A stretch of 64,000 nucleotides of DNA from Clostridiales bacterium FE2011 (GTDB lineage Bacteria; Bacillota; Clostridia; Christensenellales; Aristaeellaceae), in NCBI GenBank assembly GCA_017569305.1, contig CP069418.1, positions 1,922,001 to 1,986,000 of the forward strand. The letters run 5' to 3'. This document shows, piece after piece, positions 1 through 64,000 of the stretch. The notes beneath the pieces were generated by a model. It made no database searches, had not been told where the DNA came from, and saw nothing but the letters and a program-made list of their open reading frames with translations. The position numbers and the translations under genes were made by a program. Every line of letters begins with the position of its first letter. Within the stretch, counting starts at the first letter, position 1.

Positions 1-1337
1 CGGAAGGCCCGCTTCTTCCCCGGATCCTTGCCTTTTCGGGACCGCTGATCCTGACGGGTATCCTGCAGCTTCTGTATAACGCGGCGGATGTGATTGTGGT
101 GGGCAACTATGCCGGCCATGAAGCGCTGGCCGCGGTTTCCTCCACCGGCTCGCTGATCAACCTGCTTGTGAATGTTTTTATGGGCTTGGGCGTCGGCGCG
201 AGCGTGGCGGTTGCCCGGAATTACGGTGCCCGGGATGTAAAGGCGCTGCGGAAGGCAGAGCATACGGCCATGACGCTGGCGCTGTTCATGGGTATCGCGG
301 TGGGCGCCTTTGGCTTCCTGGCAGCCCGGCCGCTGCTGCAGATGATGGATTCCCCGCCGGACGTGATTGACGGGGCTACGCTCTATGTGAAGATCTACTT
401 CCTGGGCATGCCCGCCAATATGCTGTACAACTTCGGCGCGGCGACAATGCGGGCAGTCGGGGATACAAAGCGCCCCATGGTTTACCTGATGATTTCCGGC
501 CTGGTGAATGTGCTGCTGAACCTGCTGCTGGTGATCGTGTTCCATATGGATGTGGCTGGTGTGGCGATTGCCACCGTGGCCAGCCAGATAGTCAGTATGG
601 TGCTGGTACTGCTGTGCCTGTTCCGTACCCGGGGCGTAACCCAGCTGAATCTGCGGGAATGCCGGATTGACGGAAAGAGCCTGAAGGAGATCCTGCGCAT
701 CGGCCTGCCGGCAGGCTTGCAGGGCAGCCTTTTCTCCATTTCCAATGTGCTGATCCAGTCCTCGGTCAATTCCTTCGGCTCCCTGGTGGTTGCCGGAAAC
801 GGTGTGGCCTCCAATATCGAGGGCTTTGTCTATACGGCGATGAATGCCCAGCATCAGGCGGACATGACCTTTGCCAGCCAGAATTACGGGGCAGGTAAGG
901 CGGACCGGGTACGGAAGACGCTCTGGTGCTGCCTGGGCATCGTCACGGTGATCGGGCTTTCCATGGGCCTGCTGATCCTGCTGTTCGGCGCGCCGCTGAT
1001 GAGCCTGTACAATTCCGAGGCACAGGTGATTTCGGACGGCCTGGTGCGTATGGGCATCATTATGCCGACTTATTTCCTCTGCGGACTGATGGACGTGATG
1101 GTCGGCCAGCTGCGGGGTATCGGTTATTCCATTATGCCGATGATCGTATCCCTGACCGGGGCCTGCCTGCTGCGGATTGTCTGGATTATGACAATCTTCG
1201 CGCAGAACCATACCCTGACGACCCTTTATATGTCCTATCCGGTTTCGTGGTTCGTGACCTTCGCGATCCACTTCCTCTGCTATATGCTCGTGGCCCGGAA
1301 GCGGCTGGATAAGCTGACCGCGCCGACGCCGGGCTGA
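1..1337 (+). CDS. MATE family efflux transporter (5' end outside window)
   Basis: An inner-membrane multidrug and toxin extrusion antiporter. The frame is open from base 3, so the gene begins just outside the window. Translation upstream of the first internal start (GTG at 90) gives the usual family beginning (GPLLPRILAFSGPLILTG). About 444 residues are visible against about 450 in the family, so only a few are missing. Roughly twelve hydrophobic segments lie in two similar halves. The next gene follows after 23 bases with its own AAGGAGGG site and is probably cotranscribed. The substrate cannot be inferred. It is one of three MATE genes in the window. Confidence 0.9.
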   Translation, partial: EGPLLPRILAFSGPLILTGILQLLYNAADVIVVGNYAGHEALAAVSSTGSLINLLVNVFMGLGVGASVAVARNYGARDVKALRKAEHTAMTLALFMGIAVGAFGFLAARPLLQMMDSPPDVIDGATLYVKIYFLGMPANMLYNFGAATMRAVGDTKRPMVYLMISGLVNVLLNLLLVIVFHMDVAGVAIATVASQIVSMVLVLLCLFRTRGVTQLNLRECRIDGKSLKEILRIGLPAGLQGSLFSISNVLIQSSVNSFGSLVVAGNGVASNIEGFVYTAMNAQHQADMTFASQNYGAGKADRVRKTLWCCLGIVTVIGLSMGLLILLFGAPLMSLYNSEAQVISDGLVRMGIIMPTYFLCGLMDVMVGQLRGIGYSIMPMIVSLTGACLLRIVWIMTIFAQNHTLTTLYMSYPVSWFVTFAIHFLCYMLVARKRLDKLTAPTPG

Positions 1338-1360
1338 CACGTCTGAAGGAGGGCGGAACC

Positions 1361-1861
1361 ATGGATGCTGCGGTATCTGCTGCCCGGGAAAAACTGAAGA
1401 ACGTCACGCCGCTGAAGAAAGACTGCGGCCGTGTTTGCGGTGCCCGTTGCTGCCGTCCCCTGGAAGGGGAGGAAACGGGCATGCTTCTTTTTCCGGGGGA
1501 GGCGGAGGCTTACGCGGACAGGGAAGGATGGGTTGTCCGCCATGCCGCACAGGGCGATATTGTGGTCTGCCCCGGCACCTGTGACCGGGAGGAGCGTCCG
1601 CTTTCCTGCCGGCTGTTTCCGCTCCTGCCCCTGATCGGGGACGACGGGGCAATCCGGGTGGTGACGGATCTGCGGGCCAGGGCGGTCTGTCCGCTGGCCC
1701 GGCAGGGGAAAAGCGCGCTGGATCCAGAGTTCATTGACGCGGTCCGGGAAGCCGGTGAACTGCTGGCGCAAAGCGAGGAGCAGGCGCTGTTCCTGGATGT
1801 GCTGGAGGCAGAACAGGAAGAACTGAAAAGCCTGCGAAAGGCGTTTCTGAATCGGAAATAA
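1361..1861 (+). CDS. YkgJ-like cysteine-cluster protein
   Basis: A 166-residue soluble protein with an N-terminal cysteine cluster (CGRVCGARCC, about residues 24-33) and further cysteines near residues 68 and 72, 85 and 109. This resembles the CxxxCxxCC-type zinc- or iron-binding proteins of the YkgJ family (UPF0153), whose function is not known. The start ATG has an AAGGAGGG site 9 bases upstream. It lies between a MATE exporter and a DNA methyltransferase on the same strand, most likely in one transcript. The C-terminal half is predicted helical and acidic. No catalytic motif is visible, so the assignment rests on the cysteine pattern. Confidence 0.6.
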   Translation: MDAAVSAAREKLKNVTPLKKDCGRVCGARCCRPLEGEETGMLLFPGEAEAYADREGWVVRHAAQGDIVVCPGTCDREERPLSCRLFPLLPLIGDDGAIRVVTDLRARAVCPLARQGKSALDPEFIDAVREAGELLAQSEEQALFLDVLEAEQEELKSLRKAFLNRK

Positions 1862-1919
1862 CAACTGTCGTTGAGGTGAATGGTTTTTGGGTTGAGGACG
1901 GGACTGGAGGTGGCGAAGC

Positions 1920-3125
1920 ATGTTTGAACAGGTGAAGGCGGAACGGGAAGTATACGGAAACGGTGAAAACCTGCTGGTATGCGGCAGTGTGATGAAGCTG
2001 CCGGATGAGATCCGGGCGCTGGCCGGAAAGGCACAGTGCGTCTATGTGGATCCGCCCTTTATGACAGGGGAGAAGTTCATGCGCCGCCGGCCTTACGGCG
2101 AGAAGGGCTGGAAGACAGGAACGCCCGCACCGCGCTATCCGGCCTATGAAGACCGGTATACCAGTGAGAAACAGTACCTGCGCCTGCTCCGGCGGGTGAT
2201 TTCCGTTGCCAAAACCCTTCTGAATGATACCGGCGTCTTTTATCTCCACCTGGACTGGCGTATGTCCGCGCCTGCCCGGCTGATGTGCGACCGGGAATTC
2301 GGCAAGACCCGATTCCTCAATGAGATTATCTGGAGCTATGAAAGCGGCGGCCGGGCGAAGAAGTACTTCTCCCGCAAACATGACGTTATTCTCCTCTACG
2401 CCAAATCCAAAGATTATTTCTTTGACCTGACCCGGGTGCCGCTGGCCCGCGGGGACGGAAAGCGGAACCATATGGCCCGCGGCAGGGATGAACAGGGCCG
2501 TCTCTTCTCCTATATCACCTCCAACGGCAAGGAGTACCGCTATTATGATGACGAGCCGGTTTATCCCGGAGACGTCTGGAATGATATCAGCCATCTGCAG
2601 CAGCGGGATCCGGAACGGACCGGATACGCGACCCAGAAACCGCTGAAGCTGCTGGAGCGGCTGCTGCTCCCGGTGACCAACCCCGGGGACCTGGTGGTGG
2701 ATCTGTGCTGCGGCAGCGGTACGGCGCTGGAAGCCGCCCAGAAGCTGGACTGCCGTTTCGCCGGCCTGGACCTGAATCCGGAAGCCGTGGCAATCACTTT
2801 GTCCCGGCTGAAACCGGAGAACCTGACGGTGCTCTGCCCCTGCGGCGGAAAGGCGGAATTGCTGGCGGAGAATGAGGAGAACCGCTTCCGGATGGACGGA
2901 CTGGAGGTTTCCCATCCCGCGTTCCCGGCCCGGACAACTCCGCTGGACAACCTGGAAAGCTGGGAGACAGGCATCCTGGAAGACGGCGTTTTCCGGGCGG
3001 ATCAGTGCTTCCGGCGCAGCTACCGTTATCCGGAACTGCAGCAGCTCCTGAAGACGGAAAAACCGGTATCCGCGATTATGACCACGGACGCCGCGGGTAT
3101 CCGCCGGGCATTTGAAATAAAATAA
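1920..3125 (+). CDS. Beta-class DNA methyltransferase (probable N6-adenine), orphan
   Basis: A site-specific DNA methyltransferase that uses S-adenosylmethionine. The catalytic motif IV (DPPF, residues 44-47) comes before the SAM-binding motif I (DLCCGSG, about residues 261-267), which is the beta-class order. DPPF rather than SPPY favours N6-adenine over N4-cytosine. Residues 100-240 between them would hold the target recognition region. The start ATG at 1920 follows GGAGGTGG. No endonuclease, specificity subunit or Mod/Res partner is adjacent: upstream is a small Cys-cluster protein, downstream is recA. It may therefore be a solitary epigenetic or accessory methylase. The recognition sequence cannot be told from the protein. 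Confidence 0.85.
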   Translation: MFEQVKAEREVYGNGENLLVCGSVMKLPDEIRALAGKAQCVYVDPPFMTGEKFMRRRPYGEKGWKTGTPAPRYPAYEDRYTSEKQYLRLLRRVISVAKTLLNDTGVFYLHLDWRMSAPARLMCDREFGKTRFLNEIIWSYESGGRAKKYFSRKHDVILLYAKSKDYFFDLTRVPLARGDGKRNHMARGRDEQGRLFSYITSNGKEYRYYDDEPVYPGDVWNDISHLQQRDPERTGYATQKPLKLLERLLLPVTNPGDLVVDLCCGSGTALEAAQKLDCRFAGLDLNPEAVAITLSRLKPENLTVLCPCGGKAELLAENEENRFRMDGLEVSHPAFPARTTPLDNLESWETGILEDGVFRADQCFRRSYRYPELQQLLKTEKPVSAIMTTDAAGIRRAFEIK

Positions 3126-3193
3126 GTTGTGTGATCGTCGTTCCCACTCTGTTGTCGCCTGACGGCTCAACAATCGTGGACTCCTGTAACAAA

Positions 3194-3229
3194 GGATTTG
3201 TTGTCCCAAATTGAAATTTGGACAAATCC
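3194..3229. repeat. Imperfect inverted repeat upstream of recA
   Basis: A long imperfect palindrome: arms TTGTCC/GGACAA with inner CAAATT/AATTTG-like halves, extended outward by GGATTTG/CAAATCC. It ends 11 bases before the recA -35 box. It could be an operator, or a hairpin ending the methyltransferase transcript, although no clean U-run follows. It does not match the Bacillus LexA box (GAAC-N4-GTTC). Confidence 0.55.
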
Positions 3230-3240
3230 GTTTGTTCCCC

Positions 3241-3269
3241 TTGTCTTTTATGAAAACCGATGATACGAT
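3241..3269 (+). promoter_or_regulatory. recA promoter
   Basis: TTGTCT (3241-3246), 17 bases, TACGAT (3264-3269), with a TG at 3261-3262 making an extended -10. The untranslated leader would be about 80 bases. Confidence 0.6.
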
Positions 3270-3354
3270 ACATTTGAGATCCGGCGGGAGTGATTCCCGC
3301 TGCAGAGATAAATGTGCATTTTGAATTGTGAATTTTGAATTGGAGGATCTGTAC

Positions 3355-4491
3355 ATGGCAGCGAAAAAACCCGCAAAAGCTGATAAGGCTCCCGTCTCCG
3401 AAGGCAGCAGCATTCAGGAAGAAAAGCTCAAAGCATTGGAGCACGCGCTGGCCGATCTGGACAAGCAGTTCGGTAAGGGTGCCGTGATGAAAATGGGAGC
3501 CGATGCGGTCAACCGCGATATCCCCGTGATTCCCACCGGCTGCCTGACCCTGGACTATGCCCTGGGCGTCGGCGGTATTCCGCGGGGCCGGATCGTTGAG
3601 ATCTACGGACCGGAATCTTCCGGTAAAACCACCGTTGCCCTGCATGTGGTGGCGGAGGCGCAGAGGGCCGGCGGTATCGCCGCTTTCGTGGACGCGGAGC
3701 ATGCCCTCGATCCCCTTTACGCGAAGAAGCTGGGCGTCAAAATTGACGAGCTCTACGTTTCCCAGCCGGATACCGGTGAGCAGGCACTGGAGATTACCGA
3801 AGCGCTGGTGCGCAGCGGCGCGCTGGATGTGGTGGTTATTGACTCCGTGGCTGCCCTGGTGCCGAAGGCTGAAATCGACGGTGAAATGGGCGACTCCTTC
3901 GTGGGCCTGCAGGCCCGCCTGATGAGCCAGGCCCTCCGTAAGCTGACCGGCGTGATCAACAAGACCGGCTGCGTGGCGATCTTCATCAACCAGCTGCGTG
4001 AAAAGGTCGGTGTGATGTACGGCAACCCGGAGACGACTCCCGGCGGCCGCGCGCTGAAGTTCTATTCCTCCGTCCGCCTGGATGTCCGCAAGGGTGAAGC
4101 CCTGAAGAACGGATCTGAAATCATCGGTAACCACACCAAGGTCAAGGTGGTCAAGAATAAAGTGGCTCCGCCTTTCCGCGTTGCCGAGTTCGATATCATC
4201 TACGGTGAAGGCATCAGCAAGGAAGGAACCCTGCTGGATATGGCCGTGGAGTACGGCATCATCACCAAGAGCGGCGCCTTCTTCTCCTATGGCGATCAGC
4301 GCCTGGCCCAGGGCCGGGACAATGCCCGCGTTTACCTGCGTGAGCATCCGGAACTGACCGCGGAAATCGACCAGAAGGTCCGCGCAATCCTCTTTGCGCC
4401 CAAGGACATGACCCCGGACGAGGCCAAGGCCGTGGAAGCCCAGAAGCAGGAAGAAGAGGACGATCTCGCCCTGCTGGATGAGGACATCTGA
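3355..4491 (+). CDS. recA: RecA recombinase
   Basis: A DNA-dependent ATPase that forms filaments on single-stranded DNA, catalyses strand exchange and triggers LexA self-cleavage. At 378 residues it has normal RecA length. The Walker A GPESSGKT is at about residues 85-92, followed by the signature [16 protein letters not shown], the loop-2 region ending NQLREKVG, and an acidic C-terminal tail ([13 protein letters not shown]). The start at 3355 is chosen over an in-frame ATG at 3328 because TTGGAGGA lies just upstream and the extra residues are encoded by an intergenic AT-rich repeat. A promoter lies at 3241. A CIRCE hairpin followed by a T-run lies downstream and may double as its terminator. 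Confidence 0.98.
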
Positions 4492-4509
4492 TTTATTGAA
4501 GATACCGGA

Positions 4510-4536
4510 TTAGCACTCTCGACACGAGAGTGCTAA
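4510..4536 (+). promoter_or_regulatory. CIRCE operator (HrcA binding site)
   Basis: A perfect match to the CIRCE consensus TTAGCACTC-N9-GAGTGCTAA, with arms 4510-4518 and 4528-4536. It lies just upstream of the htpG -35 box. HrcA binding here would repress htpG outside heat stress. The palindrome is followed by TTTTTTC, so as RNA it also looks like a terminator for recA. Confidence 0.95.
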
Positions 4537-4543
4537 TTTTTTC

Positions 4544-4572
4544 TTGCAATTCATGTATCGGGGTGCTAAAAT
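4544..4572 (+). promoter_or_regulatory. htpG promoter
   Basis: TTGCAA (4544-4549), 17 bases, TAAAAT (4567-4572), with TG at 4564-4565 (extended -10). It begins 7 bases after the CIRCE operator. Confidence 0.75.
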
Positions 4573-4638
4573 ACGTGTGTCAAAAGGATTGAGGCCCGGC
4601 AAAGGACTGCCGGGCTTTCAGATAAAGGAGCGAGTTTT

Positions 4639-6540
4639 ATGGCAATGAAGAAAGAAAAAGGTTCCGTATCGATTGACGCGCAAAATATAATGCCTGTGAT
4701 CAAACGCTGGCTGTATTCTGACAAGGATATTTTCCTGCGGGAGGCGGTTTCCAACGCCTGTGACGCTATCACCAAGTTCCGGATGCTCCATCCGGACAGT
4801 GAGGAAGCCATGAGCGTGACTGTCACCGTGGATAAGGAAAAGAAAGAGATCCGGATTGCCGATACCGGTATCGGCATGACCGCGGATGAAGTCCGCAAGT
4901 ACATCAACCAGGTGGCTTTCTCCGGCGCGGCGGAGTTCATGAAGCAGTTTGAGAACGAGAAGCCGGAGGAGAAGGGCGATATCATCGGCCACTTCGGCCT
5001 GGGCTTCTATTCCGTCTTCATGGTCAGTGACAAGGTGGAAATCCAGACCCTCAGCAGCGAGGGCGAGGCGGAGCCGGTTCACTGGGTATCTGAGGACGGC
5101 ATGAGCTTCGAGCTTTCCGGCGGCAAGCGCAAGGCCCACGGCACGGACGTTATCCTGCATATCACGGAGGAGGAAAAGGAATTCCTGGACGTGTGGAAGG
5201 TCCGGGAGGTCCTGAACCGCTACTGCGGCTACATGGCTTATCCGGTAATGCTGGAGGACGCCAACGCGAAGCCCGTGGAAAAGGACGTGCCTGTCGGGGA
5301 TGAGAAGAACGAGGACGGCACGCCGAAGACCGAAAAGGTCATCGAGGTTCCGAAGCCCCAGCAGATCAACGAGACCGCGCCCCTGTGGCTGAAGAAGCCC
5401 TCCGACTGCAAGGACGAGGAGTATAAGGAGTTCTACCACAAGGTCTTCATGGACTTTGACGATCCGCTGTTCTGGATTCACCTGAACGTGGATTATCCCT
5501 TCAACCTGAAGGGCATCCTGTATTTCCCGAAACTGAAGAACGATTTCGGCACCCATGAAGGCCAGATCAAGCTTTTTGCCGGCCAGGTCTTCGTGGCGGA
5601 CAACATCAAGGAAGTCATTCCCGAGTTCCTGATGCTGCTCAAGGGCGTCATCGACTGCCCCGACCTGCCCCTGAACGTCAGCCGTTCCTTCCTGCAGAAC
5701 GACGGTTATGTGAAGAAGATCAGCGCCCACATCACCAAGAAGGTGGCGGACAAGCTGAACAGCCTCATGAACACCGAGCGGGAGACCTACGAAGGCTACT
5801 GGGACGATATCGCGCCCTTCGTCAAGTACGGCTGCATCAAGGACAGCAAGTTCTTCGACATGGTGAAGGATTCCATCCTCATGAAGAAGACGGACGGCAA
5901 GTACTCCACCATCGCGGAATACAAGGCTGCCAACTTTGACAAGACCGATAAGAAGGTCTATTACACCAACGATGAAAAGCGCCAGGCGGCTTCCGTCAAG
6001 CTGTATACGGACCGGGGCATTGAGGTCGCGGTCATGAGCACCCTGATCGACGGCAACTTCATGTCCTTCATGGAATACCAGGGCAAGGAGGAAGACCGGG
6101 TGACCTTCGCCCGGGTGGACGCGGACATCGACGGCCTGAAGGAAGAATCCGAGGAAGGCAAGGATCTGGACGCGGACAAGCTGCAGACCCTCTTCCGGGG
6201 CGCCCTGGGCAAGGACAACCTGGAAGTGAAGCTGGAATCCCTGGGCGACGCGGACATGACCGCCATGGTTACGGAAGACGAGCAGATGCGCCGCTATAAG
6301 GAAATGAGCCGCCTTTACGGCCAGAACTTCCCGATCCCGGACAGCTTCACCCTGGTGCTGAACCGCCGCAATGCCACCGTGCAGGCGCTGGCCCAGCGGG
6401 ATCCGGAAGACGAAACCACCAAGATGCTCTGCTGCCAGGTCTACGACCTTGCCCGTATGGCAGCCCAGCCGCTGGAAGCGGAAGAAATCACCACCTTCCT
6501 GGACCGCAGCCGCAAGCTGTTGGCCATGCTGGTCAAATAA
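4639..6540 (+). CDS. htpG: HtpG, Hsp90 chaperone
   Basis: Cytoplasmic Hsp90-family ATP-dependent chaperone, 633 residues, normal bacterial length. The N-terminal GHKL ATPase domain shows the family motifs: FLREAVSNACDA with the catalytic Glu and ATP-binding Asn, DTGIGMT, and GHFGLGFYS. The middle domain (about 230-500) carries NVSRSFLQND, and a C-terminal dimerisation domain follows. AAGGAG precedes the start; a second Met lies two codons in, so either could be used. The gene is monocistronic, with its own promoter and terminator. The perfect CIRCE element makes it a predicted member of the HrcA heat-shock regulon; in Bacillus subtilis htpG is outside that regulon. Confidence 0.97.
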   Translation: MAMKKEKGSVSIDAQNIMPVIKRWLYSDKDIFLREAVSNACDAITKFRMLHPDSEEAMSVTVTVDKEKKEIRIADTGIGMTADEVRKYINQVAFSGAAEFMKQFENEKPEEKGDIIGHFGLGFYSVFMVSDKVEIQTLSSEGEAEPVHWVSEDGMSFELSGGKRKAHGTDVILHITEEEKEFLDVWKVREVLNRYCGYMAYPVMLEDANAKPVEKDVPVGDEKNEDGTPKTEKVIEVPKPQQINETAPLWLKKPSDCKDEEYKEFYHKVFMDFDDPLFWIHLNVDYPFNLKGILYFPKLKNDFGTHEGQIKLFAGQVFVADNIKEVIPEFLMLLKGVIDCPDLPLNVSRSFLQNDGYVKKISAHITKKVADKLNSLMNTERETYEGYWDDIAPFVKYGCIKDSKFFDMVKDSILMKKTDGKYSTIAEYKAANFDKTDKKVYYTNDEKRQAASVKLYTDRGIEVAVMSTLIDGNFMSFMEYQGKEEDRVTFARVDADIDGLKEESEEGKDLDADKLQTLFRGALGKDNLEVKLESLGDADMTAMVTEDEQMRRYKEMSRLYGQNFPIPDSFTLVLNRRNATVQALAQRDPEDETTKMLCCQVYDLARMAAQPLEAEEITTFLDRSRKLLAMLVK

Positions 6541-6552
6541 CCTGTTATCACC

Positions 6553-6582
6553 GCGCGCGCCCGTTTCCGGACGCGCGCTTTT
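6553..6582 (+). terminator. htpG terminator
   Basis: GC-rich hairpin with arms GCGCGC...GCGCGC around CCGTTTCCGG, followed by TTTTC. Confidence 0.75.
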
Positions 6583-6590
6583 CAGTTGGG

Positions 6591-6619
6591 TTGCCCTGGA
6601 ACGGAATGAATGATATGAT
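6591..6619 (+). promoter_or_regulatory. Promoter of the ABC-FtsX gene
   Basis: TTGCCC (6591-6596), 17 bases, TATGAT (6614-6619), with an extended -10 TG at 6611-6612. Confidence 0.6.
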
Positions 6620-6661
6620 GAGGCGGAAATCCGATATGCGGAAACAAACAGGGAGAATCAT

Positions 6662-9307
6662 ATGCTTGTTTTAAAGAATATCGTCAAGGACTATGCCGCC
6701 GGAGACGCGAAGGTTGAAGCGCTCCGGGGCGTTGACCTGGTCTTTGGTGAGAGTGAATTTGCCGCGATCCTGGGACCTTCCGGCTGCGGCAAGACCACGC
6801 TGCTGAATATCATCGGCGGCCTGGACCGGTATACTTCCGGGGATCTGATCATCCGCGGAAAGTCCACAAAGCAGTTTACGGAGCGGGACTGGGATACCTA
6901 CCGGAACCATTCCGTGGGTTTTGTTTTCCAGAGCTATAACCTGATTCCGCACCAGACGGTGCTGGCCAATGTGGAACTGGCCCTGACCCTCTCCGGCGTC
7001 AGCCGGGAGGAGCGGCGTACCCGGGCGGTGGAAGCGCTGGAACAGGTCGGCCTCGGGGATCAGCTGAAGAAGAAGCCCAACCAGCTCAGCGGCGGCCAGA
7101 TGCAGCGGGTGGCGATTGCCCGGGCGCTGGTCAACAATCCGGAAGTCCTGCTGGCGGACGAGCCCACCGGCGCGCTGGACAGCGAAACCAGTCTCCAGGT
7201 TATGGAGATCCTGCGCCAGGTGGCCAAAGACCGGCTGGTTATCATGGTCACCCACAATCCGGAGCTGGCGGATCAGTATGCCACCCGGATTATCAAGCTG
7301 CTGGACGGAAAGATCGTCAGCGACAGCGCCGCGGAAGGCGAGCGTACCGGATCCGGCGAGGCGGAACAGGGCGCTGATTCCCGGCGGAAAACTTCCATGG
7401 GCTTCCTGACGGCCCTGAACCTGAGCCTGAATAACCTGATGACCAAGAAAGGCCGGACGATCCTGACAGCCTTTGCCGGATCCATCGGCATCATCGGTAT
7501 TGCGCTGATCCTGAGCCTGTCCAACGGCGTGAACCGGTATATTGAGCGGGTACAGCGGGATACCCTGTCCTCCTATCCGCTGCAGATAGACGAGCGAACC
7601 GTGGACATGACGGACACGGTGGCGGGACTCATGGATCTGGACCTGGAGGGCAAGGACCGGGCGGACGGCAAGGTGTACTCCGGCAGCCGCATGACCCAGC
7701 TGATGAGCTCCTGGATGAGCGGCGTCACGGAAAACGACCTGGCCGGTTTCAAGGCCTGGCTGGAGGATCCCGCCAATGATATTGAGCGGTATGTTTCCGG
7801 TATCAGCTATGAATACAACACACCGCTGCTCCTGTACCGCACGGACCTGGAAACACCCATCCAGGTCAACCCGTCCACGGTCATGGAATCCTCCGGTATG
7901 GCGGATATGATGAGCCTGATGGGATCGGGAACCGGTATCCAGGAAACGATGATGAATACCACCGCGCGCCGGATGAACGTGTTCACGCCCCTGCTGAACA
8001 ATGACGAACTGCTGAAGTCCCAGTACGCTGTGCTGGCGGGCCGCCTGCCGGAGGCGAAGGACGAAGTGGTGATTGTCCTGAACAGCCGGAATGAGCTGAG
8101 CGATTATACCCTGTACTCCCTGGGCCTCCGGGACCAGAGCGAACTGAAGGAACAGTTTGACCAGCTGATGCGCGGTGTGGCCATCGAGACGGAAGACCTG
8201 GAGTTCTCTTATGAGGAGCTCATGAATATGCGCTTCCGGATGCTGCTGAATACGGACGTGTATACCCGGTCGGGAACGCTGTGGACGGACAGCTCCGGTG
8301 ACGCGGAGTATATGGCCCGGAAGCTGGAAGACGCCATGGAGCTGAAGATCGTGGGTATTGTGAAGCCCGCGAAGAGCGGCCTGACTTCCGAATCCGGCGG
8401 CATCGGCTACCGGACGGAGCTGGTGGATTACCTGCTGGCACAGGTGCGGGACAGCGAAATCGCCCGGGAACAGCTGTCGAATCCGGAAACGGACGTTTTT
8501 ACCGGCCAGCCCTTCTCCGCCGTGGCCCAGGATGCCCTGTCCCTGCTGGACTCCATGGAAGTGGAAGACTTTATGGAAATGCTGGAAAGCCGGGGACTGA
8601 TTCCTTCCGGCATGATCCCGAAGGAGTACCGGCCCTTCCTGACCAAGGACCTGCTGAAACAGTTTGTGGGCCAGGGCGTGATGATGATCAGCGGCAACAC
8701 GCTGGAAGCGAACCTGGAGAAGATGGGCATCAGCGATCCGGACAAGCCGGCTTCCGTCTATATCTATCCGAAAGACTTTGAGTCCAAGAACCGGATCACT
8801 GAAAAGATCGAGGCCTATAACGCGCAGGTGGGTGAGGATCACGCCGTCCGCTATACGGATTACGTCGGACTGATGATGGATTCCGTAACGACCATCGTGA
8901 ATGCCATCTCCTATGTGCTGGTGGCCTTTGTGGCCATCTCCCTGGTGGTGTCTTCCATCATGATTGGTATCATTACCTACATCAGCGTGCTGGAGAGGAC
9001 CAAGGAGATCGGTATCCTCCGGGCCATCGGCGCCAGCCGCCGGGACGTCTCCCGGGTCTTCAACGCGGAAACGTTGATTGTGGGCTTTGCGGCAGGCGTG
9101 ATCGGTATCCTGGTTACGCTGGGACTGACTGTGATTGCCAACATCATCCTCAGCGGCCTGACGGGAATCCCGGATATTGCGGCCCTGCCGCCCATGGCCG
9201 GGGTGATCCTGGTAGCCATTTCCATGCTGCTGACGCTGATCGCCGGTATTATTCCTTCCCGGATTGCCAGCCGGAAAGATCCGGTGGTGGCGCTTCGCAC
9301 GGAGTGA
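6662..9307 (+). CDS. ABC transporter, fused ATPase and FtsX-type permease (MacB-like)
   Basis: An 881-residue fusion of a LolD/MacB-type ATPase and an FtsX-family permease. The ATPase part (about 1-225) shows Walker A GPSGCGKTT, the signature LSGGQMQRVAIARAL and Walker B LLADEPTGALD. A first membrane helix lies near residue 270, then a large extracellular domain (about 290-720), then three helices at the C-terminus with the conserved motif LERTKEIGILRAIGASRRDV. Such fusions act as dimers. By family knowledge they are mechanotransmission machines or peptide/antibiotic exporters rather than importers. The gene stands alone with its own promoter, and no membrane-fusion partner or two-component system is adjacent. 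The substrate is unknown. Confidence 0.92.
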   Translation: MLVLKNIVKDYAAGDAKVEALRGVDLVFGESEFAAILGPSGCGKTTLLNIIGGLDRYTSGDLIIRGKSTKQFTERDWDTYRNHSVGFVFQSYNLIPHQTVLANVELALTLSGVSREERRTRAVEALEQVGLGDQLKKKPNQLSGGQMQRVAIARALVNNPEVLLADEPTGALDSETSLQVMEILRQVAKDRLVIMVTHNPELADQYATRIIKLLDGKIVSDSAAEGERTGSGEAEQGADSRRKTSMGFLTALNLSLNNLMTKKGRTILTAFAGSIGIIGIALILSLSNGVNRYIERVQRDTLSSYPLQIDERTVDMTDTVAGLMDLDLEGKDRADGKVYSGSRMTQLMSSWMSGVTENDLAGFKAWLEDPANDIERYVSGISYEYNTPLLLYRTDLETPIQVNPSTVMESSGMADMMSLMGSGTGIQETMMNTTARRMNVFTPLLNNDELLKSQYAVLAGRLPEAKDEVVIVLNSRNELSDYTLYSLGLRDQSELKEQFDQLMRGVAIETEDLEFSYEELMNMRFRMLLNTDVYTRSGTLWTDSSGDAEYMARKLEDAMELKIVGIVKPAKSGLTSESGGIGYRTELVDYLLAQVRDSEIAREQLSNPETDVFTGQPFSAVAQDALSLLDSMEVEDFMEMLESRGLIPSGMIPKEYRPFLTKDLLKQFVGQGVMMISGNTLEANLEKMGISDPDKPASVYIYPKDFESKNRITEKIEAYNAQVGEDHAVRYTDYVGLMMDSVTTIVNAISYVLVAFVAISLVVSSIMIGIITYISVLERTKEIGILRAIGASRRDVSRVFNAETLIVGFAAGVIGILVTLGLTVIANIILSGLTGIPDIAALPPMAGVILVAISMLLTLIAGIIPSRIASRKDPVVALRTE

Positions 9308-9313
9308 GAAGCA

Positions 9314-9348
9314 AATTCAGAATTCAGAATTAAGAATTCAGAATTTAA
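9314..9348. repeat. AT-rich intergenic repeat, family 2 (TTCAGAATT type)
   Basis: Tandem-like runs of AATTCAGAATT and TTAAGAATT units. The same family recurs, as the reverse complement, at 28071 and 45837. It sits after the ABC gene and 57 bases before a family 1 copy. Confidence 0.7.
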
Positions 9349-9404
9349 TGTGGTATATCCGTGGTTCAGTATGATCTCCAACCAGAGGATGGAAGTTACT
9401 AATC

Positions 9405-9437
9405 ATTATGAATTATGAATTGTGAATTATGAATTGA
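9405..9437. repeat. AT-rich intergenic repeat, family 1 (ATTATGAATTGTGAATT type)
   Basis: One of about eleven copies in the window of a roughly 30-base sequence built from ATTATGAATT and GAATTGTGAATT units. It ends just before the ribosome binding site of the next gene and creates a spurious in-frame ATG at 9422. Confidence 0.75.
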
Positions 9438-9454
9438 AAACGGAGGGACAGGTT

Positions 9455-10345
9455 ATGTTCAGTGAAGCCAGGGGCGATTCTGTACAGATCGCGAGGGAGT
9501 ATATGGATTCCCTGCTTGTGGAGAGCCGGGTTGTCGGCGCGGTGAAGCCGGACACAACCTTCCGGTTCCTGGGAGAAACCTTCAGCATGCCGTTTATGAC
9601 CGCGGCGCTCAGCCATCTGGACCTGGCGTCCATGGCGGAGGGCGCGAAGCAGGCGGGTGCCTGCGTCAGCATCGGGATGGGCGGCAATGAAGAGATGGGC
9701 AAAGTCCTGTCCACCGGCGCAAAGGTGATCAAGATCATCAAGCCCTACGCGGATGAAAAGGAGATCATGAGCCGGATCGAATACGCGGAGGAGCACGGCG
9801 CCCTGGCGGTCGGCATGGATGTGGAGCATGCGGTCAATGTGGAAGACGCGGAGGATTCCGTGGTTATGGGCCTGCAGATGAAGCAGCCGACCCTGGAGGA
9901 GCTGGAGAAATATATCCGGGCGACAAAGCTGCCCTTTTTCATCAAGGGTGCGCTGAGCGCGGCGGATGCGCTGCGCTGCCGGGACCTGGGAGCCGCCGGC
10001 CTGGTGCTGAGCCATCATAACGGCCTGATGCGGTATGCCGTGCCGCCGGTGATGATCCTGCCGGAGATCCGGAAGGCGGTGGGCAGCGACCTGCTCCTGG
10101 TTGCGGACGGCGGGATTGAAACCGGTTTTGACGCTTTCAAGGCGCTGGCCCGCGGCGCGGACGCCGTGACCATGGGCAAGGCGCTGATGGGCCCCCTGAA
10201 GGACAAGGGGGCGGAAGGCGTAAAAGAAGCCCTGCAGAAGGCGAACGGCCAGCTGCAGGCGATGATGATCCGCACCGGAACGAAGAACCTGAAGCACATG
10301 GATCCGTCTGTGATCTGGGAGCCTGCCGGATACCGGCACGGATAA
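9455..10345 (+). CDS. FMN-dependent alpha-hydroxy-acid oxidizing family protein
   Basis: A 296-residue TIM-barrel flavoprotein of the lactate oxidase / glycolate oxidase / FMN-dehydrogenase superfamily. The C-terminal half carries the family pattern: FIKGALSAADALRCRDLGAAGLVLSHH, where the usual SNHGGR is replaced by SHHNG, then LLLVADGGIETGFDAFKALARGADAV and the phosphate-binding VTMGKAL. The substrate is not clear, and the changed SHHNG suggests it is not a standard lactate oxidase. The start at 9455 (GGAGGGA upstream) is chosen over an ATG at 9422 that lies inside an intergenic repeat. It is flanked by repeats upstream and a bidirectional terminator shared with recO downstream. Confidence 0.75.
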   Translation: MFSEARGDSVQIAREYMDSLLVESRVVGAVKPDTTFRFLGETFSMPFMTAALSHLDLASMAEGAKQAGACVSIGMGGNEEMGKVLSTGAKVIKIIKPYADEKEIMSRIEYAEEHGALAVGMDVEHAVNVEDAEDSVVMGLQMKQPTLEELEKYIRATKLPFFIKGALSAADALRCRDLGAAGLVLSHHNGLMRYAVPPVMILPEIRKAVGSDLLLVADGGIETGFDAFKALARGADAVTMGKALMGPLKDKGAEGVKEALQKANGQLQAMMIRTGTKNLKHMDPSVIWEPAGYRHG

Positions 10346-10352
10346 ATAAGAA

Positions 10353-10382
10353 AACGTCTCTGACCTTTGGTCAGGGACGTTG
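10353..10382. terminator. Bidirectional terminator between the FMN enzyme gene and recO
   Basis: Hairpin AACGTCTCTGACC-TTT-GGTCAGGGACGTT between convergent genes, with a T-rich run on the plus side and A-run/T-run symmetry on the other. Confidence 0.75.
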
Positions 10383-10383
10383 T

Positions 10384-11115
10384 TTATTCCTTGGGAAGCA
10401 TGGCCGAGCTTTTGATGCGCCTGCCCAACCGGCGCTCCGTATAATCCCGGAGCAGGGTGAAGGGTGCGGTTTCCTCCGGGGTGTTGACCCAGGCGGCGGA
10501 GCCGGTGGTCAGCGCTTTCCGCATCCAGCGGATCTGCCCGGGAGAGAGGGGTGCCTGGTCCCGGCGGCTTTGGCAGCTGTCGCAGCAGATGCCGCCTTCT
10601 TCCGCGTCGAAGAAAAGCGGGGCATTTTCCTCCGGCTTCTTTCCGCAGAACACGCAGTGGTTCAGCCGGGGCTTGAAACCCTGGCAGGCGGCAAAGTGAA
10701 GCAGGAACCCGGCCAGCAGCGGTTTCCATTCCTGGTCGGAAAAGGTCAGCCGGGACAGGGTGTGAAGCAGCAGCATAAAAAGCTCCTGCTGTTCCTGCTC
10801 GGGCTCCGCCACGGCTTCCGCCAGGTTCAGCAGCCAGATGCCGCAGGTCAGCCGGTCGTAGTCGTTCCGCAGGGGGTAGAAGGTTTCAATCAGTTTGACG
10901 GAGGTTACCGTGATGTGCCCGCCGTTTTCGTGCAGCATGTAATCCCCCAGCGCGAACAGCTCGCCGGAGTTCAGGTTGTGGGATTTGGGCTTGCGGCAGT
11001 TCCGGATGATGGCGTCAATCCGACCCCGGGAAGGGGAAAGAAGGGTGACCATCCGGTCGTTGTCCCGGTAGTTCACATGCCGCAGCACAATGGCGGTATT
11101 TTCTGTCTGAATCAT
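10384..11115 (-). CDS. recO: DNA repair protein RecO
   Basis: RecO loads RecA onto SSB-coated DNA in the RecFOR pathway. The protein is 243 residues. It has an N-terminal OB fold with the family start MIQTENTAIVLRHVNYRDNDRM, a helical middle, and a C-terminal zinc-binding pattern CVFCG...CCDSC. The start at 11115 is chosen because it matches the family N-terminus and is preceded by GAGGATACC; an upstream in-frame ATG at 11196 falls on the promoter. The gene is alone on the minus strand, convergent with the flavoprotein and divergent from the sigma factor operon. Confidence 0.93.
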   Translation of the reverse strand: MIQTENTAIVLRHVNYRDNDRMVTLLSPSRGRIDAIIRNCRKPKSHNLNSGELFALGDYMLHENGGHITVTSVKLIETFYPLRNDYDRLTCGIWLLNLAEAVAEPEQEQQELFMLLLHTLSRLTFSDQEWKPLLAGFLLHFAACQGFKPRLNHCVFCGKKPEENAPLFFDAEEGGICCDSCQSRRDQAPLSPGQIRWMRKALTTGSAAWVNTPEETAPFTLLRDYTERRLGRRIKSSAMLPKE

Positions 11116-11167
11116 GGTATCCTCAGCGTTCCGGGCCTGTTTGCAGGTTGGCGTATTTCCTAAAGCT

Positions 11168-11196
11168 ATGCTATCATATGGGACAGTTGAATGCAA
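11168..11196 (-). promoter_or_regulatory. recO promoter
   Basis: On the minus strand TTGCAT (11191-11196), 17 bases, TAGCAT (11168-11173), with an extended -10 TG. It places transcription start downstream of the in-frame ATG at 11196, supporting the shorter RecO start. Confidence 0.6.
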
Positions 11197-11213
11197 GCGA
11201 ACGGGCTGTTGTG

Positions 11214-11268
11214 AAGAGTGTTAAGTGAAGAGTGTAGAGTGTAGAGTTCCTCCTGCGGAGGCAGGAGG
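11214..11268 (+). repeat. Short direct repeats and hairpin in the sigma gene leader
   Basis: Runs of GAAGAGTGT/AGAGTGTAGAGT units (11214-11247) are followed by a perfect hairpin, CCTCCTGC-GGAG-GCAGGAGG (11249-11268). The hairpin ends 2 bases before the AAAGGAG site of the sigma factor gene. The left arm is itself an anti-Shine-Dalgarno-like sequence, so it could affect translation. Confidence 0.5.
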
Positions 11269-11290
11269 AGAAAGGAGACAGATCATCACC

Positions 11291-11887
11291 ATGGACGAAC
11301 TGCTGCTTCGCAAGGCGCAGCACGGTGATCCGGAAGCGTTTGAACAGCTGATCACGCCGCTGGAACAGCTGATCTGGCGGATCTGCTGGCACTATACGGG
11401 CAACCGGGAAAGCGCGGAAGACTGCGGCCAGGAAACCATGATCCGGATCTGGCGGAGCCTGGACAGCTACCGGGGCGACTGTGCTCTGGAAAGCTGGGTG
11501 TACCGGATTGCGGCCAACTGCTGCATGGATTACCTGCGAAAGAAAAAGCGGGACAAGAGCGTGTCGATGGAGCCGATGCAGGAACAGGGCTTTGATCCGG
11601 CGGATCCCTCTCCGGGAACAGAGGAACAGGTGGTTGCCGCGGATGAGCAAAAGCGCCTGCGGGAGGCAATCACCATGCTGCCGGAGGATCAGCGGGAGGC
11701 GCTGATCATGACCCAGCTGGAAAAGGTACCCTATGAGGAGGCGGCCAAACTTCTCGGGGTATCGGAGGGCACGATCAAAAGCAGGGTCAACCGGGCAAAA
11801 GCAAGACTGAAAGAAATCCTGTCGGGAGAAAGGGAACTTTCTCCGCCGGGGAACGTCAAAATAGATGAAAGGAGGTCGCGGTCATGA
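11291..11887 (+). CDS. ECF-type RNA polymerase sigma factor
   Basis: A 198-residue sigma-70 family factor of the extracytoplasmic function group. Region 2 spans about residues 20-90 (the stretch DCGQETMIRIWRSLDSYRG and WVYRIAANCCMDYLR). Region 4 spans about 125-185 (LPEDQREALIMTQLEKVPYEEAAKLLGVSEGTIKSRVNRAKARLKE). The start at 11291 (MDELLLRKAQ) follows AAAGGAG; an earlier in-frame ATG at 11225 would add residues encoded by repeats and a hairpin. Its last codons overlap the next gene by ATGA, indicating translational coupling to a putative anti-sigma factor. No clear -35/-10 was found upstream, which would fit autoregulation by an alternative sigma. Confidence 0.9.
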   Translation: MDELLLRKAQHGDPEAFEQLITPLEQLIWRICWHYTGNRESAEDCGQETMIRIWRSLDSYRGDCALESWVYRIAANCCMDYLRKKKRDKSVSMEPMQEQGFDPADPSPGTEEQVVAADEQKRLREAITMLPEDQREALIMTQLEKVPYEEAAKLLGVSEGTIKSRVNRAKARLKEILSGERELSPPGNVKIDERRSRS

Positions 11888-12696
11888 AACAGACAGACAC
11901 GGAAAAGATGCTTCAGAATGATCCGGAACTGGACGCCCTGCTGGATCAGATGGCGGAGGATGTTCCGCCCATGCCCGCGGACTTCCATGACAACTGGATG
12001 AGTACCATCCGGACTGAAGCCAAACAGGCCGCTCCTGCGGCCGAAGAAAAGGAAGAAAAGAAACCGGTATCCATCGTCCGCTGGACAAGAATCCTCAGCG
12101 TTGCCGCAATGTTTGTGTTCCTGATCGGCGGCACGCTGCTGTACCGGAACACAAAAGGCACCATGAGGCCGGCCATGAACGCGGAAAAGAAGGAAGCGGC
12201 GGTCATGACGGAGATGGCTGTTACAGCCGTGGAGGAGGCGGCAGAGGAAGAGGCGGAGTCCGAAGCATATGATCCGGACAGGGATGCCGGGAACATGCCG
12301 CTTTCCGCAAGCATTCCCATGGCAGCTGCGTCTGACGCGGCGGCCGCGGATGCCAGGTCGTATGAGGCGGAGGTCAATGAAGCGCCGGTCATGGCTATGG
12401 GAGCTGCCGTAGAGGAAGACGCTGTATATGAAGCGGCGGAGGCTGCGGAGGAACCGATGCCTGTACCGGCGGCGACATCCATGCCCACTGCGGAACCGGT
12501 TCCCGAACCGGAAGAAGCGGGAACGGCGGATGAACCGGAGACAACGGAACAGTCCGGACTGCTGCAGCAGGCAGGGGGATTTTTCACGGATATGGGCGAT
12601 TTCCTGCTGTCTGCGCTGCCATACCTGGCGGTGCTGGCGGTACCGGCTGTGGCTGCCCTGCTTCTCAACCGACGGAAAAAGCATAAGAGCAACTGA
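11884..12696 (+). CDS. Putative membrane anti-sigma factor
   Basis: A 270-residue protein whose start overlaps the sigma gene stop (ATGA). Residues 1-60 are cytoplasmic and acidic (LDALLDQMAEDVPPMP...), with the DxxM/PPMPADFH pattern seen at the start of many anti-sigma proteins. A membrane helix lies near 65-85, then a long low-complexity Ala/Glu/Pro stretch (about 95-225), then a second helix near 240-260 followed by a basic tail (RRKKHKS). No zinc-binding HxxxCxxC motif of the ZAS type is visible. The role as anti-sigma factor is inferred from the gene pair, its length and the topology. Confidence 0.65.
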   Translation: MKQTDTEKMLQNDPELDALLDQMAEDVPPMPADFHDNWMSTIRTEAKQAAPAAEEKEEKKPVSIVRWTRILSVAAMFVFLIGGTLLYRNTKGTMRPAMNAEKKEAAVMTEMAVTAVEEAAEEEAESEAYDPDRDAGNMPLSASIPMAAASDAAAADARSYEAEVNEAPVMAMGAAVEEDAVYEAAEAAEEPMPVPAATSMPTAEPVPEPEEAGTADEPETTEQSGLLQQAGGFFTDMGDFLLSALPYLAVLAVPAVAALLLNRRKKHKSN

Positions 12697-12729
12697 TCGA
12701 TTCTGACACACAAGGAGAATACACGGACC

Positions 12730-13266
12730 ATGGAGCTGTTTGACCTGTATACCAAAGACCGGGTGAAAAACGGACGGACAATGGTGCGCGGCGAGCCGGT
12801 ACCGGAGAACTGCTACCGGATCGTGGTGCATATCTGCATTTTTGACAGTGAAGGCCGGATGCTGATCCAGCAGCGCCAGCCCTTCAAGCATGGCTGGTCC
12901 AATATGTGGGACATTACGGTGGGCGGAAGCGCCATTGCCGGGGATGACAGCCAGTCGGCGGCGGAACGGGAGACCCGGGAAGAGCTGGGCCTGGAGATTG
13001 ATCTTTCTGAAGTCCGCCCGTCTCTGACACTGCACTGGGAGCACGGTTTTGATGATTATTACCTGCTGACACAGGAGGTGGATCTGTCGACCCTGCACCT
13101 GCAGTATGAGGAAGTGCAGGCGGTACGCTGGGCCACACGGGATGAGATCATGCAGATGATTGACGACGGGCAGTTCATTCCCTATGAAAAGGGACTGATT
13201 GATCTGCTCTTCTTCCAGCGGAACCATCGTGGCGCGCATACCCGGCGGGATACAACGGGAGCCTGA
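12730..13266 (+). CDS. Nudix hydrolase
   Basis: A 178-residue Nudix family protein of the isopentenyl-diphosphate isomerase-like branch. It cleaves nucleoside diphosphates linked to another moiety; the substrate is unknown. The Nudix box reads GSAIAGD-N7-RETREELGL, about residues 62-84, with Asp where the first Glu usually stands. The core REtxEExG metal ligands are intact. It starts with AAGGAG at a good distance and lies 33 bases after the anti-sigma gene, so it may be read with it. The HAD gene follows after 23 bases. Confidence 0.88.
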   Translation: MELFDLYTKDRVKNGRTMVRGEPVPENCYRIVVHICIFDSEGRMLIQQRQPFKHGWSNMWDITVGGSAIAGDDSQSAAERETREELGLEIDLSEVRPSLTLHWEHGFDDYYLLTQEVDLSTLHLQYEEVQAVRWATRDEIMQMIDDGQFIPYEKGLIDLLFFQRNHRGAHTRRDTTGA

Positions 13267-13289
13267 TCACTGAACAGATAAGAGGGAAT

Positions 13290-14129
13290 ATGGATAAAAG
13301 CACACTGTACGTTACTGACCTGGACGGAACCCTGATGCGGAGCAGCGGAACCCTGTCCGCGTATACTGTTTCGGTGATCAACCGGCTGGTGGAACAGGGC
13401 CTCGCGTTTACCTATGCCACTGCCCGCTCCGTTGAGAGCGCGCGGACCATTACCGGCGGCCTGCGGCTGTCCCTGCCGGTCATCACCCGGAACGGCGCGG
13501 TGCTGGCGGACAATCAAACCGGAAAGCATCTGGAAAAGGCCCTCTTCACGGAAGAAGAGGTGAAGCTCCTGAAGGAAATGCTGCCGGAGCTGCCCCGTCT
13601 GGGCTTTGTCTCCTGCTTTTCCGGGGAGAAAATGTTTAAAACCTTCATGCCCGGAGAGCATACGCCGGGCTTTGAAAAATACCTGGAGTACTACAGGAAC
13701 GATCCCCTGATGAAGCGGGCGGACACAGTGGACGATCTGTTCTTCGGCCAGCCTGGCTACGTTACCCTGATCGATGACAGGGAAAAGATGGCGCCGATCT
13801 ATGAACGGGTCCGGCAGTACTCCGGCTGGGAATGCATTTTCCAGAAGGATACCTATTGGGAGGAGTACTGGGTGGAGATCTGTCCGCAGAACTGTACCAA
13901 GGCCAAGGCGATCCTGAAGATGAAGGAACGATATGGCTTTCAGAAGGCGGTTGTTTTCGGGGATTCCGTCAATGACCTGCCCATGTTCCGGGCGGCGGAT
14001 GAAGCCTATGCGGTGGATAACGCGCTGGAGGAACTGAAAGGGATCGCGACCGGGGTCATCGGCCGCAACGACGAGGACGCGGTGGCGCACTTCCTGGAAA
14101 GCCGGGGCGCGGCGGCAAAAGGAAACTGA
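13290..14129 (+). CDS. HAD superfamily hydrolase, Cof type
   Basis: A 279-residue phosphatase of the HAD-IIB (Cof) subfamily, typically acting on sugar phosphates or flavin mononucleotide. Motif I is DLDGT (nucleophile and acid Asp at about 10 and 12), and motif IV is GDSVNDLPM near residue 218. A large cap domain lies between (about 80-190). A following terminator at 14134 ends this transcript. It lies 23 bases after the Nudix gene with an AGAGGGA site; both are housekeeping-type metabolite-repair enzymes. Confidence 0.88.
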   Translation: MDKSTLYVTDLDGTLMRSSGTLSAYTVSVINRLVEQGLAFTYATARSVESARTITGGLRLSLPVITRNGAVLADNQTGKHLEKALFTEEEVKLLKEMLPELPRLGFVSCFSGEKMFKTFMPGEHTPGFEKYLEYYRNDPLMKRADTVDDLFFGQPGYVTLIDDREKMAPIYERVRQYSGWECIFQKDTYWEEYWVEICPQNCTKAKAILKMKERYGFQKAVVFGDSVNDLPMFRAADEAYAVDNALEELKGIATGVIGRNDEDAVAHFLESRGAAAKGN

Positions 14130-14133
14130 CTGT

Positions 14134-14170
14134 AATAGGAACCGGAAGGAAAATACCGGTTCCTATTTTT
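14134..14170 (+). terminator. Terminator after the HAD gene
   Basis: Perfect 12-base stem AATAGGAACCGG / CCGGTTCCTATT followed by TTTTC. Confidence 0.85.
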
Positions 14171-14264
14171 CTGAATGCGTCCTGTATTCATGGCTGTTCA
14201 TTGAGGTATGATCAGCATGGAAAGATGCCAAACCGGCCGAAAGGGCGGAGAAAGGGGTAAAGTG

Positions 14265-14600
14265 ATGTACTGCGAGAAATGCAAGCGGATTTTTGAAGAA
14301 GAAAAATGCCCTGTCTGCTGGCACAGCCAGGTCCGGGAGCCTGAACCCGGAGACCTGTGCTTCCTGACGGAGCAGGATTATGTTTCCTCCGGCATCCTGG
14401 AGGATGTGCTGAAGCAGGATGGAATCCCGTACCTGAGGAAGGACGTCATGGGCGCGGGGATGGCCATCAAGGTCGGTCCCATGCTGGACCGGGGCAGGTT
14501 CTACGTTATGTATGAAAAGCTGCCGGACGCCCAGGCGGTTGTGGATGAATTGTTCACCGGGATCCGGGAGGAAGCCGGAGAGCCGGTAAAGCAGGAGTGA
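14265..14600 (+). CDS. Small zinc-ribbon protein with DUF2007-like domain
   Basis: A 111-residue soluble protein. The N-terminus holds a zinc-ribbon (YCEKCKRIF...CPVCWH, residues 2-19). The rest resembles the DUF2007 'putative signal transducing protein' fold (VSSGILEDVLKQDGIPYL...). The start at 14265 is preceded by GAAAGGGG; an in-frame ATG at 14208 lacks a site. It is 4 bases from the next gene, a small membrane protein, and the two form a pair. The protein at 33145 has a similar core (LxDExIPF), so the window holds two members. Confidence 0.6.
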   Translation: MYCEKCKRIFEEEKCPVCWHSQVREPEPGDLCFLTEQDYVSSGILEDVLKQDGIPYLRKDVMGAGMAIKVGPMLDRGRFYVMYEKLPDAQAVVDELFTGIREEAGEPVKQE

Positions 14601-14604
14601 GGAT

Positions 14605-14925
14605 ATGATTGCCGGTTTTGTAATCTGGAGCGCAGTAAGCCTTCTGCTGCTGGGGATCGGTATCTGGTCCTGGCGGTCGGAAAAGGCGGCGGGTTTTTAT
14701 ACCGGCGCAAAGCCGCCGGAGGTGACGGACGTCCGGGCTTATAACCGCTCCGTGGGGAAACTGTGGTTTGCCTATGCGGTGTTGTTTGAACTGCTGTACG
14801 TTCCGCTGCTGATTCCGGCACTGCATGATTCGGGCATCCTGTGGTTTGGCCTTGGGACGCCCGTGATCACAATCGGACTGCTGATCGGCTATCACTGTAT
14901 CCTGCAGAGGTACAGAAAAGTATAA
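14605..14925 (+). CDS. Small membrane protein, unknown
   Basis: A 106-residue protein with three predicted membrane helices (about 3-20, 50-70 and 78-97) and a short loop after the first. The pattern RSEKAAGFYTGAKPPEVTDVRAYNRSVGKLW resembles DUF3784-type small membrane proteins, but this is tentative. Its start lies 4 bases after the stop of the zinc-ribbon protein, and the GGAGTGAGGAT run overlapping that stop serves as its site. Function unknown. Confidence 0.6.
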   Translation: MIAGFVIWSAVSLLLLGIGIWSWRSEKAAGFYTGAKPPEVTDVRAYNRSVGKLWFAYAVLFELLYVPLLIPALHDSGILWFGLGTPVITIGLLIGYHCILQRYRKV

Positions 14926-14936
14926 ACGTTTCATTA

Positions 14937-14965
14937 TTGGAAAAAACCGGGTCCTGTGATATATT
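14937..14965 (+). promoter_or_regulatory. lacZ promoter
   Basis: TTGGAA (14937-14942), 17 bases, TATATT (14960-14965), with an extended -10 TG at 14957-14958. The coding start at 14998 lies about 27 bases after the predicted transcription start. Confidence 0.65.
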
Positions 14966-14997
14966 GTTTTCATCAGAATGAAGAGAGGCTTTGCTTT

Positions 14998-17900
14998 ATG
15001 TTCTTTGATGAAAACAGGCTCAGGGATCCGGATTTTTTTCGTGAAAACAGACTGGACGCGCATTCCGATCATGCGATTGAGCCTGCGTACCGGCTGTGCC
15101 TGAACGGCCTGTGGAAGTTTGCCCATGCCGTGAATCCTTCCCAGGTGATTCCCGGTTTTGAACAGCCGGAAATGGACTGCCGCGGCTGGAGCGATATCCA
15201 TGTACCTGCCCATATCCAGCTGGAGGGCTGGGGGACGCCCCAGTATGCCAATACGGAATATCCCTGGGACGGGCTGGCGGATATCCGGCCCGGAGAACTG
15301 CCGGAAAACTTTAATCCCGTTGCCTGCTATGTGAAGTATTTCCGCCTGCCGGAGAACATGCGGGGCAAGCGGGTCTTTATCTCTTTCCAGGGTGTGGAGA
15401 GCTGTGTGGCCCTGTGGCTGAACGGAACCTATATCGGTTTCTCCTCGGACAGCTTCACGCCCCATGAGTTTGAGCTTACGGAGGCGCTGCGGGACGGGGA
15501 AAACAAGCTGGCCTGCAGGGTGTACCGCTGGTGCTCCGGCAGCTGGCTGGAGGACCAGGATTTCCTGCGCTTTTCCGGTATCTTCCGGGACGTGTATCTT
15601 TACGCGGTTTCTTCCGTCCATGTGTGGGACCTGAAGATCGTCGCGGAGCCGGATGAAACCTTCACGAACGGTATCCTGCGCTGGCAGGCAAAGACGGAAA
15701 CCCCCGCGGGAACCCGCCTGGCCGTCTGCCTGAAGGACAGGGATGAAGTGCTCGCAGAGGGCCGCGGGGAAGTCTCCGGCCGGATGGAATCGGAAGGAAG
15801 CCTCACGGCGGACAGGATCCGTCTCTGGTCCGCGGAGGATCCGTATCTCTATGAACTGCGGCTGACGCTGACTGCTCCCGACGGAACGGAGGAAACCGCC
15901 GTCCAGAAGGTGGGTTTCCGGAAGATTGAGATCCGTGACAGCATCATCCGGGTCAACGGCGTCCGCGTGGTGTTCAAGGGTGTCAACCGTCATGACTTCT
16001 GCGGTGAAACCGGCCGGGCAGTCACGGAGGAGAAGGTTCGCCGGGATCTGCTGACCATGAAGCGGAACAACATCAACGCAATCCGTACCAGCCATTATCC
16101 GAATGCCAGCATGCTTTACCGGCTGTGTGATGAGCTGGGCCTGTATATCATTGATGAAAACAACATGGAAAGCCACGGCATGTGGGACATGCTCTGGCAG
16201 GGTTATATCAAAATCGACCAGATGTTCCCCGGTGCGCAGAAGGCGTGGGAGCCGATGCTCCTGGACCGGGTCCGCTCCGTCACGCAGCGGGACCGGAACC
16301 ATCCCAGCGTTATCATCTGGTCCTGCGGCAATGAAAGCCTGACCGGCCCCGTGATCCTGGCCATGAGCCGGGAGTTCAAACGGCTGGATCCCACCCGCCC
16401 CGTGCATTACGAGGGCGACCATCAGGTGGACTTTTTCGATCCGGCCCTGCGGCTCCGGGAGATCACCGATATCGAAACGGAAATGTATACGCCCGCCCAC
16501 AAGATCCGTGAATTCCTGAAGGAGCACCGGGAGAAGCCCTTCATCCTCTGTGAGTACACCCATTCCATGGGTAACTCCAACGGCGCCATGCACAAATATA
16601 CGGAGCTGGCATATGAAGAGGAACTGTATCAGGGCGGCTTTATCTGGGACTTTATTGACCAGGGCCTGGTCATGCGGGACCGCTTCGGAAAGGAAACGCT
16701 CACCTACGGCGGCGACTGGGATGACCGGCCGACGGACGGGATCTTCTGCGGCAACGGCATCGTCTTTGCCGACGGCCGGGAAACCCCGAAGCTGCAGGAA
16801 GTAAAGTACAACTACCAGAATATTGTTGTCCGGCCGGACGCGGAAAAGATGGAAGTCATCAACCGGCACATGTTTACCTCCACTGCTGCCTTCCGCTGCG
16901 TTGCGGTGCTGGCCCGGGACGGAAAGGAAATTGCCCGCCGGGAAATTGAAACCAACGTGGCGCCGCTTTCCTCCGCGGTGTATCCGCTGCCCTTCGGTAA
17001 GCAGACCGAGCCGGGTGAGTATACGGTGACCGTATCCTTCCGCCTGCGGGAGGACACCCCCTGGGCTTCCGAAGGCTTTGAGACCGCCTTCGGCCAGGGC
17101 GTCTGGTCCGTGAAGGAAAAGGAACATGCCTGTCAGCACCTGAGCGGGGAGCTCTTCTTCATGAACAGTCCCTGGAATATCACCGTACGCGGCGATCATT
17201 TCAGCGTTCAGTTCTCCCGGCTCACCGGCGCGCTGACCTCTTACCGCTGGGGTGAAACGGAATACCTGAAGGCGCCGCTGCTGCCCAACTTCTGGCGCGC
17301 TCCCACAAACAACGACTACGGCAACCGTATGCCGCAGCGCTATGCCCAGTGGAAGATCGCTTCCCAGTACTGCATGGCCGGTTTTGATCCGGAAACATCG
17401 AAGAAGAACGCCGCCGTGCGTCCGCAGCAGGAAGCAGACGGCAGCGTGACCTTTACCATGACCTATGACCTGCCTACAAAGCCCGCCGCGTCCTGCGCGG
17501 TAACCTACCGGGTTCGCCCCTGCGGCCGGGTGGATGTGCGCATGGACTACGCTCCGGTAAAGGAGCTGGGTGAGATGCCGGAGTTCGGCATGATCGCGAA
17601 GCTCAGCGCGGACTGCGACCGGGTGCGCTTCTACGGCCTTGGGCCGCAGGAGAACTATATCGACCGGCGGGAAGGCGCCCGCCTCGGGATCTGGGACTAC
17701 CGCGCGGAAGAGAACCTGACGCCCTACCTGCTTCCCCAGGAATGCGGCAACCGGACCGGCGTCCGCTGGGCGGAGGTCACCGACGCAAAGGGCCAGGGGC
17801 TGAAGCTGTGGCTGAACGGAGGAGAATTCTCCGCCCTGCCCTGGACGCCCCATGAAATTGAGAACGCGGCCCATGGCTATGAGCTTCCGCCGGTGAATTA

Positions 17901-18033
17901 CACGGTGCTGAAACTGAGCACCCGGCAGATGGGGATCGCCGGGGATGACAGCTGGGGGGCCCGCACCCATCCGGAATACCTGCTGGATGTGTCCAAACCG
18001 CTCCGCTTTGAGTTCTCGTTTAAGGGAATCTGA
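14998..18033 (+). CDS. lacZ: Beta-galactosidase, glycoside hydrolase family 2
   Basis: Hydrolyses lactose and related beta-galactosides; 1011 residues, the length of E. coli LacZ. Domains follow the LacZ order: sugar-binding jelly roll (about 40-210), two immunoglobulin-like domains flanking the TIM barrel (about 310-600), and the C-terminal supersandwich (about 720-1005). The acid/base Glu is in SCGNES (about E446) and the nucleophile in CEYTHSMGN (about E519). There is no signal peptide, so it acts in the cytoplasm. The start at 14998 is chosen because GAAGAGAGG precedes it and the promoter -10 box overlaps the ATG at 14956. No lactose permease or regulator is adjacent. Confidence 0.95.
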   Translation: MFFDENRLRDPDFFRENRLDAHSDHAIEPAYRLCLNGLWKFAHAVNPSQVIPGFEQPEMDCRGWSDIHVPAHIQLEGWGTPQYANTEYPWDGLADIRPGELPENFNPVACYVKYFRLPENMRGKRVFISFQGVESCVALWLNGTYIGFSSDSFTPHEFELTEALRDGENKLACRVYRWCSGSWLEDQDFLRFSGIFRDVYLYAVSSVHVWDLKIVAEPDETFTNGILRWQAKTETPAGTRLAVCLKDRDEVLAEGRGEVSGRMESEGSLTADRIRLWSAEDPYLYELRLTLTAPDGTEETAVQKVGFRKIEIRDSIIRVNGVRVVFKGVNRHDFCGETGRAVTEEKVRRDLLTMKRNNINAIRTSHYPNASMLYRLCDELGLYIIDENNMESHGMWDMLWQGYIKIDQMFPGAQKAWEPMLLDRVRSVTQRDRNHPSVIIWSCGNESLTGPVILAMSREFKRLDPTRPVHYEGDHQVDFFDPALRLREITDIETEMYTPAHKIREFLKEHREKPFILCEYTHSMGNSNGAMHKYTELAYEEELYQGGFIWDFIDQGLVMRDRFGKETLTYGGDWDDRPTDGIFCGNGIVFADGRETPKLQEVKYNYQNIVVRPDAEKMEVINRHMFTSTAAFRCVAVLARDGKEIARREIETNVAPLSSAVYPLPFGKQTEPGEYTVTVSFRLREDTPWASEGFETAFGQGVWSVKEKEHACQHLSGELFFMNSPWNITVRGDHFSVQFSRLTGALTSYRWGETEYLKAPLLPNFWRAPTNNDYGNRMPQRYAQWKIASQYCMAGFDPETSKKNAAVRPQQEADGSVTFTMTYDLPTKPAASCAVTYRVRPCGRVDVRMDYAPVKELGEMPEFGMIAKLSADCDRVRFYGLGPQENYIDRREGARLGIWDYRAEENLTPYLLPQECGNRTGVRWAEVTDAKGQGLKLWLNGGEFSALPWTPHEIENAAHGYELPPVNYTVLKLSTRQMGIAGDDSWGARTHPEYLLDVSKPLRFEFSFKGI

Positions 18034-18044
18034 TATGAATGATC

Positions 18045-18076
18045 AAGAAGCACGGCCTGCACCGTGCTTCTTTTTT
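18045..18076 (+). terminator. lacZ terminator, copy A of a repeated hairpin
   Basis: AAGAAGCACGG-CCTGCA-CCGTGCTTCTT followed by TTTT. An almost identical hairpin lies at 18848. Confidence 0.85.
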
Positions 18077-18118
18077 GTGCGAATGTGTCGCGTATAAATA
18101 AATATATGTAATATATAC

Positions 18119-18147
18119 TTGACACAAGGTCGCGTTTATGTTAATCT
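18119..18147 (+). promoter_or_regulatory. Promoter of the XRE regulator cassette
   Basis: Consensus TTGACA (18119-18124), 17 bases, TAATCT (18142-18147), with TG at 18139-18140 in the extended -10 position. The TG is part of the only upstream in-frame ATG (18138-18140), so that ATG cannot be in the mRNA from this promoter. Confidence 0.75.
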
Positions 18148-18170
18148 GCTGTCGAAGGGAGGGGGTTCCA

Positions 18171-18383
18171 ATCGCACGCAACCTGAAAATCAAAGCAGCC
18201 CGGGCTGAAAAGGATATGACGCAAAAGGCCCTTGCGGAGGCTGTCGGTATTTCCCGCCAGACAATGAACGCGATTGAACAGGGGGAATTTAATCCGACCA
18301 TCCGTCTCTGCCGCGCAATCTGCCGTGTCCTTGGGAAGAGTCTTGACGATTTATTCGGAGAGGAGAATGAAGATGAAGCATAA
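18171..18383 (+). CDS. XRE-family transcriptional regulator, probable AUC start
   Basis: A compact helix-turn-helix repressor of about 70 residues. The XRE domain covers most of it (KIKAARAEKDMTQKALAEAVGISRQTMNAIEQG, then NPTIRLCRAICRVLGKSLDDLF). No ATG, GTG or TTG lies at the expected N-terminus. A very strong AAGGGAGGGGG site (18155-18165) stands 5 bases before ATC at 18171, giving I-ARNLKIK, the usual family beginning. The ATG at 18138 belongs to the promoter, and the next ATG (18216) would delete helix 1. AUC is therefore the favoured start. It overlaps the next gene, a membrane protein, a pairing common in Firmicutes. Confidence 0.8.
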   Translation: MARNLKIKAARAEKDMTQKALAEAVGISRQTMNAIEQGEFNPTIRLCRAICRVLGKSLDDLFGEENEDEA

Positions 18384-18831
18384 CGAAAACAACACCCTGG
18401 ATGAAATGCAGGATCAGAAGATGCTGAAGATGGAAGAGTACGGCTACTGGATTCTTTTCTGGGGCCTGGCGCTTGCAGTCGTCGTCCAGCTGCTGCTCGG
18501 GGATTCCATCCGGCAGATTGCCGGGGAACTGATTGTACTGTTGGTTGGCGGCGCCTATGTGCTGGCCACCTCCCTGAAAAACGGCCTGTGGACAAGAAGT
18601 GCCACGCCGACCAGGAAGAGGAATGCCGCTGTCAGCATTATTCCCGCGGCAATCATCGGCGTGCTGAATGTGATTAAACTCATCCAGAAAAAGGATATCG
18701 GCACAAACGATATCCTGATCGCTGTTGCGTTTGCGGTTGGGACCTATATTGTCTGCTTTGTTGTCCTGGAAGTACTCAGGGTGCTGTATGAGAAAAGGCG
18801 TTCCAAACTGGATGACGTCGGGGAAGAGTAA
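18373..18831 (+). CDS. Small membrane protein of XRE cassette (DUF6773-like)
   Basis: A 152-residue protein with four predicted membrane helices (about 20-37, 45-62, 80-97, 112-132) and an acidic N-terminus. The start at 18373 lies 7 bases after GGAGAGGAG, inside the end of the XRE gene, and the 11-base overlap implies coupled translation. It resembles DUF6773-type proteins that often follow XRE regulators in Clostridia; their function is unknown. The cassette is flanked by two near-identical hairpins. A second XRE plus membrane-protein cassette, with a different membrane protein, lies at 34750-35395. Confidence 0.65.
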   Translation: MKHNENNTLDEMQDQKMLKMEEYGYWILFWGLALAVVVQLLLGDSIRQIAGELIVLLVGGAYVLATSLKNGLWTRSATPTRKRNAAVSIIPAAIIGVLNVIKLIQKKDIGTNDILIAVAFAVGTYIVCFVVLEVLRVLYEKRRSKLDDVGEE

Positions 18832-18847
18832 GCTGATTCGGATATAA

Positions 18848-18878
18848 AAAGAAGCACGGCCTGCGCCGTGCTTCTTCT
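18848..18878. terminator. Terminator of the XRE cassette, copy B of the repeated hairpin
   Basis: AAGAAGCACGG-CCTGCG-CCGTGCTTCTT, differing from copy A (18045) at one loop base. It lies between convergent genes and could serve both; the minus side has TTTTTATAT. Confidence 0.8.
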
Positions 18879-18897
18879 GTTGACGGATAAACTTTAA

Positions 18898-19422
18898 TTA
18901 CTGAGCCACCTGGATGGAGGAGATGATAGCAACCTTGGTGGCATCCCAGCCGTCGTCGCCGTTCAGGGGCATGAAGTTGTAAACCAGCACAGAAGTGTCG
19001 GTGATCGGAACGATGAGGATATCGCAGTTCTTGGCTTCGTTTTCGCAGGCGACGCAGTCAATGCCGTTAATGGTAACGTTCTTGAAATTGGCGGTACCAT
19101 TGGCGGAAAGACCGTTCAGATACTCTTCCAGGCTGGGGATGATCAGCGCGAAGACGGAGATAGAGTAATTGCCGTCCTCAGTGGCAAACACGGCAACCGG
19201 AGCAGGGTCGGCCTGGATCTGGTTGACATCGATAGCGGCCATGTTGTTGGGAACCCAGTACAGCAGGGTGGCCACATCCTGGAACGCAACCTGCTGGAAG
19301 GAGCCGGATTCCTTGACCTGATCTTCAACATCGGACCAGTTGAGCGTGGGGACTTCTTCTTCCGCCAGGGCAAAGGAGCACAGCAGGCACAGGGCCAGTG
19401 CAAGGGCAAACAGCTTTTTCAT
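18898..19422 (-). CDS. Secreted protein of unknown function
   Basis: A 174-residue protein with a clear signal peptide (MKKLFALALALCLLCSFALA, cleavage after about residue 20). The mature part of about 150 residues is acidic, with two cysteines (CVACENEAKNC region) and a mixed alpha/beta pattern. No known domain is recognised. An AGAGAAGAGGTGC site precedes the start. It is transcribed divergently from the clostripain-family protease gene across a 220-base gap and convergently to the XRE cassette. Confidence 0.7.
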   Translation of the reverse strand: MKKLFALALALCLLCSFALAEEEVPTLNWSDVEDQVKESGSFQQVAFQDVATLLYWVPNNMAAIDVNQIQADPAPVAVFATEDGNYSISVFALIIPSLEEYLNGLSANGTANFKNVTINGIDCVACENEAKNCDILIVPITDTSVLVYNFMPLNGDDGWDATKVAIISSIQVAQ

Positions 19423-19497
19423 AAAGCACCTCTTCTCTCAGGGGGAGCCCCTGATCTTTTTGATGATGTTCGTTCTATGACGACACAAACCTTGTTT

Positions 19498-19526
19498 ATT
19501 ATACAGAAAAAATCGAAATATGCAAA
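19498..19526 (-). promoter_or_regulatory. Promoter of the secreted protein gene
   Basis: Minus strand TTTGCA (19521-19526), 17 bases, consensus TATAAT (19498-19503). Confidence 0.5.
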
Positions 19527-19575
19527 TAAAACCACGTTTTCTACAAACGTTTACACAATCTTTGCCATTCTCCTA

Positions 19576-19605
19576 TTGACCGGCTGTGGATGCTTTGTAT
19601 ATAAT
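19576..19605 (+). promoter_or_regulatory. Promoter of the clostripain-family gene
   Basis: TTGACC (19576-19581), 18 bases, TATAAT (19600-19605). It lies 37 bases before the coding start. Confidence 0.65.
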
Positions 19606-19642
19606 GCGTGACGGATTGTTTGTCTGAAAGGATCTGGTAGAC

Positions 19643-21607
19643 ATGAAAAAGATCATAGGCGCCGTTTTGTTACTTGTATTGCTTTTTGCCCTGGGCTGTA
19701 CCCAGGCTGAGGGGAAAACAACCACCCTGCTGGTTTATATGTGCGGAACAGACCTGCAGGATGCGGGCTGTGAGGATCTGGTGGAGATGGCCGAGGTGGA
19801 AGCCGGAGACGCGATCAACGTGGTTGTGCTGGCCGGCGGCGCGAAGGAGTGGGATCTGGAAGACCTGAAGGGCAACCGCCGGACGCTGGCGGTGATCCGG
19901 GACGGTTACTTTGAGTCGCTGGATGACTGGGGAAAAGGTTCCATGGGTGACCCTGACAGCCTGGAAGAGTTCCTGCGCTACGGCCTGACGGAATATCCCG
20001 CGGACAGGACCATCGTGGTGCTGTGGGATCACGGCGCCGGTTCCGAGGGCGGCGTATGTTTTGACGAAACCGCGGATGACGACGGCCTGACGATTGCGGA
20101 GATCAACAGTGTGCTGAACACGCTGGATCAGTCGGTTCCGGGCTATCATATCAATATTTTCGGCTGCGACGCCTGCATGATGGCTACCTATGAAATGGCG
20201 GCCATGCTTTCCCATCATGATATCGGATACTATGTCGCCAGTGAGGAACTTGAACCCGGCACGGGCTGGTACTATACCGCCTGGCTGGATCTGCTGAAGA
20301 ATGATCCCGATCTGTCAGATACGGATCTGTGCGGCGCCATTATCGAAAGCTACATGGATGAGGGCCTGAAGAATGATCCGGATGATTACCTGACGCTCAG
20401 CGCGGTGGACCTGTCGAAAATGAGCGCGTTGGAAACCCGCATGGAGCAGTTTGCCTCTGTGATGTCCGGCCAGATCGACAGCGGGAACATTTCCGCGATC
20501 CGCCGCGGCCGCAGCCGTATGTATACCTTTGGTTCCTTTGCGGATGGCAGCTGGGACATGGTGGACCTGGGTACCGCCCTGGATGCCTATGCCCAGTTCG
20601 ACTCCGAAACCGCGGCTAACGTGAAGCGCAGCCTCTCCGAGGCGGTGATCCTGAGCAATCAGACGGCCAACCTGGGCACCTGCTCCGGCCTGTCCATCCT
20701 GATTCCCCAGGATACGACGGAATCCTTTGACGAGTATAAGGATGGTTTTGACCTGTCCGACGTGATCCCGAACTGGGTGGACTTCGTCAACGGTTATGTG
20801 GATCAGCTGCAGGGCGGAAGCTATCACATCAGCACTTCTTCCGCCTGCCAGATTACGGATGATATGGAATTCTCCGATTCGTTTGTTTCCTCCACCTCCT
20901 GGCTCTTCGGCGGCATGCTGTGGGATGATGAAGAAGAGTGCTACACGGAAGACTATGAGGCGGAAGAATACAGCATCGGCGACAGCGATGAAGGTTTCAC
21001 CGCTGTGGTTTCCCAGGAAGACCTGGCATACCTGGACTATGTGGAAGGTATGCTGCTCATGGACATGAGCGATGACGAAATGGAATGCTATGTGGACTTC
21101 GGCCTGATGCAGAACAACCTGATTGACTGGGAGTCCGGTACGGTTGTCAGCCTGTATGACGGTACCTGGCCGGTCTTCGGCGGACAGCCGGTGCCGCTGT
21201 ATGACCAGACCAGCAATGAGCACAGCCGCCGCAGCCTGATCCCGGTGAAGTTGAACGGGGAATACACCTACCTGGTGGTTGTGTTCCCGGCGGGCGGCAC
21301 GGAAGGCCGGATTATCGGCGCCAACGCCGGTTATGATGAGAACGGCCTGCCGATCCGTACAACCACCCGCCTGAAGCCCGGCGACGAGATTATTCCGGTC
21401 TACACCATGTACTATGCCTCCGAGGAGGAGGAAGAACTGCAGGAGACCGAGTTCGAGGGCGACAAGATCATCTGGCAGGACGGCATGACCGTCACCTATG
21501 AGGATCTGAGCGACGAGGAGGAAGAACACGAGATGCTCTTCTGCTTCATCTTCAATGATATCTTCGGCGAGGATACCATGAGCGATATGATCTCCTTCGT
21601 GCTGTAA
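19643..21607 (+). CDS. Clostripain-family cysteine peptidase (C11), exported
   Basis: A 654-residue extracytoplasmic protease. The signal peptide is MKKIIGAVLLLVLLFALGC; the Cys after ALG could be a lipidated residue, although the lipobox is not canonical. The C11 domain follows directly (TTLLVYMCGTDLQDAG). The catalytic His is in VVLWDHGAG and the catalytic Cys in FGCDACMMATYEMA. C11 enzymes cleave after Arg or Lys and are often self-activated. The C-terminal third is acidic beta-rich sequence of unknown role. AAAGGA precedes the start. It ends 96 bases before the SCIFF precursor gene, which has its own promoter. Confidence 0.9.
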   Translation: MKKIIGAVLLLVLLFALGCTQAEGKTTTLLVYMCGTDLQDAGCEDLVEMAEVEAGDAINVVVLAGGAKEWDLEDLKGNRRTLAVIRDGYFESLDDWGKGSMGDPDSLEEFLRYGLTEYPADRTIVVLWDHGAGSEGGVCFDETADDDGLTIAEINSVLNTLDQSVPGYHINIFGCDACMMATYEMAAMLSHHDIGYYVASEELEPGTGWYYTAWLDLLKNDPDLSDTDLCGAIIESYMDEGLKNDPDDYLTLSAVDLSKMSALETRMEQFASVMSGQIDSGNISAIRRGRSRMYTFGSFADGSWDMVDLGTALDAYAQFDSETAANVKRSLSEAVILSNQTANLGTCSGLSILIPQDTTESFDEYKDGFDLSDVIPNWVDFVNGYVDQLQGGSYHISTSSACQITDDMEFSDSFVSSTSWLFGGMLWDDEEECYTEDYEAEEYSIGDSDEGFTAVVSQEDLAYLDYVEGMLLMDMSDDEMECYVDFGLMQNNLIDWESGTVVSLYDGTWPVFGGQPVPLYDQTSNEHSRRSLIPVKLNGEYTYLVVVFPAGGTEGRIIGANAGYDENGLPIRTTTRLKPGDEIIPVYTMYYASEEEEELQETEFEGDKIIWQDGMTVTYEDLSDEEEEHEMLFCFIFNDIFGEDTMSDMISFVL

Positions 21608-21639
21608 TCGAAACCCTGCAAACCTTATAAAGGGCACGA

Positions 21640-21669
21640 TTGACGCAATGCGGAGGTTTGTGTTAAAAT
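21640..21669 (+). promoter_or_regulatory. scfA promoter
   Basis: TTGACG (21640-21645), 18 bases, TAAAAT (21664-21669), with an extended -10 TG at 21661-21662. Confidence 0.65.
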
Positions 21670-21703
21670 ACCTGTTGAAGTCTGTGGAATGGAGGAATTA
21701 ATC

Positions 21704-21856
21704 ATGAAACATATTAAGACTCTGAATACCCGTAATCTGTGTGAAAGCGCCAAGAAGGGCGGCTGCGGCGAATGCCAGACGTCCTGCCAGTCCGCCTGCA
21801 AGACCAGCTGCGGTATTGCCAATCAGCAGTGCGAGAACAAGAAGAGCGCGAAGTAA
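21704..21856 (+). CDS. scfA: SCIFF ranthipeptide precursor (seven cysteines)
   Basis: A 50-residue ribosomally made peptide precursor of the SCIFF family ('six cysteines in forty-five residues'). It begins MKHIKTLNTRNL and has the hallmark core CGECQTSCQSACKTSC followed by a last Cys. Six cysteines (21, 24, 28, 32, 36, 43) match the family; a seventh, C13, lies in the leader region. The radical SAM enzyme downstream is expected to form thioether (sactipeptide/ranthipeptide) links to non-alpha carbons. GGAGGAATTAATC precedes the start. A hairpin between this gene and the maturase probably makes the precursor mRNA more abundant. SCIFF is found in nearly all Clostridia. Confidence 0.96.
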   Translation: MKHIKTLNTRNLCESAKKGGCGECQTSCQSACKTSCGIANQQCENKKSAK

Positions 21857-21874
21857 TTAACCGGGTTATCACTT

Positions 21875-21898
21875 ATGCCGCCTTTCGGCGGCATTTTA
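21875..21898 (+). terminator. Intercistronic hairpin between scfA and scfB
   Basis: Perfect 8-base stem ATGCCGCC-TTTC-GGCGGCAT followed by TTTTATG. It may act as a leaky terminator that favours the short precursor transcript over the full operon. Confidence 0.7.
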
Positions 21899-21916
21899 TG
21901 TTATCGGAGAAAGAAA

Positions 21917-23314
21917 ATGATTCATCGTTATCATCTGGACGACTGGTATATCGTCATTGACACCTGCTCCGGGTCTGTGCATGTGGTGGATGAGATCGCC
22001 TATGAGATCATCGGCTGCTATGAGGAGAAATCCCGGGAGCAGATCGTTGCGGAAATGGCCGCCCGTTTCGGGGAGGATCCCGCGGAAATCGGGGAGTGCT
22101 GGGATCAGATTACCGCCCTGAAGGAACAGGGAACCCTGTTCTCTCCGGACGTGTTTGAGCCCATGGCCGGAGAGCTGAAGCAGAAGACCGCCGGCGTGGT
22201 CAAGGCCCTGTGCCTTCATGTCGCGCACACCTGCAACCTGAACTGTGCCTACTGCTTTGCCAGCCAGGGCAAGTATCACGGGGATCGGGCCGTCATGTCC
22301 TACGAGGTGGGCAAACAGGCCCTGGATTTCCTTGTGGCCCATTCCGGCACCCGCCGCAACCTGGAAGTGGACTTCTTCGGCGGCGAACCGCTGATGAATT
22401 TTGACGTGGTGAAGCAGCTGGTGGCCTATGCCCGCAGCATCGAGAAGGAAAAGAACAAGAATTTCCGCTTCACCCTGACGACCAACGGTATGCTGATTGA
22501 TGATGATGTCATCGACTTTGCCAACCGGGAAATGAGCAATGTGGTGCTCAGCCTGGACGGACGGAAGGAAATCCATGACCGCTGCCGGGTGGACTATGCC
22601 GGAAACGGCAGCTGGGACCGGATTGTGCCGAAGTTCCAGAAGCTGGTCAAAGCCCGGGAAGGCAAGAATTACTATATGCGGGGGACCTTTACCCACGCGA
22701 ATCCGGATTTCCTCAAGGATATCCAGACCATGCTGGATCTGGGCTTCACGGAGCTGAGCATGGAACCCGTGGTCTGCGCGGAGAATGATCCCGCTGCCCT
22801 GACGCAGGAGGACCTGCCCATCGTGCTGCAGCAGTACGAGGACCTGGCCCGGCTGATGCTTCAGCGGAAACGGGAAGGAAGGCCCTTTACTTTCTATCAC
22901 TACATGCTGGATCTTTCCGGCGGCCCGTGCATCTACAAGCGGATCTCCGGCTGCGGATCCGGTACGGAATACATGGCAGTGACCCCCTGGGGCGATCTGT
23001 ATCCCTGCCATCAGTTTGTCGGAGAGGAAGCCTTCCGCCTGGGCGACGTCTGGCAGGGCGTGACCAACACCGCGGTTCAGCAGGAGTTCGCCTCCTGCAA
23101 CGTCTATGCCCGGGAAGAGTGCCGGGACTGCTGGGCCAAGCTTTACTGCTCCGGAGGCTGCGCGGCCAACGCGTATCACGCGACCGGTTCAGTCCGGGGT
23201 GTGTACAAATACGGCTGCGAGCTGTTCCGCAAGCGGATGGAGTGCGCGATCATGCTGCAGGCTGCCTTGCAGGCAGATGCTGAGGAACAACAGGATGGAA
23301 ACGCCGATCTGTGA
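21917..23314 (+). CDS. scfB: SCIFF maturase, radical SAM/SPASM enzyme
   Basis: A 465-residue radical SAM peptide-modifying enzyme that installs thioether crosslinks on ScfA. The N-terminal precursor-recognition region (residues 1-90, RHYHLDDW-type start and a RiPP recognition fold) is followed by the radical SAM core with CNLNCAYC (CxxxCxxC) near residue 105-112 and GGEP near 155. A C-terminal SPASM domain with auxiliary cluster cysteines follows (CGSGTEYMAVTPWGDLYPC, CRDCWAKLYCSGGC). The start at 21917 follows CGGAGAAAG. The 3' end overlaps the decarboxylase gene by 20 bases, so the two are translated together. Confidence 0.95.
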   Translation: MIHRYHLDDWYIVIDTCSGSVHVVDEIAYEIIGCYEEKSREQIVAEMAARFGEDPAEIGECWDQITALKEQGTLFSPDVFEPMAGELKQKTAGVVKALCLHVAHTCNLNCAYCFASQGKYHGDRAVMSYEVGKQALDFLVAHSGTRRNLEVDFFGGEPLMNFDVVKQLVAYARSIEKEKNKNFRFTLTTNGMLIDDDVIDFANREMSNVVLSLDGRKEIHDRCRVDYAGNGSWDRIVPKFQKLVKAREGKNYYMRGTFTHANPDFLKDIQTMLDLGFTELSMEPVVCAENDPAALTQEDLPIVLQQYEDLARLMLQRKREGRPFTFYHYMLDLSGGPCIYKRISGCGSGTEYMAVTPWGDLYPCHQFVGEEAFRLGDVWQGVTNTAVQQEFASCNVYAREECRDCWAKLYCSGGCAANAYHATGSVRGVYKYGCELFRKRMECAIMLQAALQADAEEQQDGNADL

Positions 23315-24635
23315 TTTTGTCCGGGAGTACGCGGAATCCGATCCCGTGCGCATGCATATGCCGGGACACAAGGGAAAGCCGCTGACCGGACCGGAGGCCT
23401 TCGACCTGACGGAGATCGGAGGAGCGGACGTGCTGTACCGCTCCGAGGGGATCATCCGCCGGAGCGAGGAGAATGCCGCCGCCCTGTTCGGAACTGCCCG
23501 TACGGTTTATTCCGCGGAGGGTTCTTCCCTGTGTATCCGGGGGATGCTGTACCTGGCGCTGCTTTCCGCAAAGAAAAAGGGGATTCCCGCACGGCTGCTG
23601 GCCGGGCGGAATGCCCATCATACCCTGATGACTGCCGCGGCGCTGCTGGACCTGGATGTGGACTGGCTGCTGCCCGCGCCGGGAGAGGATCTGCTTTCCT
23701 GTGCCGTTTCCGCGGAGACGCTGGACCGGGAACTGGATCAGAAACAGTATATGGCGGTTTACTTGACTTCTCCGGATTACCTGGGGAGACAGGTGGATCT
23801 GCGGGCTGCCGCGGAGGTCTGTCACCGCCACGGAGTGCCGCTGCTGGTGGACAATGCCCACGGCGCTTACCTGAAATTCCTGCCGGAGGACTGCCATCCG
23901 ATCACCCTCGGGGCGGATGCCTGCTGTGATTCGGCTCATAAAACCCTGTCCTGCCTGACGGGCGCAGCCTATCTGCACCTGTCCGCGAACGCACCGGAAG
24001 AATGGGCGGATCAGGCGGAGCAGGCGATGTCCCTGTTCGCCTCCACAAGCCCCTCGTGGCTGATCCTGCAGTCCCTGGACCGGATGAACCGGGAGCTTGC
24101 CGGGGATTATCCGGTGCGCCTGCGCCGGATGACGGAAAAACTGAAGGAACTCAAAAAGACCCTCTGTGAGGAGGGCTGGACGCTTGCCGGGGATGAACCG
24201 CTGAAGCTGACTTTATGTACGGCTGACCGGGGATATACCGGAGAAGAACTGCATGACATGCTGCGGGATCACGGCATTGAATGTGAGTTTGCCGACAGGG
24301 AATACCTGGTGATGATGCCTTCCGCGGACACGCCGGAGGGAGACCTGGAACGGCTGCTTTCAGCCCTGCGGGGCATTCTGCAGAGGAAGCATATAAAGGA
24401 AAAACCGCCGGAACTGCCGGTGCCGGAAAAGGTCCTGTCGATCCGGGAGGCCATGTTCTCTCCGCGGGAGACGCTGCCGGTAAACCTGGCTGTCGGCCGC
24501 TTGCTTGCGGATGCCTGCGTCAGCTGTCCGCCGGCGGTTCCGGTGATCATCGCGGGAGAAAGAATCACGGAGCAGGCCGCGGAATGCATGAGGTACTACA
24601 ACATCACAGAATGTGATGTTGTAGTCAATTCATAA
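23295..24635 (+). CDS. PLP-dependent Orn/Lys/Arg decarboxylase family protein
   Basis: A 446-residue fold-type I PLP enzyme of the SpeA/CadA-like (Bacillus YaaO) group that makes polyamines or their precursors from basic amino acids. The N-terminus has MHMPGHKGK, the cofactor Lys is in DSAHKTLSC, and LVDNAHGAY is the conserved Asp stretch. It has normal length for the short group. The start at 23295 (TGAGGAACAACAGG upstream) lies inside the scfB end; an in-frame ATG at 23106 would put 63 odd residues in front. The last codons and stop (VNS-stop) lie in a hairpin and a family 1 repeat, suggesting the original 3' end was altered. Confidence 0.88.
   Translation: METPICDFVREYAESDPVRMHMPGHKGKPLTGPEAFDLTEIGGADVLYRSEGIIRRSEENAAALFGTARTVYSAEGSSLCIRGMLYLALLSAKKKGIPARLLAGRNAHHTLMTAAALLDLDVDWLLPAPGEDLLSCAVSAETLDRELDQKQYMAVYLTSPDYLGRQVDLRAAAEVCHRHGVPLLVDNAHGAYLKFLPEDCHPITLGADACCDSAHKTLSCLTGAAYLHLSANAPEEWADQAEQAMSLFASTSPSWLILQSLDRMNRELAGDYPVRLRRMTEKLKELKKTLCEEGWTLAGDEPLKLTLCTADRGYTGEELHDMLRDHGIECEFADREYLVMMPSADTPEGDLERLLSALRGILQRKHIKEKPPELPVPEKVLSIREAMFSPRETLPVNLAVGRLLADACVSCPPAVPVIIAGERITEQAAECMRYYNITECDVVVNS
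24596..24624 (+). repeat. Perfect hairpin over the 3' end of the decarboxylase gene
   Basis: CTACAACATCACA-GAA-TGTGATGTTGTAG, 13-base perfect stem with a GAA loop, encoding the last residues before the repeat-borne stop codon. Confidence 0.7.
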
Positions 24636-24657
24636 TTCACAATTCATAATTCATAAT
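24627..24657. repeat. Family 1 repeat, reverse orientation
   Basis: AATTCATAATTCACAATTC-type copy. It supplies the stop codon of the decarboxylase gene and forms an inverted pair with the copy at 24739. Confidence 0.75.
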
Positions 24658-24672
24658 GATTATTTGCTTTGT

Positions 24673-24704
24673 GGCAGTGCTGATGACAAACACACTGCCT
24701 TTTT
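24673..24704 (+). terminator. Terminator of the SCIFF-decarboxylase operon
   Basis: GGCAGTG ... CACTGCC stem followed by TTTTT, lying between the two inverted repeat copies. Confidence 0.7.
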
Positions 24705-24738
24705 AATCGAAAAAAGAGCACAAGAAAAAAACTGTAAT

Positions 24739-24768
24739 GTGAATTATGAATTATGAATTGTGAATTAC
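24739..24768. repeat. Family 1 repeat, forward orientation
   Basis: GTGAATTATGAATTATGAAT-type copy, inverted partner of 24627; both flank an 80-base segment with a terminator. Confidence 0.75.
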
Positions 24769-24781
24769 GCATTGGAGCAGC

Positions 24782-25540
24782 TCATTTCATGATCTGTTCC
24801 AATGCGTATAACGCCGCCAGGTGTGCGGGATACAGGGCGTAGCCGACCCAGCGGGGAAGCTTCAGATCCTTTTTGAAGGGAATCAGGATGAACGGCAGGG
24901 CGAGAAGCGCGTAAGTTTCCATCCGCAGGAAGGCGGACAGCGGCTGGGAGAGGACGGCCGGAAGCGCGTCCATGTTGATGGGAAGGCCGAACAGGCTCTT
25001 CGTGATGCTGTAGGAAGATCCCCAGAAGAGGAAATAGGAAACCATGACCGCGGCGATGCCCGGACGGCTTTCCTGTACCGCATAGAGCATGATGAACAGC
25101 AGCACGCCCCGCCATCCGTAGTCTGCTCCCACGAGGATGGCTGCGGCCATCGCGGCAGCCGGCGCCCAGATCTGGCTCAGGTATTTCTTTTCCCGGATGC
25201 CCCACAGGGCGCACAGCCCCAGGAACAGCGTCAGGAAGATGTTGGGCTGCCTCCAGGTGTGATTCAGGGCGAGCATATACAGGGGCTGGGAAACAAGGCC
25301 GGTGATCAGGATGCGCAGCAGGTATTTCGGTACGCTGCGGGTATAGTGAAAACCGACGATCATGCACCAGGCATAGATCGGAAAGGCAATCCGGCCCAGC
25401 ATCCGCATCTCTGGGATGTTCGGAAAGCACATCTTGCCTGCGTGGTCGATAAACATGAACACCAGGGCGATGATTTTCAGCCAGGTGGTAGCGGTATTGC
25501 CTGCCGGCTTCCGGGATCCGGTTAAAACGGAAGTCTCCAT
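24782..25540 (-). CDS. TraX family membrane protein
   Basis: A 252-residue integral membrane protein with about eight helices and the TraX pattern LKIIALVFMFIDHAGK near the N-terminus and RIAFPIYAWCMIVGF. F-plasmid TraX acetylates pilin. Chromosomal TraX proteins are common in Clostridia that carry no conjugation genes, and their role is unknown; related acyltransferases modify surface polymers. No pilin or conjugation gene is nearby. GCAGGAGGAAAT precedes the start. It is transcribed divergently from the rpsF operon. Confidence 0.8.
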   Translation of the reverse strand: METSVLTGSRKPAGNTATTWLKIIALVFMFIDHAGKMCFPNIPEMRMLGRIAFPIYAWCMIVGFHYTRSVPKYLLRILITGLVSQPLYMLALNHTWRQPNIFLTLFLGLCALWGIREKKYLSQIWAPAAAMAAAILVGADYGWRGVLLFIMLYAVQESRPGIAAVMVSYFLFWGSSYSITKSLFGLPINMDALPAVLSQPLSAFLRMETYALLALPFILIPFKKDLKLPRWVGYALYPAHLAALYALEQIMK

Positions 25541-25600
25541 GAAAAATTTCCTCCTGCGGGGCTTGTTATCCGGCTACTACATATGGAATGGAATACAAGA

Positions 25601-25609
25601 ATTATACCA
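25601..25609 (-). promoter_or_regulatory. Extended -10 promoter of the traX-like gene
   Basis: Minus strand TGG-TATAAT. The -35 region is weak. Confidence 0.45.
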
Positions 25610-25666
25610 CGTTTTGTGGTTTCGGGACAGGCTTTCAAAAGGACCGAAAGATCATGAAAAAAACCC

Positions 25667-25695
25667 TTGCAAACCGTTGATTTCTTTGATATAAT
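25667..25695 (+). promoter_or_regulatory. rpsF operon promoter
   Basis: TTGCAA (25667-25672), 17 bases, consensus TATAAT (25690-25695), with an extended -10 TG. Confidence 0.8.
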
Positions 25696-25702
25696 CCGTA
25701 CC

Positions 25703-25751
25703 TGGCACATCCTTGCGCTGCAGAAAGCAGCGCCAAAAGTCCGTGAGGAGG
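25703..25751 (+). promoter_or_regulatory. Possible S6:S18 autoregulatory leader element
   Basis: The rpsF leader holds the perfect stem GCGCTGC-AGAAA-GCAGCGC (25715-25733), extended by CTTG/CAAAAG, with CAC/GTG below and an unpaired CCG in AGTCCGTG. A bulged CCG is the hallmark of the S6:S18-binding leader motif. The fold was done by eye, so the call is tentative. Confidence 0.4.
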
Positions 25752-25758
25752 TGAAAGA

Positions 25759-26181
25759 ATGATGAACAGGTATGAAATGATCTACATCATCGACGCTGAT
25801 CTGGAGGAAGCCGCCCGTAAGGAACTGATTGAGAAGGTTTCCGCGCTGATCACTAACAACGGTGGTGAGATCGAGAAAGTCGATGAAACATGGGGCAAGC
25901 GCCGCCTGGCCTATGCGATCGACTACAAGACCGAAGGCTGGTACGTGCTGGTGAACTTCAATGCACCGGTCGAACTGCCCCGCGAGCTCGAGCGTAACCT
26001 GCAGATCAACGAGAACGTTCTCCGTTATCTCGTGATCAAGCTGGTCGAGAAGCGTTCTTCGGTGAAGCCCCGTGCCGAAAGGCCGGCTCCCGTTGCCGCT
26101 CCTGTGGATGAAGCTCCCGTTGCTGAGGAAGCCGCTCCTGCAGTTGCTGCAGAAGAAGCTCCCGCTGCTGATGCAGAGTAA
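25759..26181 (+). CDS. rpsF: 30S ribosomal protein S6
   Basis: Ribosomal protein S6 binds S18 and 16S rRNA in the platform of the small subunit. The S6 domain fills residues 1-95 (MNRYEMIYIIDADLEE..., WGKRRLAYAIDYKTEGWY). It is followed by an Ala/Pro/Glu-rich extension of about 40 residues with no fold, making the protein 140 residues instead of the usual 95-100. TGAGGAGGTG precedes the start; an extra ATG lies at the second codon. It is the first gene of rpsF-ssb-rpsR, the typical Firmicutes order. Confidence 0.96.
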   Translation: MMNRYEMIYIIDADLEEAARKELIEKVSALITNNGGEIEKVDETWGKRRLAYAIDYKTEGWYVLVNFNAPVELPRELERNLQINENVLRYLVIKLVEKRSSVKPRAERPAPVAAPVDEAPVAEEAAPAVAAEEAPAADAE

Positions 26182-26201
26182 GTCTGAGAGGAGAGGGAAA
26201 C

Positions 26202-26633
26202 ATGAATAAGCTGACAATCATCGGAAACCTGACCCGTGATCCTGAACTGCGCACCACCACTACCGGTGTGAACGTTTGTGACTTTACCGTTGCGGTAAAC
26301 CGCAGGCAGCGCCGTGATGCTCAGGGCGGACAGCCTGAAGCGGATTTCTTCCGCGTGACTGCCTGGCGTGAGCGCGGAGAACTCTGCGCCAAGTATCTGG
26401 CGAAGGGCCGCAAGGTCTGCGTTATCGGACCGGTCAGCGTCCGTACCTTTACAGGCAACGACGGCACCACCCGTGCCAGCCTGGAAGTAACGGCTGATGA
26501 AGTGGAATTCCTTTCTTCCCGGAATGACGGAGAAGCCGGCGGCTATGCTGCTTCCGCTGCTCCCGAAGCTCCCTCTGCTGATTCCCAGGCAGCCGGTTTC
26601 ACTGCTGTGGAAACCGATGAGCTGCCGTTCTAA
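26202..26633 (+). CDS. ssb: Single-stranded DNA-binding protein
   Basis: A 143-residue SSB that coats single-stranded DNA in replication and repair. The OB fold occupies residues 1-105 (MNKLTIIGNLTRDPELRTT, VNVCDFTVAVNR, FFRVTAWRERGELCAKYLAKGRKV). A flexible linker follows, and the acidic hydrophobic tip ETDELPF recruits partner proteins such as RecO and RecQ. It is the middle gene of rpsF-ssb-rpsR, with GAGAGGAGAGGG before the start. Confidence 0.97.
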   Translation: MNKLTIIGNLTRDPELRTTTTGVNVCDFTVAVNRRQRRDAQGGQPEADFFRVTAWRERGELCAKYLAKGRKVCVIGPVSVRTFTGNDGTTRASLEVTADEVEFLSSRNDGEAGGYAASAAPEAPSADSQAAGFTAVETDELPF

Positions 26634-26657
26634 CGCTCGAAAAGGAGGATAAAGCCA

Positions 26658-26915
26658 ATGTCTGAAGAACGTGGCGAAAGAAGACCGCGCCCCCGCGGAG
26701 GACGTCGTCCCCGCCGGAAGGTTTGCAGCTTCTGCGTTGACAAGATTGAATACATCGATTACAAGGATATCAACCGCCTGCGCCGCTTCACCAATGAGCG
26801 CGGCAAGATTCTGCCCCGCCGGATGAGCGGCAACTGCGCCAAGCATCAGCGTCAGCTGAGCGAGGCCATCAAGCGCGCACGTGCCATCGCCTTGATGCCC
26901 TACACGGTGGAATAA
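26658..26915 (+). CDS. rpsR: 30S ribosomal protein S18
   Basis: An 85-residue S18, partner of S6 on the small-subunit platform. Family features are the basic Arg-rich N-terminus, [17 protein letters not shown] (a C-x2-C pair, with GNCAKHQ further on, as in zinc-binding C+ S18 forms) and the conserved [24 protein letters not shown]. Last gene of the operon, followed by a strong terminator. Confidence 0.97.
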
Positions 26916-26925
26916 GATGTATCAG

Positions 26926-26957
26926 AAAACTGCTCCGAATTTCGGAGCAGTTTTTTT
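26926..26957 (+). terminator. rpsF-ssb-rpsR terminator
   Basis: AAAACTGCTCCGAA-TTTCGGAGCAG followed by TTTTTTT. Confidence 0.9.
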
Positions 26958-26990
26958 AATTCATAATTCATAATTCACAATTCATAATTA
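26958..26990. repeat. Family 1 repeat, reverse orientation
   Basis: Starts directly on the T-run of the rpsR terminator; units TTCATAATT and TTCACAATT. Confidence 0.75.
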
Positions 26991-27016
26991 TGCTGGTTTG
27001 TTCAGGCGGCTTTAAC

Positions 27017-27055
27017 AAAAAAACAGCACGATCGTTTTGCTTGTCGTGCTGTTTT
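27017..27055 (-). terminator. Terminator of the minus-strand Dabb operon
   Basis: ACAGCACGA ... TCGTGCTGT stem; on the minus strand it ends in GTTTTTTTGTT. Confidence 0.75.
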
Positions 27056-27097
27056 GCTTCAGGTGTAAAACACTATGCATTGTGCATTGATCAGGGA

Positions 27098-27394
27098 TCA
27101 GAGATCCCTGATCTCATAGTCACAGGCGACGGAGGCGCTGCGTACCTCGTGCATCCGCTTTTTCACGGGCATATGCACCGGATGGGTCTGGTAGGCGTCG
27201 AAGGCTTCCCGGGTCTCAAACTCGGTAATCAGGGCCAGGTCGTAGGAGCGATCGCTGTGCAGGAAGTCGGCGCCGGCCTCCAGGCTGACCATGCCTTCGA
27301 TTTTCCCCTTCATGCCGTAGAAGTTTTTGACCAGCTGGGGAATCTCATCCTTGAATTCATCCTTGATTTTGAACATGACGATGTGACGGATCAT
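27098..27394 (-). CDS. Dabb family (stress-responsive alpha-beta barrel) protein
   Basis: A 98-residue protein of the dimeric alpha/beta barrel Dabb family. It shows the typical start MIRHIVMFKIKDE, the central SYDLALITEFETREAFDAYQTHPVH and the end VACDYEI. The exact function of bacterial members is not known. The start at 27394 follows AAAGGAGAAAACC and overlaps the stop of the upstream gene (ATGA), so the two are translationally coupled. Confidence 0.88.
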   Translation of the reverse strand: MIRHIVMFKIKDEFKDEIPQLVKNFYGMKGKIEGMVSLEAGADFLHSDRSYDLALITEFETREAFDAYQTHPVHMPVKKRMHEVRSASVACDYEIRDL

Positions 27395-27999
27395 TGGTTT
27401 TCTCCTTTGTCTGTATTTTCCGGGTGAAGGCGTTTCCACGCTTCCACCGCGATTTCCGGCAGCAGGTGGTACAGGATCATCAGATCACCGTTTTTCCGGC
27501 TGCGGGTCTTCTCATTCACGGGAATATAGGTCAGGTCATTGACGTCTTCCTTTTTCGGAGCGGCAGCGACAAACACATCCCAGGCGGCTTCCTCCAGCGC
27601 TTCCGCCTCCGGCAGGGCCCGGAGGGAGGCACTTTTTTCCTTTGCCTTTTTCAGGACGTCATAAATACCGAGCGCGCCGCAGATTAAGGCGGCGATTCCC
27701 AGCAGGAGAAAAACCTGCCGGTTGTCTTTCAGGAAAAGGAAGGTAACAGCCTCAATCAGCAGTCCCGCGGCGAAAACGGCACCGAATCGGACCAGCTGGG
27801 GTTTCACAGCCCGGACGGGATCCAGGGACAGGTTCAGCTGCTCCCGGGCGCAGCGTTCACAGACACAGCTCTCTTTTTCATCTCCCAGGGCCTGGACTTT
27901 CCGCTCGCCGCCGAGTCCCCGTACGGGAAGCGTACGGACTTCAATGGCCCGGATCGGATATGCGGCCGGACCGCCGCACCGGATGCATTTATCTGGCAT
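27391..27999 (-). CDS. Zinc-ribbon membrane protein, unknown
   Basis: A 202-residue protein with an N-terminal CIRCGG plus CVCERC zinc-binding pair (about residues 5-8 and 45-50), two adjacent membrane helices (about 72-90 and 95-112) and a cytoplasmic C-terminal domain of about 85 residues with no recognised fold (DVNDLTYIPVNEKTRSRKNGDLMILYHLLPEIA). It starts 17 bases after an AAGGAAT site. The stop overlaps the Dabb gene by 4 bases. Confidence 0.65.
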   Translation of the reverse strand: MPDKCIRCGGPAAYPIRAIEVRTLPVRGLGGERKVQALGDEKESCVCERCAREQLNLSLDPVRAVKPQLVRFGAVFAAGLLIEAVTFLFLKDNRQVFLLLGIAALICGALGIYDVLKKAKEKSASLRALPEAEALEEAAWDVFVAAAPKKEDVNDLTYIPVNEKTRSRKNGDLMILYHLLPEIAVEAWKRLHPENTDKGENQ

Positions 28000-28026
28000 A
28001 TTCTTTATTCCTTATGACTGAAATAA

Positions 28027-28055
28027 CGGCAGAGACAGCCAGGCTGTCCCTGCCG
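28027..28055 (-). terminator. Terminator of the malate operon
   Basis: CGGCAGGGACAGCCT / GGCTGTCTCTGCCG on the minus strand, followed by TTATTTC. A family 2 repeat lies between it and the transporter gene. Confidence 0.7.
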
Positions 28056-28070
28056 CGGAGAACACTTGAT

Positions 28071-28104
28071 AATTCTGAATTCTTAGTTCTGAATTGCGAA
28101 TTAT
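28071..28104. repeat. Family 2 repeat, reverse orientation, degenerate
   Basis: AATTCTGAATTCTTAGTTCTGAATT-like units overlapping the end of the transporter gene; its final TTATACC supplies the last bases around the stop. Confidence 0.6.
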
Positions 28105-29507
28105 ACCACAATGAACTGGGACAGGACAGAGAGCATCAGGCTGGCCAGCAGCAGGATGATCGCGCCGCCCAGGCGGGAGGAGATCTGCGCGAAGGGCATC
28201 AGTTCCATCCGGTTTGCGGCGGACAGCACCGCAACGTCGCCGGTGCCGCCCATGTTGGACATGCACAGGCCGGCGGTGACGCCGGATTCGAAGGGATAGA
28301 AGCCCACCAGCTTGCCGATGAACGCCGCGCCGACGAAGGCACCGATACATGTGGCCGCGCACAGCAGCAGGTAGGTCAGGCTGAAGGAGGAGATGACCGT
28401 GCCAATCTCCAGGTAGCAGATACCGATGCCGACCAGCAGCATGTTGGTCAGGTTCTTCATGATGAACTGGAACCACTGGTAGCAGGCAATCTCGATCCGC
28501 TCGGGGATGATATTGGTGATCTTGCAGATGGCAACCGTGATGATCATCCAGGCGTAGGCATGGATGGTGATGCCGGTGCCGAGAGCCTTCCAGGCGCCGG
28601 CCAGGATGAAGCCCCAGGCAAAGAACGCACCGGAGACCAGCAGGCCGATGCCCATGTTCTGCAGGCTCAGGGATTCACGCTTTTCCTTCATCTCGGGGCT
28701 GATTTCCAGTTCCTTCGGATCGATGGAACCGGCCTGCATCAGGGCGCCGTTGCCGTTCATCTTGCCCTTGATCACTTTCACCAGCACGCCGGCCAGCACG
28801 ATGGAGACCGCGTTGCCGATGGCGACTGCCGGCGTCATGACGGACAGTGCCTGCGCCGCGGTCATGGAGCTGCTGCTTTCAAAGATCTTGGAAAGCGGGG
28901 TTGCGCCTGCACCCATACCGCCGCCCATGATCGGCAGGGCGATCAGCAGCAGGGCGTTCATGACTGGATAGCCCATGATGGCAGCTACGCCGCAGCACAG
29001 GCCGAAGGCCAGGATCAGGCCGCCGAAGATGGCGGGGAAGTAACGGGCCGCGGCCTTGATCAGCAGCTTCCGGTTCATGCCCAGGATGGAACCGGTAATC
29101 AGGGCGGCGATGTACCAGTCAAGGAACGCGCCGTCGCCCTTGAAGAACTTGTTGATGCTGCCGACAAGATCCAGCTTGCCGAAGGGGAGGGTCATGTTGT
29201 AGATGGTCTCACCGTCCACAGTCTTGGCCGCGGGCAGGATTCCGAAGTAAACCAGCAGTGCGGAACCAAAGATACACACGATGGCGCCGCCGCCCAGATA
29301 GTCTTTGATAATCGGCGTATGATCGCCGATCCAGCCCAGAATCGTTCCAAGTACGATCATGAACAGGAAGCAGCCGGCCATCCCGGCGGGCAGGACGCCC
29401 AGATAGGTGGCCAGGATCGTCACCGCAGTGATGATCAGGAAGATCGGCAGGGGAAGGTTAAACAGCTGGAACGGTTTTTTCTCCTTGGGTGCGGTAGTCA
29501 CAGACAT
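28101..29507 (-). CDS. 2-hydroxycarboxylate transporter (malate/citrate, 2HCT family)
   Basis: A 468-residue symporter of the 2HCT family (CitS, MaeN, MleP). Two inverted halves each carry a GGXG-type reentrant loop: LPIMGGGMGAGATPLSKIF in the first half and the glycine-rich SNMGGTGDVAVLSAANRM in the second. Eleven or so membrane helices are visible. Malic enzyme is encoded directly upstream on the same strand (41-base gap), so the substrate is most likely L-malate, taken up with Na+ or H+. GGAGGAATG precedes the start. Confidence 0.9.
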   Translation of the reverse strand: MSVTTAPKEKKPFQLFNLPLPIFLIITAVTILATYLGVLPAGMAGCFLFMIVLGTILGWIGDHTPIIKDYLGGGAIVCIFGSALLVYFGILPAAKTVDGETIYNMTLPFGKLDLVGSINKFFKGDGAFLDWYIAALITGSILGMNRKLLIKAAARYFPAIFGGLILAFGLCCGVAAIMGYPVMNALLLIALPIMGGGMGAGATPLSKIFESSSSMTAAQALSVMTPAVAIGNAVSIVLAGVLVKVIKGKMNGNGALMQAGSIDPKELEISPEMKEKRESLSLQNMGIGLLVSGAFFAWGFILAGAWKALGTGITIHAYAWMIITVAICKITNIIPERIEIACYQWFQFIMKNLTNMLLVGIGICYLEIGTVISSFSLTYLLLCAATCIGAFVGAAFIGKLVGFYPFESGVTAGLCMSNMGGTGDVAVLSAANRMELMPFAQISSRLGGAIILLLASLMLSVLSQFIVV

Positions 29508-29548
29508 TCCTCCTTAAATCGTATTGGGAAACCGAAACCGGGGGGGGA

Positions 29549-30718
29549 TCAGATCCTGGCAACGCCGCTGTCGCGTGCTGCCTTCGCAACCGCCGCTGCC
29601 ACGGCGGGTCCGATACGTTTGTCAAAGGCCAGGGGGAGAATATAATCAGATTTCAGCTCTTCATCAGAAACCAGACCCGCCAGGGCCAGGGAAGCGGCCA
29701 TCTTCATTTCCTCGTTGATGTCTGTGGCACGGACGTCCAGTGCGCCGCGGAACAGGCCGGGGAAGCACATCACGTTGTTGATCTGGTTGGGATGATCGCT
29801 CCGTCCGGTGCCGACCACGGCGGCTCCGGCGGCCAGGGCTTCGTCCGGCTCAATTTCCGGGGTGGGGTTGGCCATCGGGAAGATGATCGGGTCTTCGGCC
29901 ATGGAGCGGACCATATCCTGGCTGACGATGTGCGGCGCGCTGACGCCGATGAACACATCCGCGCCCTTCATCGCGTCCGCCAGCTTGCCGGAGAACTTCT
30001 CCGGATTGGTGATCTTCGCCATGGCTTCCTGGGCGGGATTCATCTGTTCACCCTCGCACAGGATACCGAAGCGGTCCACCATCTTCATATGCTTCACGCC
30101 CAGGTTCAGCAGGTGCTTGCCGATGGCAATGCCTGCGCTGCCGGCGCCGTTGATCACGACTTTTGCTTCGCCGATGTCCTTCTTGACCACTTTCAGGGCG
30201 TTGATCAGGGCAGCGCCCACAACCACGGCGGTGCCGTGCTGGTCGTCATGGAACACGGGAATATCGCACAGCTCCTTCAGCCGGCGTTCAATCTCGAAGC
30301 AGCGGGGTGCGGCAATGTCCTCCAGGTTGATGCCGCCGAAGCTGCCGGAAATCAGGTAGATGGTCCGTACGATTTCGTCCACATCCTTGCTGCGGATACA
30401 GATCGGGAAGGCATCCACGTCGCCGAAGGCCTTGAACAGGGCACATTTGCCTTCCATCACGGGCATACCGGCTTCCGGACCGATATCACCCAGGCCGAGC
30501 ACCGCGGTACCGTCTGTAATCACGGCAACCAGATTATGCCTGCGCGTCAGCGTGAAGGACTTGTCGTAATCCTTCTGGATTTCCAGACAGGGCTGGGCAA
30601 CACCGGGCGTGTAGGCAAGGGACAGATCATCTTTGGTTTTTACGGGAACACGGGAAACAACTTCAATTTTACCCTGCCATTCGCCATGCAGACGCAGGGA
30701 CTCCTCAGCGTAATTCAA
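29549..30718 (-). CDS. Malic enzyme (NAD(P)-dependent, oxaloacetate-decarboxylating type)
   Basis: Oxidative decarboxylation of malate to pyruvate and CO2; 389 residues, the short bacterial form without a phosphotransacetylase domain. The N-terminus shows [13 protein letters not shown], the catalytic Tyr region; Lys and acid residues are in [22 protein letters not shown]; metal ligands are in [11 protein letters not shown]; the nucleotide fold carries GAGSAG. The start is TTG at 30718, preceded by AAGGAGGGC; no ATG or GTG lies nearby. It is the first gene of a malate operon with the 2HCT transporter. Confidence 0.94.
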
Positions 30719-30759
30719 AGGGATGCCCTCCTTATAAAAAATGTTTTTTGGTTGTATTC

Positions 30760-30788
30760 ATTATAATGGAGAAATCGGAAAATAACAA
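30760..30788 (-). promoter_or_regulatory. Malate operon promoter
   Basis: Minus strand TTGTTA (30783-30788), 17 bases, TATAAT (30760-30765). Confidence 0.65.
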
Positions 30789-30816
30789 GACCAAATATGG
30801 CAAACATTGGCTGGCC

Positions 30817-30845
30817 TTGAACGGAAAAAGGGCTGAGCGTATAAT
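30817..30845 (+). promoter_or_regulatory. Promoter of the AEC transporter gene
   Basis: TTGAAC (30817-30822), 17 bases, TATAAT (30840-30845). It is back to back with the malate operon promoter, 28 bases apart. Confidence 0.75.
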
Positions 30846-30878
30846 AAAAACACCAACAGGGAAAAGAGGCGTAAACGG

Positions 30879-31826
30879 ATGCTGGAAAGCTTTATGGTTG
30901 CCTTCAACGCGGTAGGACCGTTCCTGATCCTGCTGGGGATCGGCTTTGCGGCAGTCCGGCTTAAGCTGACGGACCGGCCGTTCATGGACCGGCTGAACGC
31001 GCTGAATTACCGGCTCTTTTTTCCCTTCCTGATGTTCAATAATGTTTACAGCGCGAAGCCGGAAAACATGCCCTCCGTGAAGCTGATGCTTATGGGCTCG
31101 CTTTCGGTGATCCTGCTGGTAGTACTCCTGGTGATCATCGTCCCGAAGATCGTGAAGGAGAATCCCCGCCGGGGCGTTGTGATCCAGGGTATTTTCCGCA
31201 GCAATTTCATCATCTACGGCATCCCGCTGACCACCTATGTTTTCGGCACGGAGAAGTCCTCTGTCTGCGGTATGATGATCATGATCATGGTTTCCATTTT
31301 CAATATCGCGGCGGTCATTGTGCTGGAGCTGTTCCGGGAGGGCGGAAAGATACGGCCCGGCGCGCTCCTGCTGGGCATTGTGAAAAACCCGCTCCTGCAG
31401 GGCTGCGTTGTGGGCCTGCTCTTCTACCTGCTGCAGATCCGGCTGCCTTCCTTCGTCGCAACGCCGGTATCCTCACTGGCCGGGGCGGCAACGACCATTG
31501 CCCTGGTGGTGCTTGGCGCGAACCTGAAGTTTGATGAATTGAAAAAGAACAGCCGGACAATCAGCGTTGTGCTGGTCATCCGGCTGATCCTCCTGCCGGT
31601 TGTAATGGTGGCTTTTGCGTATCTGATCGGTCTGCGGGGCGTGGAGCTGTTCCTGATCCTGATGATCTTCGGCACTCCCGTTGCCACTTCATCCTATCCC
31701 ATGGCCCAGAATATGGGCGGGGACGGACAGCTGGCGGGGCAGCTGGTCTTTGTGAGCACCGTGGCCTCCCTCGCGACCATCTTTGTCTTTATCTTTACGC
31801 TGTCCCGGCTGGGACTGCTTCTGTGA
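30879..31826 (+). CDS. AEC family transporter (auxin efflux carrier / malate permease type)
   Basis: A 315-residue membrane carrier with ten helices in two inverted halves, in the family that includes MleP malate permeases and MdcF malonate transporters. Patterns seen are NAVGPFLILLGIGFAAVRL at the start, NNVYSA in helix 2, and FGTPVATSSYPMAQNMGGDGQLA near residue 265. The start ATG is preceded by AAAAGAGGCG. It is divergent from the malic enzyme operon, so it may move malate, pyruvate or another organic acid connected with that pathway. Confidence 0.85.
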   Translation: MLESFMVAFNAVGPFLILLGIGFAAVRLKLTDRPFMDRLNALNYRLFFPFLMFNNVYSAKPENMPSVKLMLMGSLSVILLVVLLVIIVPKIVKENPRRGVVIQGIFRSNFIIYGIPLTTYVFGTEKSSVCGMMIMIMVSIFNIAAVIVLELFREGGKIRPGALLLGIVKNPLLQGCVVGLLFYLLQIRLPSFVATPVSSLAGAATTIALVVLGANLKFDELKKNSRTISVVLVIRLILLPVVMVAFAYLIGLRGVELFLILMIFGTPVATSSYPMAQNMGGDGQLAGQLVFVSTVASLATIFVFIFTLSRLGLLL

Positions 31827-31844
31827 AAAACTGAAAAACGAAGA

Positions 31845-32309
31845 TTACCGTGCGCTCCCGGTAAGCGTCCCGCTTCCGGGAAGGGTCAGGGTGCTCACGG
31901 TGGCGCTGCGGGCGACGTTCAGCAGGGAGGTTTCCAGCTGTGCCTGCAGCAGGGCGTTGTTGTCTTCCAGGGAGGCAATGCCTTCAGAAAGCTGGCCGAT
32001 CCGCTGTCCGCCAGCGTTCAGCGCCTGCAGGTCAGAGAACAACACCCCGAAGAACAGGATCATAACCAGTGCCAGCGTAATCAGCAGCACGTCCCACCGG
32101 ATGCCGCGGGAAGAAAAAACGGGCAGGGCGTGGACGGTTTCCGTGACGACGCCCCGATTCCGGGAACCTGCGTTCAGTCCTCTGGTCCAGTCCTGTACCT
32201 GCCTGGAAGAATAAGGGGAAGAAAGCTGCTGACGGCCGGGGACAGAAAACAGGCCTTCCTGTTGCGGAAGGGCATATCCCTGTATGCTGTTCATACGACG
32301 AACTGCCAA
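31845..32309 (-). CDS. Bitopic membrane protein with coiled coil, unknown
   Basis: A 154-residue protein (149 if started at the ATG at 32294). A disordered N-terminal cytoplasmic part of about 70 residues leads to one membrane helix (VLLITLALVMILFFGVLF, about 74-91), then a short coiled coil (IGQLSEGIASLEDNNALLQAQLE) and a Ser/Thr-rich tail. Architecture and size recall FtsL/DivIC-type septal proteins, but no sequence match is claimed. A minus-strand promoter candidate, TATAAT with TGG in front, lies at 32348-32353. Confidence 0.6.
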   Translation of the reverse strand: MAVRRMNSIQGYALPQQEGLFSVPGRQQLSSPYSSRQVQDWTRGLNAGSRNRGVVTETVHALPVFSSRGIRWDVLLITLALVMILFFGVLFSDLQALNAGGQRIGQLSEGIASLEDNNALLQAQLETSLLNVARSATVSTLTLPGSGTLTGSAR

Positions 32310-32555
32310 AGCTGCTTCCCCATTTCGTTTGTGTTTTTCTGGGCGATATTATACCATATATTGTGGATTATGTTATTACTTTTTTGTTAATAATCCGTAC
32401 AAATTCGTTACCGGGAAAGCGCTTTGAACGAGTCCGGAGTTATTTCCTGACCTCTGTATACAAGGCTGCACAACGTTCGGATCGAAAAAGATGTAACAGC
32501 GGTGTAAAATGTACGCAGAAAAGAACAAAAAATAGACAAAATGGTCAAAACCCCC
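32310..32555. other. Intergenic stretch without a gene
   Basis: AT-rich. It holds the minus-strand extended -10 for the preceding bitopic gene (32348-32353) and nothing else that I recognise before the strong plus-strand promoter at 32556. Confidence 0.5.
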
Positions 32556-32584
32556 TTGACACGCCTTTCGAACCGTTGTATAGT
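32556..32584 (+). promoter_or_regulatory. Strong promoter of a micro-ORF transcript
   Basis: TTGACA (32556-32561), 17 bases, TATAGT (32579-32584); the closest to consensus in this part of the window. Confidence 0.8.
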
Positions 32585-32616
32585 CTACGCAATTCTTAAA
32601 GAAAGGAGCTCTTCCA

Positions 32617-32718
32617 ATGAGGAATGCAAGGATGATTAAGAACCTGCTGACTAAGCGTGAGACTAAGTTCATATCCATCGGATCTGTGTCCGCCAGGCTG
32701 AAGAGCTCCGGAGTATAA
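32617..32718 (+). CDS. 33-residue basic micro-protein
   Basis: Starts MRNARMIKNLLTKRETKF and ends LKSSGV. GAAAGGAG precedes the ATG by 7 bases. It has its own strong promoter and a strong terminator 25 bases after the stop, so it is a very short single-gene transcript. Net charge is clearly positive and no membrane helix is visible. It could be a leader peptide, a regulatory peptide or a bioactive peptide; nothing in the sequence decides. Absent from ordinary gene calling because of length. Confidence 0.6.
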   Translation: MRNARMIKNLLTKRETKFISIGSVSARLKSSGV

Positions 32719-32740
32719 TTCCAGGCTCTGCTCAGTTTAT

Positions 32741-32775
32741 ACGGCCGCTTATCCGAATGGGTAAGCGGCCTTTTT
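32741..32775 (+). terminator. Terminator of the micro-ORF transcript
   Basis: GGCCGCTTA ... TAAGCGGCC stem followed by TTTTTAT. Confidence 0.85.
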
Positions 32776-32862
32776 ATACTCCGCATTCTTCCGGAAACCG
32801 GGAACGACCCGGGTGAAACCAGGAATTTTCACGACGTATATCAGGAAAGGATTGGATTGATT

Positions 32863-32961
32863 ATGAGGATTATTACAGCAAGACGGATCTGGCTGCTGTT
32901 GAGGAATAATAAAGCTGTGAGACATTTCGGGACGGTTATTGACCGAACCCAGGGAGAGTAA
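32863..32961 (+). CDS. 32-residue basic micro-protein (tentative)
   Basis: Starts MRIITARRIWLLLRNNK and ends DRTQGE. A weak AGGAAAGG site lies about 12 bases upstream. Its basic Arg-rich beginning is faintly similar to the 33-residue peptide before it. No promoter of its own is clear. It is followed by a structured untranslated stretch. Confidence 0.4.
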   Translation: MRIITARRIWLLLRNNKAVRHFGTVIDRTQGE

Positions 32962-32994
32962 AACCTGAAGGATCAGAACGATAGCCTGTCTTAA

Positions 32995-33125
32995 ATGATA
33001 CAAGCTGCCATACCGGCAGGATAACAGCCTGAGTCAACGAAGCCGGACGGAATCCGGCACATCAGACGGTGTGTTTCGTCTACCCAAAAAACAGATAATT
33101 GGGCCCGCATTGCAGCGGGCATAAA
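32995..33125 (+). ncRNA. Structured untranslated leader, class not recognised
   Basis: Several nested stems lie in about 130 bases: CTGCC-ATACC-GGCAG, GCCGGA-CGGAA-TCCGGC enclosed by CTGA/TCAG, AGACG/CGTCT, and GCCCGC-ATTGCA-GCGGGC (33099-33121) just before the ribosome binding site of the next gene. The conserved-looking stretch AACGAAGCCGG is single-stranded in part. It looks like a cis-regulatory RNA for the gene at 33145, but it does not match the riboswitch classes I know. Confidence 0.4.
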
Positions 33126-33144
33126 AGAAAAGAGGTAATTGATT

Positions 33145-33459
33145 ATGATGCATTGTTGGAAAAATATCGGCCCTGAATGGAAGACTGAAGATGTGCTTCA
33201 GGTCCGTGAAATACTGAAGGATGAACATATCCCCTTTAAGATGCCTTTCTCGGACATCTTTTTCGTAAACATCTTCCACACGCCCGCGGAAGATAAAAGA
33301 TGGACGGTTATGGTTCGGGAAAAGGACTGGGAAAAGGTTGTCCGTATGCTGATCAAAGAAGAACTGATCCGCGGGGCGGAGCTTGAAATCTGCCCTGTCG
33401 GAACCGGCCCGGAACCTGAGCGGGCCTTTCCCTTCGGCACCCCTGTTCCCTCCCGCTGA
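33145..33459 (+). CDS. Small DUF2007-like protein, unknown
   Basis: A 104-residue soluble protein (MMHCWKNIGPEWKTEDVLQV...). The core DVLQVREILKDEHIPF and the second-half WEKVVRMLIKEEL resemble the DUF2007 'putative signal transducing' fold and the C-terminal part of the protein at 14265. The ATG at 33145 follows AAAGAGG by 9 bases; the next ATG at 33148 is possible. It is preceded by a folded leader and followed by a terminator, so it may be the regulated target of that leader. Confidence 0.6.
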   Translation: MMHCWKNIGPEWKTEDVLQVREILKDEHIPFKMPFSDIFFVNIFHTPAEDKRWTVMVREKDWEKVVRMLIKEELIRGAELEICPVGTGPEPERAFPFGTPVPSR

Positions 33460-33477
33460 GTGAAGGGATGGAAAGGG

Positions 33478-33517
33478 CAAAAACCGTTTTTGTACAGGCA
33501 GAAACGGTTTTACTCTT
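33478..33517 (+). terminator. Terminator of the DUF2007-like gene
   Basis: AAAACCGTTT ... AAACGGTTTT stem followed by ACTCTTTT. Confidence 0.75.
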
Positions 33518-33545
33518 TTGCGGGCTGTCTGCTCTGTGCTACAAT
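33518..33545 (+). promoter_or_regulatory. Promoter of the diguanylate cyclase gene
   Basis: TTGCGG (33518-33523), 16 bases, TACAAT (33540-33545), with an extended -10 TG. Confidence 0.55.
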
Positions 33546-33614
33546 ATTTGCAGATAACCGGGATTTTACGCACCGGGTACCGGTGAATATGCCCAGAAAG
33601 GATCATGCCGGACT

Positions 33615-34727
33615 GTGACGTATATACTGAACAGGCACTTCATCACGATCTTCCTGATCGTTGGTTTTACCATGAAGCTTCGCAGCCAGAGGCGCGCAGG
33701 GGATACCGGCCTGCGCTATTTCTGGCTGACGGTGTTCAGTACCATTGTCCTGGTTGCGGCTGATTCCCTGGACGTCTGGGCCCAGCAGGAACAGGACAGG
33801 TACGTCCTGCGCCTTGTTTTTTCGGTGATTGGTTATATTGCGCGTCCGGCTGCGGCGATGAGCATTGCCCAGATTGTTTATCCGAAGGGGAAACGGCCTT
33901 TCTATCTGTGGATTCCGTTTATCCTGAACGCGCTGGTATACTGCTCGGCATTCTTTACCCCGATTGCCTTTGAGATTACGGAAAAAAACTGTTTTGTCAG
34001 GGGACCGCTGGGCCTGACGGTGTTCAGCGTCTGCTTCTTCTATATTGTTTTTGCTGTGCTGACCACCTGGGCGCGGTTCAGGTATGAGGTCCGGCCGCGG
34101 GACCGGTATGTGCTTTATATCTGCGCGATCGCCTGCCTGGTGGCGGCCCTGCTGGACTGGGATATGGATACAGACTACGTCAATGCCGCGATTATGATCA
34201 GCAGCATTTTCCTGTATATGTTCATCTGGTTCTATGACACGAACCGGGATCCGCTGACGCGGCTAAGGAACCGTCTTGCGTTTTATGAGGACTCCGAGCG
34301 GTACGCTGCGCTGGTTACGGCGGTGGCCTCTGTGGATATGAACGGACTGAAGGAGCTGAACGACTCCAAAGGCCACGAGGCGGGAGACGAAGCGCTGAAG
34401 GCCATCGGCAAAAGTATGGAGGAAGTGGCCGGCCGGAGAATCACGGCATACCGGATCGGCGGAGATGAATTTGTGCTGCTGTATATCCGCCAGGATGAAA
34501 CGGTGGTGCGCGACACCATGTACGGCCTGAAGAACCTGATCAAAGACAGGGGATATTCTGTTTCCGTAGGATATTCCATGCGCAGCGGCCGGGAGGATAC
34601 CGTTTCGGATATGCTCCGCAGGTCGGATGAATGGATGTACGCGGACAAGGCGGAATACTACCGGCAAAACGGACGGGACCGGAGGATCAGGGAGCAGGAT
34701 GATACAGAAAAAGGAGCGGATCAGTGA
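33615..34727 (+). CDS. Membrane-bound diguanylate cyclase (GGDEF)
   Basis: A 370-residue enzyme making cyclic di-GMP from two GTP. Six or seven hydrophobic helices fill residues 1-210. The GGDEF domain follows (DPLTRLRNRLAF, SVDMNGLKELNDSKGHEAGDEAL, and the intact RIGGDEFVLLY), so it should be catalytically active. No inhibitory RxxD site five residues before GGDEF is evident. The start is GTG at 33615 with AAAGGA about 12 bases upstream; a later ATG at 33672 would cut the first helix. The stop lies in the loop of the terminator hairpin. Confidence 0.9.
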   Translation: MTYILNRHFITIFLIVGFTMKLRSQRRAGDTGLRYFWLTVFSTIVLVAADSLDVWAQQEQDRYVLRLVFSVIGYIARPAAAMSIAQIVYPKGKRPFYLWIPFILNALVYCSAFFTPIAFEITEKNCFVRGPLGLTVFSVCFFYIVFAVLTTWARFRYEVRPRDRYVLYICAIACLVAALLDWDMDTDYVNAAIMISSIFLYMFIWFYDTNRDPLTRLRNRLAFYEDSERYAALVTAVASVDMNGLKELNDSKGHEAGDEALKAIGKSMEEVAGRRITAYRIGGDEFVLLYIRQDETVVRDTMYGLKNLIKDRGYSVSVGYSMRSGREDTVSDMLRRSDEWMYADKAEYYRQNGRDRRIREQDDTEKGADQ

Positions 34728-34740
34728 TCCGCTCCTTTTT
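34708..34740. terminator. Bidirectional terminator
   Basis: AAAAAGGAGCGGATCA / TGATCCGCTCCTTTTT, a near-perfect palindrome between convergent genes, overlapping the cyclase stop codon. Confidence 0.9.
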
Positions 34741-34749
34741 CTGTCAGCG

Positions 34750-35193
34750 TCAGTATTTTTTCCGGATATGTGCGACGGCAGCAATGCCGGCAACGACCTG
34801 GAGAATCAGCAGTCCGCCCAGAATGAGGATGGTAAAGGAATGCTTTTCGGCGATCCCGGCGGCATACAGCACCGTAAGGATGAGCATGGTGCAGACGATG
34901 AGCAGCAGGCTGAAGTTATAGGCAATACGGCCGGCACGATCCATTATTATCCGGTTCAGTTCGTCGTGCTGCGCGATCTCCTTGTTCTCCTGCAGTTCTT
35001 TCAGCCTGTCTGCCTGCGCCGGGGAAGACCAGTGGAACCAGCTGATTACCCTGCCGACGCCAAGACACAGTCCGGCCCCGGCAATGCCCCAGAAGATGCC
35101 GTCAAATGAGGTTTCCGTCAGGAGCGCGGCCGCGAGTGCGGCGGCTCCCGCCAGCGTCAGGATAATGCCAGATATCAGTTCACTTTTTTTCAT
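34750..35193 (-). CDS. Membrane protein of second XRE cassette
   Basis: A 147-residue protein with four membrane helices in two pairs (about 5-25, 30-50, 90-112 and 120-140), separated by a charged soluble loop (QADRLKELQENKEIAQHDELNRIIMDRAG). The start at 35193 follows GGAGGGAACAACC and overlaps the XRE gene by 14 bases. Its function is unknown; DUF2178-like proteins with this layout often sit next to small XRE regulators. Confidence 0.65.
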   Translation of the reverse strand: MKKSELISGIILTLAGAAALAAALLTETSFDGIFWGIAGAGLCLGVGRVISWFHWSSPAQADRLKELQENKEIAQHDELNRIIMDRAGRIAYNFSLLLIVCTMLILTVLYAAGIAEKHSFTILILGGLLILQVVAGIAAVAHIRKKY

Positions 35194-35395
35194 GGTTGTT
35201 CCCTCCGTCCCGTATAAAGATTTCCTCAATAGGCTTTCCGAAAAAGTCGGCTATGTCAAAGGCCAGATCCAGGGAAGGGTTATACCGCCCTGTCTCAATG
35301 GAACTGACGGTCTGCCGGGATACGCGGATCGCGCGGGCAAAATCCTCCTGGCTCAGTCCCCGTTCCTTGCGGAATTGTTCAACCCGGTTGTCCAA
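35180..35395 (-). CDS. XRE-family transcriptional regulator
   Basis: A 71-residue helix-turn-helix protein (VEQFRKERGLSQEDFARAIRVSRQTVSSIETGRYNPSLDLAFDIADFFGKPIEEIF). The start is TTG at 35395, preceded by GAAAGGAG; no other start fits the HTH boundary. The promoter upstream carries two operator-like palindromes that overlap the -35 box and the transcription start, implying autorepression. It is translationally coupled with the membrane protein gene. Confidence 0.88.
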   Translation of the reverse strand: MDNRVEQFRKERGLSQEDFARAIRVSRQTVSSIETGRYNPSLDLAFDIADFFGKPIEEIFIRDGGNNHEKK

Positions 35396-35417
35396 CAGCT
35401 TTCACTCCTTTCGTATG

Positions 35418-35437
35418 ATGTAAAGGTTCCTTTACAT
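35418..35437. promoter_or_regulatory. Operator-like palindrome O1
   Basis: Perfect inverted repeat ATGTAAAGG-TT-CCTTTACAT between the -10 box and the XRE start codon. Confidence 0.7.
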
Positions 35438-35442
35438 GACAA

Positions 35443-35471
35443 AGCATAACATACCCTTTCAGGTATGTCAA
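35443..35471 (-). promoter_or_regulatory. Promoter of second XRE cassette
   Basis: Minus strand consensus TTGACA (35466-35471), 17 bases, TATGCT (35443-35448), with an extended -10 TG. Confidence 0.75.
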
Positions 35472-35484
35472 GCTTCCTTTACAT
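35465..35484. promoter_or_regulatory. Operator-like palindrome O2
   Basis: ATGTCAAGC-TT-CCTTTACAT, identical to O1 at 18 of 20 positions; one half overlaps the -35 box. Centres of O1 and O2 are 47 bases apart. Confidence 0.65.
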
Positions 35485-35489
35485 TTTTT

Positions 35490-36875
35490 TTATTCTTCGT
35501 TGACCACGTTCCGGGCCCAGAAGTCGGATTTAAGCATAATCAGGCCGATCATGACCTTCAGGATATCCACAAACTGTACGCAGAAGTAAACCTGCGTGAT
35601 GGTCAGTTCCGTAAACCGGGTCAGGCAGAAGGCCAGGGGCACTGCAATCACCCAGGTATAGACGGCGTCAAACAGGAAGGTAATGACCGTACGACCGCCG
35701 GAGCGGATGGTAAAGTAGGTCACGTGTGCGAAGGAGTGGATCGGCAGGGAACATCCGGCGATGATCAGCAGCTGCCGGGTCAGGTCCCGTACTTCCTCGC
35801 TGACGTTGTAGAGCCGGGGCACCAGCGGGGCGGCGAGAACCATGCTCACGCCGATGATGACGTGAATCACTTCGGTCAGGAAGATCAGCTTCCGGTCCAC
35901 GTCCCGGGCCTCTTCCATCTTGCCCGCGCCCAGGCGCTGTCCCACCATGATGGCTACGGCGCTGCCCATGCCCATCATGATGACGCTGAACAGGTTCCAG
36001 GCGGTGCCGTTGATGTTCAGCGCTGCCACGGCGTTCAGTCCGCGGGAGGAGTAGAACTGGGTGATAAAGGTCATACCCAGGGACCAGAGAATCTCGTTGA
36101 TCAGCAGGGGCGTCGCCGTGCGAAGGATCTTCATGGCCAGGGAACCCGGCACATACAGGCTCTTGTAAGAGCCCGCAAAGAAAGGATATTTATCTGTATG
36201 CCTGTGGGCGTGACTGGCTACGATCAGCAGTTCCACATACCGGGAGACGACCGTCGCGATGGCAGCGCCCTGTACGCCCATGGCTGGAGCGCCCAGATGA
36301 CCGAAGATCAGGACCCAGTTGCCGAACAGGTTGGTCAGGATGGCACAGATTCCGGCAAACATCGGCGCCCGGGTTTCGCCGGCTTCCCGCAGCGTACCGG
36401 CGTAAACCTGGACCAGCGCGAAGGGCGGCAGCCCCCACAGCATGATGTTCAGGTAGTCGCAGCCGCCGCGCTGCGTCAGGGCCAGGTCGCCGCCGTTGCT
36501 TTCACCTTTCAGGAAGGCAGCAATAAAGCTTTCCCCGAAAAACAGGTAGACCAGGATGGCCGCGGCGCTGATCAGCACGCCGAAGTACATCTTGCACCGG
36601 AAAGTATAGCGCATACCGTCCGTGTCGCCCTTGCCGAAGAACTGGGCGCCGTAGATACCGGCGCCGCTCATGCCGCCGAACACGGCCAGGATGAACACCA
36701 GCATCACCTGGTTCGCGATGGATGCGGCGGAAATGGCTTCCGTGCCGAGGCTTCCGACCATGATGTTGTCCAGCAGGGACACAAAGGAAGTGATAAACTG
36801 CTGGATCACGATGGGAATCAGCAGGGTGACGACGCTTTTATAGAAGGCCTTGTTGCCGATAAAATGAGAAAACAT
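35490..36875 (-). CDS. MATE family efflux transporter
   Basis: A 461-residue MATE exporter with twelve helices in two halves. Family motifs include IPIVIQQFITSFVSLLDNIMVG at the N-terminus, GAGIYGAQFFGKGD, and AVAIMVGQRLGAGK in the second half. GAGG precedes the ATG; a family 1 repeat ends immediately upstream and contributes the TTGAGG site. No promoter was seen clearly between it and the divergent smc gene. The substrate is unknown. Confidence 0.92.
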   Translation of the reverse strand: MFSHFIGNKAFYKSVVTLLIPIVIQQFITSFVSLLDNIMVGSLGTEAISAASIANQVMLVFILAVFGGMSGAGIYGAQFFGKGDTDGMRYTFRCKMYFGVLISAAAILVYLFFGESFIAAFLKGESNGGDLALTQRGGCDYLNIMLWGLPPFALVQVYAGTLREAGETRAPMFAGICAILTNLFGNWVLIFGHLGAPAMGVQGAAIATVVSRYVELLIVASHAHRHTDKYPFFAGSYKSLYVPGSLAMKILRTATPLLINEILWSLGMTFITQFYSSRGLNAVAALNINGTAWNLFSVIMMGMGSAVAIMVGQRLGAGKMEEARDVDRKLIFLTEVIHVIIGVSMVLAAPLVPRLYNVSEEVRDLTRQLLIIAGCSLPIHSFAHVTYFTIRSGGRTVITFLFDAVYTWVIAVPLAFCLTRFTELTITQVYFCVQFVDILKVMIGLIMLKSDFWARNVVNEE

Positions 36876-36884
36876 AAATACCTC

Positions 36885-36918
36885 AATTCATAATTCACAA
36901 TTCATAATTCATAATTAT
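36885..36918. repeat. Family 1 repeat, reverse orientation
   Basis: AATTCATAATTCACAATTC-type copy abutting the MATE start; inverted partner of the short copy at 37071. Confidence 0.75.
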
Positions 36919-36942
36919 ATGAACCTTTATCTTCCCGGGAGG

Positions 36943-37000
36943 GTGCCGGAAAAGATAATATCCCTGAACGGGATTACGGGATATTGTACATGAGCGGCAT
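36943..37000. other. Nested inverted repeats in a divergent intergenic region
   Basis: AATATCCC / GGGATATT (36957-36964 and 36978-36985), enclosed by TGCCG / CGGCA. No gene is present. Between this and 37071 nothing else is recognised. Confidence 0.4.
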
Positions 37001-37070
37001 ATGAAGGTCAATCATCTATTAGTACATTTTTCTGTATACATTTATTCATACTGCTGGTATGGGTATCCGT

Positions 37071-37088
37071 TATTATGAATTATGAATT
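37071..37088. repeat. Family 1 repeat, short forward copy
   Basis: ATTATGAATTATGAATTG, directly followed by the 19-base-stem hairpin. Confidence 0.6.
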
Positions 37089-37129
37089 GACAGGAAAAAT
37101 ACAGGCTGAAAGCCTGTATTTTTCCTGTC
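37089..37129. terminator. Perfect 19-base hairpin between divergent genes
   Basis: GACAGGAAAAATACAGGCT-GAA-AGCCTGTATTTTTCCTGTC. It looks like a terminator, yet no gene ends here: the MATE gene starts to the left and smc to the right. Confidence 0.6.
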
Positions 37130-37135
37130 GTCCGT

Positions 37136-37164
37136 TTGTACCGCTGTGCCGTTCATGGTATAAT
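37136..37164 (+). promoter_or_regulatory. smc promoter
   Basis: TTGTAC (37136-37141), 17 bases, TATAAT (37159-37164), with an extended -10 TG. Confidence 0.75.
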
Positions 37165-37214
37165 AAACTGTTATTGTAAACGGCGGGGAGAATCCTGCCG
37201 GGCCGGAGGAAATC

Positions 37215-40200
37215 ATGCGCTTAAAGAAGCTGGAGCTCTACGGATTCAAGTCCTTTCCGGAGCGGACTGAGATTGTCTTCAAGGAAGGCATCACCGCGAT
37301 CGTGGGACCCAACGGATCCGGAAAAAGCAATATAGGTGACGCAGTGCGCTGGGTGCTCGGTGAGCAAAGCGCGAAAATCCTGCGCGGCGCCAGCATGCAG
37401 GACGTGATTTTCGGCGGCACACAGCGCAGAAAGCCCCTCAGTTACTGTGAAGTTTCCCTTGTCTTTGACAATGAAGATAAAAGCCTTCCCCTGGACTATG
37501 CGGAGATTCAGGTGACCCGCCGGGTTTACCGCAGCGGGGAAAGCGAATATTTCCTGAACCGCTCTTCCTGCCGCCTGAAGGACGTCGTGGATCTGTTCCG
37601 CGATACCGGTATCGGCAAGGAGGGCTATTCCATTATCGGCCAGGGCCGCATTGATGAAATCCTGTCCCGCAAGGGAGAGGACCGCCGCCAGGTCTTTGAG
37701 GAGGCCGCCGGTATCGTCAAGTTCCGTGCCCGCAAGGAAGAGGCGGACAAGAAGCTGGCCCGTACCCAGGAAAACATTTCCCGGGTGGATGACCTGCTGG
37801 ATGAACTGAAGCACCGTCTCGGCCCGCTGGAAGAGGACGCGAAGAACGCCCGGGTTTACCTGGACCTGTCCGCCCGGCTGAAGGTGCTGGATCTGAACCT
37901 GTTCCTGGTCCGCTCGGATAAGATGGAAGCGAAACTCCGGGAGTCGGATCATGACCTGCAGAATATGCAGGCTGTCCTGACGCAGAACGAGGAGAACCTG
38001 AAAGCCAGGACGGAGGAACGGGATATTCGCCAGGCGGAGATCCAGGACCTGGATGAAAAGATCGCGTCCGCCCATAATGCCCTGATGGAGGGCATGGAGA
38101 CGGTTCACCGGGCGGAGAATGCCTCCCGTGAAGTGGAGGAGCGCCGGAACCGCCGCCAGGAGGACCGCCAGCGCATCGGGGAGGAACTGAAGGACGCGGA
38201 GGAGCGGATCGCGGAGCTGGACGCCATGGCGTCCGAATCCTCCGGCGGCAGCGAAACCCGCAGCGCCTCGCTGGAGAAGCTGACTGCCCGGCTGGAAGCC
38301 GCAAAGGCGGCGGAAGAGCAGGCCCGGGCGGAGGAAGCCGAAAAAGAGAAAATCCTGGAAGAGCATAAGAACGAGATGCTGGAGGCGGTGAACCGCCGTG
38401 CTGCGGCCCTGAGCGATCAGACCCGCCTGACCACGATGCTCAATGCCATGGAAACCCGTCTGCAGGAAATCACGGTTTCCTGTGAGGAGATGCGGAAAGA
38501 GGAAACGGACCTCGCCGCCGCTGTGACGGATGCCCACGGACGCCTGGAGAAGGAAACCGCGGAGCAGGACCGCCTGTCCGCTTCCCTGCAGGAAGCCCGC
38601 ACCGGACTGGAAACCGCGGACGCGGAAGTGATCAGCGCCCGGGCGGCTTATGATACAAAGCTGGCGGAAATGCGGGAAATGGAAGCCCGCCAGAAGATCC
38701 TGGAGGATCTTTCCCGGGAGATGGAAGGCTATTCCCATGCCGTGCGCCGCGTGATGCACCGTGCGCGGGACCGGGAGGACAACCGGATCCGGGGACCCAT
38801 CAGCCAGCTGATTTCCGTCCCGGAAAAATATGAAACAGCCATGGATATGGTGCTTGGCAACACCCAGCAGCATATCGTTACCGAGGATGAGGAAACCGCC
38901 AAGGAACTCATCGAATTCCTGCGTGAAAGGAATATGGGCCGGGCTACCTTCCTGCCCATGACGACGGTCAGGCCGCGGCTGCTGACCCCGCAGGAGCAGG
39001 AAGTCCTGTCCATGCCCGGGTGCCTGGGCGTAGCTTCCGACCTGGTATCCTGTGACGAGGATTACCGCGGGATTGTGGAGAATCTCCTGGGCCGCACGGT
39101 GGTCGCGGAGGACCTTGCCTCCGGTATACCCATCATGCGCAAGGGCGGACATGCCTTCCGGCTGGTGACACTCAAGGGAGACGTTATGCACTCCGGCGGT
39201 TCCATGACCGGCGGTTCCGTTTCTTCCAACAATGTAAACCTCTTTACCCGGGAACGGGAACTGAAGGAACTGACAGGGAAACTGTCCGCCGGACAGGATG
39301 AGCTTGAGGCACTGCTGAAACAGATGCAGGACGGCCAGAAGCGGAAGGATGAGCTCAAAGCCCGTTCCGCCGACGCGCTGGAAGAACTGCACCAGCAGGA
39401 AATCGCCGTTGCCCGGGAAACCGAGCGCGTGCAGAACGCGGAAGCAGAAGCGTCCACCCATGCCATGCGGCTTCATGAGTCCGAGGCAGCCCGGGAGCAG
39501 CTCATGGAATCCATGATGCAGATCCGGGAGCAGCTGTCCATGGCCGCGGACAGCACGGAGCAGACGGACAAGACCCGTGATGAGATGGAAGCGCAGGCGG
39601 CACAGCTGCAGCAGGCGCTGACGGAAGCCCGGAAAAAGACAGAGGAGCGGGCGGAGGAGACTCTGCGCCTGACTCTGGAAACGAATGACCTGAGGCACGA
39701 GCTGGAAACCCTGCAGCGGGATCGTGCCCGTTATGAGCAGGACCGGAAGCGGATGACCGCGGAGCAGGAACGCCGCCGGAAACAGCTGGCGGAAATGGAA
39801 GCGGCGGAAGCCGGAGACCTGGAAGCCGCTGCCGCGGCGGAAAAGGAACTGGAACAGGGCCGGCTGGAACAGGCCCGCCGGGAACGGATCTCCCACGCGC
39901 TGGAAGAGGACCGGGCCGGAAAGCAGGAGATGCTGAAGGAAATCCTTTCAGATATCGAAGGCCTGCATCAGTCCCGCCAGCGGGATACGGACCGGGCGCA
40001 CCGGCTGGAACTCAGCCGTGCCCGTACGGAAGGCGACTTGAAGGCGCTGCGGGACCGGATCTGGAACACATACGAAATCACCTATGCCGGAGCGGAAGAG
40101 TTCCGGATTACCGAAGGCTTCAGCCTGACCGAGGCGGACCGCGAAGCGGCCCAGTTGTCCGCGGAAATCCGCGCCCTGGGTCCGGTCAACGTCCGGGCGG

Positions 40201-40784
40201 TGGAGGAATACGCGGATACCAAGGCCCGTGCGGATGAAATCATCGCGCAGCGGGAGGACCTGGAAAAGGCGGAACAGGACCTGAAGGACCTGATTGCCCG
40301 CCTGCTGGCCGGTATGAAGGAAACCTTTGTGGAGCAGTTCACGCTGCTGCAGGGCTATTTCTCGGAAACCTTTGTCCGTCTTTTCGGCGGCGGCCATGCT
40401 GAGCTGATCCTGATGGATCCTTCGGATCCCCTGAACTGCGGCATTGAAATCAATGCCCAGCCTCCGGGCAAAAAGCTGCAGCTGCTGTCGCTGCTTTCCG
40501 GCGGCGAGCGAACCCTGACAGCTATCGCAATCCTGTTTGCCACCCTGAAGCTGAAACCGACGCCCTTCTGTATCCTCGACGAAATCGAGGCCGCGCTGGA
40601 CGACGCGAATATCGGCTATTTCGCTGATTACCTGGCGGAGTATTCCGCTTCCACCCAGTTTGTGGTCATTACCCACCGGAAGGGAACCATGGAACGGGCA
40701 AACGGCCTGTATGGTGTGGCCATGGAAGAGCAGGGAGTCAGCAGAATGGTTTCCGTTTCCCTGCAGGATTACCGGGAAGCGTAA
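37215..40784 (+). CDS. smc: Chromosome segregation protein SMC
   Basis: Structural maintenance of chromosomes ATPase, 1189 residues, normal bacterial length. The N-terminal head has Walker A GPNGSGKSN (about 32-40). Two long coiled coils (about 170-500 and 670-1010) flank the hinge (about 510-665, with SGGSMTGGS after it). The C-terminal head has signature LSGGERTLTAIAILFA and Walker B FCILDEIEAALDD. It condenses DNA with ScpA and ScpB, which are not in the window. CCGGAGGAAATC precedes the start. The usual rnc upstream and ftsY downstream are absent; instead a lipoprotein gene follows. Confidence 0.97.
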   Translation: MRLKKLELYGFKSFPERTEIVFKEGITAIVGPNGSGKSNIGDAVRWVLGEQSAKILRGASMQDVIFGGTQRRKPLSYCEVSLVFDNEDKSLPLDYAEIQVTRRVYRSGESEYFLNRSSCRLKDVVDLFRDTGIGKEGYSIIGQGRIDEILSRKGEDRRQVFEEAAGIVKFRARKEEADKKLARTQENISRVDDLLDELKHRLGPLEEDAKNARVYLDLSARLKVLDLNLFLVRSDKMEAKLRESDHDLQNMQAVLTQNEENLKARTEERDIRQAEIQDLDEKIASAHNALMEGMETVHRAENASREVEERRNRRQEDRQRIGEELKDAEERIAELDAMASESSGGSETRSASLEKLTARLEAAKAAEEQARAEEAEKEKILEEHKNEMLEAVNRRAAALSDQTRLTTMLNAMETRLQEITVSCEEMRKEETDLAAAVTDAHGRLEKETAEQDRLSASLQEARTGLETADAEVISARAAYDTKLAEMREMEARQKILEDLSREMEGYSHAVRRVMHRARDREDNRIRGPISQLISVPEKYETAMDMVLGNTQQHIVTEDEETAKELIEFLRERNMGRATFLPMTTVRPRLLTPQEQEVLSMPGCLGVASDLVSCDEDYRGIVENLLGRTVVAEDLASGIPIMRKGGHAFRLVTLKGDVMHSGGSMTGGSVSSNNVNLFTRERELKELTGKLSAGQDELEALLKQMQDGQKRKDELKARSADALEELHQQEIAVARETERVQNAEAEASTHAMRLHESEAAREQLMESMMQIREQLSMAADSTEQTDKTRDEMEAQAAQLQQALTEARKKTEERAEETLRLTLETNDLRHELETLQRDRARYEQDRKRMTAEQERRRKQLAEMEAAEAGDLEAAAAAEKELEQGRLEQARRERISHALEEDRAGKQEMLKEILSDIEGLHQSRQRDTDRAHRLELSRARTEGDLKALRDRIWNTYEITYAGAEEFRITEGFSLTEADREAAQLSAEIRALGPVNVRAVEEYADTKARADEIIAQREDLEKAEQDLKDLIARLLAGMKETFVEQFTLLQGYFSETFVRLFGGGHAELILMDPSDPLNCGIEINAQPPGKKLQLLSLLSGGERTLTAIAILFATLKLKPTPFCILDEIEAALDDANIGYFADYLAEYSASTQFVVITHRKGTMERANGLYGVAMEEQGVSRMVSVSLQDYREA

Positions 40785-40832
40785 GCATCCGCTCACAAGG
40801 CTGATGCAGATCATGAAATGGAGGAGGCGCAC

Positions 40833-42167
40833 ATGAAAAAGAGTCTGACCGCTCTGCTGGTACTGTTATTGATGGCTGTTCTGTGCGCCTGTGCCGGCGC
40901 GGAAGAGGCCGGGAAAACAGATCTGTTTGATCTGTGGGATTACGGCGGCGAAAGTATGACCTGGGTGGCCTCGGTGGTTCCCGTGAATGAAGGCACCGTC
41001 ATGACGTCGCCGGCCGTGCTTCCGGAAAATACGGAGCATCTGGCGGTTTCGGACGGGAAGAACTTCTGGGAAGTGCAGGCCGTTCTGCAGGATGACGACG
41101 GACTGCTGGCCATGGTCTTCTATGATTCGACGGAAACGCCTGAGCGCTGTGAACCCTGGACGCTCCTGAAGCTTGGGACCAGCGCGGATGTTGAAGACTG
41201 CGTTGTCCGGAGCGGAGACGCCTTCGGATCCCGGGTGAACCGGGGAGTGCAGTACGCACAGGAGATCATGCGGGAGCGCCGCTTTGAGGTGCTTTCCCTG
41301 ACGGGCCCTGCCGCGCTGGGAAGCCCTGTGCTGACAACGGACGGCCAGCTGGCGGGGATCGTTGTAGCGGAATGGGCTGAAGGCGACAATCAGGTGCTGG
41401 CTGTGACGCCGGAGGAGATTATTTATACCTGGTACCGGGTTTCTTCCCTTCTGAAGAACCTGCCGGACTGGCAGGATATGCCCGCCGGGATGGACGTGAC
41501 GATTCAGCAAAACCAGGTGACTTTTGACTGGACGGAAGATATGAAACTTCCGGAAACGGCGGAAGGGGAAAGCCTGTACCTGGTGGTGATGGATACGGGC
41601 AATGACTTCTTCCGGTATAATCTGGTGAATCCCGGGCAGAAGTCCCTGTCGCTGCTCCTGACACCGGGCAGGTTCTATTTTGCCGGCTTTGTGGCTTCGG
41701 CGGGAGCGCCTGAAGTGTTCCCTGAAACCTATGCGACCTTCAGCGTGCCGGCGGCAAAGCCCCTGACAGAATACGGTTTCCATCCGCTGGTAACTGCCAT
41801 AGCGGAAGCGCCGGAAGGCGGCCTGCAGGGAAATGAAGCGCCTGTTCCGGTTACGGAAGTTACGGAGGAGCTGCTGCGCAGCGGCCGGGCTTATTTCTAT
41901 TCTTCCTCAGCCTATGAAGTTACGGAAGACGTGCCGAACCAGACGCTGGTGATTACACTGACAGCTCCGGACGGCGTCTGCTACAGCTATAATACCGGAT
42001 GGTCCTACCTGAAGGAGTGTATGACGGAGGATACCTGGTATCTGTCACTGCGGGAGATCGGACTGACAGAGGGACTGGATAAGAAAAATTATCCGGAAGG
42101 GATCTATCGTGTTGCTTACTACGTGAACGGTTATCTGGCCGACACGTTTGAATTTGAACTCAAGTGA
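40833..42167 (+). CDS. Exported protein with trypsin-like fold traits, catalytically doubtful
   Basis: A 444-residue protein with an export signal (MKKSLTALLVLLLMAVLCAC); the last Cys may be lipidated. Residues 40-210 resemble an HtrA/trypsin-like beta barrel: ALGSPVLTTDGQLAGIVVAEW matches the region around the active Ser, but the GNSGGP motif is replaced by ALGSPV, so activity is doubtful. The C-terminal half is beta-rich and may hold fibronectin-like domains. The start at 40833 follows GGAGGAGGCGCAC. It is 48 bases after smc and 13 bases before a DapDC-type gene, so the three may be cotranscribed. Confidence 0.55.
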   Translation: MKKSLTALLVLLLMAVLCACAGAEEAGKTDLFDLWDYGGESMTWVASVVPVNEGTVMTSPAVLPENTEHLAVSDGKNFWEVQAVLQDDDGLLAMVFYDSTETPERCEPWTLLKLGTSADVEDCVVRSGDAFGSRVNRGVQYAQEIMRERRFEVLSLTGPAALGSPVLTTDGQLAGIVVAEWAEGDNQVLAVTPEEIIYTWYRVSSLLKNLPDWQDMPAGMDVTIQQNQVTFDWTEDMKLPETAEGESLYLVVMDTGNDFFRYNLVNPGQKSLSLLLTPGRFYFAGFVASAGAPEVFPETYATFSVPAAKPLTEYGFHPLVTAIAEAPEGGLQGNEAPVPVTEVTEELLRSGRAYFYSSSAYEVTEDVPNQTLVITLTAPDGVCYSYNTGWSYLKECMTEDTWYLSLREIGLTEGLDKKNYPEGIYRVAYYVNGYLADTFEFELK

Positions 42168-42180
42168 GGGGGTCTTTCCC

Positions 42181-43443
42181 ATGCCTAATTTTTCTCTGGA
42201 CGATGAGGTTTTTTTCCGCGCCGCGGAAAAGTTTCCCACACCCTTCCATCTGTATGATGAGCAGGGAATCCGCCTCCGGGCACGCCGGCTGAAGGCTGCT
42301 TTCGCCTGGTGTAAGGATTTCAGGGAATACTTTGCCGTCAAGGCGCTTCCGAACCCCGCTGTGCTGCGGATCCTGAAGGAAGAAGGCTGCGGCCTGGACT
42401 GCTCTTCCGCTACGGAACTGATGCTGGCCAAGGCCTGCGGTTTCTCCGGTGAAGAGATTATCCTGTCCGCCAACGCCATGCCTCCGGAAGAGTTTGCCCA
42501 GGCCCGGGCACTCGACGCTTTCATTAACCTGGATGACCTTTCAGACGTTGAACTGCTGCGGACCCACGGCGGCTTTCCGTCCTGCGTCTGCCTGCGCTAT
42601 AATCCCGGCGGACAGTTCTCCATCGGCAATACAATCATGGGGAATCCGGGTGAAGCGAAATACGGCATGACCCTGCCCCAGCTGAAGGAAGCCCTGACCG
42701 TGCTGAAAAAGGAAGGAGTCACTTCCTTCGGCCTGCACGCTTTCCTGGCGTCCAATACCATTGACCCCGCCTACTATCCGGGACTGGCGGAGCTGCTCAT
42801 GACCCTGGGACGGGACCTGGCGGCGGAGCTCGGCATGAAGTTCGCCTTTGTGGACCTGTCCGGCGGTATCAGCATTCCTTACAAGCCTGAAGATCAGGAA
42901 CCGGATATCGAACAGGTGGGCGAAGGCGTCCGGAAGGTTTATGAAAAGCTTTTCCCCGAAGGCGGCGTCGCCATCAAGACGGAGCTGGGCCGCTGGATGA
43001 CCGGCCCCTGCGGCTGGCTGGTGACGCATGCGGTGCACGAAAAAAAGATCTACCGGGATTATATCGGCGTGGACGCCTGCGCGGTCAACCTGATGCGCCC
43101 GGCGATGTACGGCGCGTATCATCATGTGACCGTCTGCGGCAAGCGGGATCTTCCCGCGGACCACGTTTACGATATTACCGGCAGTCTTTGTGAGAACAAT
43201 GATAAGTTTGCCTGGGAACGGAAGCTTCCGGAGATTAAGATCGGAGACCTGCTCCTGATTCATGATACCGGTGCCCACGGCTCCGCCATGGGCTATAACT
43301 ACAACGGCCGCCTGCGCGGGGCCGAAGTGCTGTATACTGCGGACGGGGATTACCGGCTGATCCGCCGGGCCGAAACCGCGGCGGATTACTTTGCCACCCT
43401 GGATGTGGATCCGGCTTACAGCACGATTTCTCCCGGGCGGTAA
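42181..43443 (+). CDS. Diaminopimelate decarboxylase-type PLP enzyme
   Basis: A 420-residue fold-type III PLP decarboxylase. Motifs of the LysA/DapDC group are the cofactor Lys in YFAVKALPNP, GLDCSSATEL, the substrate/cofactor motif ELGRWMTGPCGW, CENNDKFA and GAHGSAMGYNYNGRLR. It would convert meso-diaminopimelate to lysine, but related enzymes use other diamino or carboxy substrates and no lysine genes lie nearby. The start at 42181 follows GAGGGGG. Its 3' end overlaps the convergent radical SAM gene by 28 bases. Confidence 0.82.
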   Translation: MPNFSLDDEVFFRAAEKFPTPFHLYDEQGIRLRARRLKAAFAWCKDFREYFAVKALPNPAVLRILKEEGCGLDCSSATELMLAKACGFSGEEIILSANAMPPEEFAQARALDAFINLDDLSDVELLRTHGGFPSCVCLRYNPGGQFSIGNTIMGNPGEAKYGMTLPQLKEALTVLKKEGVTSFGLHAFLASNTIDPAYYPGLAELLMTLGRDLAAELGMKFAFVDLSGGISIPYKPEDQEPDIEQVGEGVRKVYEKLFPEGGVAIKTELGRWMTGPCGWLVTHAVHEKKIYRDYIGVDACAVNLMRPAMYGAYHHVTVCGKRDLPADHVYDITGSLCENNDKFAWERKLPEIKIGDLLLIHDTGAHGSAMGYNYNGRLRGAEVLYTADGDYRLIRRAETAADYFATLDVDPAYSTISPGR

Positions 43444-44582
43444 CCCCGGGGCAGCTCTTCCTCTTCCACGAAGGGAAGGCTTTCATCCTCCAGCGTCGGC
43501 AGGAATGCCTCGTAGGGGATGCATTCAATTTCACGTTCGTAAACGCTCCGGCCGAACCAGCCGCCCTCCCGGGCTGCCAGGTTCAGGTCGCGGGCGATTT
43601 TTGTTTTATTGCTGCAGTCGTGCACGGCGATGGGCCACTTTTCTTCCGCTGCGGTTTTCATAACCTGCAGGGTCAGGTCCCGGCTGATGATGGGACTCAG
43701 GTAGCCCATCCGGCAGAAGTACATCGGCTCCCCGAAGTAGTTGGGCAGGTTGTTGTCGTTCAGATGCAGTTCCGCACAGTTCATAAAGTCGATTCCCGTT
43801 GCGAGGATCTTCTCTTTTTTGTTGTTCAGCGCCTTGAAGAATTCCCTTGTCATGGGCGTCTCGATGCCTACCCGGGGAATGTATTTCTTTGCAATGGCCA
43901 TGGCGTTGATGACCTTGTCCGCGGCGCCGCTGGCACCCAGGTTGAAGCGCAGCTCATCCAGTCCGGCTTCGCCCAGGGCTTTCAGGTTTTCCTCATTGGC
44001 GTTGACGCCGTTGGTATACATATGCTGGTGTACGCCGGCTTCGCGGAAGCGGCGGATGATGCCGTAATACTTTTCAATTTCCATGAAGGGTTCCAGGTAG
44101 ACGTAGGCGATGCCTGTGGGTTTACCCTGCAGGGCAAACAGAAGAGGCAGGTCCTCTTCCCGGTACCGTCCGCCGCCGATTTCCCACAGCCCTTCGCCGA
44201 TGGGTTCGATCTCATCCAGCATGCCGTAGTCATAGCAGAAGGGGCAGGCAAGGTTGCAGCGGTTGGTTTTGCGTACCGCGGAAAGCCCTGTTCCCAGCAG
44301 GCAGCTGCGGCAGCCGGCAGGGAAGTTCTCCTCCGGCCCGACAAACAGGGTGCAGGCGGGAAGGCCGGGTGTCCAGGGCTGGACGCCGGCTGATCCCGGC
44401 ATGACGGCCTTCAGGCCGGGGATGGCGGCCAGGGCTTCTTTCCGGCGTTTTTCCACGGCGGTTTCAATCTGGCTGAATACGGCCAGGGAGATTTCCTGCT
44501 GGCGGCAGCCGAGGGGTTCGTCACCGGGAAGTTCCGCGAAAAACCGGAACCAGGTCAGGGCGTCTTTTTTGGAGATTTTCAT
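43416..44582 (-). CDS. Radical SAM protein, unknown substrate
   Basis: A 388-residue radical SAM enzyme with the cluster motif CNLACPFC (CxxxCxxC, near residue 108-115) and an extra upstream pair CRSC (about 91-94). The core runs to about residue 300 (YVYLEPFMEIEKYY, HMYTNGVNA, LDELRFNLGAS). It lacks a clear SPASM domain. No peptide precursor or dedicated partner is adjacent, so the reaction is not predictable. AAAGGACAG precedes the ATG. The gene converges on the DapDC-type gene with overlapping ends. Confidence 0.85.
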   Translation of the reverse strand: MKISKKDALTWFRFFAELPGDEPLGCRQQEISLAVFSQIETAVEKRRKEALAAIPGLKAVMPGSAGVQPWTPGLPACTLFVGPEENFPAGCRSCLLGTGLSAVRKTNRCNLACPFCYDYGMLDEIEPIGEGLWEIGGGRYREEDLPLLFALQGKPTGIAYVYLEPFMEIEKYYGIIRRFREAGVHQHMYTNGVNANEENLKALGEAGLDELRFNLGASGAADKVINAMAIAKKYIPRVGIETPMTREFFKALNNKKEKILATGIDFMNCAELHLNDNNLPNYFGEPMYFCRMGYLSPIISRDLTLQVMKTAAEEKWPIAVHDCSNKTKIARDLNLAAREGGWFGRSVYEREIECIPYEAFLPTLEDESLPFVEEEELPRGYRPGEIVL

Positions 44583-44626
44583 GGGCTTTCTGTCCTTTCA
44601 GATGTTACAGAATCATTGCGTTTTTA

Positions 44627-44655
44627 TTGACAAAATCGGCACATTCCGGTATCAT
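44627..44655 (+). promoter_or_regulatory. Promoter of the SH3 protein gene
   Basis: Consensus TTGACA (44627-44632), 17 bases, TATCAT (44650-44655). Confidence 0.7.
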
Positions 44656-44721
44656 TAATCTGTTTGAATCAGCCTGGCATACAGGCCGGAAGGCCGGAAA
44701 CTGAAGGGAGAACACGTACGG

Positions 44722-45714
44722 ATGAAACGGAGGAATCAGACCCGGGGGAAGCTGTTTTTGCTGACGCTCTGCGTTTGTTTCTTCCTGTGTGTTTGTGCTG
44801 CCGCCCTGGCTTCCGGTGTTGAAACGGATGAGGACGGCGGCGTCTGGGATTACGACAAGGGAACCTATACGGATCCGACCGGCAAGGTGCATGAGATTAC
44901 GCCCGGCGGCGTACAGGAAGATAACCCCAGATCCAGCACCGTGGATAATCCGGACGGCAGCAAGACCGTTGTTACCACGGACAAGGATCCGGTGAAAAAC
45001 CCGGATGGCGGCATGGAAGTGGAATCCGGGCAGATTCAGAGCCAGGAACCGGAAGTTACGCGTGCCCCTCTCGTCGGAGAGGAATGGGATGCGCTGCTGG
45101 CCGGTGTGGCTGCCAAGAACGGGACGGATACACCGACGGTGTGGACGGATCCCGCCACAGGGGAAGCCCATTCCGTACAGGTGAAGTACATGGGTATCGG
45201 CCGCTCCATGATCGTGGTGAACGGCGAAAGCAAACTTGTGAATACCGTTGACCTGAAATGGGAAACGACCGCGCCTGAAGATAAAGTGCTTGCGGCTGTC
45301 AGCGCGCCGAAGCTTGGCTATGCCTGGCTGCGGAAGGACGCAAGCAGCAGCATGAAGAATCCGAAGATCCAGCAGATCCGTACGGATACCGTGCTCCGCG
45401 TGATCGGAACGGGGAAGAACTGGACCCTGGTGGACTGTGACGGCCTGCGGGGATATGTGCAGACGTCCTCGCTGGAGTTCTTCTGCAACGACCACACGGA
45501 TTTTGAGGCCGGGGTGGTTTCCGTCAAGGGAAGAACCAAGGGCAATGACAGCGTTCATGCCCGCTCCCGGGACCGGGGACGCCGTGATCTTGGGGAATAT
45601 AAACTGGGAACGCCCATTACCGTCTTTGATATCATTGATGAATGGGCCGAGGTGGATATCTGCGGCTGGCACGGTATGATCCTCAGCAAATATGTGACGA
45701 TCATAAACGAATGA
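44722..45714 (+). CDS. Secreted protein with two SH3-like domains
   Basis: A 330-residue exported protein. The signal peptide ends near residue 31 (FFLCVCAAALA-SG). An Asp/Gly/Pro-rich low-complexity region follows (about 35-125), then a short unknown domain. Two bacterial SH3-type modules lie at the C-terminus (about 195-255, with WTLVDCDGLRGYVQTSSL; and 265-330, with WAEVDICGWHGMILSKYV). Such modules bind cell wall peptides. There is no LPXTG or enzyme domain. GAAGGGAG precedes the start. Confidence 0.75.
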   Translation: MKRRNQTRGKLFLLTLCVCFFLCVCAAALASGVETDEDGGVWDYDKGTYTDPTGKVHEITPGGVQEDNPRSSTVDNPDGSKTVVTTDKDPVKNPDGGMEVESGQIQSQEPEVTRAPLVGEEWDALLAGVAAKNGTDTPTVWTDPATGEAHSVQVKYMGIGRSMIVVNGESKLVNTVDLKWETTAPEDKVLAAVSAPKLGYAWLRKDASSSMKNPKIQQIRTDTVLRVIGTGKNWTLVDCDGLRGYVQTSSLEFFCNDHTDFEAGVVSVKGRTKGNDSVHARSRDRGRRDLGEYKLGTPITVFDIIDEWAEVDICGWHGMILSKYVTIINE

Positions 45715-45716
45715 TC

Positions 45717-45743
45717 AATTCATAATTCACAATTCATAATTAT
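45717..45743. repeat. Family 1 repeat, reverse orientation
   Basis: Starts 3 bases after the SH3 gene stop and leads into the terminator. Confidence 0.7.
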
Positions 45744-45747
45744 TTTG

Positions 45748-45778
45748 TCAGCCTGATCCTTTACGGTCAGGCTGATAA
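45748..45778 (+). terminator. Terminator of the SH3 gene
   Basis: TCAGCCTGA-TCCTTTACGG-TCAGGCTGA stem, then TAATAT; may also serve the minus-strand deacetylase gene. Confidence 0.6.
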
Positions 45779-45836
45779 TATATCTATGCAATACATAACG
45801 TCAGTGGTTCACGTGTTCCGGGAAACCGGCAGAAAT

Positions 45837-45872
45837 AATTCTGAATTCTGAATTCTTAATTCTGAATTAATT
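45837..45872. repeat. Family 2 repeat, reverse orientation
   Basis: AATTCTGAATTCTGAATTC-type copy whose end overlaps the last codons of the deacetylase gene (Asn and stop). Confidence 0.7.
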
Positions 45873-47087
45873 ACCGATGTTCTCGAAGAAATCATCCTTG
45901 GCTTCGTCCGGTCCTACAGTAGTTCTGTACAGGCCGAACAGGCTGTTGTCCCAGGGACCCCAGTCTTCCACATGATAATCCGTAGCCTGCTGGCTGATAT
46001 GGCAGCGGAAGCCGTCCTCTGCCACTTCGAAGGAGGTCTTTCCGCCGAAGGCTTCCAGCGGCTGGCGCCAGTCCATATCGATTACATTTTCTTTCCAAAG
46101 GTGCAGGTAGCATTTCGGCGTATCCCAGGTTCCGTATTTTTTGGCGGACTTGGGGAATTTGTTTTCATTTGCGGCATATTCCACACAGTGCATGGCCGCG
46201 TCTCCGCACACCCGGTGGGCGCCGTGGCCGTATTCGCCCTGCAGATCGTGGGCCAGCAGCACGTCCGGCTGGAACCGCCGGATCCACTCTGTGACTACCT
46301 CATAGACATGGTTTTTACTCCAGTGTTTATACTGCTTGCTCAGCGAATAGGAAAATGCATCCTTGAAGCTGCCGTAGGCCGGATAGTTCCGTACGCCGCA
46401 GGTCCACAGGCAGTCCAGCAGTTCCAGCCGGCGGTAGGGCATGGAGGGAACCATCATGCAGACCTGGCAGATTTTCTTTTCCTCACCAGCGTACCGGGGC
46501 AGCGTACCGCCGAACCACAGCACTTCGTCGTCCTGGTGGGCTACCAGCAGCATCAGATCGGCTTTTTCCGCGCAGGGCTGCCACTGCTGTGCTTCCGGCG
46601 GTGTTTCGCCGGGACCGTAGATCCGCAGCTCCGCCATGTTGAAGTGGCGCCTTTCTCCGGGGGCGTTTCCCACCCGGAAAACGGTGGTGCCTTCCGGCAG
46701 CGGCAGGTATTCCGCCAGGTAGTTACCTTCTGTATGACCGGCGTCGGTCCAGTTTCCGCTCTCGTCTTTCACCTGCACGCCCCAGGCATGGGGATGCTCA
46801 TACCACTGCACCATGACGCCGGAAGCGCTCTGGCCGTCGGGTACGGTCACTTCCACATAACCCTTATCGCCGTTATTGGTCTTCCAGTAAGTCTTGTAGT
46901 TCCGGTCCTTGCAGGTGTTGAAGGATTTCCGGCCGGAGCCGGCGTTGAACTTGCAGGAACTTGTGATGTCTTTTGCAGGTTCCGCAGCCGCGGCTGTAAA
47001 GCAAAAAAGGGCCGCGATCAGCACCATCGCGGCGAACAGTCCAAGGTGTCTGTACCAGCTCTTTGCGCTCAACTCAATACGCTCCAT
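45867..47087 (-). CDS. Exported PIG-L (LmbE-like) deacetylase with discoidin-like domain
   Basis: A 406-residue zinc-dependent N-acetylglucosaminyl deacetylase-type protein. A signal anchor (LFAAMVLIAALFCFTAAAA) is followed by a beta-sandwich F5/8 type C-like carbohydrate-binding domain (about 40-155), then the PIG-L domain with the zinc motif AHQDDE and the distal HDLQGEYGHGAH. It probably removes acetyl groups from surface or environmental glycans. The ATG at 47087 has no site and sits on a family 1 repeat. A TTG five codons in (47072), with GGAG before it, is an alternative start. Confidence 0.85.
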   Translation of the reverse strand: MERIELSAKSWYRHLGLFAAMVLIAALFCFTAAAAEPAKDITSSCKFNAGSGRKSFNTCKDRNYKTYWKTNNGDKGYVEVTVPDGQSASGVMVQWYEHPHAWGVQVKDESGNWTDAGHTEGNYLAEYLPLPEGTTVFRVGNAPGERRHFNMAELRIYGPGETPPEAQQWQPCAEKADLMLLVAHQDDEVLWFGGTLPRYAGEEKKICQVCMMVPSMPYRRLELLDCLWTCGVRNYPAYGSFKDAFSYSLSKQYKHWSKNHVYEVVTEWIRRFQPDVLLAHDLQGEYGHGAHRVCGDAAMHCVEYAANENKFPKSAKKYGTWDTPKCYLHLWKENVIDMDWRQPLEAFGGKTSFEVAEDGFRCHISQQATDYHVEDWGPWDNSLFGLYRTTVGPDEAKDDFFENIGN

Positions 47088-47092
47088 TTATC

Positions 47093-47123
47093 AATTCATA
47101 ATTCACAATTCATAATTCATAAT
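47093..47123. repeat. Family 1 repeat, reverse orientation
   Basis: Abuts the deacetylase start. Inverted partner of 47211; 87 bases lie between them, including CTCCAT/ATGGAG. Confidence 0.75.
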
Positions 47124-47210
47124 GTAAGTTACTTTTCTCCATATACACTGAATGGAGCAGATGCTGTATGCTTACCTGACGGAATCATCTTATTCGGTTC
47201 ACAGTTCATA

Positions 47211-47243
47211 TAATTATGAATTGTGAATTATGAATTATGAATT
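47211..47243. repeat. Family 1 repeat, forward orientation
   Basis: TAATTATGAATTGTGAATTA-type copy just after the J-domain gene. Confidence 0.75.
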
Positions 47244-47248
47244 CCATC

Positions 47249-47776
47249 TTATCTTCTGACCAGGTGTTTGAATACTTTCTTCACTTTTCCCGGCAGCTTC
47301 CGGGCTTTTTGCTGTGCCACGGCGGCTGCCAGCGCGCCTGCCCGGAAAACGTTGTTGTCCGGATCCAGTCTCACGGCTTCCCGGAAGGACTGATGGGCAC
47401 TGTCGTATTCTTCCATGGCCATCAGGACCTTACCCTGCATGTAATACCATTCTCCGTCTCGCTTCTCACAGCGCACCAGGCTGCGCAGGGCGCCTTCCGG
47501 ATTATCCTTTGCCATCGCCCGCTGGGCCATCAGGATAGACTCGGCACTGGAAAGCTCGGGGGTTACTGTATTGACACCGGTCCGCGGGGAGGCCAGGCGC
47601 AGGGCTTCTTCATAAGCCAGGTTCAGCGCGACCATCCGCGTCTGGGCGGCTTCTTTTTCGGCCGGATCCGTGATCATGTCGGGATGGCACTTTCGGGCCA
47701 GTGTCCGGTACGCACTCCGGATCTCATCCGGGGTGGCTAGTCCCTTCAGACCCAGGACCTCAAAGGGATTGTTCAT
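47249..47776 (-). CDS. J-domain protein with TPR-like C-terminus
   Basis: A 175-residue DnaJ-type co-chaperone. The J domain (residues 1-65, NPFEVLGLKGLATPDEIRSAYRTLARKCHPD) retains the HPD tripeptide that stimulates Hsp70. The rest has tetratricopeptide-like helices (EWYYMQGKVLMAMEEYDSAHQSFREAVRLDPDN), with no Gly/Phe or zinc-finger region, so it is a class III J protein. It follows murA by 18 bases on the same strand, with GAGAGGTG before the ATG, and is probably cotranscribed. Confidence 0.85.
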   Translation of the reverse strand: MNNPFEVLGLKGLATPDEIRSAYRTLARKCHPDMITDPAEKEAAQTRMVALNLAYEEALRLASPRTGVNTVTPELSSAESILMAQRAMAKDNPEGALRSLVRCEKRDGEWYYMQGKVLMAMEEYDSAHQSFREAVRLDPDNNVFRAGALAAAVAQQKARKLPGKVKKVFKHLVRR

Positions 47777-47794
47777 AACATTGCACCTCTCAGG

Positions 47795-49057
47795 TCACAG
47801 GGCGGACTCCCGCCTGATCTCCGCTCCGAGGGAACGGAGTTTGTCTTCAATATGTTCATAACCCCGGTCGATATAGTGGGGTTCATAAATCTCGGAAGTT
47901 CCCCTCGCCATCAGGGCGGCCACAATCAGGGCGGCGCCGGCCCGGAGGTCGGAGGCGGTCATCGGGGCGCCGTAAAGCTCCGGTACGCCTTCAATGATGG
48001 CGGTGCGGTCCATGACGCGTACATGCGCGCCCATGCGGCGGATTTCATCCAGGTGGCGGAACCGCTGCTCAAAGATGGTTTCTGTCACCAGGCTGGTTCC
48101 CTTGGCCGTGGTCAGCAGGGCGCTCATGGGCTGCTGCAGGTCGGTGGGGAAGCCGGGATATACCTGGGTTTTCACGTTGATGGCACGGCGGGGGCCGACC
48201 ACATGCACCCGGATGGCGTCATCGCTGTCCGTGACCTTCACGCCCATTTCCAGCAGCTTTGCGCTCAGGGCGTCCATATGGGTGGGGATGCAGCCGTCGA
48301 TAATCACGTCTCCGCCTGTCGCGGCGGCGGCGATCATCAATGTGCCGGTTTCAATCTGATCGGGAATGACGGCGTAGGTGCTGCCGTGCAGGCGCTGCAC
48401 GCCGCGGATACGGATAATATCGGTACCGGCACCCTTGATCTTTGCGCCCATACTGTTCAGGAAGTTCGCAAGGTCAACGATGTGCGGTTCTTTTGCCGCG
48501 TTGTATATGAAGGTCTGGCCCTTCGCTTTTACGGCGGCCAGCATAACGTTTACTGTGGCGCCGACCGTGACCATGTCAAAGAAAACGTCGCCGCCGGTCA
48601 GGGTGCCTTCGGCCGTCAGCATGCCGCCGATTTCTTCAGCTTCCGCGCCGATGGAGCGGAAACCCTTCAAATGCTGGTCCACCGGGCGGGAACCGATCTC
48701 ACAGCCGCCGGGGGTGGGAACCCGCGCCTTGCCGCAGCGTCCCAGCAGGGCGCCCAGCAGGTAATAACTGGCACGCAGACGCTGGGCATTGTGGTAGGAG
48801 ATCTCCACGCCCTCTGCGGGCCGGGGATCCACATGCATACAGCGCCCGGGTTCGTAGTCCACTTTCGCGCCAAGCTCAACCAGGATATCCGCCAGCGCGT
48901 GGACGTCTTCAATATCGGGAAGATTTTCGATGGTGCAGGGCTCGTCGCTCAGCAGGGTAGCAGGAATTACTGCAACGGCGGTGTTCTTGCCGCCGCTGAC
49001 CCGGACCTCACCTTCCAGTGCGTGTCCGCCGGTGATCAGCATCCGCTCTTTACCCAT
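47795..49057 (-). CDS. murA: UDP-N-acetylglucosamine 1-carboxyvinyltransferase
   Basis: Catalyses the first step of peptidoglycan synthesis, transferring enolpyruvate from PEP to UDP-GlcNAc. It is 420 residues with two similar domains. The N-terminus has VRVSGGKNTAVAVIPATLLSDEP. The catalytic Cys lies in PGGCEIGSRPVDQH, as in fosfomycin-sensitive enzymes. The C-terminus has ERGYEHIEDKLRSLGAEI (here DRGYEHIEDK). GGAGGAGTG precedes the start. Firmicutes often have two MurA paralogs; which this is cannot be told. It heads an operon with the J-domain gene. Confidence 0.95.
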   Translation of the reverse strand: MGKERMLITGGHALEGEVRVSGGKNTAVAVIPATLLSDEPCTIENLPDIEDVHALADILVELGAKVDYEPGRCMHVDPRPAEGVEISYHNAQRLRASYYLLGALLGRCGKARVPTPGGCEIGSRPVDQHLKGFRSIGAEAEEIGGMLTAEGTLTGGDVFFDMVTVGATVNVMLAAVKAKGQTFIYNAAKEPHIVDLANFLNSMGAKIKGAGTDIIRIRGVQRLHGSTYAVIPDQIETGTLMIAAAATGGDVIIDGCIPTHMDALSAKLLEMGVKVTDSDDAIRVHVVGPRRAINVKTQVYPGFPTDLQQPMSALLTTAKGTSLVTETIFEQRFRHLDEIRRMGAHVRVMDRTAIIEGVPELYGAPMTASDLRAGAALIVAALMARGTSEIYEPHYIDRGYEHIEDKLRSLGAEIRRESAL

Positions 49058-49092
49058 CCGGTTTCACTCCTCCGATTCTTTCCTGTTCAATT

Positions 49093-49121
49093 ATTATACA
49101 CTTTTCGACTTCTGCTGACAA
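49093..49121 (-). promoter_or_regulatory. murA promoter
   Basis: Minus strand TTGTCA (49116-49121), 17 bases, TATAAT (49093-49098). It is back to back with the solute-binding protein promoter, 13 bases apart. Confidence 0.7.
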
Positions 49122-49134
49122 GATGAACGGCTCG

Positions 49135-49163
49135 TTGCCGGCTGACCGGTTGTATGGTACAAT
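49135..49163 (+). promoter_or_regulatory. Promoter of the solute-binding protein gene
   Basis: TTGCCG (49135-49140), 17 bases, TACAAT (49158-49163), with an extended -10 TG. It sets transcription start near 49170, so the in-frame ATG at 49173 would be almost leaderless. Confidence 0.65.
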
Positions 49164-49205
49164 ATATCTGTTATGGGAAAAACAGGAAACGGGGGATCTG
49201 CCGCT

Positions 49206-50288
49206 ATGAAGAGGCTTGCTGCTTTGCTGATTGTGCTGTGCATGCTCCTGTCTGCCGCGGGTGCCACAGCCGGAAATGAGCAGGTGCAGGGAGAAATAGT
49301 CATCTATTCCTCTATGTACCAGTTTGTGCTGGATATGCTGGATGAAGCGCTCCGGGAGGAATTCCCCAACCTGAAACCCGGGAATAACGGCAGCTTCTTT
49401 GTTTACGGCGGGACCAGCCGGCTGATCAACCAGATTTACGGGGAAATGGAAGACGGCGTGCTCGGCTGCGATATGCTGCTGGTGGCGGAGCCTGCCCTGA
49501 GCCTGGAACTGAAGGACGCGGAGTACCTGGAACCGGTGGAGGTTCCGGATGCTGCCTCGCTGCTCCGCTTTCCCTATGATGAGGACGGATACTGGTATCC
49601 TGTCCGCGTCTGTAATATGATTCTGGCATATAACCCGGAACTGGAGGCCCGGTGGGCGGAGAAGGGCGTAACGGTTCCGAAGACCTTTAAGGATTTTGCG
49701 TCAGACCGCAGCCTGAAGGGCGTTATTGCCATGGGGGATCCGCTGAGCAGCGGTACCACCTTTGCCGCGGTAGCTTCCCTGACCCAGTCCGGCCACTACG
49801 GGCGCCAGTACCTGAAGGGCCTGGCGGCCAACGAGATACAGATCATCTCAGGCTCTGATTCCATCGCGAAGATTCGCAGCGGGGAAATTGCCGCCGCCAT
49901 GATCCTGGAAGAGTCCGTGCTGAAGGCCCTGAAGGACGCGGAAGACCAGGGCGTGCCCCTGACGAACCTGGCCTGCATCTATCCGGAGGACGGGGTGATC
50001 CTGATCCCCTCCACCGTGATGACGGTATCCGACGCCCACAGCAAAAACGCCAATGCGGAAGCCTGCAAAGCGGTGGAACAGTGGTTCCTCAGCGAACCGG
50101 CCCAGAAGCTGATCCTGAACGGCTATATGCATTCCGTTTTTGCGAATATGAACCAGATCCCTTACGGCTCTGTGGATACCGAAGAGCTGATCGCGAAGGA
50201 TATGGGCGTCAACTGGGAAAATGTTTACCACAGCCGGGAAGAAATCAATCTTGCCTGGATGGATATTGTTGCCAACCGGCTGAACTGA
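49206..50288 (+). CDS. ABC transporter substrate-binding protein (iron(III)/family 1 type), orphan
   Basis: A 360-residue exported binding protein with a signal peptide (MKRLAALLIVLCMLLSAAGATA). The mature part follows the FbpA/AfuA-like pattern: GEIVIYSSMYQFVLDMLDEALREEFPN, FFVYGGTSRLINQIYGEM, MGDPLSSGTTFAAVASL, and a C-terminal VEQWFLSEPAQKLILNGYMHSVF. It probably binds a metal, phosphonate or polyamine-like ligand. No permease or ATPase gene is adjacent, so the rest of the transporter is elsewhere or absent. The start at 49206 follows GGGGGAT. Confidence 0.82.
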   Translation: MKRLAALLIVLCMLLSAAGATAGNEQVQGEIVIYSSMYQFVLDMLDEALREEFPNLKPGNNGSFFVYGGTSRLINQIYGEMEDGVLGCDMLLVAEPALSLELKDAEYLEPVEVPDAASLLRFPYDEDGYWYPVRVCNMILAYNPELEARWAEKGVTVPKTFKDFASDRSLKGVIAMGDPLSSGTTFAAVASLTQSGHYGRQYLKGLAANEIQIISGSDSIAKIRSGEIAAAMILEESVLKALKDAEDQGVPLTNLACIYPEDGVILIPSTVMTVSDAHSKNANAEACKAVEQWFLSEPAQKLILNGYMHSVFANMNQIPYGSVDTEELIAKDMGVNWENVYHSREEINLAWMDIVANRLN

Positions 50289-50347
50289 GTTTTGACCGGG
50301 TGATCAGCAAAAAAAATGATCCTGTTTCAGGCATTATAATTTATACG

Positions 50348-50385
50348 TTTTTGAGCATCCGGGGTCACCCGGATGCTCAAAAAAT
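50348..50385. terminator. Bidirectional terminator after the binding protein gene
   Basis: TTTTTGAGCATCCGGG-GTCA-CCCGGATGCTCAAAAAA, near-perfect stem with T and A runs. Confidence 0.85.
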
Positions 50386-50410
50386 ACCGATTCAGTACCA
50401 AGGAAGGTCT

Positions 50411-50439
50411 TGCCTTTTTTCACAAGATGGAGTAGACTC
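50411..50439 (+). promoter_or_regulatory. Promoter of the 47-residue ORF
   Basis: TTGCCT (50411-50416), 17 bases, TAGACT (50434-50439). Confidence 0.45.
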
Positions 50440-50498
50440 TCTTCCAGAAGTGTGCCAGATATGGGTGAATCCGATTCGAAAGAGAGAGGGATTGTTTC

Positions 50499-50642
50499 AT
50501 GCGGGAAAATGAGCCTCAGAATACGGCAGAAGCCATAAAAAAACCCCGGGAGACGGATCATCCCTGGGTAGATCTGCCCGTAGAAGATGACTCCCTGGGC
50601 GAATCAGTTCGTTACAGTCTGGATGAGATTCGGTACGCCTGA
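50499..50642 (+). CDS. 47-residue acidic small protein
   Basis: Begins MRENEPQNTAEAIKKPRE and ends VRYSLDEIRYA. AGAGAGAGGG lies about 8 bases upstream, and a promoter candidate lies at 50411. It is acidic, without membrane helix or cysteine. It ends 2 bases before the stop of a 44-residue membrane micro-protein on the other strand. Function unknown; the ordered promoter, site, ORF arrangement is the support. Confidence 0.5.
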   Translation: MRENEPQNTAEAIKKPRETDHPWVDLPVEDDSLGESVRYSLDEIRYA

Positions 50643-50644
50643 TC

Positions 50645-50779
50645 TCAGGCTTCAGAATCGTCATCTCCGGTCTGCTTGATGCCGGTGACGGCACTGACGG
50701 CGGAGACCACGCAGATAATGACGGCGATAATCGCCACGAAAAGAACTACGCTGATTGCAACAATCGTTCCGGTTTCCAT
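50645..50779 (-). CDS. 44-residue single-pass membrane micro-protein
   Basis: Reads METGTIVAISVVLFVAIIAV, continues as a single hydrophobic helix to about residue 30, and ends in an acidic tail (GDDDSEA). GAGGAGCG precedes the ATG by 8 bases, and a consensus extended -10 promoter stands at 50813-50841. It is too short for standard gene finding. Small bitopic proteins of this kind often modulate larger membrane complexes, but no partner can be named. Confidence 0.65.
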   Translation of the reverse strand: METGTIVAISVVLFVAIIAVIICVVSAVSAVTGIKQTGDDDSEA

Positions 50780-50812
50780 AAACAGAGCGCTCCTCTTCCA
50801 TAAACTGAATGA

Positions 50813-50841
50813 ATTATATCACGAACCGCCCCGGGGTACAA
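50813..50841 (-). promoter_or_regulatory. Promoter of the 44-residue membrane protein
   Basis: Minus strand TTGTAC (50836-50841), 17 bases, TATAAT (50813-50818), with an extended -10 TG. It is embedded in the terminator-like hairpin of the preceding gene. Confidence 0.65.
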
Positions 50842-50854
50842 TCCCGGAGCGGTT
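50823..50854 (-). terminator. Hairpin after the anti-sigma-like gene
   Basis: GAACCGC ... GCGGTTC with inner CCGGG/CCCGG; the T-run is poor, so termination may be weak. Confidence 0.45.
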
Positions 50855-50863
50855 CGTTCTGTT

Positions 50864-52072
50864 TCAGTCTGCGGTATTTTCTGTAATGGATGCTGATACG
50901 CTGTTTCTTTTGATCAGCCGCAGGGGGAAGTTGATTTTCCAGTGGCCGAGAATCGGAGGCTGGGTTACGTTGATTTCAGCAATAAAAACCTGCTCTTCTG
51001 TCAGACCGGTATCGATTGTGAAAACCTGCTCTCCCCATCCTTCTTTCCCGTCTTTATGCCAGTACATACCGGTGATTCCACCGGGCAGTTTGTCTTCCTG
51101 CCAGTATTTCGGGGACGTTCCGAAGGGGTTTTCCTCATCGGGATCCCGCAGGCTGATCCATACTTTCCAGGGATAATAACTGGCTGTATGGGTATCATCG
51201 GAGACCTCTTTGTAATCGAGATCCGTGTAGTGCACCTGCACATGCAGGAGGCCGTCGATCATGCCGATTCCTGAGAGGTAAACATTGTCTGTGAGTGGGA
51301 TTTCCGGGCTGTTCTGCGGATCCAGCACGCGCATGGCTTCCGGGATGACCAGCCTGCTGTCCCCGACCCTGTCCATGGTATTGCAGAATCCATCATCCGT
51401 ATATCCGGCGTTGGCAATGGCATTTTCCGGAACCGGCATGGATACGGCACGGTTTCCGTATTCCTTCAGCAGCGGAAGCAGGTCGACAGTGGAATATTGA
51501 TGGGGCGTGATAAAATCGGTATAGGCTGTAATCTGTCCGTCTGTGGGCACGGAGACGGTATCAAAATGTATGGAATTAACAAAGTAGGCCTTTTTCTCTT
51601 TCTCAACGTAATATGCGGGCGATATAGTTCCGGAAGCCGAGCAGTTTCTGAAAAGCTGGGCGTCAATGTCTATATTGGCTTCGGTATGCCCGTTGATCCG
51701 GTTTCCTTCAAGATCCTGAAGGGAAAAGGTGACGGTCACATCCGATCCTTCCGCCAGGGCGGAAAGGATTTCCAGCCGGACGCCCTGATCTTCGCAGGTC
51801 AGGTTGACAGGCATCAATGTTTCTGCCAGGTCCGGCCAATACTTATACAGTAATCCATTAACAGTCTCGTTTGTGGCAGCCAGCGCGGTGGCCATCAGCA
51901 CGATCATCAGCGCAGCCGCGGCGATGACGCTGAAGGAAAGCTTCTTTTTCACGATCTTCTCCTCCTGTCCGTGAACCGGGAGGGAAGAGATTGTTTCATG
52001 GATCTGCTCTGTCAGTTCCCGCGGGGGTGTTTCATACATTCTCCGCAGGTCGCTTTGTGTAAAGCGTTTCAT
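50864..52072 (-). CDS. Membrane protein with DUF4179-like architecture, probable anti-sigma factor
   Basis: A 402-residue protein. The cytoplasmic N-terminus (MKRFTQSDLRRMYETPPRELTEQIHETISSLP) resembles anti-sigma domains. One membrane helix follows (FSVIAAAALMIVLMATALAA, about 48-67), then a large extracytoplasmic region starting TNETVNGLLYKYWPDLAETLMPVN, typical of DUF4179 proteins. The start at 52072 follows GGAGGAAGAAC and lies inside the end of the sigma gene (41-base overlap). Gene order and topology make it the likely partner of that sigma factor. Confidence 0.75.
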   Translation of the reverse strand: MKRFTQSDLRRMYETPPRELTEQIHETISSLPVHGQEEKIVKKKLSFSVIAAAALMIVLMATALAATNETVNGLLYKYWPDLAETLMPVNLTCEDQGVRLEILSALAEGSDVTVTFSLQDLEGNRINGHTEANIDIDAQLFRNCSASGTISPAYYVEKEKKAYFVNSIHFDTVSVPTDGQITAYTDFITPHQYSTVDLLPLLKEYGNRAVSMPVPENAIANAGYTDDGFCNTMDRVGDSRLVIPEAMRVLDPQNSPEIPLTDNVYLSGIGMIDGLLHVQVHYTDLDYKEVSDDTHTASYYPWKVWISLRDPDEENPFGTSPKYWQEDKLPGGITGMYWHKDGKEGWGEQVFTIDTGLTEEQVFIAEINVTQPPILGHWKINFPLRLIKRNSVSASITENTAD

Positions 52073-52535
52073 GTTCTTCCTCCTCACTCAGTTCAATCTG
52101 TAAGATGTTTTTTGCCCGTTTCAATCGCGATTTGAGGGCGAACAGGGTCACACCCATGACGGAGGCAGCTTCCTTTGCACTGTATCCTTCCATATAAACC
52201 AGCAGGAAGGGCAGCCGCAGCTTTTCCGGCAGCCGTTCAACGGCATCCCGCAGTTCCCTCAGGCCGGCCTCCGGAACCGTATGATCCGGAATATCCGGAA
52301 CGGGAACCGTCCGCCGGCGCAGGCGCTGGATGTTACGGCATTCGTTGATGACAATCCGGGCCAGGTAGGCTTTTTCGCTGCCGGGCCGGATGGAATCCAT
52401 GTGCTGCCACGCCAGCAGGACGGCCTGCTGCACCGCGTCCTGGGCGTCCGCCGGGTGACGCAGGATACCCTGTGCCAGCCGGTACAGTCCGGGAAGCTGT
52501 TCCATGTACAGCTGCTCAAAGGAAACCTTGTTCAT
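52032..52535 (-). CDS. ECF-type RNA polymerase sigma factor
   Basis: A 167-residue sigma-70 family factor. Region 2 is at residues 10-75 (LYRLAQGILRHPADAQDAVQQAVLLAWQHMD, KAYLARIVINECRNIQR). Region 4 is at about 100-155 (LPEKLRLPFLLVYMEGYSAKEAASVMGVTLFALKSRLKRAKNIL). The start at 52535 follows GGAGG. It is cotranscribed with the DUF4179-like protein. It is distinct from the other sigma factor in the window (11291), whose partner has a different architecture. Confidence 0.9.
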   Translation of the reverse strand: MNKVSFEQLYMEQLPGLYRLAQGILRHPADAQDAVQQAVLLAWQHMDSIRPGSEKAYLARIVINECRNIQRLRRRTVPVPDIPDHTVPEAGLRELRDAVERLPEKLRLPFLLVYMEGYSAKEAASVMGVTLFALKSRLKRAKNILQIELSEEEEHETLYTKRPAENV

Positions 52536-52616
52536 CAGGAAACCTCCGTGGTGAAGATCTTCATCTATAATACGTTTAAAAGCCCCCAAAAGAGCCATAT
52601 CCTCAAAACTTTTTAT

Positions 52617-52642
52617 AACAAAAACGGCAGGAATCCCTGCCG
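52617..52642 (-). terminator. Terminator of the third MATE gene
   Basis: CGGCAGGG-ATT-CCTGCCG on the minus strand followed by TTTTTGTT. Confidence 0.8.
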
Positions 52643-52660
52643 CCTGGAAATGTGCATTGC

Positions 52661-52693
52661 ATTATGAATTATGAATTGTGAATTATGAATTAC
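52661..52693. repeat. Family 1 repeat, forward orientation
   Basis: ATTATGAATTATGAATTGTG-type copy between the MATE stop and its terminator. Confidence 0.7.
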
Positions 52694-52698
52694 AAAAA

Positions 52699-54093
52699 TC
52701 AGTCCAGTTCTTCCGCTTCCGGTTCCGCCTTCTTCGGCGCACCCATCCGCTTCCACTTGCCGGACAGCAGGTAAGCCGTGCCGATCAGGAAGGGAACCAG
52801 GCCGGAGAGCGCGTTGCCGTACCAGAAGCCCCGGATACCCCAGGCGAAGGTGACGCCCAGCAGCAGGCTCAGGCCGATGCGGGTGAAGATGCCGTCCAGC
52901 AGGGCAACCGCCAGGTTCAGTTTGGAATTGCCGGATCCGTTGATGAGGGCGAAGTTCGGCGGCCGCAGGACGCAGCCCAGATACTGGATCATGGCGATGG
53001 GAATATAGGTGATGGCCATGGCCAGTACTTCAGGATCCTGGGAGAACAGGCCGAAAAGCCATTCCGGTTTGAACAGGGTAATCACGGCGAAGACGGCGGC
53101 CGGAATCGCAACGATCCACATGGCGTGGCCGACTACCTTCGGCACCCGTTCCGTCTTTCCGGCACCCAGCGCCTGGGAAACCATTGCGCCGCCAGCGGAG
53201 GAAATGGCCTGGCTGACCACGCCGATCATGTTCTCCAGCTTCCGGGCAACGCCGGTGACGGCTACGGCCACCGTGCCGTAGGTGTTGATATAGGAATTGA
53301 CGAACAGCATGGAGAAGGTGATGGCAGCGCTCTGGATGACCATGGGGATGCCCAGGCTCAGCAGCTGATTGATCACGTTTTTATAGATCCGGAAATGCCG
53401 GGGCTTGAAATCAAAATGGATCTGCTCCCGGTTTTTGTACAGCAGCCGCAGGGCAAAGAGGAAGCTGACGGCCTGGCCGATGACCGTGGCCAGGGCGGCG
53501 CCCAGCGGACCCATGCCCAGGGGGCCGACGAACAGGATGTCCAGGACGACGTTGATGACGGAAGCAATGGCAATAAAGATGAAGGGATGCTTGGAATCAC
53601 CCATACCGCGGAGGATGGCGCTAACCAGGTTGTAGCCGTAGATGAAGACTACGCCCCACACGCAGGTAATGCAGTACTGGCGGGTGTATTCCCAGATATC
53701 TTCCGGTGTGTTCAGCCAGTTGATGATTCCCTTGTAGGTAAACAGGAAGATCACCATGATGATCACGGCCAGGCCTTCCAGCAGGGTGAACAGGGTGCCC
53801 ACCATCTCGCCCACCAGGTCATGGCGTTTCGCACCCACGTAGCGGGAAATCAGGATCTGCCCCGCGTTGGAAAAGCCCATGGCCACGAAGGTGATCAGCA
53901 TCAGCACTTCACCGCCGATGGACACGGCGGAAAGACCCTGTGTGCCGACAAAATTGCCGACAACGATCATGTCCACCATGTTGTAGACCATCTGCAGCAG
54001 GCCGGAAAGGAAAAGCGGCATCGAGAACGTCAGCAGCGTTTTCGGCACGCTGCCCGTCGTCAGATCCCGGATCAGTGCGTTCTTTTTCTCCAT
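52699..54093 (-). CDS. MATE family efflux transporter
   Basis: A 464-residue exporter close to the NorM/DinF-type group common in Firmicutes. It begins MEKKNALIRDLTTGSVPKTLLTFSMPLF, then GLLQMVYNMVDMIVVGNFVGTQGLSAVSIGGE, and has twelve helices in two halves. The C-terminus is a charged tail of about 20 residues (KKAEPEAEELD). The ATG follows a weak GAGATGG site. It faces the T-box-controlled gene across a 534-base gap. Confidence 0.93.
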   Translation of the reverse strand: MEKKNALIRDLTTGSVPKTLLTFSMPLFLSGLLQMVYNMVDMIVVGNFVGTQGLSAVSIGGEVLMLITFVAMGFSNAGQILISRYVGAKRHDLVGEMVGTLFTLLEGLAVIIMVIFLFTYKGIINWLNTPEDIWEYTRQYCITCVWGVVFIYGYNLVSAILRGMGDSKHPFIFIAIASVINVVLDILFVGPLGMGPLGAALATVIGQAVSFLFALRLLYKNREQIHFDFKPRHFRIYKNVINQLLSLGIPMVIQSAAITFSMLFVNSYINTYGTVAVAVTGVARKLENMIGVVSQAISSAGGAMVSQALGAGKTERVPKVVGHAMWIVAIPAAVFAVITLFKPEWLFGLFSQDPEVLAMAITYIPIAMIQYLGCVLRPPNFALINGSGNSKLNLAVALLDGIFTRIGLSLLLGVTFAWGIRGFWYGNALSGLVPFLIGTAYLLSGKWKRMGAPKKAEPEAEELD

Positions 54094-54243
54094 CTCAAAC
54101 CCCGTAAAACTTAAAATTCAACATCTTTCACTATACCACATTTTCCCGTGAATACCAGAGACCAAATCACGGCATTTCGGGGACAAAAGTTATTCAAAAA
54201 CAGCGTTTCACGTTGTTTTTGTACTGTATTTGTTACAAACCCC

Positions 54244-54272
54244 TTGACACCTTATTTTCCGCGTGCTACACT
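54244..54272 (+). promoter_or_regulatory. Promoter of the T-box transcript
   Basis: Consensus TTGACA (54244-54249), 17 bases, TACACT (54267-54272), with an extended -10 TG. Confidence 0.8.
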
Positions 54273-54278
54273 TCAGGC

Positions 54279-54545
54279 AATTTCATACAAGGCTGTGACG
54301 AAGACGGAACAGCAGGAAGCCCCACAGAGAGCCGGGTATGGTGTGAACCGGCGGGCCGAAGCTTCATCCCATCGCTTCCGAGCCGGAGATCCGAAAGGTT
54401 GATCCCAGTAGGCGTCTCCCGTGACTGCTGCGTAAAGGCATAGGACATGATAGTGTCTGAAGTGGTGTGCAAAGGCGCACAATTTGAGTGGTACCGCGAG
54501 CCAACATGGCCCGTCTCAAAAATGAGACGGGCCATTTATTTATTC
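54279..54545 (+). promoter_or_regulatory. T-box leader, best-guess specifier ATC (isoleucine)
   Basis: A tRNA-sensing riboswitch. In order: the 5' GTGACGAAGAC stretch, the AGAGAGCCGG T-loop region with GGTGTGAACCGG, a candidate specifier ATC at 54389-54391 (CGGAG-ATC-CGAA), the T-box sequence GAGTGGTACCGCG (54486-54498), and a strong terminator GGCCCGTCTCA/TGAGACGGGCC with TTTATTTATT (54506-54544). TGGT would pair with a tRNA ending ACCA, as isoleucine tRNAs do. Uncharged tRNA would open the terminator and switch on the gene at 54628. Specifier identity is judged by alignment from memory to known leaders and is less certain than the T-box itself. Confidence 0.92.
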
Positions 54546-54627
54546 CCGGCCATCCGATTCAGGCATTCTGCTGTATGAAAGACCAGGACTTACATACCTT
54601 GCATTGTAAAGAGAGGAGCGTTTCCAG

Positions 54628-56898
54628 ATGACAACCAGGACTGACCTGAGCCAATTGAGTGCGGTTGCTTCCCGTATCCGTGAAATGCGGGAGATCATGG
54701 GCTGGACCCCTGAGGAAATGGCGGAAAAGACGGAGGTAACCGTTGCGGAATACCTCGATTACGAAGCCGGCCAGACCGACATGCCCTTTACTTTCATCTA
54801 CAAGTCCGCCCAGGCTTTCAACATGGAGCTGACGGAACTGCTGGAAGGCCACAATGCTTTCCTGTCCACCTACACGGTGACCCGCCGCGGCAAGGGCGAA
54901 ACCACCGCGAAGGAAGAAGGCATCGCCATTTCGAACCTGGCGCCGAAATTCCGGGATAAGGTGGCGGAGCCTTACTGGGTTCGCTATGAATATTCCGAAA
55001 AGCAGCAGAATGAGCCGATCCATACGACCACCCACAAGGGACAGGAATTCGACCTGGTGCTTTCCGGCAGCCTGAAGGTCCAGGTCGGCGACCATACCGA
55101 GATCCTGGAGGAAGGCGACAGCATCTATTACAACTCCTCCCTGCCGCACGGCATGATCGCCGTGAACGGGAAGGACTGCGTCTTCCTGGCGATGATCCTT
55201 CCGGTTGAAGGACAGCAGAGCGGCGCTGATTTCGCGGCCGTACCCAAGGCTGCCCGGTATGAGGGTCACCTGGTTGCCGAGAAGTTTATTGACGCGAAGG
55301 AGGATGAGCAGGGAAGGCTCACTTCCATCAGCTTCCCGAATCATGAAACCTTCAACTTCGGTTTTGATATCGTGGACGAGATCGCCCGCAAGTATCCGGA
55401 TAAGCTGGCCATGCTCTATGTGGACAAGCATCATGAGGAGCGCCGCTTCACCTTCAAGGATATCAAGGACGCCTCCAACCAGTGCGCCAACTATTTCACA
55501 TCCCTGGGAATCAAGCGGGGCGACCGGGTCATGCTGGTGCTCAAGAGGCACTATCAGTTCTGGTTCTCCATGGTGGCCCTGCACAAACTGGGCGCCATCG
55601 CGATCCCCGCAACCAACCAGCTGAAGGAGCATGACTTTGAGTACCGCTTCAACGCTGCCGGCGTCAAGGCCCTGATCTGCACGGCCGACGGGGACACTGC
55701 CGAGATCGCCGAGCGGGCCGCCGCCAAGTGCCCCAGCGTGGAAACCCTGATCATGGTCAACGGATCCCGGGAGGGCTGGCATGACCTGAATGCGGAATAT
55801 CCGCTCTTCACCCGCCGCTACCGCCGTCCGGAGGACGCCTCCTGCGGCAACGAACCGGCGCTCATGTTCTTCACTTCCGGCACCACAGGCAATCCGAAGA
55901 TGGCCCAGCACCGTCATACTTACGCCCTGGGACATTATGTTACGGCGAAGTACTGGCACTGCTGCGAGCGGGACGGTCTCCACTTCACCATTTCCGACAC
56001 CGGCTGGGGCAAATCCCTCTGGGGCAAGCTTTACGGCCAGTGGCTGTGCGAGGGTGCGGTTTTCGTCTATGACTTCGATAAGTTCGACGCGGCGGATATC
56101 CTGCCCATGTTCAAGAAGTACAACATCACGACCTTCTGCGCACCGCCCACCATGCTCCGGATGTTCATCAAGGTGGACCTGGCCAATTACGACCTCAGCT
56201 CCATTCACCATATGACTACCGCCGGCGAAGCCCTCAACCCCGAGGTCTACCGCCAGTTCGAGAAGGCTACGGGCCTGCAGATCATGGAAGGCTTCGGTCA
56301 GACAGAAACCACGCTGACCATCGGCAACCTGGCCGGTACCGTGCCGAAGATCGGTTCCATGGGTAAGGCCAATCCCCAGTACGACGTGGATATCGTGGAT
56401 CCGGACGGCAATTCCGTTGCCAGCGGTGAAGTGGGCGAGATTGTTATCCATACCGACAGGAATGTTCCCTGCGGCCTTTACCGGGAGTATTACCTGGACG
56501 AGGAAAAGACGAAGGAAGCCTGGCACGACGGCATGTACCACACCGGCGACACAGCCTGGCGGGATGAGGACGGCTACTTCTGGTATGTTTCCCGGATTGA
56601 CGACGTTATCAAATCCTCCGGCTACCGTATCGGGCCGTTCGAGATCGAATCCGTCATCATGGAGCTGCCCTACGTGCTGGAGTGCGGCGTTTCCGCCGAA
56701 CCGGATGAAATCCGCGGCCAGATCGTCAAGGCCTCCATTGTCCTGACCAAGGGCACGGAAGGAACCGAAGAGCTCAAAAAGGAAATCCAGCAGTATGTCA
56801 AAGAGCATACCGCACCTTACAAATATCCCCGCAAGATTGTCTTCCGGGACGAACTGCCCAAGACGATCTCCGGCAAGATCCAGCGCAACCTGCTGTAA
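54628..56898 (+). CDS. XRE-cupin-acyl-CoA synthetase fusion (AMP-forming, MACS-like)
   Basis: A 756-residue fusion. Residues 10-68 form an XRE-type HTH (IREMREIMGWTPEEMAEKTEVTVAEYLDYEAG). Residues 105-180 form a cupin (TTTHKGQEFDLVLSGSLKVQVGDHTEILEEGDSIYYNSSLPHG). From about 220 to the end is an AMP-dependent synthetase of the medium-chain acyl-CoA synthetase type: the phosphate loop FFTSGTTGNPK, GFGQTETT, YHTGD and the adenylate Lys region near the end (PKTISGKIQRNLL). It joins a carboxylic acid to CoA with ATP. GAGAGGAG precedes the start. The T-box leader makes it an amino acid starvation gene. No other genes of the pathway are in the window. Confidence 0.9.
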   Translation: MTTRTDLSQLSAVASRIREMREIMGWTPEEMAEKTEVTVAEYLDYEAGQTDMPFTFIYKSAQAFNMELTELLEGHNAFLSTYTVTRRGKGETTAKEEGIAISNLAPKFRDKVAEPYWVRYEYSEKQQNEPIHTTTHKGQEFDLVLSGSLKVQVGDHTEILEEGDSIYYNSSLPHGMIAVNGKDCVFLAMILPVEGQQSGADFAAVPKAARYEGHLVAEKFIDAKEDEQGRLTSISFPNHETFNFGFDIVDEIARKYPDKLAMLYVDKHHEERRFTFKDIKDASNQCANYFTSLGIKRGDRVMLVLKRHYQFWFSMVALHKLGAIAIPATNQLKEHDFEYRFNAAGVKALICTADGDTAEIAERAAAKCPSVETLIMVNGSREGWHDLNAEYPLFTRRYRRPEDASCGNEPALMFFTSGTTGNPKMAQHRHTYALGHYVTAKYWHCCERDGLHFTISDTGWGKSLWGKLYGQWLCEGAVFVYDFDKFDAADILPMFKKYNITTFCAPPTMLRMFIKVDLANYDLSSIHHMTTAGEALNPEVYRQFEKATGLQIMEGFGQTETTLTIGNLAGTVPKIGSMGKANPQYDVDIVDPDGNSVASGEVGEIVIHTDRNVPCGLYREYYLDEEKTKEAWHDGMYHTGDTAWRDEDGYFWYVSRIDDVIKSSGYRIGPFEIESVIMELPYVLECGVSAEPDEIRGQIVKASIVLTKGTEGTEELKKEIQQYVKEHTAPYKYPRKIVFRDELPKTISGKIQRNLL

Positions 56899-56916
56899 TC
56901 TCCGGAACAGAAACGG

Positions 56917-56948
56917 AAAAGGACCGGTCCATTCGGACCGGCCCTTTT
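56917..56948. terminator. Bidirectional terminator
   Basis: AAAAGGACCGGTCC-ATTC-GGACCGGCCCTTTT between the synthetase gene and the convergent EAL gene. Confidence 0.85.
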
Positions 56949-56960
56949 CATTGACGCCTT

Positions 56961-58862
56961 TCAGCAGGCTTTATTCATCTGCATGGTCTGTTCCACAAAC
57001 TCATCCATCGGCACGGGCTGGGAGAAGTAATATCCCTGCAGGTAGTCGCAGCTGATATCCTTCATGGCGCCGGCCATTTCTTCTGTTTCGATACCCTCGG
57101 CGGTAATGCTCAGGTTCATCCGCTTGAAGCCTTCCACCAGGGCGGGAAGCAGCATGTCTTTTTCCTTGCAGTAGTTCCAAACGACTTCCATGTCGATCTT
57201 GATGTTGGTGAAGGGATACTGGCGAACCCGGGAAAGGTTGGAGTAGCCGCTGCCATAATCGTCCAGGGAAAACTCAAAACCGTTGTTGTGCAGGCCGGTG
57301 ATCTGGTCCCGCAGGAGCGAGAAGTCAATCATGCTCTGTTCCGTAATCTCCAGGTGGATCATCTTTTCATCCACATGATATTCCTTCAGGATTTCCGCAA
57401 AACGGGAAGGAACGTCACGGCTCATGAACTGCACCGGGCTCAGGTTGACGTTGATCCACTGGATGCCCATGGCTTCCATGTCATGGTCCCGGATAAACCG
57501 GCAGACCTTGGCAAGTACCTGCTCGCCCAGCCGTACGATATAGCCTTCCTGCTCCGCCATGGAGATGAACAGATCGGGCCGGATCAGGTTTCCGTTGTCA
57601 TCCCGCAGCCGGACCAGGGCTTCCGCCGCGATCCGCTTTCCGGTTTTGCTGTCCATCAGCGGCTGGAGGAACACTTCCAGTTCATCCCGGTCCAGGGACT
57701 TTTCCAGGCACCGGCGGATCTCCAGCTTCTGGTTGATTTCATCAATGGAATCCATGAGGGAGCGGCTGGTATCCGGTTCGGCAACGCGGCTCAGTTCGTC
57801 CAGGGAAATCATCAGGGTGTTGACCAGCCGGTCGGAGGGACAGTTCATCAGATCCATATCCGCTTCCACAAAGGAAATGCCCAGCCGCAGTTCGCCGGCA
57901 CCGGTTTTCCAGGGGCCGGTAAAGCGCTCGCTGAGCTTCTGGCGCAGCTCCGCCAGGTCGGGTTCGTTCTGTCCCACCATGGCGTAGGAGCCGCCCCGCA
58001 GATAGAAACTGCTCAGATGGGGGAAATTATCCAGCAGGTATTTGTTGATGCCGATCAGGGCGTCATCCATCTGCTTTCCGCCGAAAATTTCCCGGTGTTC
58101 ATTATAGTTCTGGATGGTGAAACCAAGCACCCGGCAGGGTTTCTTTCGCTGCCAGCATTCGCCCAGCAGTGCGTGGAAAGCCGGAAGGTTATAGACATAT
58201 CCCCGCTCAGAGAGGTAAAGATCCGGGTTCAGGAAGGAAATGAAGATCACCACGATGGCCATCAGGCAGAAGGTGTTCATGACCACAATATTCGGCAGCA
58301 GGAAACGGGCGACAATGCCGGCTTTCAGGACAACCTGGATGGCCAGCAGGCTGATGATTTCGTGAGCGCTCAGTTCCTTCAGGTGCCGGAGAATACCGAT
58401 GGTGGCAAAAGTCAGGTAACAGCAGTCACAGGCGAAGATCGTCCAGTAAAGCTGCCCCTGGTGGAATCCGTCTTCAATGCGGAACAGCAGATGGGTCCAC
58501 GGCGTAGTCAGCGCAATCAGCACGCAGGGAATATATACAATTGGAGCAAAGACACGCAGGCGTGACCAGATCAGTGACTTGGAGTCCAGCACGCTCACGG
58601 TGAAGACAAAGAACATATAGGAACGGACATATACAAAAATGAAATACAGCACATTGACGACCCAGAGCAGTTCGGACGCATGCTCCGGCCAGGTCTCGTT
58701 CAGGCGGAAGGAGGCAACCTCAAGGATTTCCGTGCAGATATCAATGACCAGAATGGCCAGGAATGCACGGTTCAGTCGGATTGGCAGCCTTGGACGGAAG
58801 AAGTAGTACCCCATGATGACCAGCAGGATCAACATGCTTGGAACGGTGAAGCTGTAGTTCAT
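56961..58862 (-). CDS. Membrane cyclic di-GMP phosphodiesterase (degenerate GGDEF, EAL)
   Basis: A 633-residue protein. About eight membrane helices fill residues 1-215. A degenerate GGDEF domain (about 225-365) has RGGSYAM in place of the GGDEF motif, so no cyclase activity is expected. An EAL domain (about 385-625) keeps the catalytic set: AAEALVRLR, NVNLSP, LEITEQS, LDDYGSGYSN, IKIDM, AEGIET, LQGYYFSQP. It should hydrolyse c-di-GMP. The start at 58862 (MNYSFTVPSML) leads directly into helix 1; an earlier in-frame ATG at 58967 sits at the predicted transcription start. The ribosome site is weak. Confidence 0.88.
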   Translation of the reverse strand: MNYSFTVPSMLILLVIMGYYFFRPRLPIRLNRAFLAILVIDICTEILEVASFRLNETWPEHASELLWVVNVLYFIFVYVRSYMFFVFTVSVLDSKSLIWSRLRVFAPIVYIPCVLIALTTPWTHLLFRIEDGFHQGQLYWTIFACDCCYLTFATIGILRHLKELSAHEIISLLAIQVVLKAGIVARFLLPNIVVMNTFCLMAIVVIFISFLNPDLYLSERGYVYNLPAFHALLGECWQRKKPCRVLGFTIQNYNEHREIFGGKQMDDALIGINKYLLDNFPHLSSFYLRGGSYAMVGQNEPDLAELRQKLSERFTGPWKTGAGELRLGISFVEADMDLMNCPSDRLVNTLMISLDELSRVAEPDTSRSLMDSIDEINQKLEIRRCLEKSLDRDELEVFLQPLMDSKTGKRIAAEALVRLRDDNGNLIRPDLFISMAEQEGYIVRLGEQVLAKVCRFIRDHDMEAMGIQWINVNLSPVQFMSRDVPSRFAEILKEYHVDEKMIHLEITEQSMIDFSLLRDQITGLHNNGFEFSLDDYGSGYSNLSRVRQYPFTNIKIDMEVVWNYCKEKDMLLPALVEGFKRMNLSITAEGIETEEMAGAMKDISCDYLQGYYFSQPVPMDEFVEQTMQMNKAC

Positions 58863-58983
58863 TTTTTTGGTTGCTGTCCTTTCCCCACGGGGGGACCTTT
58901 CTGCACAAATTGTAAAAACATATTTTGCCGGGTTTGCGTCAATCTGTGATTTTATCACGTAGAGCACTTGATTTGACCGGACA

Positions 58984-59012
58984 AATATAGCATAAGTTAC
59001 ATGGCTTGTAAA
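58984..59012 (-). promoter_or_regulatory. Promoter of the minus-strand EAL gene
   Basis: Minus strand TTTACA (59007-59012), 17 bases, TATATT (58984-58989), with an extended -10 TG. It leaves a 5' leader of about 115 bases, in which GTGAT-AAA-ATCAC is the only clear stem. Confidence 0.55.
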
Positions 59013-59159
59013 GAATTTTTTATGTATGTCGCTTAAAGTCTAAAGTCTGCTGTTTTCCATACATTTCAGCGCTTGTGATCGGTTACATGAAACCGGGTAT
59101 ATGGTATTTCAACCCATCAAATTGTATTATTTTCACAGTTGTCCTGCCATTTTTTCTAT

Positions 59160-59188
59160 TTGCCATTTGCAGCGTTTTACAATATAAT
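59160..59188 (+). promoter_or_regulatory. Promoter of the plus-strand EAL gene
   Basis: TTGCCA (59160-59165), 17 bases, TATAAT (59183-59188). It lies downstream of the in-frame ATG at 59075, so that start is excluded. The gap 58863-59254 holds only the two divergent promoters. Confidence 0.7.
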
Positions 59189-59254
59189 AATCATGCATAC
59201 CTATTCCCATGCGGGAGTATGCTTTACATTTTCCTCCTGGAAGGGGACCGTTTC

Positions 59255-60868
59255 ATGCACCGCAAGATGACAGAACAGGAAATCATCAGTTCGTTTGATG
59301 AGGCAATTACGAATGGCCAGATTTATCTGGTTTATCAGCCTAAATACAATCATTCAACGGGCCGTCTGATCGGAGCGGAAGCTCTTATGCGCTGGCGGCA
59401 TCCGGAACTCGGGGAACAGCTCCCGGACGATTTCATCCCGATTATGGAGAATTACGGACTCATCCATCGGGCTGATTTGTTTGCCTTTGAAGAAATCTGC
59501 CGTTTCCATAATAGCTGCCCGAATTATATGCTGCCTATTTCCTTCAACATCTCCCGTCATGACCTTTTCGGCCATGACTATGTGAATGAGATTGAAGCGA
59601 TCCGCAGAAGGTACGACGTACCCGTGCATTATTTCCGTGCGGAGATTACGGAGTCTTCCGCCATCGGCGGCTTTGACCTGATTTCCAATGCTGTGAAGCA
59701 GTTCCATGAAAAGGGTTACCTGGTGGAGATGGATGACTTTGGCAGCGGGTATTCTTCCCTGAGTATCCTCAAGAACCTGCCTGTGGATTTCCTGAAGCTG
59801 GACCTGCGCTTCCTGGCTGGGGAAGGCCTGGGCGGCCGCGGCGGCGTGATCGTCAACGCGGTGGTTCAGATGGCCAAATGGCTGAACACCCCGACGCTGG
59901 CGGAAGGCGTGGAAACCATCGAACAGGCTGACTTCCTCAAGAGCATCGGCTGCAATTACGTACAGGGTTACTTGTATTCCAAGCCGATTTCCAAGGAAGA
60001 TTTCATGATGCTGCTGCTGGCGCATGATATTGAACCCACGAAGCCCTCCCTGCTGCTGATCAAGGCGATGGAAGCGGAACGCTTCTGGGATCCGGATTCC
60101 CTGGAAACCCTGATCTTCAACAACTACGTTGGCGCCGCCGCCATTTTCTCCTATGAAAAGGGCCAGGTGGATATGCTGCGGGTAAACTCCAAGTACGTCA
60201 AGGAATCCGGTATGAACCTGACGGAGCAGGATATCCTGTCTTCTGATTTCTGGGAACCTTTCTCTCCGGAAAACCGGGAGATTTACGAAAAGACTATCCG
60301 CAAGGCTATTCAGACCGGTATGGAGGAAACCTGTGAGACCTGGCGCACCTATCAGTCCAAGTGCTGCGGTGTGGAGCGGGTCTGCCTCCGCAGCGGCCTG
60401 CGTGTCATCGGCCGGGGCGGAGATCAGTCGATCATCTACGCCATTGTCCAGAACATCACGGAAGAAAAGAAAAACCTCCAGGAGATGAGGGACAACGACA
60501 AGCGCTTCCGTGCCGCCTTTGAACAGGCCAATATGTATGCCTGGGAATACAACATTGACACCCATGAAATGCGCCCCTGCTTCCGCTGCATGCGGGACCT
60601 GGGCCTGCCGCCTGTTGTGAAGAATTATCCGGAACCCGTAATCGAAAACGGCCTGTTCCCGCCGGATTACGCGGATATGTACCGTGAATGGCACAGAAAG
60701 CTGGAGGACGGCGTCGGAGAGCTGGAAGCGATCATCCCGCTGACGGTCGGCCGCATTCCCTTCCATGTGAGATATACCACCGAGTTTGATGAGACCGGCC
60801 ATCCGCTGAAGGCATATGGTTCCGCCACGCTCGTGGTTGATTCCGACAAGGAAGATTCTGCCAAATAA
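59255..60868 (+). CDS. Cytoplasmic EAL phosphodiesterase with two C-terminal PAS-like domains
   Basis: A 537-residue protein without membrane helices. The EAL domain comes first (residues 10-250) with the full active-site set: GAEALMRWR (Glu near 42), SFNISR, AEITESS, MDDFGSGYSS, DFLKLDLRF, AEGVET, VQGYLYSKP. Two PAS-like sensor domains follow (about 285-405 and 410-530; second one FRAAFEQANMYAWEYNIDTHEM). The order EAL-PAS-PAS is unusual. GGAAGGGGACC precedes the ATG at 59255. It is divergent from the membrane EAL protein, suggesting joint control of c-di-GMP breakdown. Confidence 0.9.
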   Translation: MHRKMTEQEIISSFDEAITNGQIYLVYQPKYNHSTGRLIGAEALMRWRHPELGEQLPDDFIPIMENYGLIHRADLFAFEEICRFHNSCPNYMLPISFNISRHDLFGHDYVNEIEAIRRRYDVPVHYFRAEITESSAIGGFDLISNAVKQFHEKGYLVEMDDFGSGYSSLSILKNLPVDFLKLDLRFLAGEGLGGRGGVIVNAVVQMAKWLNTPTLAEGVETIEQADFLKSIGCNYVQGYLYSKPISKEDFMMLLLAHDIEPTKPSLLLIKAMEAERFWDPDSLETLIFNNYVGAAAIFSYEKGQVDMLRVNSKYVKESGMNLTEQDILSSDFWEPFSPENREIYEKTIRKAIQTGMEETCETWRTYQSKCCGVERVCLRSGLRVIGRGGDQSIIYAIVQNITEEKKNLQEMRDNDKRFRAAFEQANMYAWEYNIDTHEMRPCFRCMRDLGLPPVVKNYPEPVIENGLFPPDYADMYREWHRKLEDGVGELEAIIPLTVGRIPFHVRYTTEFDETGHPLKAYGSATLVVDSDKEDSAK

Positions 60869-60879
60869 TCATCCGATTA

Positions 60880-60904
60880 AAGAGGGCTTTGCCCTCTTTT
60901 TTTT
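60880..60904 (+). terminator. Terminator of the plus-strand EAL gene
   Basis: AAGAGGGC-TTT-GCCCTCTT followed by TTTTTTG. Confidence 0.85.
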
Positions 60905-60914
60905 GTCCGTTTTC

Positions 60915-60923
60915 TGGTATAAT
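60915..60923 (+). promoter_or_regulatory. Extended -10 promoter of the alpha/beta hydrolase gene
   Basis: TGG-TATAAT with no good -35; it lies right behind the preceding terminator. Confidence 0.5.
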
Positions 60924-60954
60924 GTTAATACAATCATACTGCAGGGGTGAACAT

Positions 60955-61767
60955 ATGAGGAAACGGCTGCTTCCGGTGTTGTCGGCAATCTTTTTCCTCA
61001 TGGTCATAATGCATACAGCTTTTGCGGAGGAATCTATGGAAGAGATTATTATCCCGAGTCCCAACGGAAACGTCTTCGGCGTACTCCAGCTGCCGGAAGG
61101 AAAAAAGACAGCCCCTTTAATTATCCTTTCCCACGGTTTCGGGGGGAATCATACCCTGGATCTGAACAGCGCCGCATTCTTTGTTTCAGCCGGCTTTGCC
61201 ACCTATAACCTGGATTTCTGCGGCGGCGGGTTCAACTCCAGGAGCAGCGGTACCATGCTGGACATGTCCGTGCTGACGGAAGCGGCGGACCTGGACGCGG
61301 TGATCGATCACTTCCGGAATGACGGGAGAATTTCGGATATTTTCCTGTGGGGAGCCAGCCAGGGCGGGTTTGTTTCCGCTTATGTTTCCTCCCGGCGGCC
61401 CGGGGATATCAAAGCGGTGGTGCTGGAATTCCCGGCGATCGTGCTGCAGGATGATTCGGAAAAACGGAGACTGCCGGACGGATCTTTCCCGGAAGTCAGC
61501 AGCATCATGGGGTTCAGGATCAGCCGGAAATATGATGAGGACGCCACGTCCTTCAACCTGTACGACCTGCTGCCCGCCTATACCGGCCCGGTGCTGATCC
61601 TTCACGGGGACAGTGATCCGATTGTTCCGCTCCGCTATTCGGAAAAGGCTGCGGAGACCTATGCGGATGCCCGGCTGATTGTTTATCCGGGACAGGGGCA
61701 CGGCTTCACGGGCACGTCAAAACAGGATGCCCTGGCACAGGAAACGGCGTTCTTCCTGGAACACTGA
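60955..61767 (+). CDS. Exported alpha/beta hydrolase
   Basis: A 270-residue alpha/beta-fold hydrolase with a signal peptide (LLPVLSAIFFLMVIMHTAFA). The catalytic triad candidates are Ser in LWGASQGGFVSA (GxSxG), Asp in HGDSDPIVP and His in GQGHGFTG. The oxyanion stretch is ILSHGFGGN. Related enzymes are esterases, feruloyl esterases or dipeptidyl-peptidase-like; substrate unknown. The start at 60955 follows CAGGGGTGAAC and leads into the signal peptide; an ATG at 60889 lies upstream of the promoter. Confidence 0.85.
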   Translation: MRKRLLPVLSAIFFLMVIMHTAFAEESMEEIIIPSPNGNVFGVLQLPEGKKTAPLIILSHGFGGNHTLDLNSAAFFVSAGFATYNLDFCGGGFNSRSSGTMLDMSVLTEAADLDAVIDHFRNDGRISDIFLWGASQGGFVSAYVSSRRPGDIKAVVLEFPAIVLQDDSEKRRLPDGSFPEVSSIMGFRISRKYDEDATSFNLYDLLPAYTGPVLILHGDSDPIVPLRYSEKAAETYADARLIVYPGQGHGFTGTSKQDALAQETAFFLEH

Positions 61768-61896
61768 TATCCTGCCCGGGTAGAAAAATAACCGGTATTA
61801 TTTGTCGCTTCCTGTCCTGTTTTATGATCCGACCGTATGATATGCTTTCCTCACGGTGAAGGAATCACCGATATGTACGGAAGGAGGGCATTGAGA

Positions 61897-62073
61897 ATGT
61901 TCGGCATGGATAGGAACAGAAGTGTAGGCCTGATCATCGGCGTTGCCGCACTGGTTCTCCTGGCGGCAAGAGGTGCCCGCGGACTGCTGTACTGCGTCTC
62001 AAGAGCAAGCGGACTTTTCATCCTGATTGCGGTCGCGGCCCTGGCCTACGGATTCATCCGGAAGGATGGATAA
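61897..62073 (+). CDS. Small membrane protein, unknown
   Basis: A 58-residue protein starting MFGMDRNRSVGL. Two hydrophobic helices (about 9-24 and 34-51) are separated by a basic loop (ARGARGLLYCVSRASG). GGAAGGAGGG stands 8 bases before the ATG at 61897; earlier in-frame ATGs at 61837 and 61873 are not supported. An extended -10 (TGA-TATGCT, 61838-61846) is a possible promoter. Confidence 0.6.
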   Translation: MFGMDRNRSVGLIIGVAALVLLAARGARGLLYCVSRASGLFILIAVAALAYGFIRKDG

Positions 62074-62115
62074 GGAACAGCCGTAATATCGGAACCGGCT
62101 GAAAGGTTGACATAT

Positions 62116-62147
62116 CCGGCGTCGGAAATGCTCCGGCGCCGGTTTCG
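62116..62147 (+). terminator. Terminator after the small membrane gene
   Basis: CCGGCG ... CGCCGG hairpin followed by TTTCGTTT. Confidence 0.65.
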
Positions 62148-62170
62148 TTTGTCCTTTTTCCGCTCATGAA

Positions 62171-62199
62171 TTGCCCGTGGTCTGCTCTTTTTGTATAAT
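62171..62199 (+). promoter_or_regulatory. pyrE promoter
   Basis: TTGCCC (62171-62176), 17 bases, consensus TATAAT (62194-62199). Confidence 0.75.
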
Positions 62200-62227
62200 G
62201 AATCCGCATACGGGGGAGGAATGAAAG

Positions 62228-62911
62228 ATGAATGAGGACAGAAAACGGTTTATTGAGCTCCTGGCGGAGTCCGGTGCGGTTCAGTTCGGCGACTTCACGG
62301 CGAAAAGCGGCCGGAAAACGCCCTATTTCATCAATACCGGAAAACTGACGTACGGGGACCAGTTAGACCTGGTCGGGAAAATGTACGCGCAGACTTATGT
62401 GGAAAACATCGGCAGGGAAAGCCTCCTGCTGTTCGGTCCGGCCTATAAGGGGATTACCCTGGTGGCGGTGACGGCGGCAGCGCTGTACAGCCAGTACGGC
62501 GTACGGGTGCCCGTCTGCTTTAACCGGAAGGAAAAGAAAGACCACGGGGAAGGCGGCGCCATTGTCGGAGAGATCCCGGGAAAGGATGACCGGATTGTCA
62601 TCGTGGAGGATGTGATTACCGCCGGAACTGCCATCCGGGAGACCATGGAACTGCTGAAGAATCTGGACATGGGCAGGGTGGAGTCGATTATCATCGCCGT
62701 GGACCGGATGGAAAAGGGCAGGGGAGAGCAATCCGCGCTGGCGGAGCTGGAACAGGAGTTCGGCGTGAAGGTTTTCCCCATCGTCACCATCCGGGAAGTG
62801 GTTTCCTACCTGCACAACCGGGAAATTGGCGGAAAGGTGTATATTGACGACGCCCTTTACGCCCGGGTGCTGGAATACCAGAAGATTTACGGGGTAAACA
62901 GCGGTGACTGA
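62228..62911 (+). CDS. pyrE: Orotate phosphoribosyltransferase
   Basis: Forms orotidine 5'-monophosphate from orotate and PRPP in pyrimidine synthesis. It is 227 residues with a type I PRTase fold. The N-terminal hood has GDFTAKSGRKTPYFINTGKL, then GPAYKGITLV. The PRPP-binding motif is IVIVEDVITAGTAIRE. AGGAATGAAAG precedes the ATG. No other pyrimidine gene is nearby. The P-loop kinase gene overlaps its end by 8 bases. Confidence 0.94.
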   Translation: MNEDRKRFIELLAESGAVQFGDFTAKSGRKTPYFINTGKLTYGDQLDLVGKMYAQTYVENIGRESLLLFGPAYKGITLVAVTAAALYSQYGVRVPVCFNRKEKKDHGEGGAIVGEIPGKDDRIVIVEDVITAGTAIRETMELLKNLDMGRVESIIIAVDRMEKGRGEQSALAELEQEFGVKVFPIVTIREVVSYLHNREIGGKVYIDDALYARVLEYQKIYGVNSGD

Positions 62912-63650
62912 GCATCATATCCTGATCAACGGTATAGAGGTGGCTGCCCGTTACAGCGATCGGGCGGTGAATGAGATCTTTGTGCCGCTGCTGGAAAAGC
63001 TGACAGCCATGCAGCGCACGGCGGGAAGACGGATCCTGGTGCTGCTTGCGGCGCCGCCCGGAGCGGGCAAGAGCACGCTGGCCAGTTTTCTGGAGCGGCT
63101 GTCCCGGGAACGGGCCGGACTGTGCCCCGTGCAGGCTGTCGGGATGGACGGATTCCACAGGCGGCAGGAATACCTGCTGAGCCATACGACGGAGCGGGAA
63201 GGGAAAACGATCCGCATGGTGGAGATCAAGGGCGCTCCCGTGACTTTTGACCTGGAGAAGCTGCTTTCCGCGCTGCGGAGGGTCGCTGCCGGGGAAGTCT
63301 GCGGCTGGCCGGTCTATGACCGGCTGCTCCACAACCCGGTGGAGGACGCCCTGACGGTGGACGGGGAGATTGTGCTGCTGGAGGGCAATTACCTGCTTCT
63401 GGACGAGGAAGGCTGGCGGGACCTGGCCGCGTACGCGGATTACACGGTATCCGTCAGCGCGGGGGAGGAACTCCTGCGGAACCGGCTGATTGACCGGAAG
63501 ATCCATACCGGCGTGGCGGAGGATGCCGCGGTCCGGTTTGTGGACTACAGTGATATGCCCAATGTCCGGCTGTGCCTGGCCGGATCGGCACCGGCGGATC
63601 TGCGGCTCCGGCTGGATGACCTCGGGGATTACCGGACAGAAGAAAAGTAA
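62904..63650 (+). CDS. P-loop kinase of uridine kinase/PanK-like (YggC) type
   Basis: A 248-residue cytoplasmic kinase. Walker A APPGAGKST is at about residues 50-58. The DGFH motif (VGMDGFHRRQEYL), VYDRLLHNP and VLLEGNYLLLDEEGW match the nucleoside/nucleotide kinase family that includes YggC and FrcK-like sugar kinases. Coupling to pyrE might point to uridine, but the substrate is not fixed by the sequence. The start is GTG at 62904 inside pyrE, implying coupled translation. A strong terminator follows. Confidence 0.82.
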   Translation: MTEHHILINGIEVAARYSDRAVNEIFVPLLEKLTAMQRTAGRRILVLLAAPPGAGKSTLASFLERLSRERAGLCPVQAVGMDGFHRRQEYLLSHTTEREGKTIRMVEIKGAPVTFDLEKLLSALRRVAAGEVCGWPVYDRLLHNPVEDALTVDGEIVLLEGNYLLLDEEGWRDLAAYADYTVSVSAGEELLRNRLIDRKIHTGVAEDAAVRFVDYSDMPNVRLCLAGSAPADLRLRLDDLGDYRTEEK

Positions 63651-63654
63651 AGGA

Positions 63655-63682
63655 AAACGCGGCGTCAGATGACGCCGCGTTT
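63655..63682. terminator. Bidirectional terminator
   Basis: Perfect 13-base stem AAACGCGGCGTCA-GA-TGACGCCGCGTTT between convergent genes. Confidence 0.9.
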
Positions 63683-63699
63683 ATGGTTTGCGGATCATT

Positions 63700-64000
63700 T
63701 TATTCTTCTGAATTGGAAGTACGTGTCTGTTTCCGGTACTGGCCGGGGGTAATCCCGGTCTGCTGCTTGAAGAAGCGGATGAAGGAAGACACATTGGGCA
63801 TGCCCACCCGGGCCCCCACAATCTGCACAGGTTCGTCAGTCTGCGACAACAGCCGGCAGGCTTCTTTTTTGCGCTGTGCCTGTACGTATTCCAGAACGCC
63901 CTGTCCCGCACAGCTCTTGAAATAGTGGGACAGGTTGGAGGGCGTCAGGCTGAAGCGGTCCGCCATAGCCTGCAGGGAGAAGATTTCGTCAAAGCAGTTT
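63700..64000 (-). CDS. AraC family transcriptional regulator, C-terminal part (cut by window edge)
   Basis: Only the C-terminal DNA-binding region is present; the frame stays open through base 64000, so the N-terminal sensor domain lies outside. Visible are the first HTH (FSLQAMADRFSLTPSNLSHYFKS) and the second (VQIVGARVGMPNVSSFIRFFKQQTGITPGQYRKQ), the classical AraC/XylS double HTH. The gene converges on the kinase gene. Its target and ligand are unknown. Confidence 0.9.
   Translation of the reverse strand, partial: NCFDEIFSLQAMADRFSLTPSNLSHYFKSCAGQGVLEYVQAQRKKEACRLLSQTDEPVQIVGARVGMPNVSSFIRFFKQQTGITPGQYRKQTRTSNSEE

Follow-up and report, generated by a model that had tools for sequence, protein, structure and literature searches.

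The window, the whole 64,000-nucleotide stretch of Clostridiales bacterium FE2011 DNA that was analysed, carries a T-box leader RNA (RF00230; 54286..54521) followed by a gene for a 756-residue protein, ACS_A (54628..56898), in which an XRE-type HTH domain, a cupin and an acyl-CoA synthetase are joined; these and the parts of promoter, leader and gene mapped below lie on the + strand. The leader aligned to the full length of the RF00230 covariance model with 74.4 bits (E 2e-16 in 441 nt; genome-wide E = 3.9e-16 in its own genome). Because this score is lower than the RF00230 gathering score of 93, the default Rfam scan of the window was empty, and the leader was recovered by a permissive scan. 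Of the 11 RF00230 matches in the same genome, 8 fall under gathering, including the trpE and thrS leaders. The usual AGUA/GAA letters are missing from the specifier loop, a possible reason for the sub-threshold score.

A promoter-like site upstream (TTGACA, 17 nt, TACACT; 54244..54272) shows 10 of 12 consensus matches but is weak alone, because one site was found between 54000 and 57000 against 1.6 expected in shuffles. A palindrome lies at 54195-54221, 5' of this site. Between promoter and leader lies a conserved AATTTCATA-like stretch; it was considered as an operator and dropped, since this genome has it ahead of the LeuA-like and trpE T-boxes as well.

The alignment to RF00230, the T-box bulge and a terminator hairpin confirmed the complete leader, with T-box motif and terminator, that had been claimed in an earlier note. 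Beside the specifier, the Stem I helix has GAAG as its 5' strand (54300..54303), pairing with CUUC at 54375-54378 and paired in 100% of 37 leaders; other copies keep the helix as GGAG/CUCC, GGAA/UUCC, GGGG/CCCC and others. The AGAGA motif of the Stem I apical region (54326..54330) was placed by the RF00230 and leader alignments. The antiterminator (UUGAG-UGGUACC-GCG ... CGUCUCAA; 54484..54519), taken from the RF00230 alignment, contains the T-box bulge UGGUACC (54489..54495), whose UGGU complements a tRNA 3' end with A73, and A73 was found in this genome's own tRNA-Ile(GAU) and tRNA-Val(UAC). As a control for the bulge match, the thrS leader has UGGA against U73 of tRNA-Thr(GGU). Hairpin search and folding placed the intrinsic terminator, 13 pairs followed by the U-rich tail TTATTTATTC, at 54506..54535, so that antiterminator and terminator are mutually exclusive.

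Folding of 54270-54545 gave z = -3.47, with none of 200 shuffles equally stable. Across the 37 aligned leaders, the named Stem I and terminator pairs were 97.5% paired and 10 of 23 had changed on both sides; for the 11 inner terminator pairs alone the figures were 95.7% and 4 of 11. Covariation was 0.269 versus 0.158 in shuffled alignments, a value reached by 0 of 500 shuffles. The antiterminator pairs, 100% formed and almost invariant, vary too little to yield covariation evidence.

The fused synthetase

The downstream gene encodes an AMP-forming acyl-CoA synthetase, as the earlier note had stated and the Pfam domains bear out: AMP-binding at residues 250-610 (55375..56457; 229.5 bits) and AMP-binding_C at residues 672-750 (56641..56877; 78.3 bits). 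The core motifs of the MACS family are found as TSGTTGNPK at 416 and LPKTISGKIQR at 743. The closest solved relative is 3etc, matched with 614 bits over residues 239-753 and identical at 263 of 515 aligned residues (counted with L122, a copy 99% identical to ACS_A).

The N-terminal half holds an HTH_19/HTH_3 domain at residues 15-74 (54670..54849; HTH_19 32.1 bits, cut-off 30.2; HTH_3 27.4, cut-off 23) and a Cupin_2 domain at residues 130-189 (55015..55194; 45.9 bits, cut-off 27.2). Four cupin residues, His136, Gln139, Glu140 and His174, are invariant in 25 A and B copies and form a putative metal site. A structure model was only moderately confident (pLDDT 70.3, pTM 0.43), with N-terminal helices between residues 4 and 73. 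The best Foldseek match of the HTH-cupin half was 1y9q, an HTH_3 regulator (E 1.1e-13), and the cupin part superposed on 6b8w with a TM score of 0.83, normalised by 6b8w. The fused half may provide a second, product-sensing layer of control, which would make the synthetase a trigger enzyme.

Specifier codons and residue 461

The specifier was read as AUC (54371..54373), isoleucine, by a stem-anchored script and by the RF00230 alignment, in which it sits under the 'uuc' columns where control leaders of the same genome show UAC or UGG. The script returned UGG for the trpE gene, a TrpB-like gene and a TrpX-like transporter and CCG for proS; the thrS leader gives ACC only with a 5-bp helix setting, and the LeuA-like and UUC leaders, beyond the script's reach, were read by eye. 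A90, T91 and C92 are invariant in the 37 aligned leaders, so the isoleucine reading of the earlier note holds. A survey of orthologous synthetases extended it to relatives: of 80 named loci, two have an A-copy leader cut at a contig end, and all 78 that can be read carry AUC, 71 of them according to the script and 7 on inspection by eye. The base 3' of AUC is often C, not the purine that usually follows a T-box specifier (PMC7583486).

The same genome encodes a paralog, ACS_B, which lies at G000:C1:959339-961606, is 62% identical to ACS_A and is preceded by a leader with the valine specifier GUA. GUA was found in 38 of 38 B-copy leaders among the 80 named loci (37 by script, 1 by eye), and B copies at other loci carry GUC or GUG (L042, L057/L101; L047/L088). 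The two proteins differ at residue 461 (DTGW-G-K; codon 56008..56010), which is Gly in ACS_A and in 93 of 93 A rows and Ala in ACS_B and in 49 of 49 B rows; an exception is one Ile-T-box copy, L277, with Ala461. The aligned counterpart of residue 461 in the acetyl-CoA synthetase 9g79 is the Val of its GWVT motif, and this Val310 has a role in the acyl pocket (PMC8511477). Only three independent contrasts on well supported branches bear on the link between Gly or Ala and the codon, and all agree with it (3/3; sign test p 0.25). An apparent pairing of Gly with GUG in L159 was discarded, for the leader there ends at the contig end and the letters read are no leader.

Specificity is hard to predict from sequence within this enzyme superfamily, and ACS_A might have an arylacetate or some other short acid as its substrate, its Ile T-box having been captured by chance. 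We give this reading scarcely any credence, as the Ile specifier is kept across many genera and Val appears in the sister copies. Furthermore, other genes of the genome suit aryl acids, namely a separate IorA (above its cut-off), an IorB-like gene, a PaaK-like ligase and another ACS that adjoins an IorAB-like pair, and the 3etc enzyme prefers 2-methylbutyrate (PMC10455477).

Pathway genes in this genome and its relatives

A search of the organism's own genome (G000; 97.5% complete, one contig), limited to ilvC and ilvD, gave no match for either at E 0.001, and three same-genus genomes likewise gave none. The usual isoleucine/valine route thus appears to be missing from this gut bacterium, judging by its gene content. 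The 2-oxoacid:ferredoxin oxidoreductase on which the scheme of the earlier note depended is present: VorB scored 567.6 bits against a curated cut-off of 399 and is adjoined by TPP_enzyme_C and POR proteins (VorA- and VorC-like, POR-gamma subunits). A branched-chain transaminase (BCAT) exceeded the TIGR01123 cut-off (314.9 vs 250.05, with a 241-aa part), as did the operon copy. ACS_A, ACS_B and VOR lie far apart in this genome, at 1.98, 0.96 and 0.81 Mb.

In many relatives, an Ile-T-box ACS_A and a Val-T-box ACS_B lie beside ferredoxin, VOR and often BCAT genes. For 43 of the 80 named loci the fetched stretch includes VorB, accompanied by BCAT in 35 of these 43; of the 67 named loci whose stretch extends 6 kb or more to the 3' side of the gene, 27 show no VorB. 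Two hundred genomes of the order were compared, and the full-length HTH-cupin-ACS gene is present in 42 of them (our own tally) and absent from 158. With kinship uncorrected, ilvC was found in 4/42 genomes with the gene and 58/158 without (Fisher p 0.0006), ilvD in 3/42 and 57/158 (p 0.0001), and VorB in 41/42 and 76/158 (p 2e-10), VorB being above cut-off in 117 of all 200. The four carriers that keep ilvC all belong to f13, and many genomes without HTH-cupin-ACS are also without ilvC. Fifteen of the 42 have VorB next to an ACS copy, at a distance of about 2 kb at most; in 14 of these the two genes share a strand, and in G192 they diverge. The T-box patterns went unmatched in 10 of 41 genomes with the full-length gene, including the same-genus G079, whose sole full-length copy is of type B.

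Two further explanations bear on these genes. The function of MbcS is to provide the 2-methylbutyryl-CoA that primes the synthesis of anteiso branched fatty acids, and MbcS (NF047394) was the best NCBIfam match over the catalytic part of ACS_A, at 446.2 bits; since its cut-off is 850, ACS_A is not an MbcS member by this model. ACS_A might then supply that primer, with the T-box merely reporting a shortage of the usual precursor, and 2-methylbutyryl-CoA could feed both uses. We consider primer supply improbable, however, because amino acids are the better fit for a Val sister gene and for the linkage of VOR and BCAT in relatives, and a homolog without HTH-cupin in the same genome (L079:4361-6010), lying among biotin carboxylase, carboxyltransferase and FabA-like genes, is a better candidate for priming. 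Alternatively, the flux might run in reverse, with branched-chain amino acids oxidised via VOR to acyl-CoA and the synthetase catabolic; both VOR and BCAT can work in either direction, and anaerobes often use VOR in catabolism. This is very improbable in our judgement: a T-box that turns on at amino acid shortage has the wrong sign for catabolism, the AMP-forming type of ligase spends ATP, and ilvC and ilvD are without match in this genome.

Proposed salvage and known systems

The arrangement very probably serves a tRNA-gated salvage of branched volatile fatty acids, with ACS_A as the isoleucine arm (2-methylbutyrate) and the Val-T-box paralog as the isobutyrate/valine arm. On isoleucine shortage, uncharged tRNA-Ile(GAU) would pair with the AUC specifier and the UGGU bulge, the antiterminator would form, and RNA polymerase would continue into ACS_A. 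The enzyme would then convert 2-methylbutyrate to 2-methylbutyryl-CoA, which VOR would reductively carboxylate to 3-methyl-2-oxopentanoate, and a branched-chain aminotransferase would yield isoleucine. ACS_B, behind its Val T-box and with a pocket about one methyl smaller (Gly461 to Ala), would lead isobutyrate to valine. Antitermination, the substrates and the direction of flux are what we infer here from leaders and gene content. Several observations speak against this reading: the wide spacing of ACS_A, ACS_B and VOR in this genome, the named loci without VorB, the carriers without a matched T-box, Ala461 in L277, the f13 genomes that keep ilvC, the lack of ilvC in many non-carriers, the small number of residue-codon contrasts, and the unusual specifier loop and following base. 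The branched-acid switch proposed in the earlier note is supported in this form and widened; that note had mentioned neither the paralog with its Val T-box nor the HTH-cupin half.

Another AMP-ligase, a TIM-barrel fusion with a LeuA-like partner, is encoded in a separate unit that carries Leu T-boxes. An ordinary leucine-route step was set aside for the LeuA-like gene, as leuB, the one further gene of that route covered by the search, had no match in this genome at E <= 1e-30. A wider model, for which we see about even chances, is a three-armed, tRNA-addressed salvage, each arm having its own T-box and ligase: Ile with ACS_A, Gly461 and 2-methylbutyrate; Val with ACS_B, Ala461 and isobutyrate; and Leu with the TIM-barrel-AMP-ligase and isovalerate. 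The T-box codon would report the specificity of the enzyme, with one pocket residue switching along.

To our knowledge, the acid-activating enzymes and their control are little worked out in uncultured gut Clostridia. As the RNA specifier names the end product, the substrates of hard-to-assign acyl-CoA synthetases could be predicted from the DNA sequence, and residue 461, with its Gly or Ala, offers a sharp enzymological test point. If the proposal is true, acid activation joins the known T-box jobs, and the genes can serve to recognise branched-acid scavengers in metagenomes of rumen and hindgut. Among the matches listed in a literature search, no title or abstract reported T-box control of an acyl-CoA synthetase.

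The leader shares with T-boxes of the transcription-terminating type (RF00230) the Stem I specifier, AGAGA, UGGUACC, an exclusive antiterminator and terminator, and a bulge complementary to the tRNA 3' end; it differs from the typical RF00230 leader in preceding an acyl-CoA synthetase, in a loop without AGUA/GAA and in an often non-purine base after the specifier. Like the XRE-cupin regulators 1y9q and 6b8w, ACS_A has an HTH followed by a cupin, but this half is fused to a synthetase, and any DNA binding by it is putative. Macs of Methanosarcina acetivorans (3etc) has Gly at the 461 position, as ACS_A does, and its Gly-Tyr, Arg and two Tyr residues of the CoA site seem, by our own mapping, to be matched by SGYR, IRGQ and APYKY, while Lys461 of Macs appears as Arg. 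ACS_A differs from Macs and the MACS family in its N-terminal HTH-cupin fusion and in a substrate that is predicted only, and from MbcS in adding the T-box and the HTH-cupin half. Rumen anaerobes and methanogens carboxylate isobutyrate and 2-methylbutyrate (PMC7356843, PMC2812497), and branched volatile fatty acids serve rumen microbes as starting material for rebuilding branched-chain amino acids, for which PMC7356843 cites papers of the 1960s and 1971. The chemistry proposed here is the same, acyl-CoA formation, reductive carboxylation and transamination, whereas what is added is candidate activating enzymes, placed behind amino-acid-specific T-boxes.

The leader and its isoleucine specifier

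The own genome (G000) is a single contig of 3.56 Mb, 97.5% complete, in which the window occupies G000:C1:1922001-1986000, and the named records closest to it are gut Clostridia MAGs, e.g. from goat omasum, water buffalo rumen and sheep duodenum. The full T-box leader model RF00230 was matched at window positions 54286-54521 with 74.4 bits (E 2e-16 in 441 nt); a default Rfam scan was blank because this score lies below the gathering score of 93. Across the whole genome 11 T-box matches were found at E <= 1, 3 of them above the gathering score. The gene behind the leader (54628-56898, + strand; the A copy, ACS_A) encodes a protein of 756 aa that combines HTH, cupin, AMP-binding and AMP-binding_C domains. 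Covariation in the Stem I and terminator pairs of 37 aligned leaders exceeded that of shuffles, and the T-box bulge UGGU complements A73 of the genome's tRNA-Ile(GAU) and tRNA-Val(UAC); as a control, UGGA in the thrS leader is matched by U73 in tRNA-Thr(GGU). An imperfect palindrome directly upstream of the promoter (54195-54221), scored as terminator-like, is a candidate operator or terminator. In the fetched stretches L157, L161, L164, L180, L190 and L197 the gene follows its T-box at a distance of about 200-500 nt, and repeated DNA separates the two in L161.

The earlier note had read an isoleucine codon here, and AUC occupies the 'uuc' model columns of the Infernal alignment, at which UAC or UGG stands in control leaders from this genome. 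Anchoring on the Stem I helix and the k-turn, a script returned AUC again, followed by G and CUUC. In its controls from the own genome, the leaders of trpE, a TrpB-like gene and a TrpX-like transporter read UGG, those of an aminotransferase-like gene and an SSS transporter UAC, and that of proS CCG; thrS (ACC) is read only with a 5-bp helix, and the LeuA-like and UUC leaders, unreadable by the script, were read by eye. Among 80 regions from named relatives carrying the A copy (named loci), the script read its leader as AUC in 71 and inspection by eye did so in a further 7 (L124, L161, L177, L179, L191, L196, L197); the leaders of L159 and L162 (2/80), cut at contig ends, gave no reading. AUC was invariant across the 37 aligned leaders. 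It also stays constant among copies whose neighbouring helix varies with compensation (GAAG/CUUC, GGAG/CUCC, GGGG/CCCC, GAGG/CCUC, GAAAG/CUUUC).

By hand tally, 42 of 200 genomes of the order have the full-length HTH-cupin-ACS gene, G100 being counted from two contig pieces. Upstream DNA of a full-length copy, again tallied by hand in 41 of the 42 (G100 left out), holds a T-box motif in 31, including G013 with an unreadable leader, and none by the patterns used in 10 (G146, G016, G079, G109, G037, G007, G050, G124, G150, G162). Phylum-wide, a homolog at E <= 1e-150 was found in 38 of 398 genomes; 29 loci from these include 5 preceded by a T-box, in each case read by eye as AUC and paired with Gly at residue 461 (ACS_A numbering), and 24 with none by the patterns used and with Ala, Leu or Met at this residue.

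A valine twin and residue 461

The own genome has a second full-length copy (ACS_B, the B copy), 62% identical to ACS_A, with its own T-box reading GUA. B copies in named loci have a T-box in 38/38 and GUA in 38/38 (37 by script, L158 by eye); outside these loci GUC was found in L042 and L057/L101 and GUG in L047/L088, synonymous third-base changes that a real valine specifier predicts. In several f16 genomes ACS_B comes after ACS_A and lacks a separate T-box. A homolog in G192 (L089:1-1390 (-), L254), lacking the HTH-cupin half, has a T-box read by eye as GUC (Val) and perhaps stands in for ACS_B.

The solved structure closest to ACS_A is 3etc (614 bits), Macs of Methanosarcina acetivorans, whose preferred acid is 2-methylbutyrate as stated in an excerpt of PMC10455477. 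Within the catalytic half, residue 461 alone distinguishes A from B when 93% conservation is required in each group, being Gly in 93/93 A rows and Ala in 49/49 B rows (part of the rows are near-identical, and some genomes occur in both collections); by the same criterion ten more positions distinguish them in the HTH-cupin half. 3etc has Gly here, and the position is aligned with Val of GWVT in acetyl-CoA synthetase 9g79. Acs residues V310, T311, V386 and W414 are no more than 4 A from the acetyl group, and their mutation alters the substrate (excerpt of PMC8511477). We infer from the motif that residue 461 is equivalent to V310; Gly to Ala would remove about one methyl of room, the difference between 2-methylbutyrate and isobutyrate.

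Residue and codon were paired in 155 rows: Gly with AUC in 94, Ala with GUA in 40, with GUC in 2 and with GUG in 1, and 16 without a reading; the rest are one Ala row (L158), GUA by eye, and one Gly row with GUG letters (L159), where the leader is cut. Sixty further regions, partly overlapping earlier ones, gave by eye AUC with Gly in 16 and GUC with Ala in 1, and a counterexample, L277 (G048), with an AUC leader and Ala461. A tree of 103 catalytic domains holds three independent residue-codon contrasts on well supported branches, all in agreement and too few for significance. The A and B catalytic domains of G104 are sisters, and residue and codon nonetheless differ as predicted. A third homolog of ACS_A (L079:4361-6010) has biotin carboxylase, carboxyltransferase and FabA-like genes around it and may activate branched primers.

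Pathway genes and further T-boxes

The earlier note proposed that 2-methylbutyrate is activated and reductively carboxylated to isoleucine, a route that would involve a VorA/VorB/VorC oxidoreductase (VOR) and a branched-chain aminotransferase (BCAT). VorB, adjoined by TPP-type and POR-gamma proteins, and BCAT are above their cut-offs in the own genome, and ilvC and ilvD gave no match there or in three same-genus genomes. Across the order, kinship ignored, VorB occurs in 41/42 genomes with the full-length gene versus 76/158 others, ilvC in 4/42 versus 58/158 and ilvD in 3/42 versus 57/158. Relatives have a gene set of ACS_A, ACS_B, P-loop NTPase, ferredoxin, VorB, VorA and VorC, with BCAT 5' or 3' of the VOR genes. 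VorB lies inside the fetched stretch in 43/80 named loci, 35 of these 43 having BCAT and 35 the B copy; in the 67 named loci whose sequence extends 6 kb or more 3' of the gene, VorB is on the same strand in 39, on the opposite strand in 1 and absent in 27.

Leucine-codon T-boxes, all read by eye, precede a LeuA-like gene, with CUG in the own genome (L001, L080, L081; at the end and start of G000:C1) and CUC in each of the seven leaders found elsewhere (L087:257, L148, L177, L186, L187, L192, L194). The LeuA-like gene is followed by a TIM-barrel-AMP-ligase fusion in the own genome, L087, L177, L186 and L187; L148, L192 and L194 end too soon to show one. Among 20 loci surveyed with a LeuA-like gene, 13 had no T-box seen, 1 of these with its start cut. 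The LeuA-like proteins fall below the cut-offs of LeuA models, and leuB had no match in the own genome at E <= 1e-30. The natural guess is an arm from isovalerate to leucine.

Elsewhere in the own genome, genes for IorA, an IorB-like protein and a PaaK-like ligase directly adjoin a TrpX-like transporter gene that carries a Trp T-box (UGG) in L076 (G000:C1:772000-786000), a possible link from indoleacetate to tryptophan. Another TrpX-like substrate-binding protein (L007) has a T-box read as UUC (Phe), which suggests a phenylalanine transporter. A TPP riboswitch lies near a sodium:solute symporter gene with a UAC (Tyr) T-box (L003, L082), and G000:C1:2125178-2125412 (L204, L230) holds three tRNA genes whose anticodons are unusual (4-base tgta, cta, tat) and which may be of mobile origin.

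Relation to known systems

The chemistry from branched acids to amino acids has long been known (excerpts of PMC7356843, PMC2812497), and no T-box control of an acyl-CoA synthetase appeared among the listed titles and abstracts of open-licence papers on T-boxes.

The HTH-cupin half is kept in A and B copies, and its likely metal-site residues are invariant in 25 rows. The best match of its predicted model (pLDDT 70.3, pTM 0.43) is the HTH_3 regulator 1y9q; the two halves look like separate frames in some relatives, with stops inside the match. It may be speculated that this half gives the synthetase a trigger-enzyme role, for which BirA is a parallel in logic.
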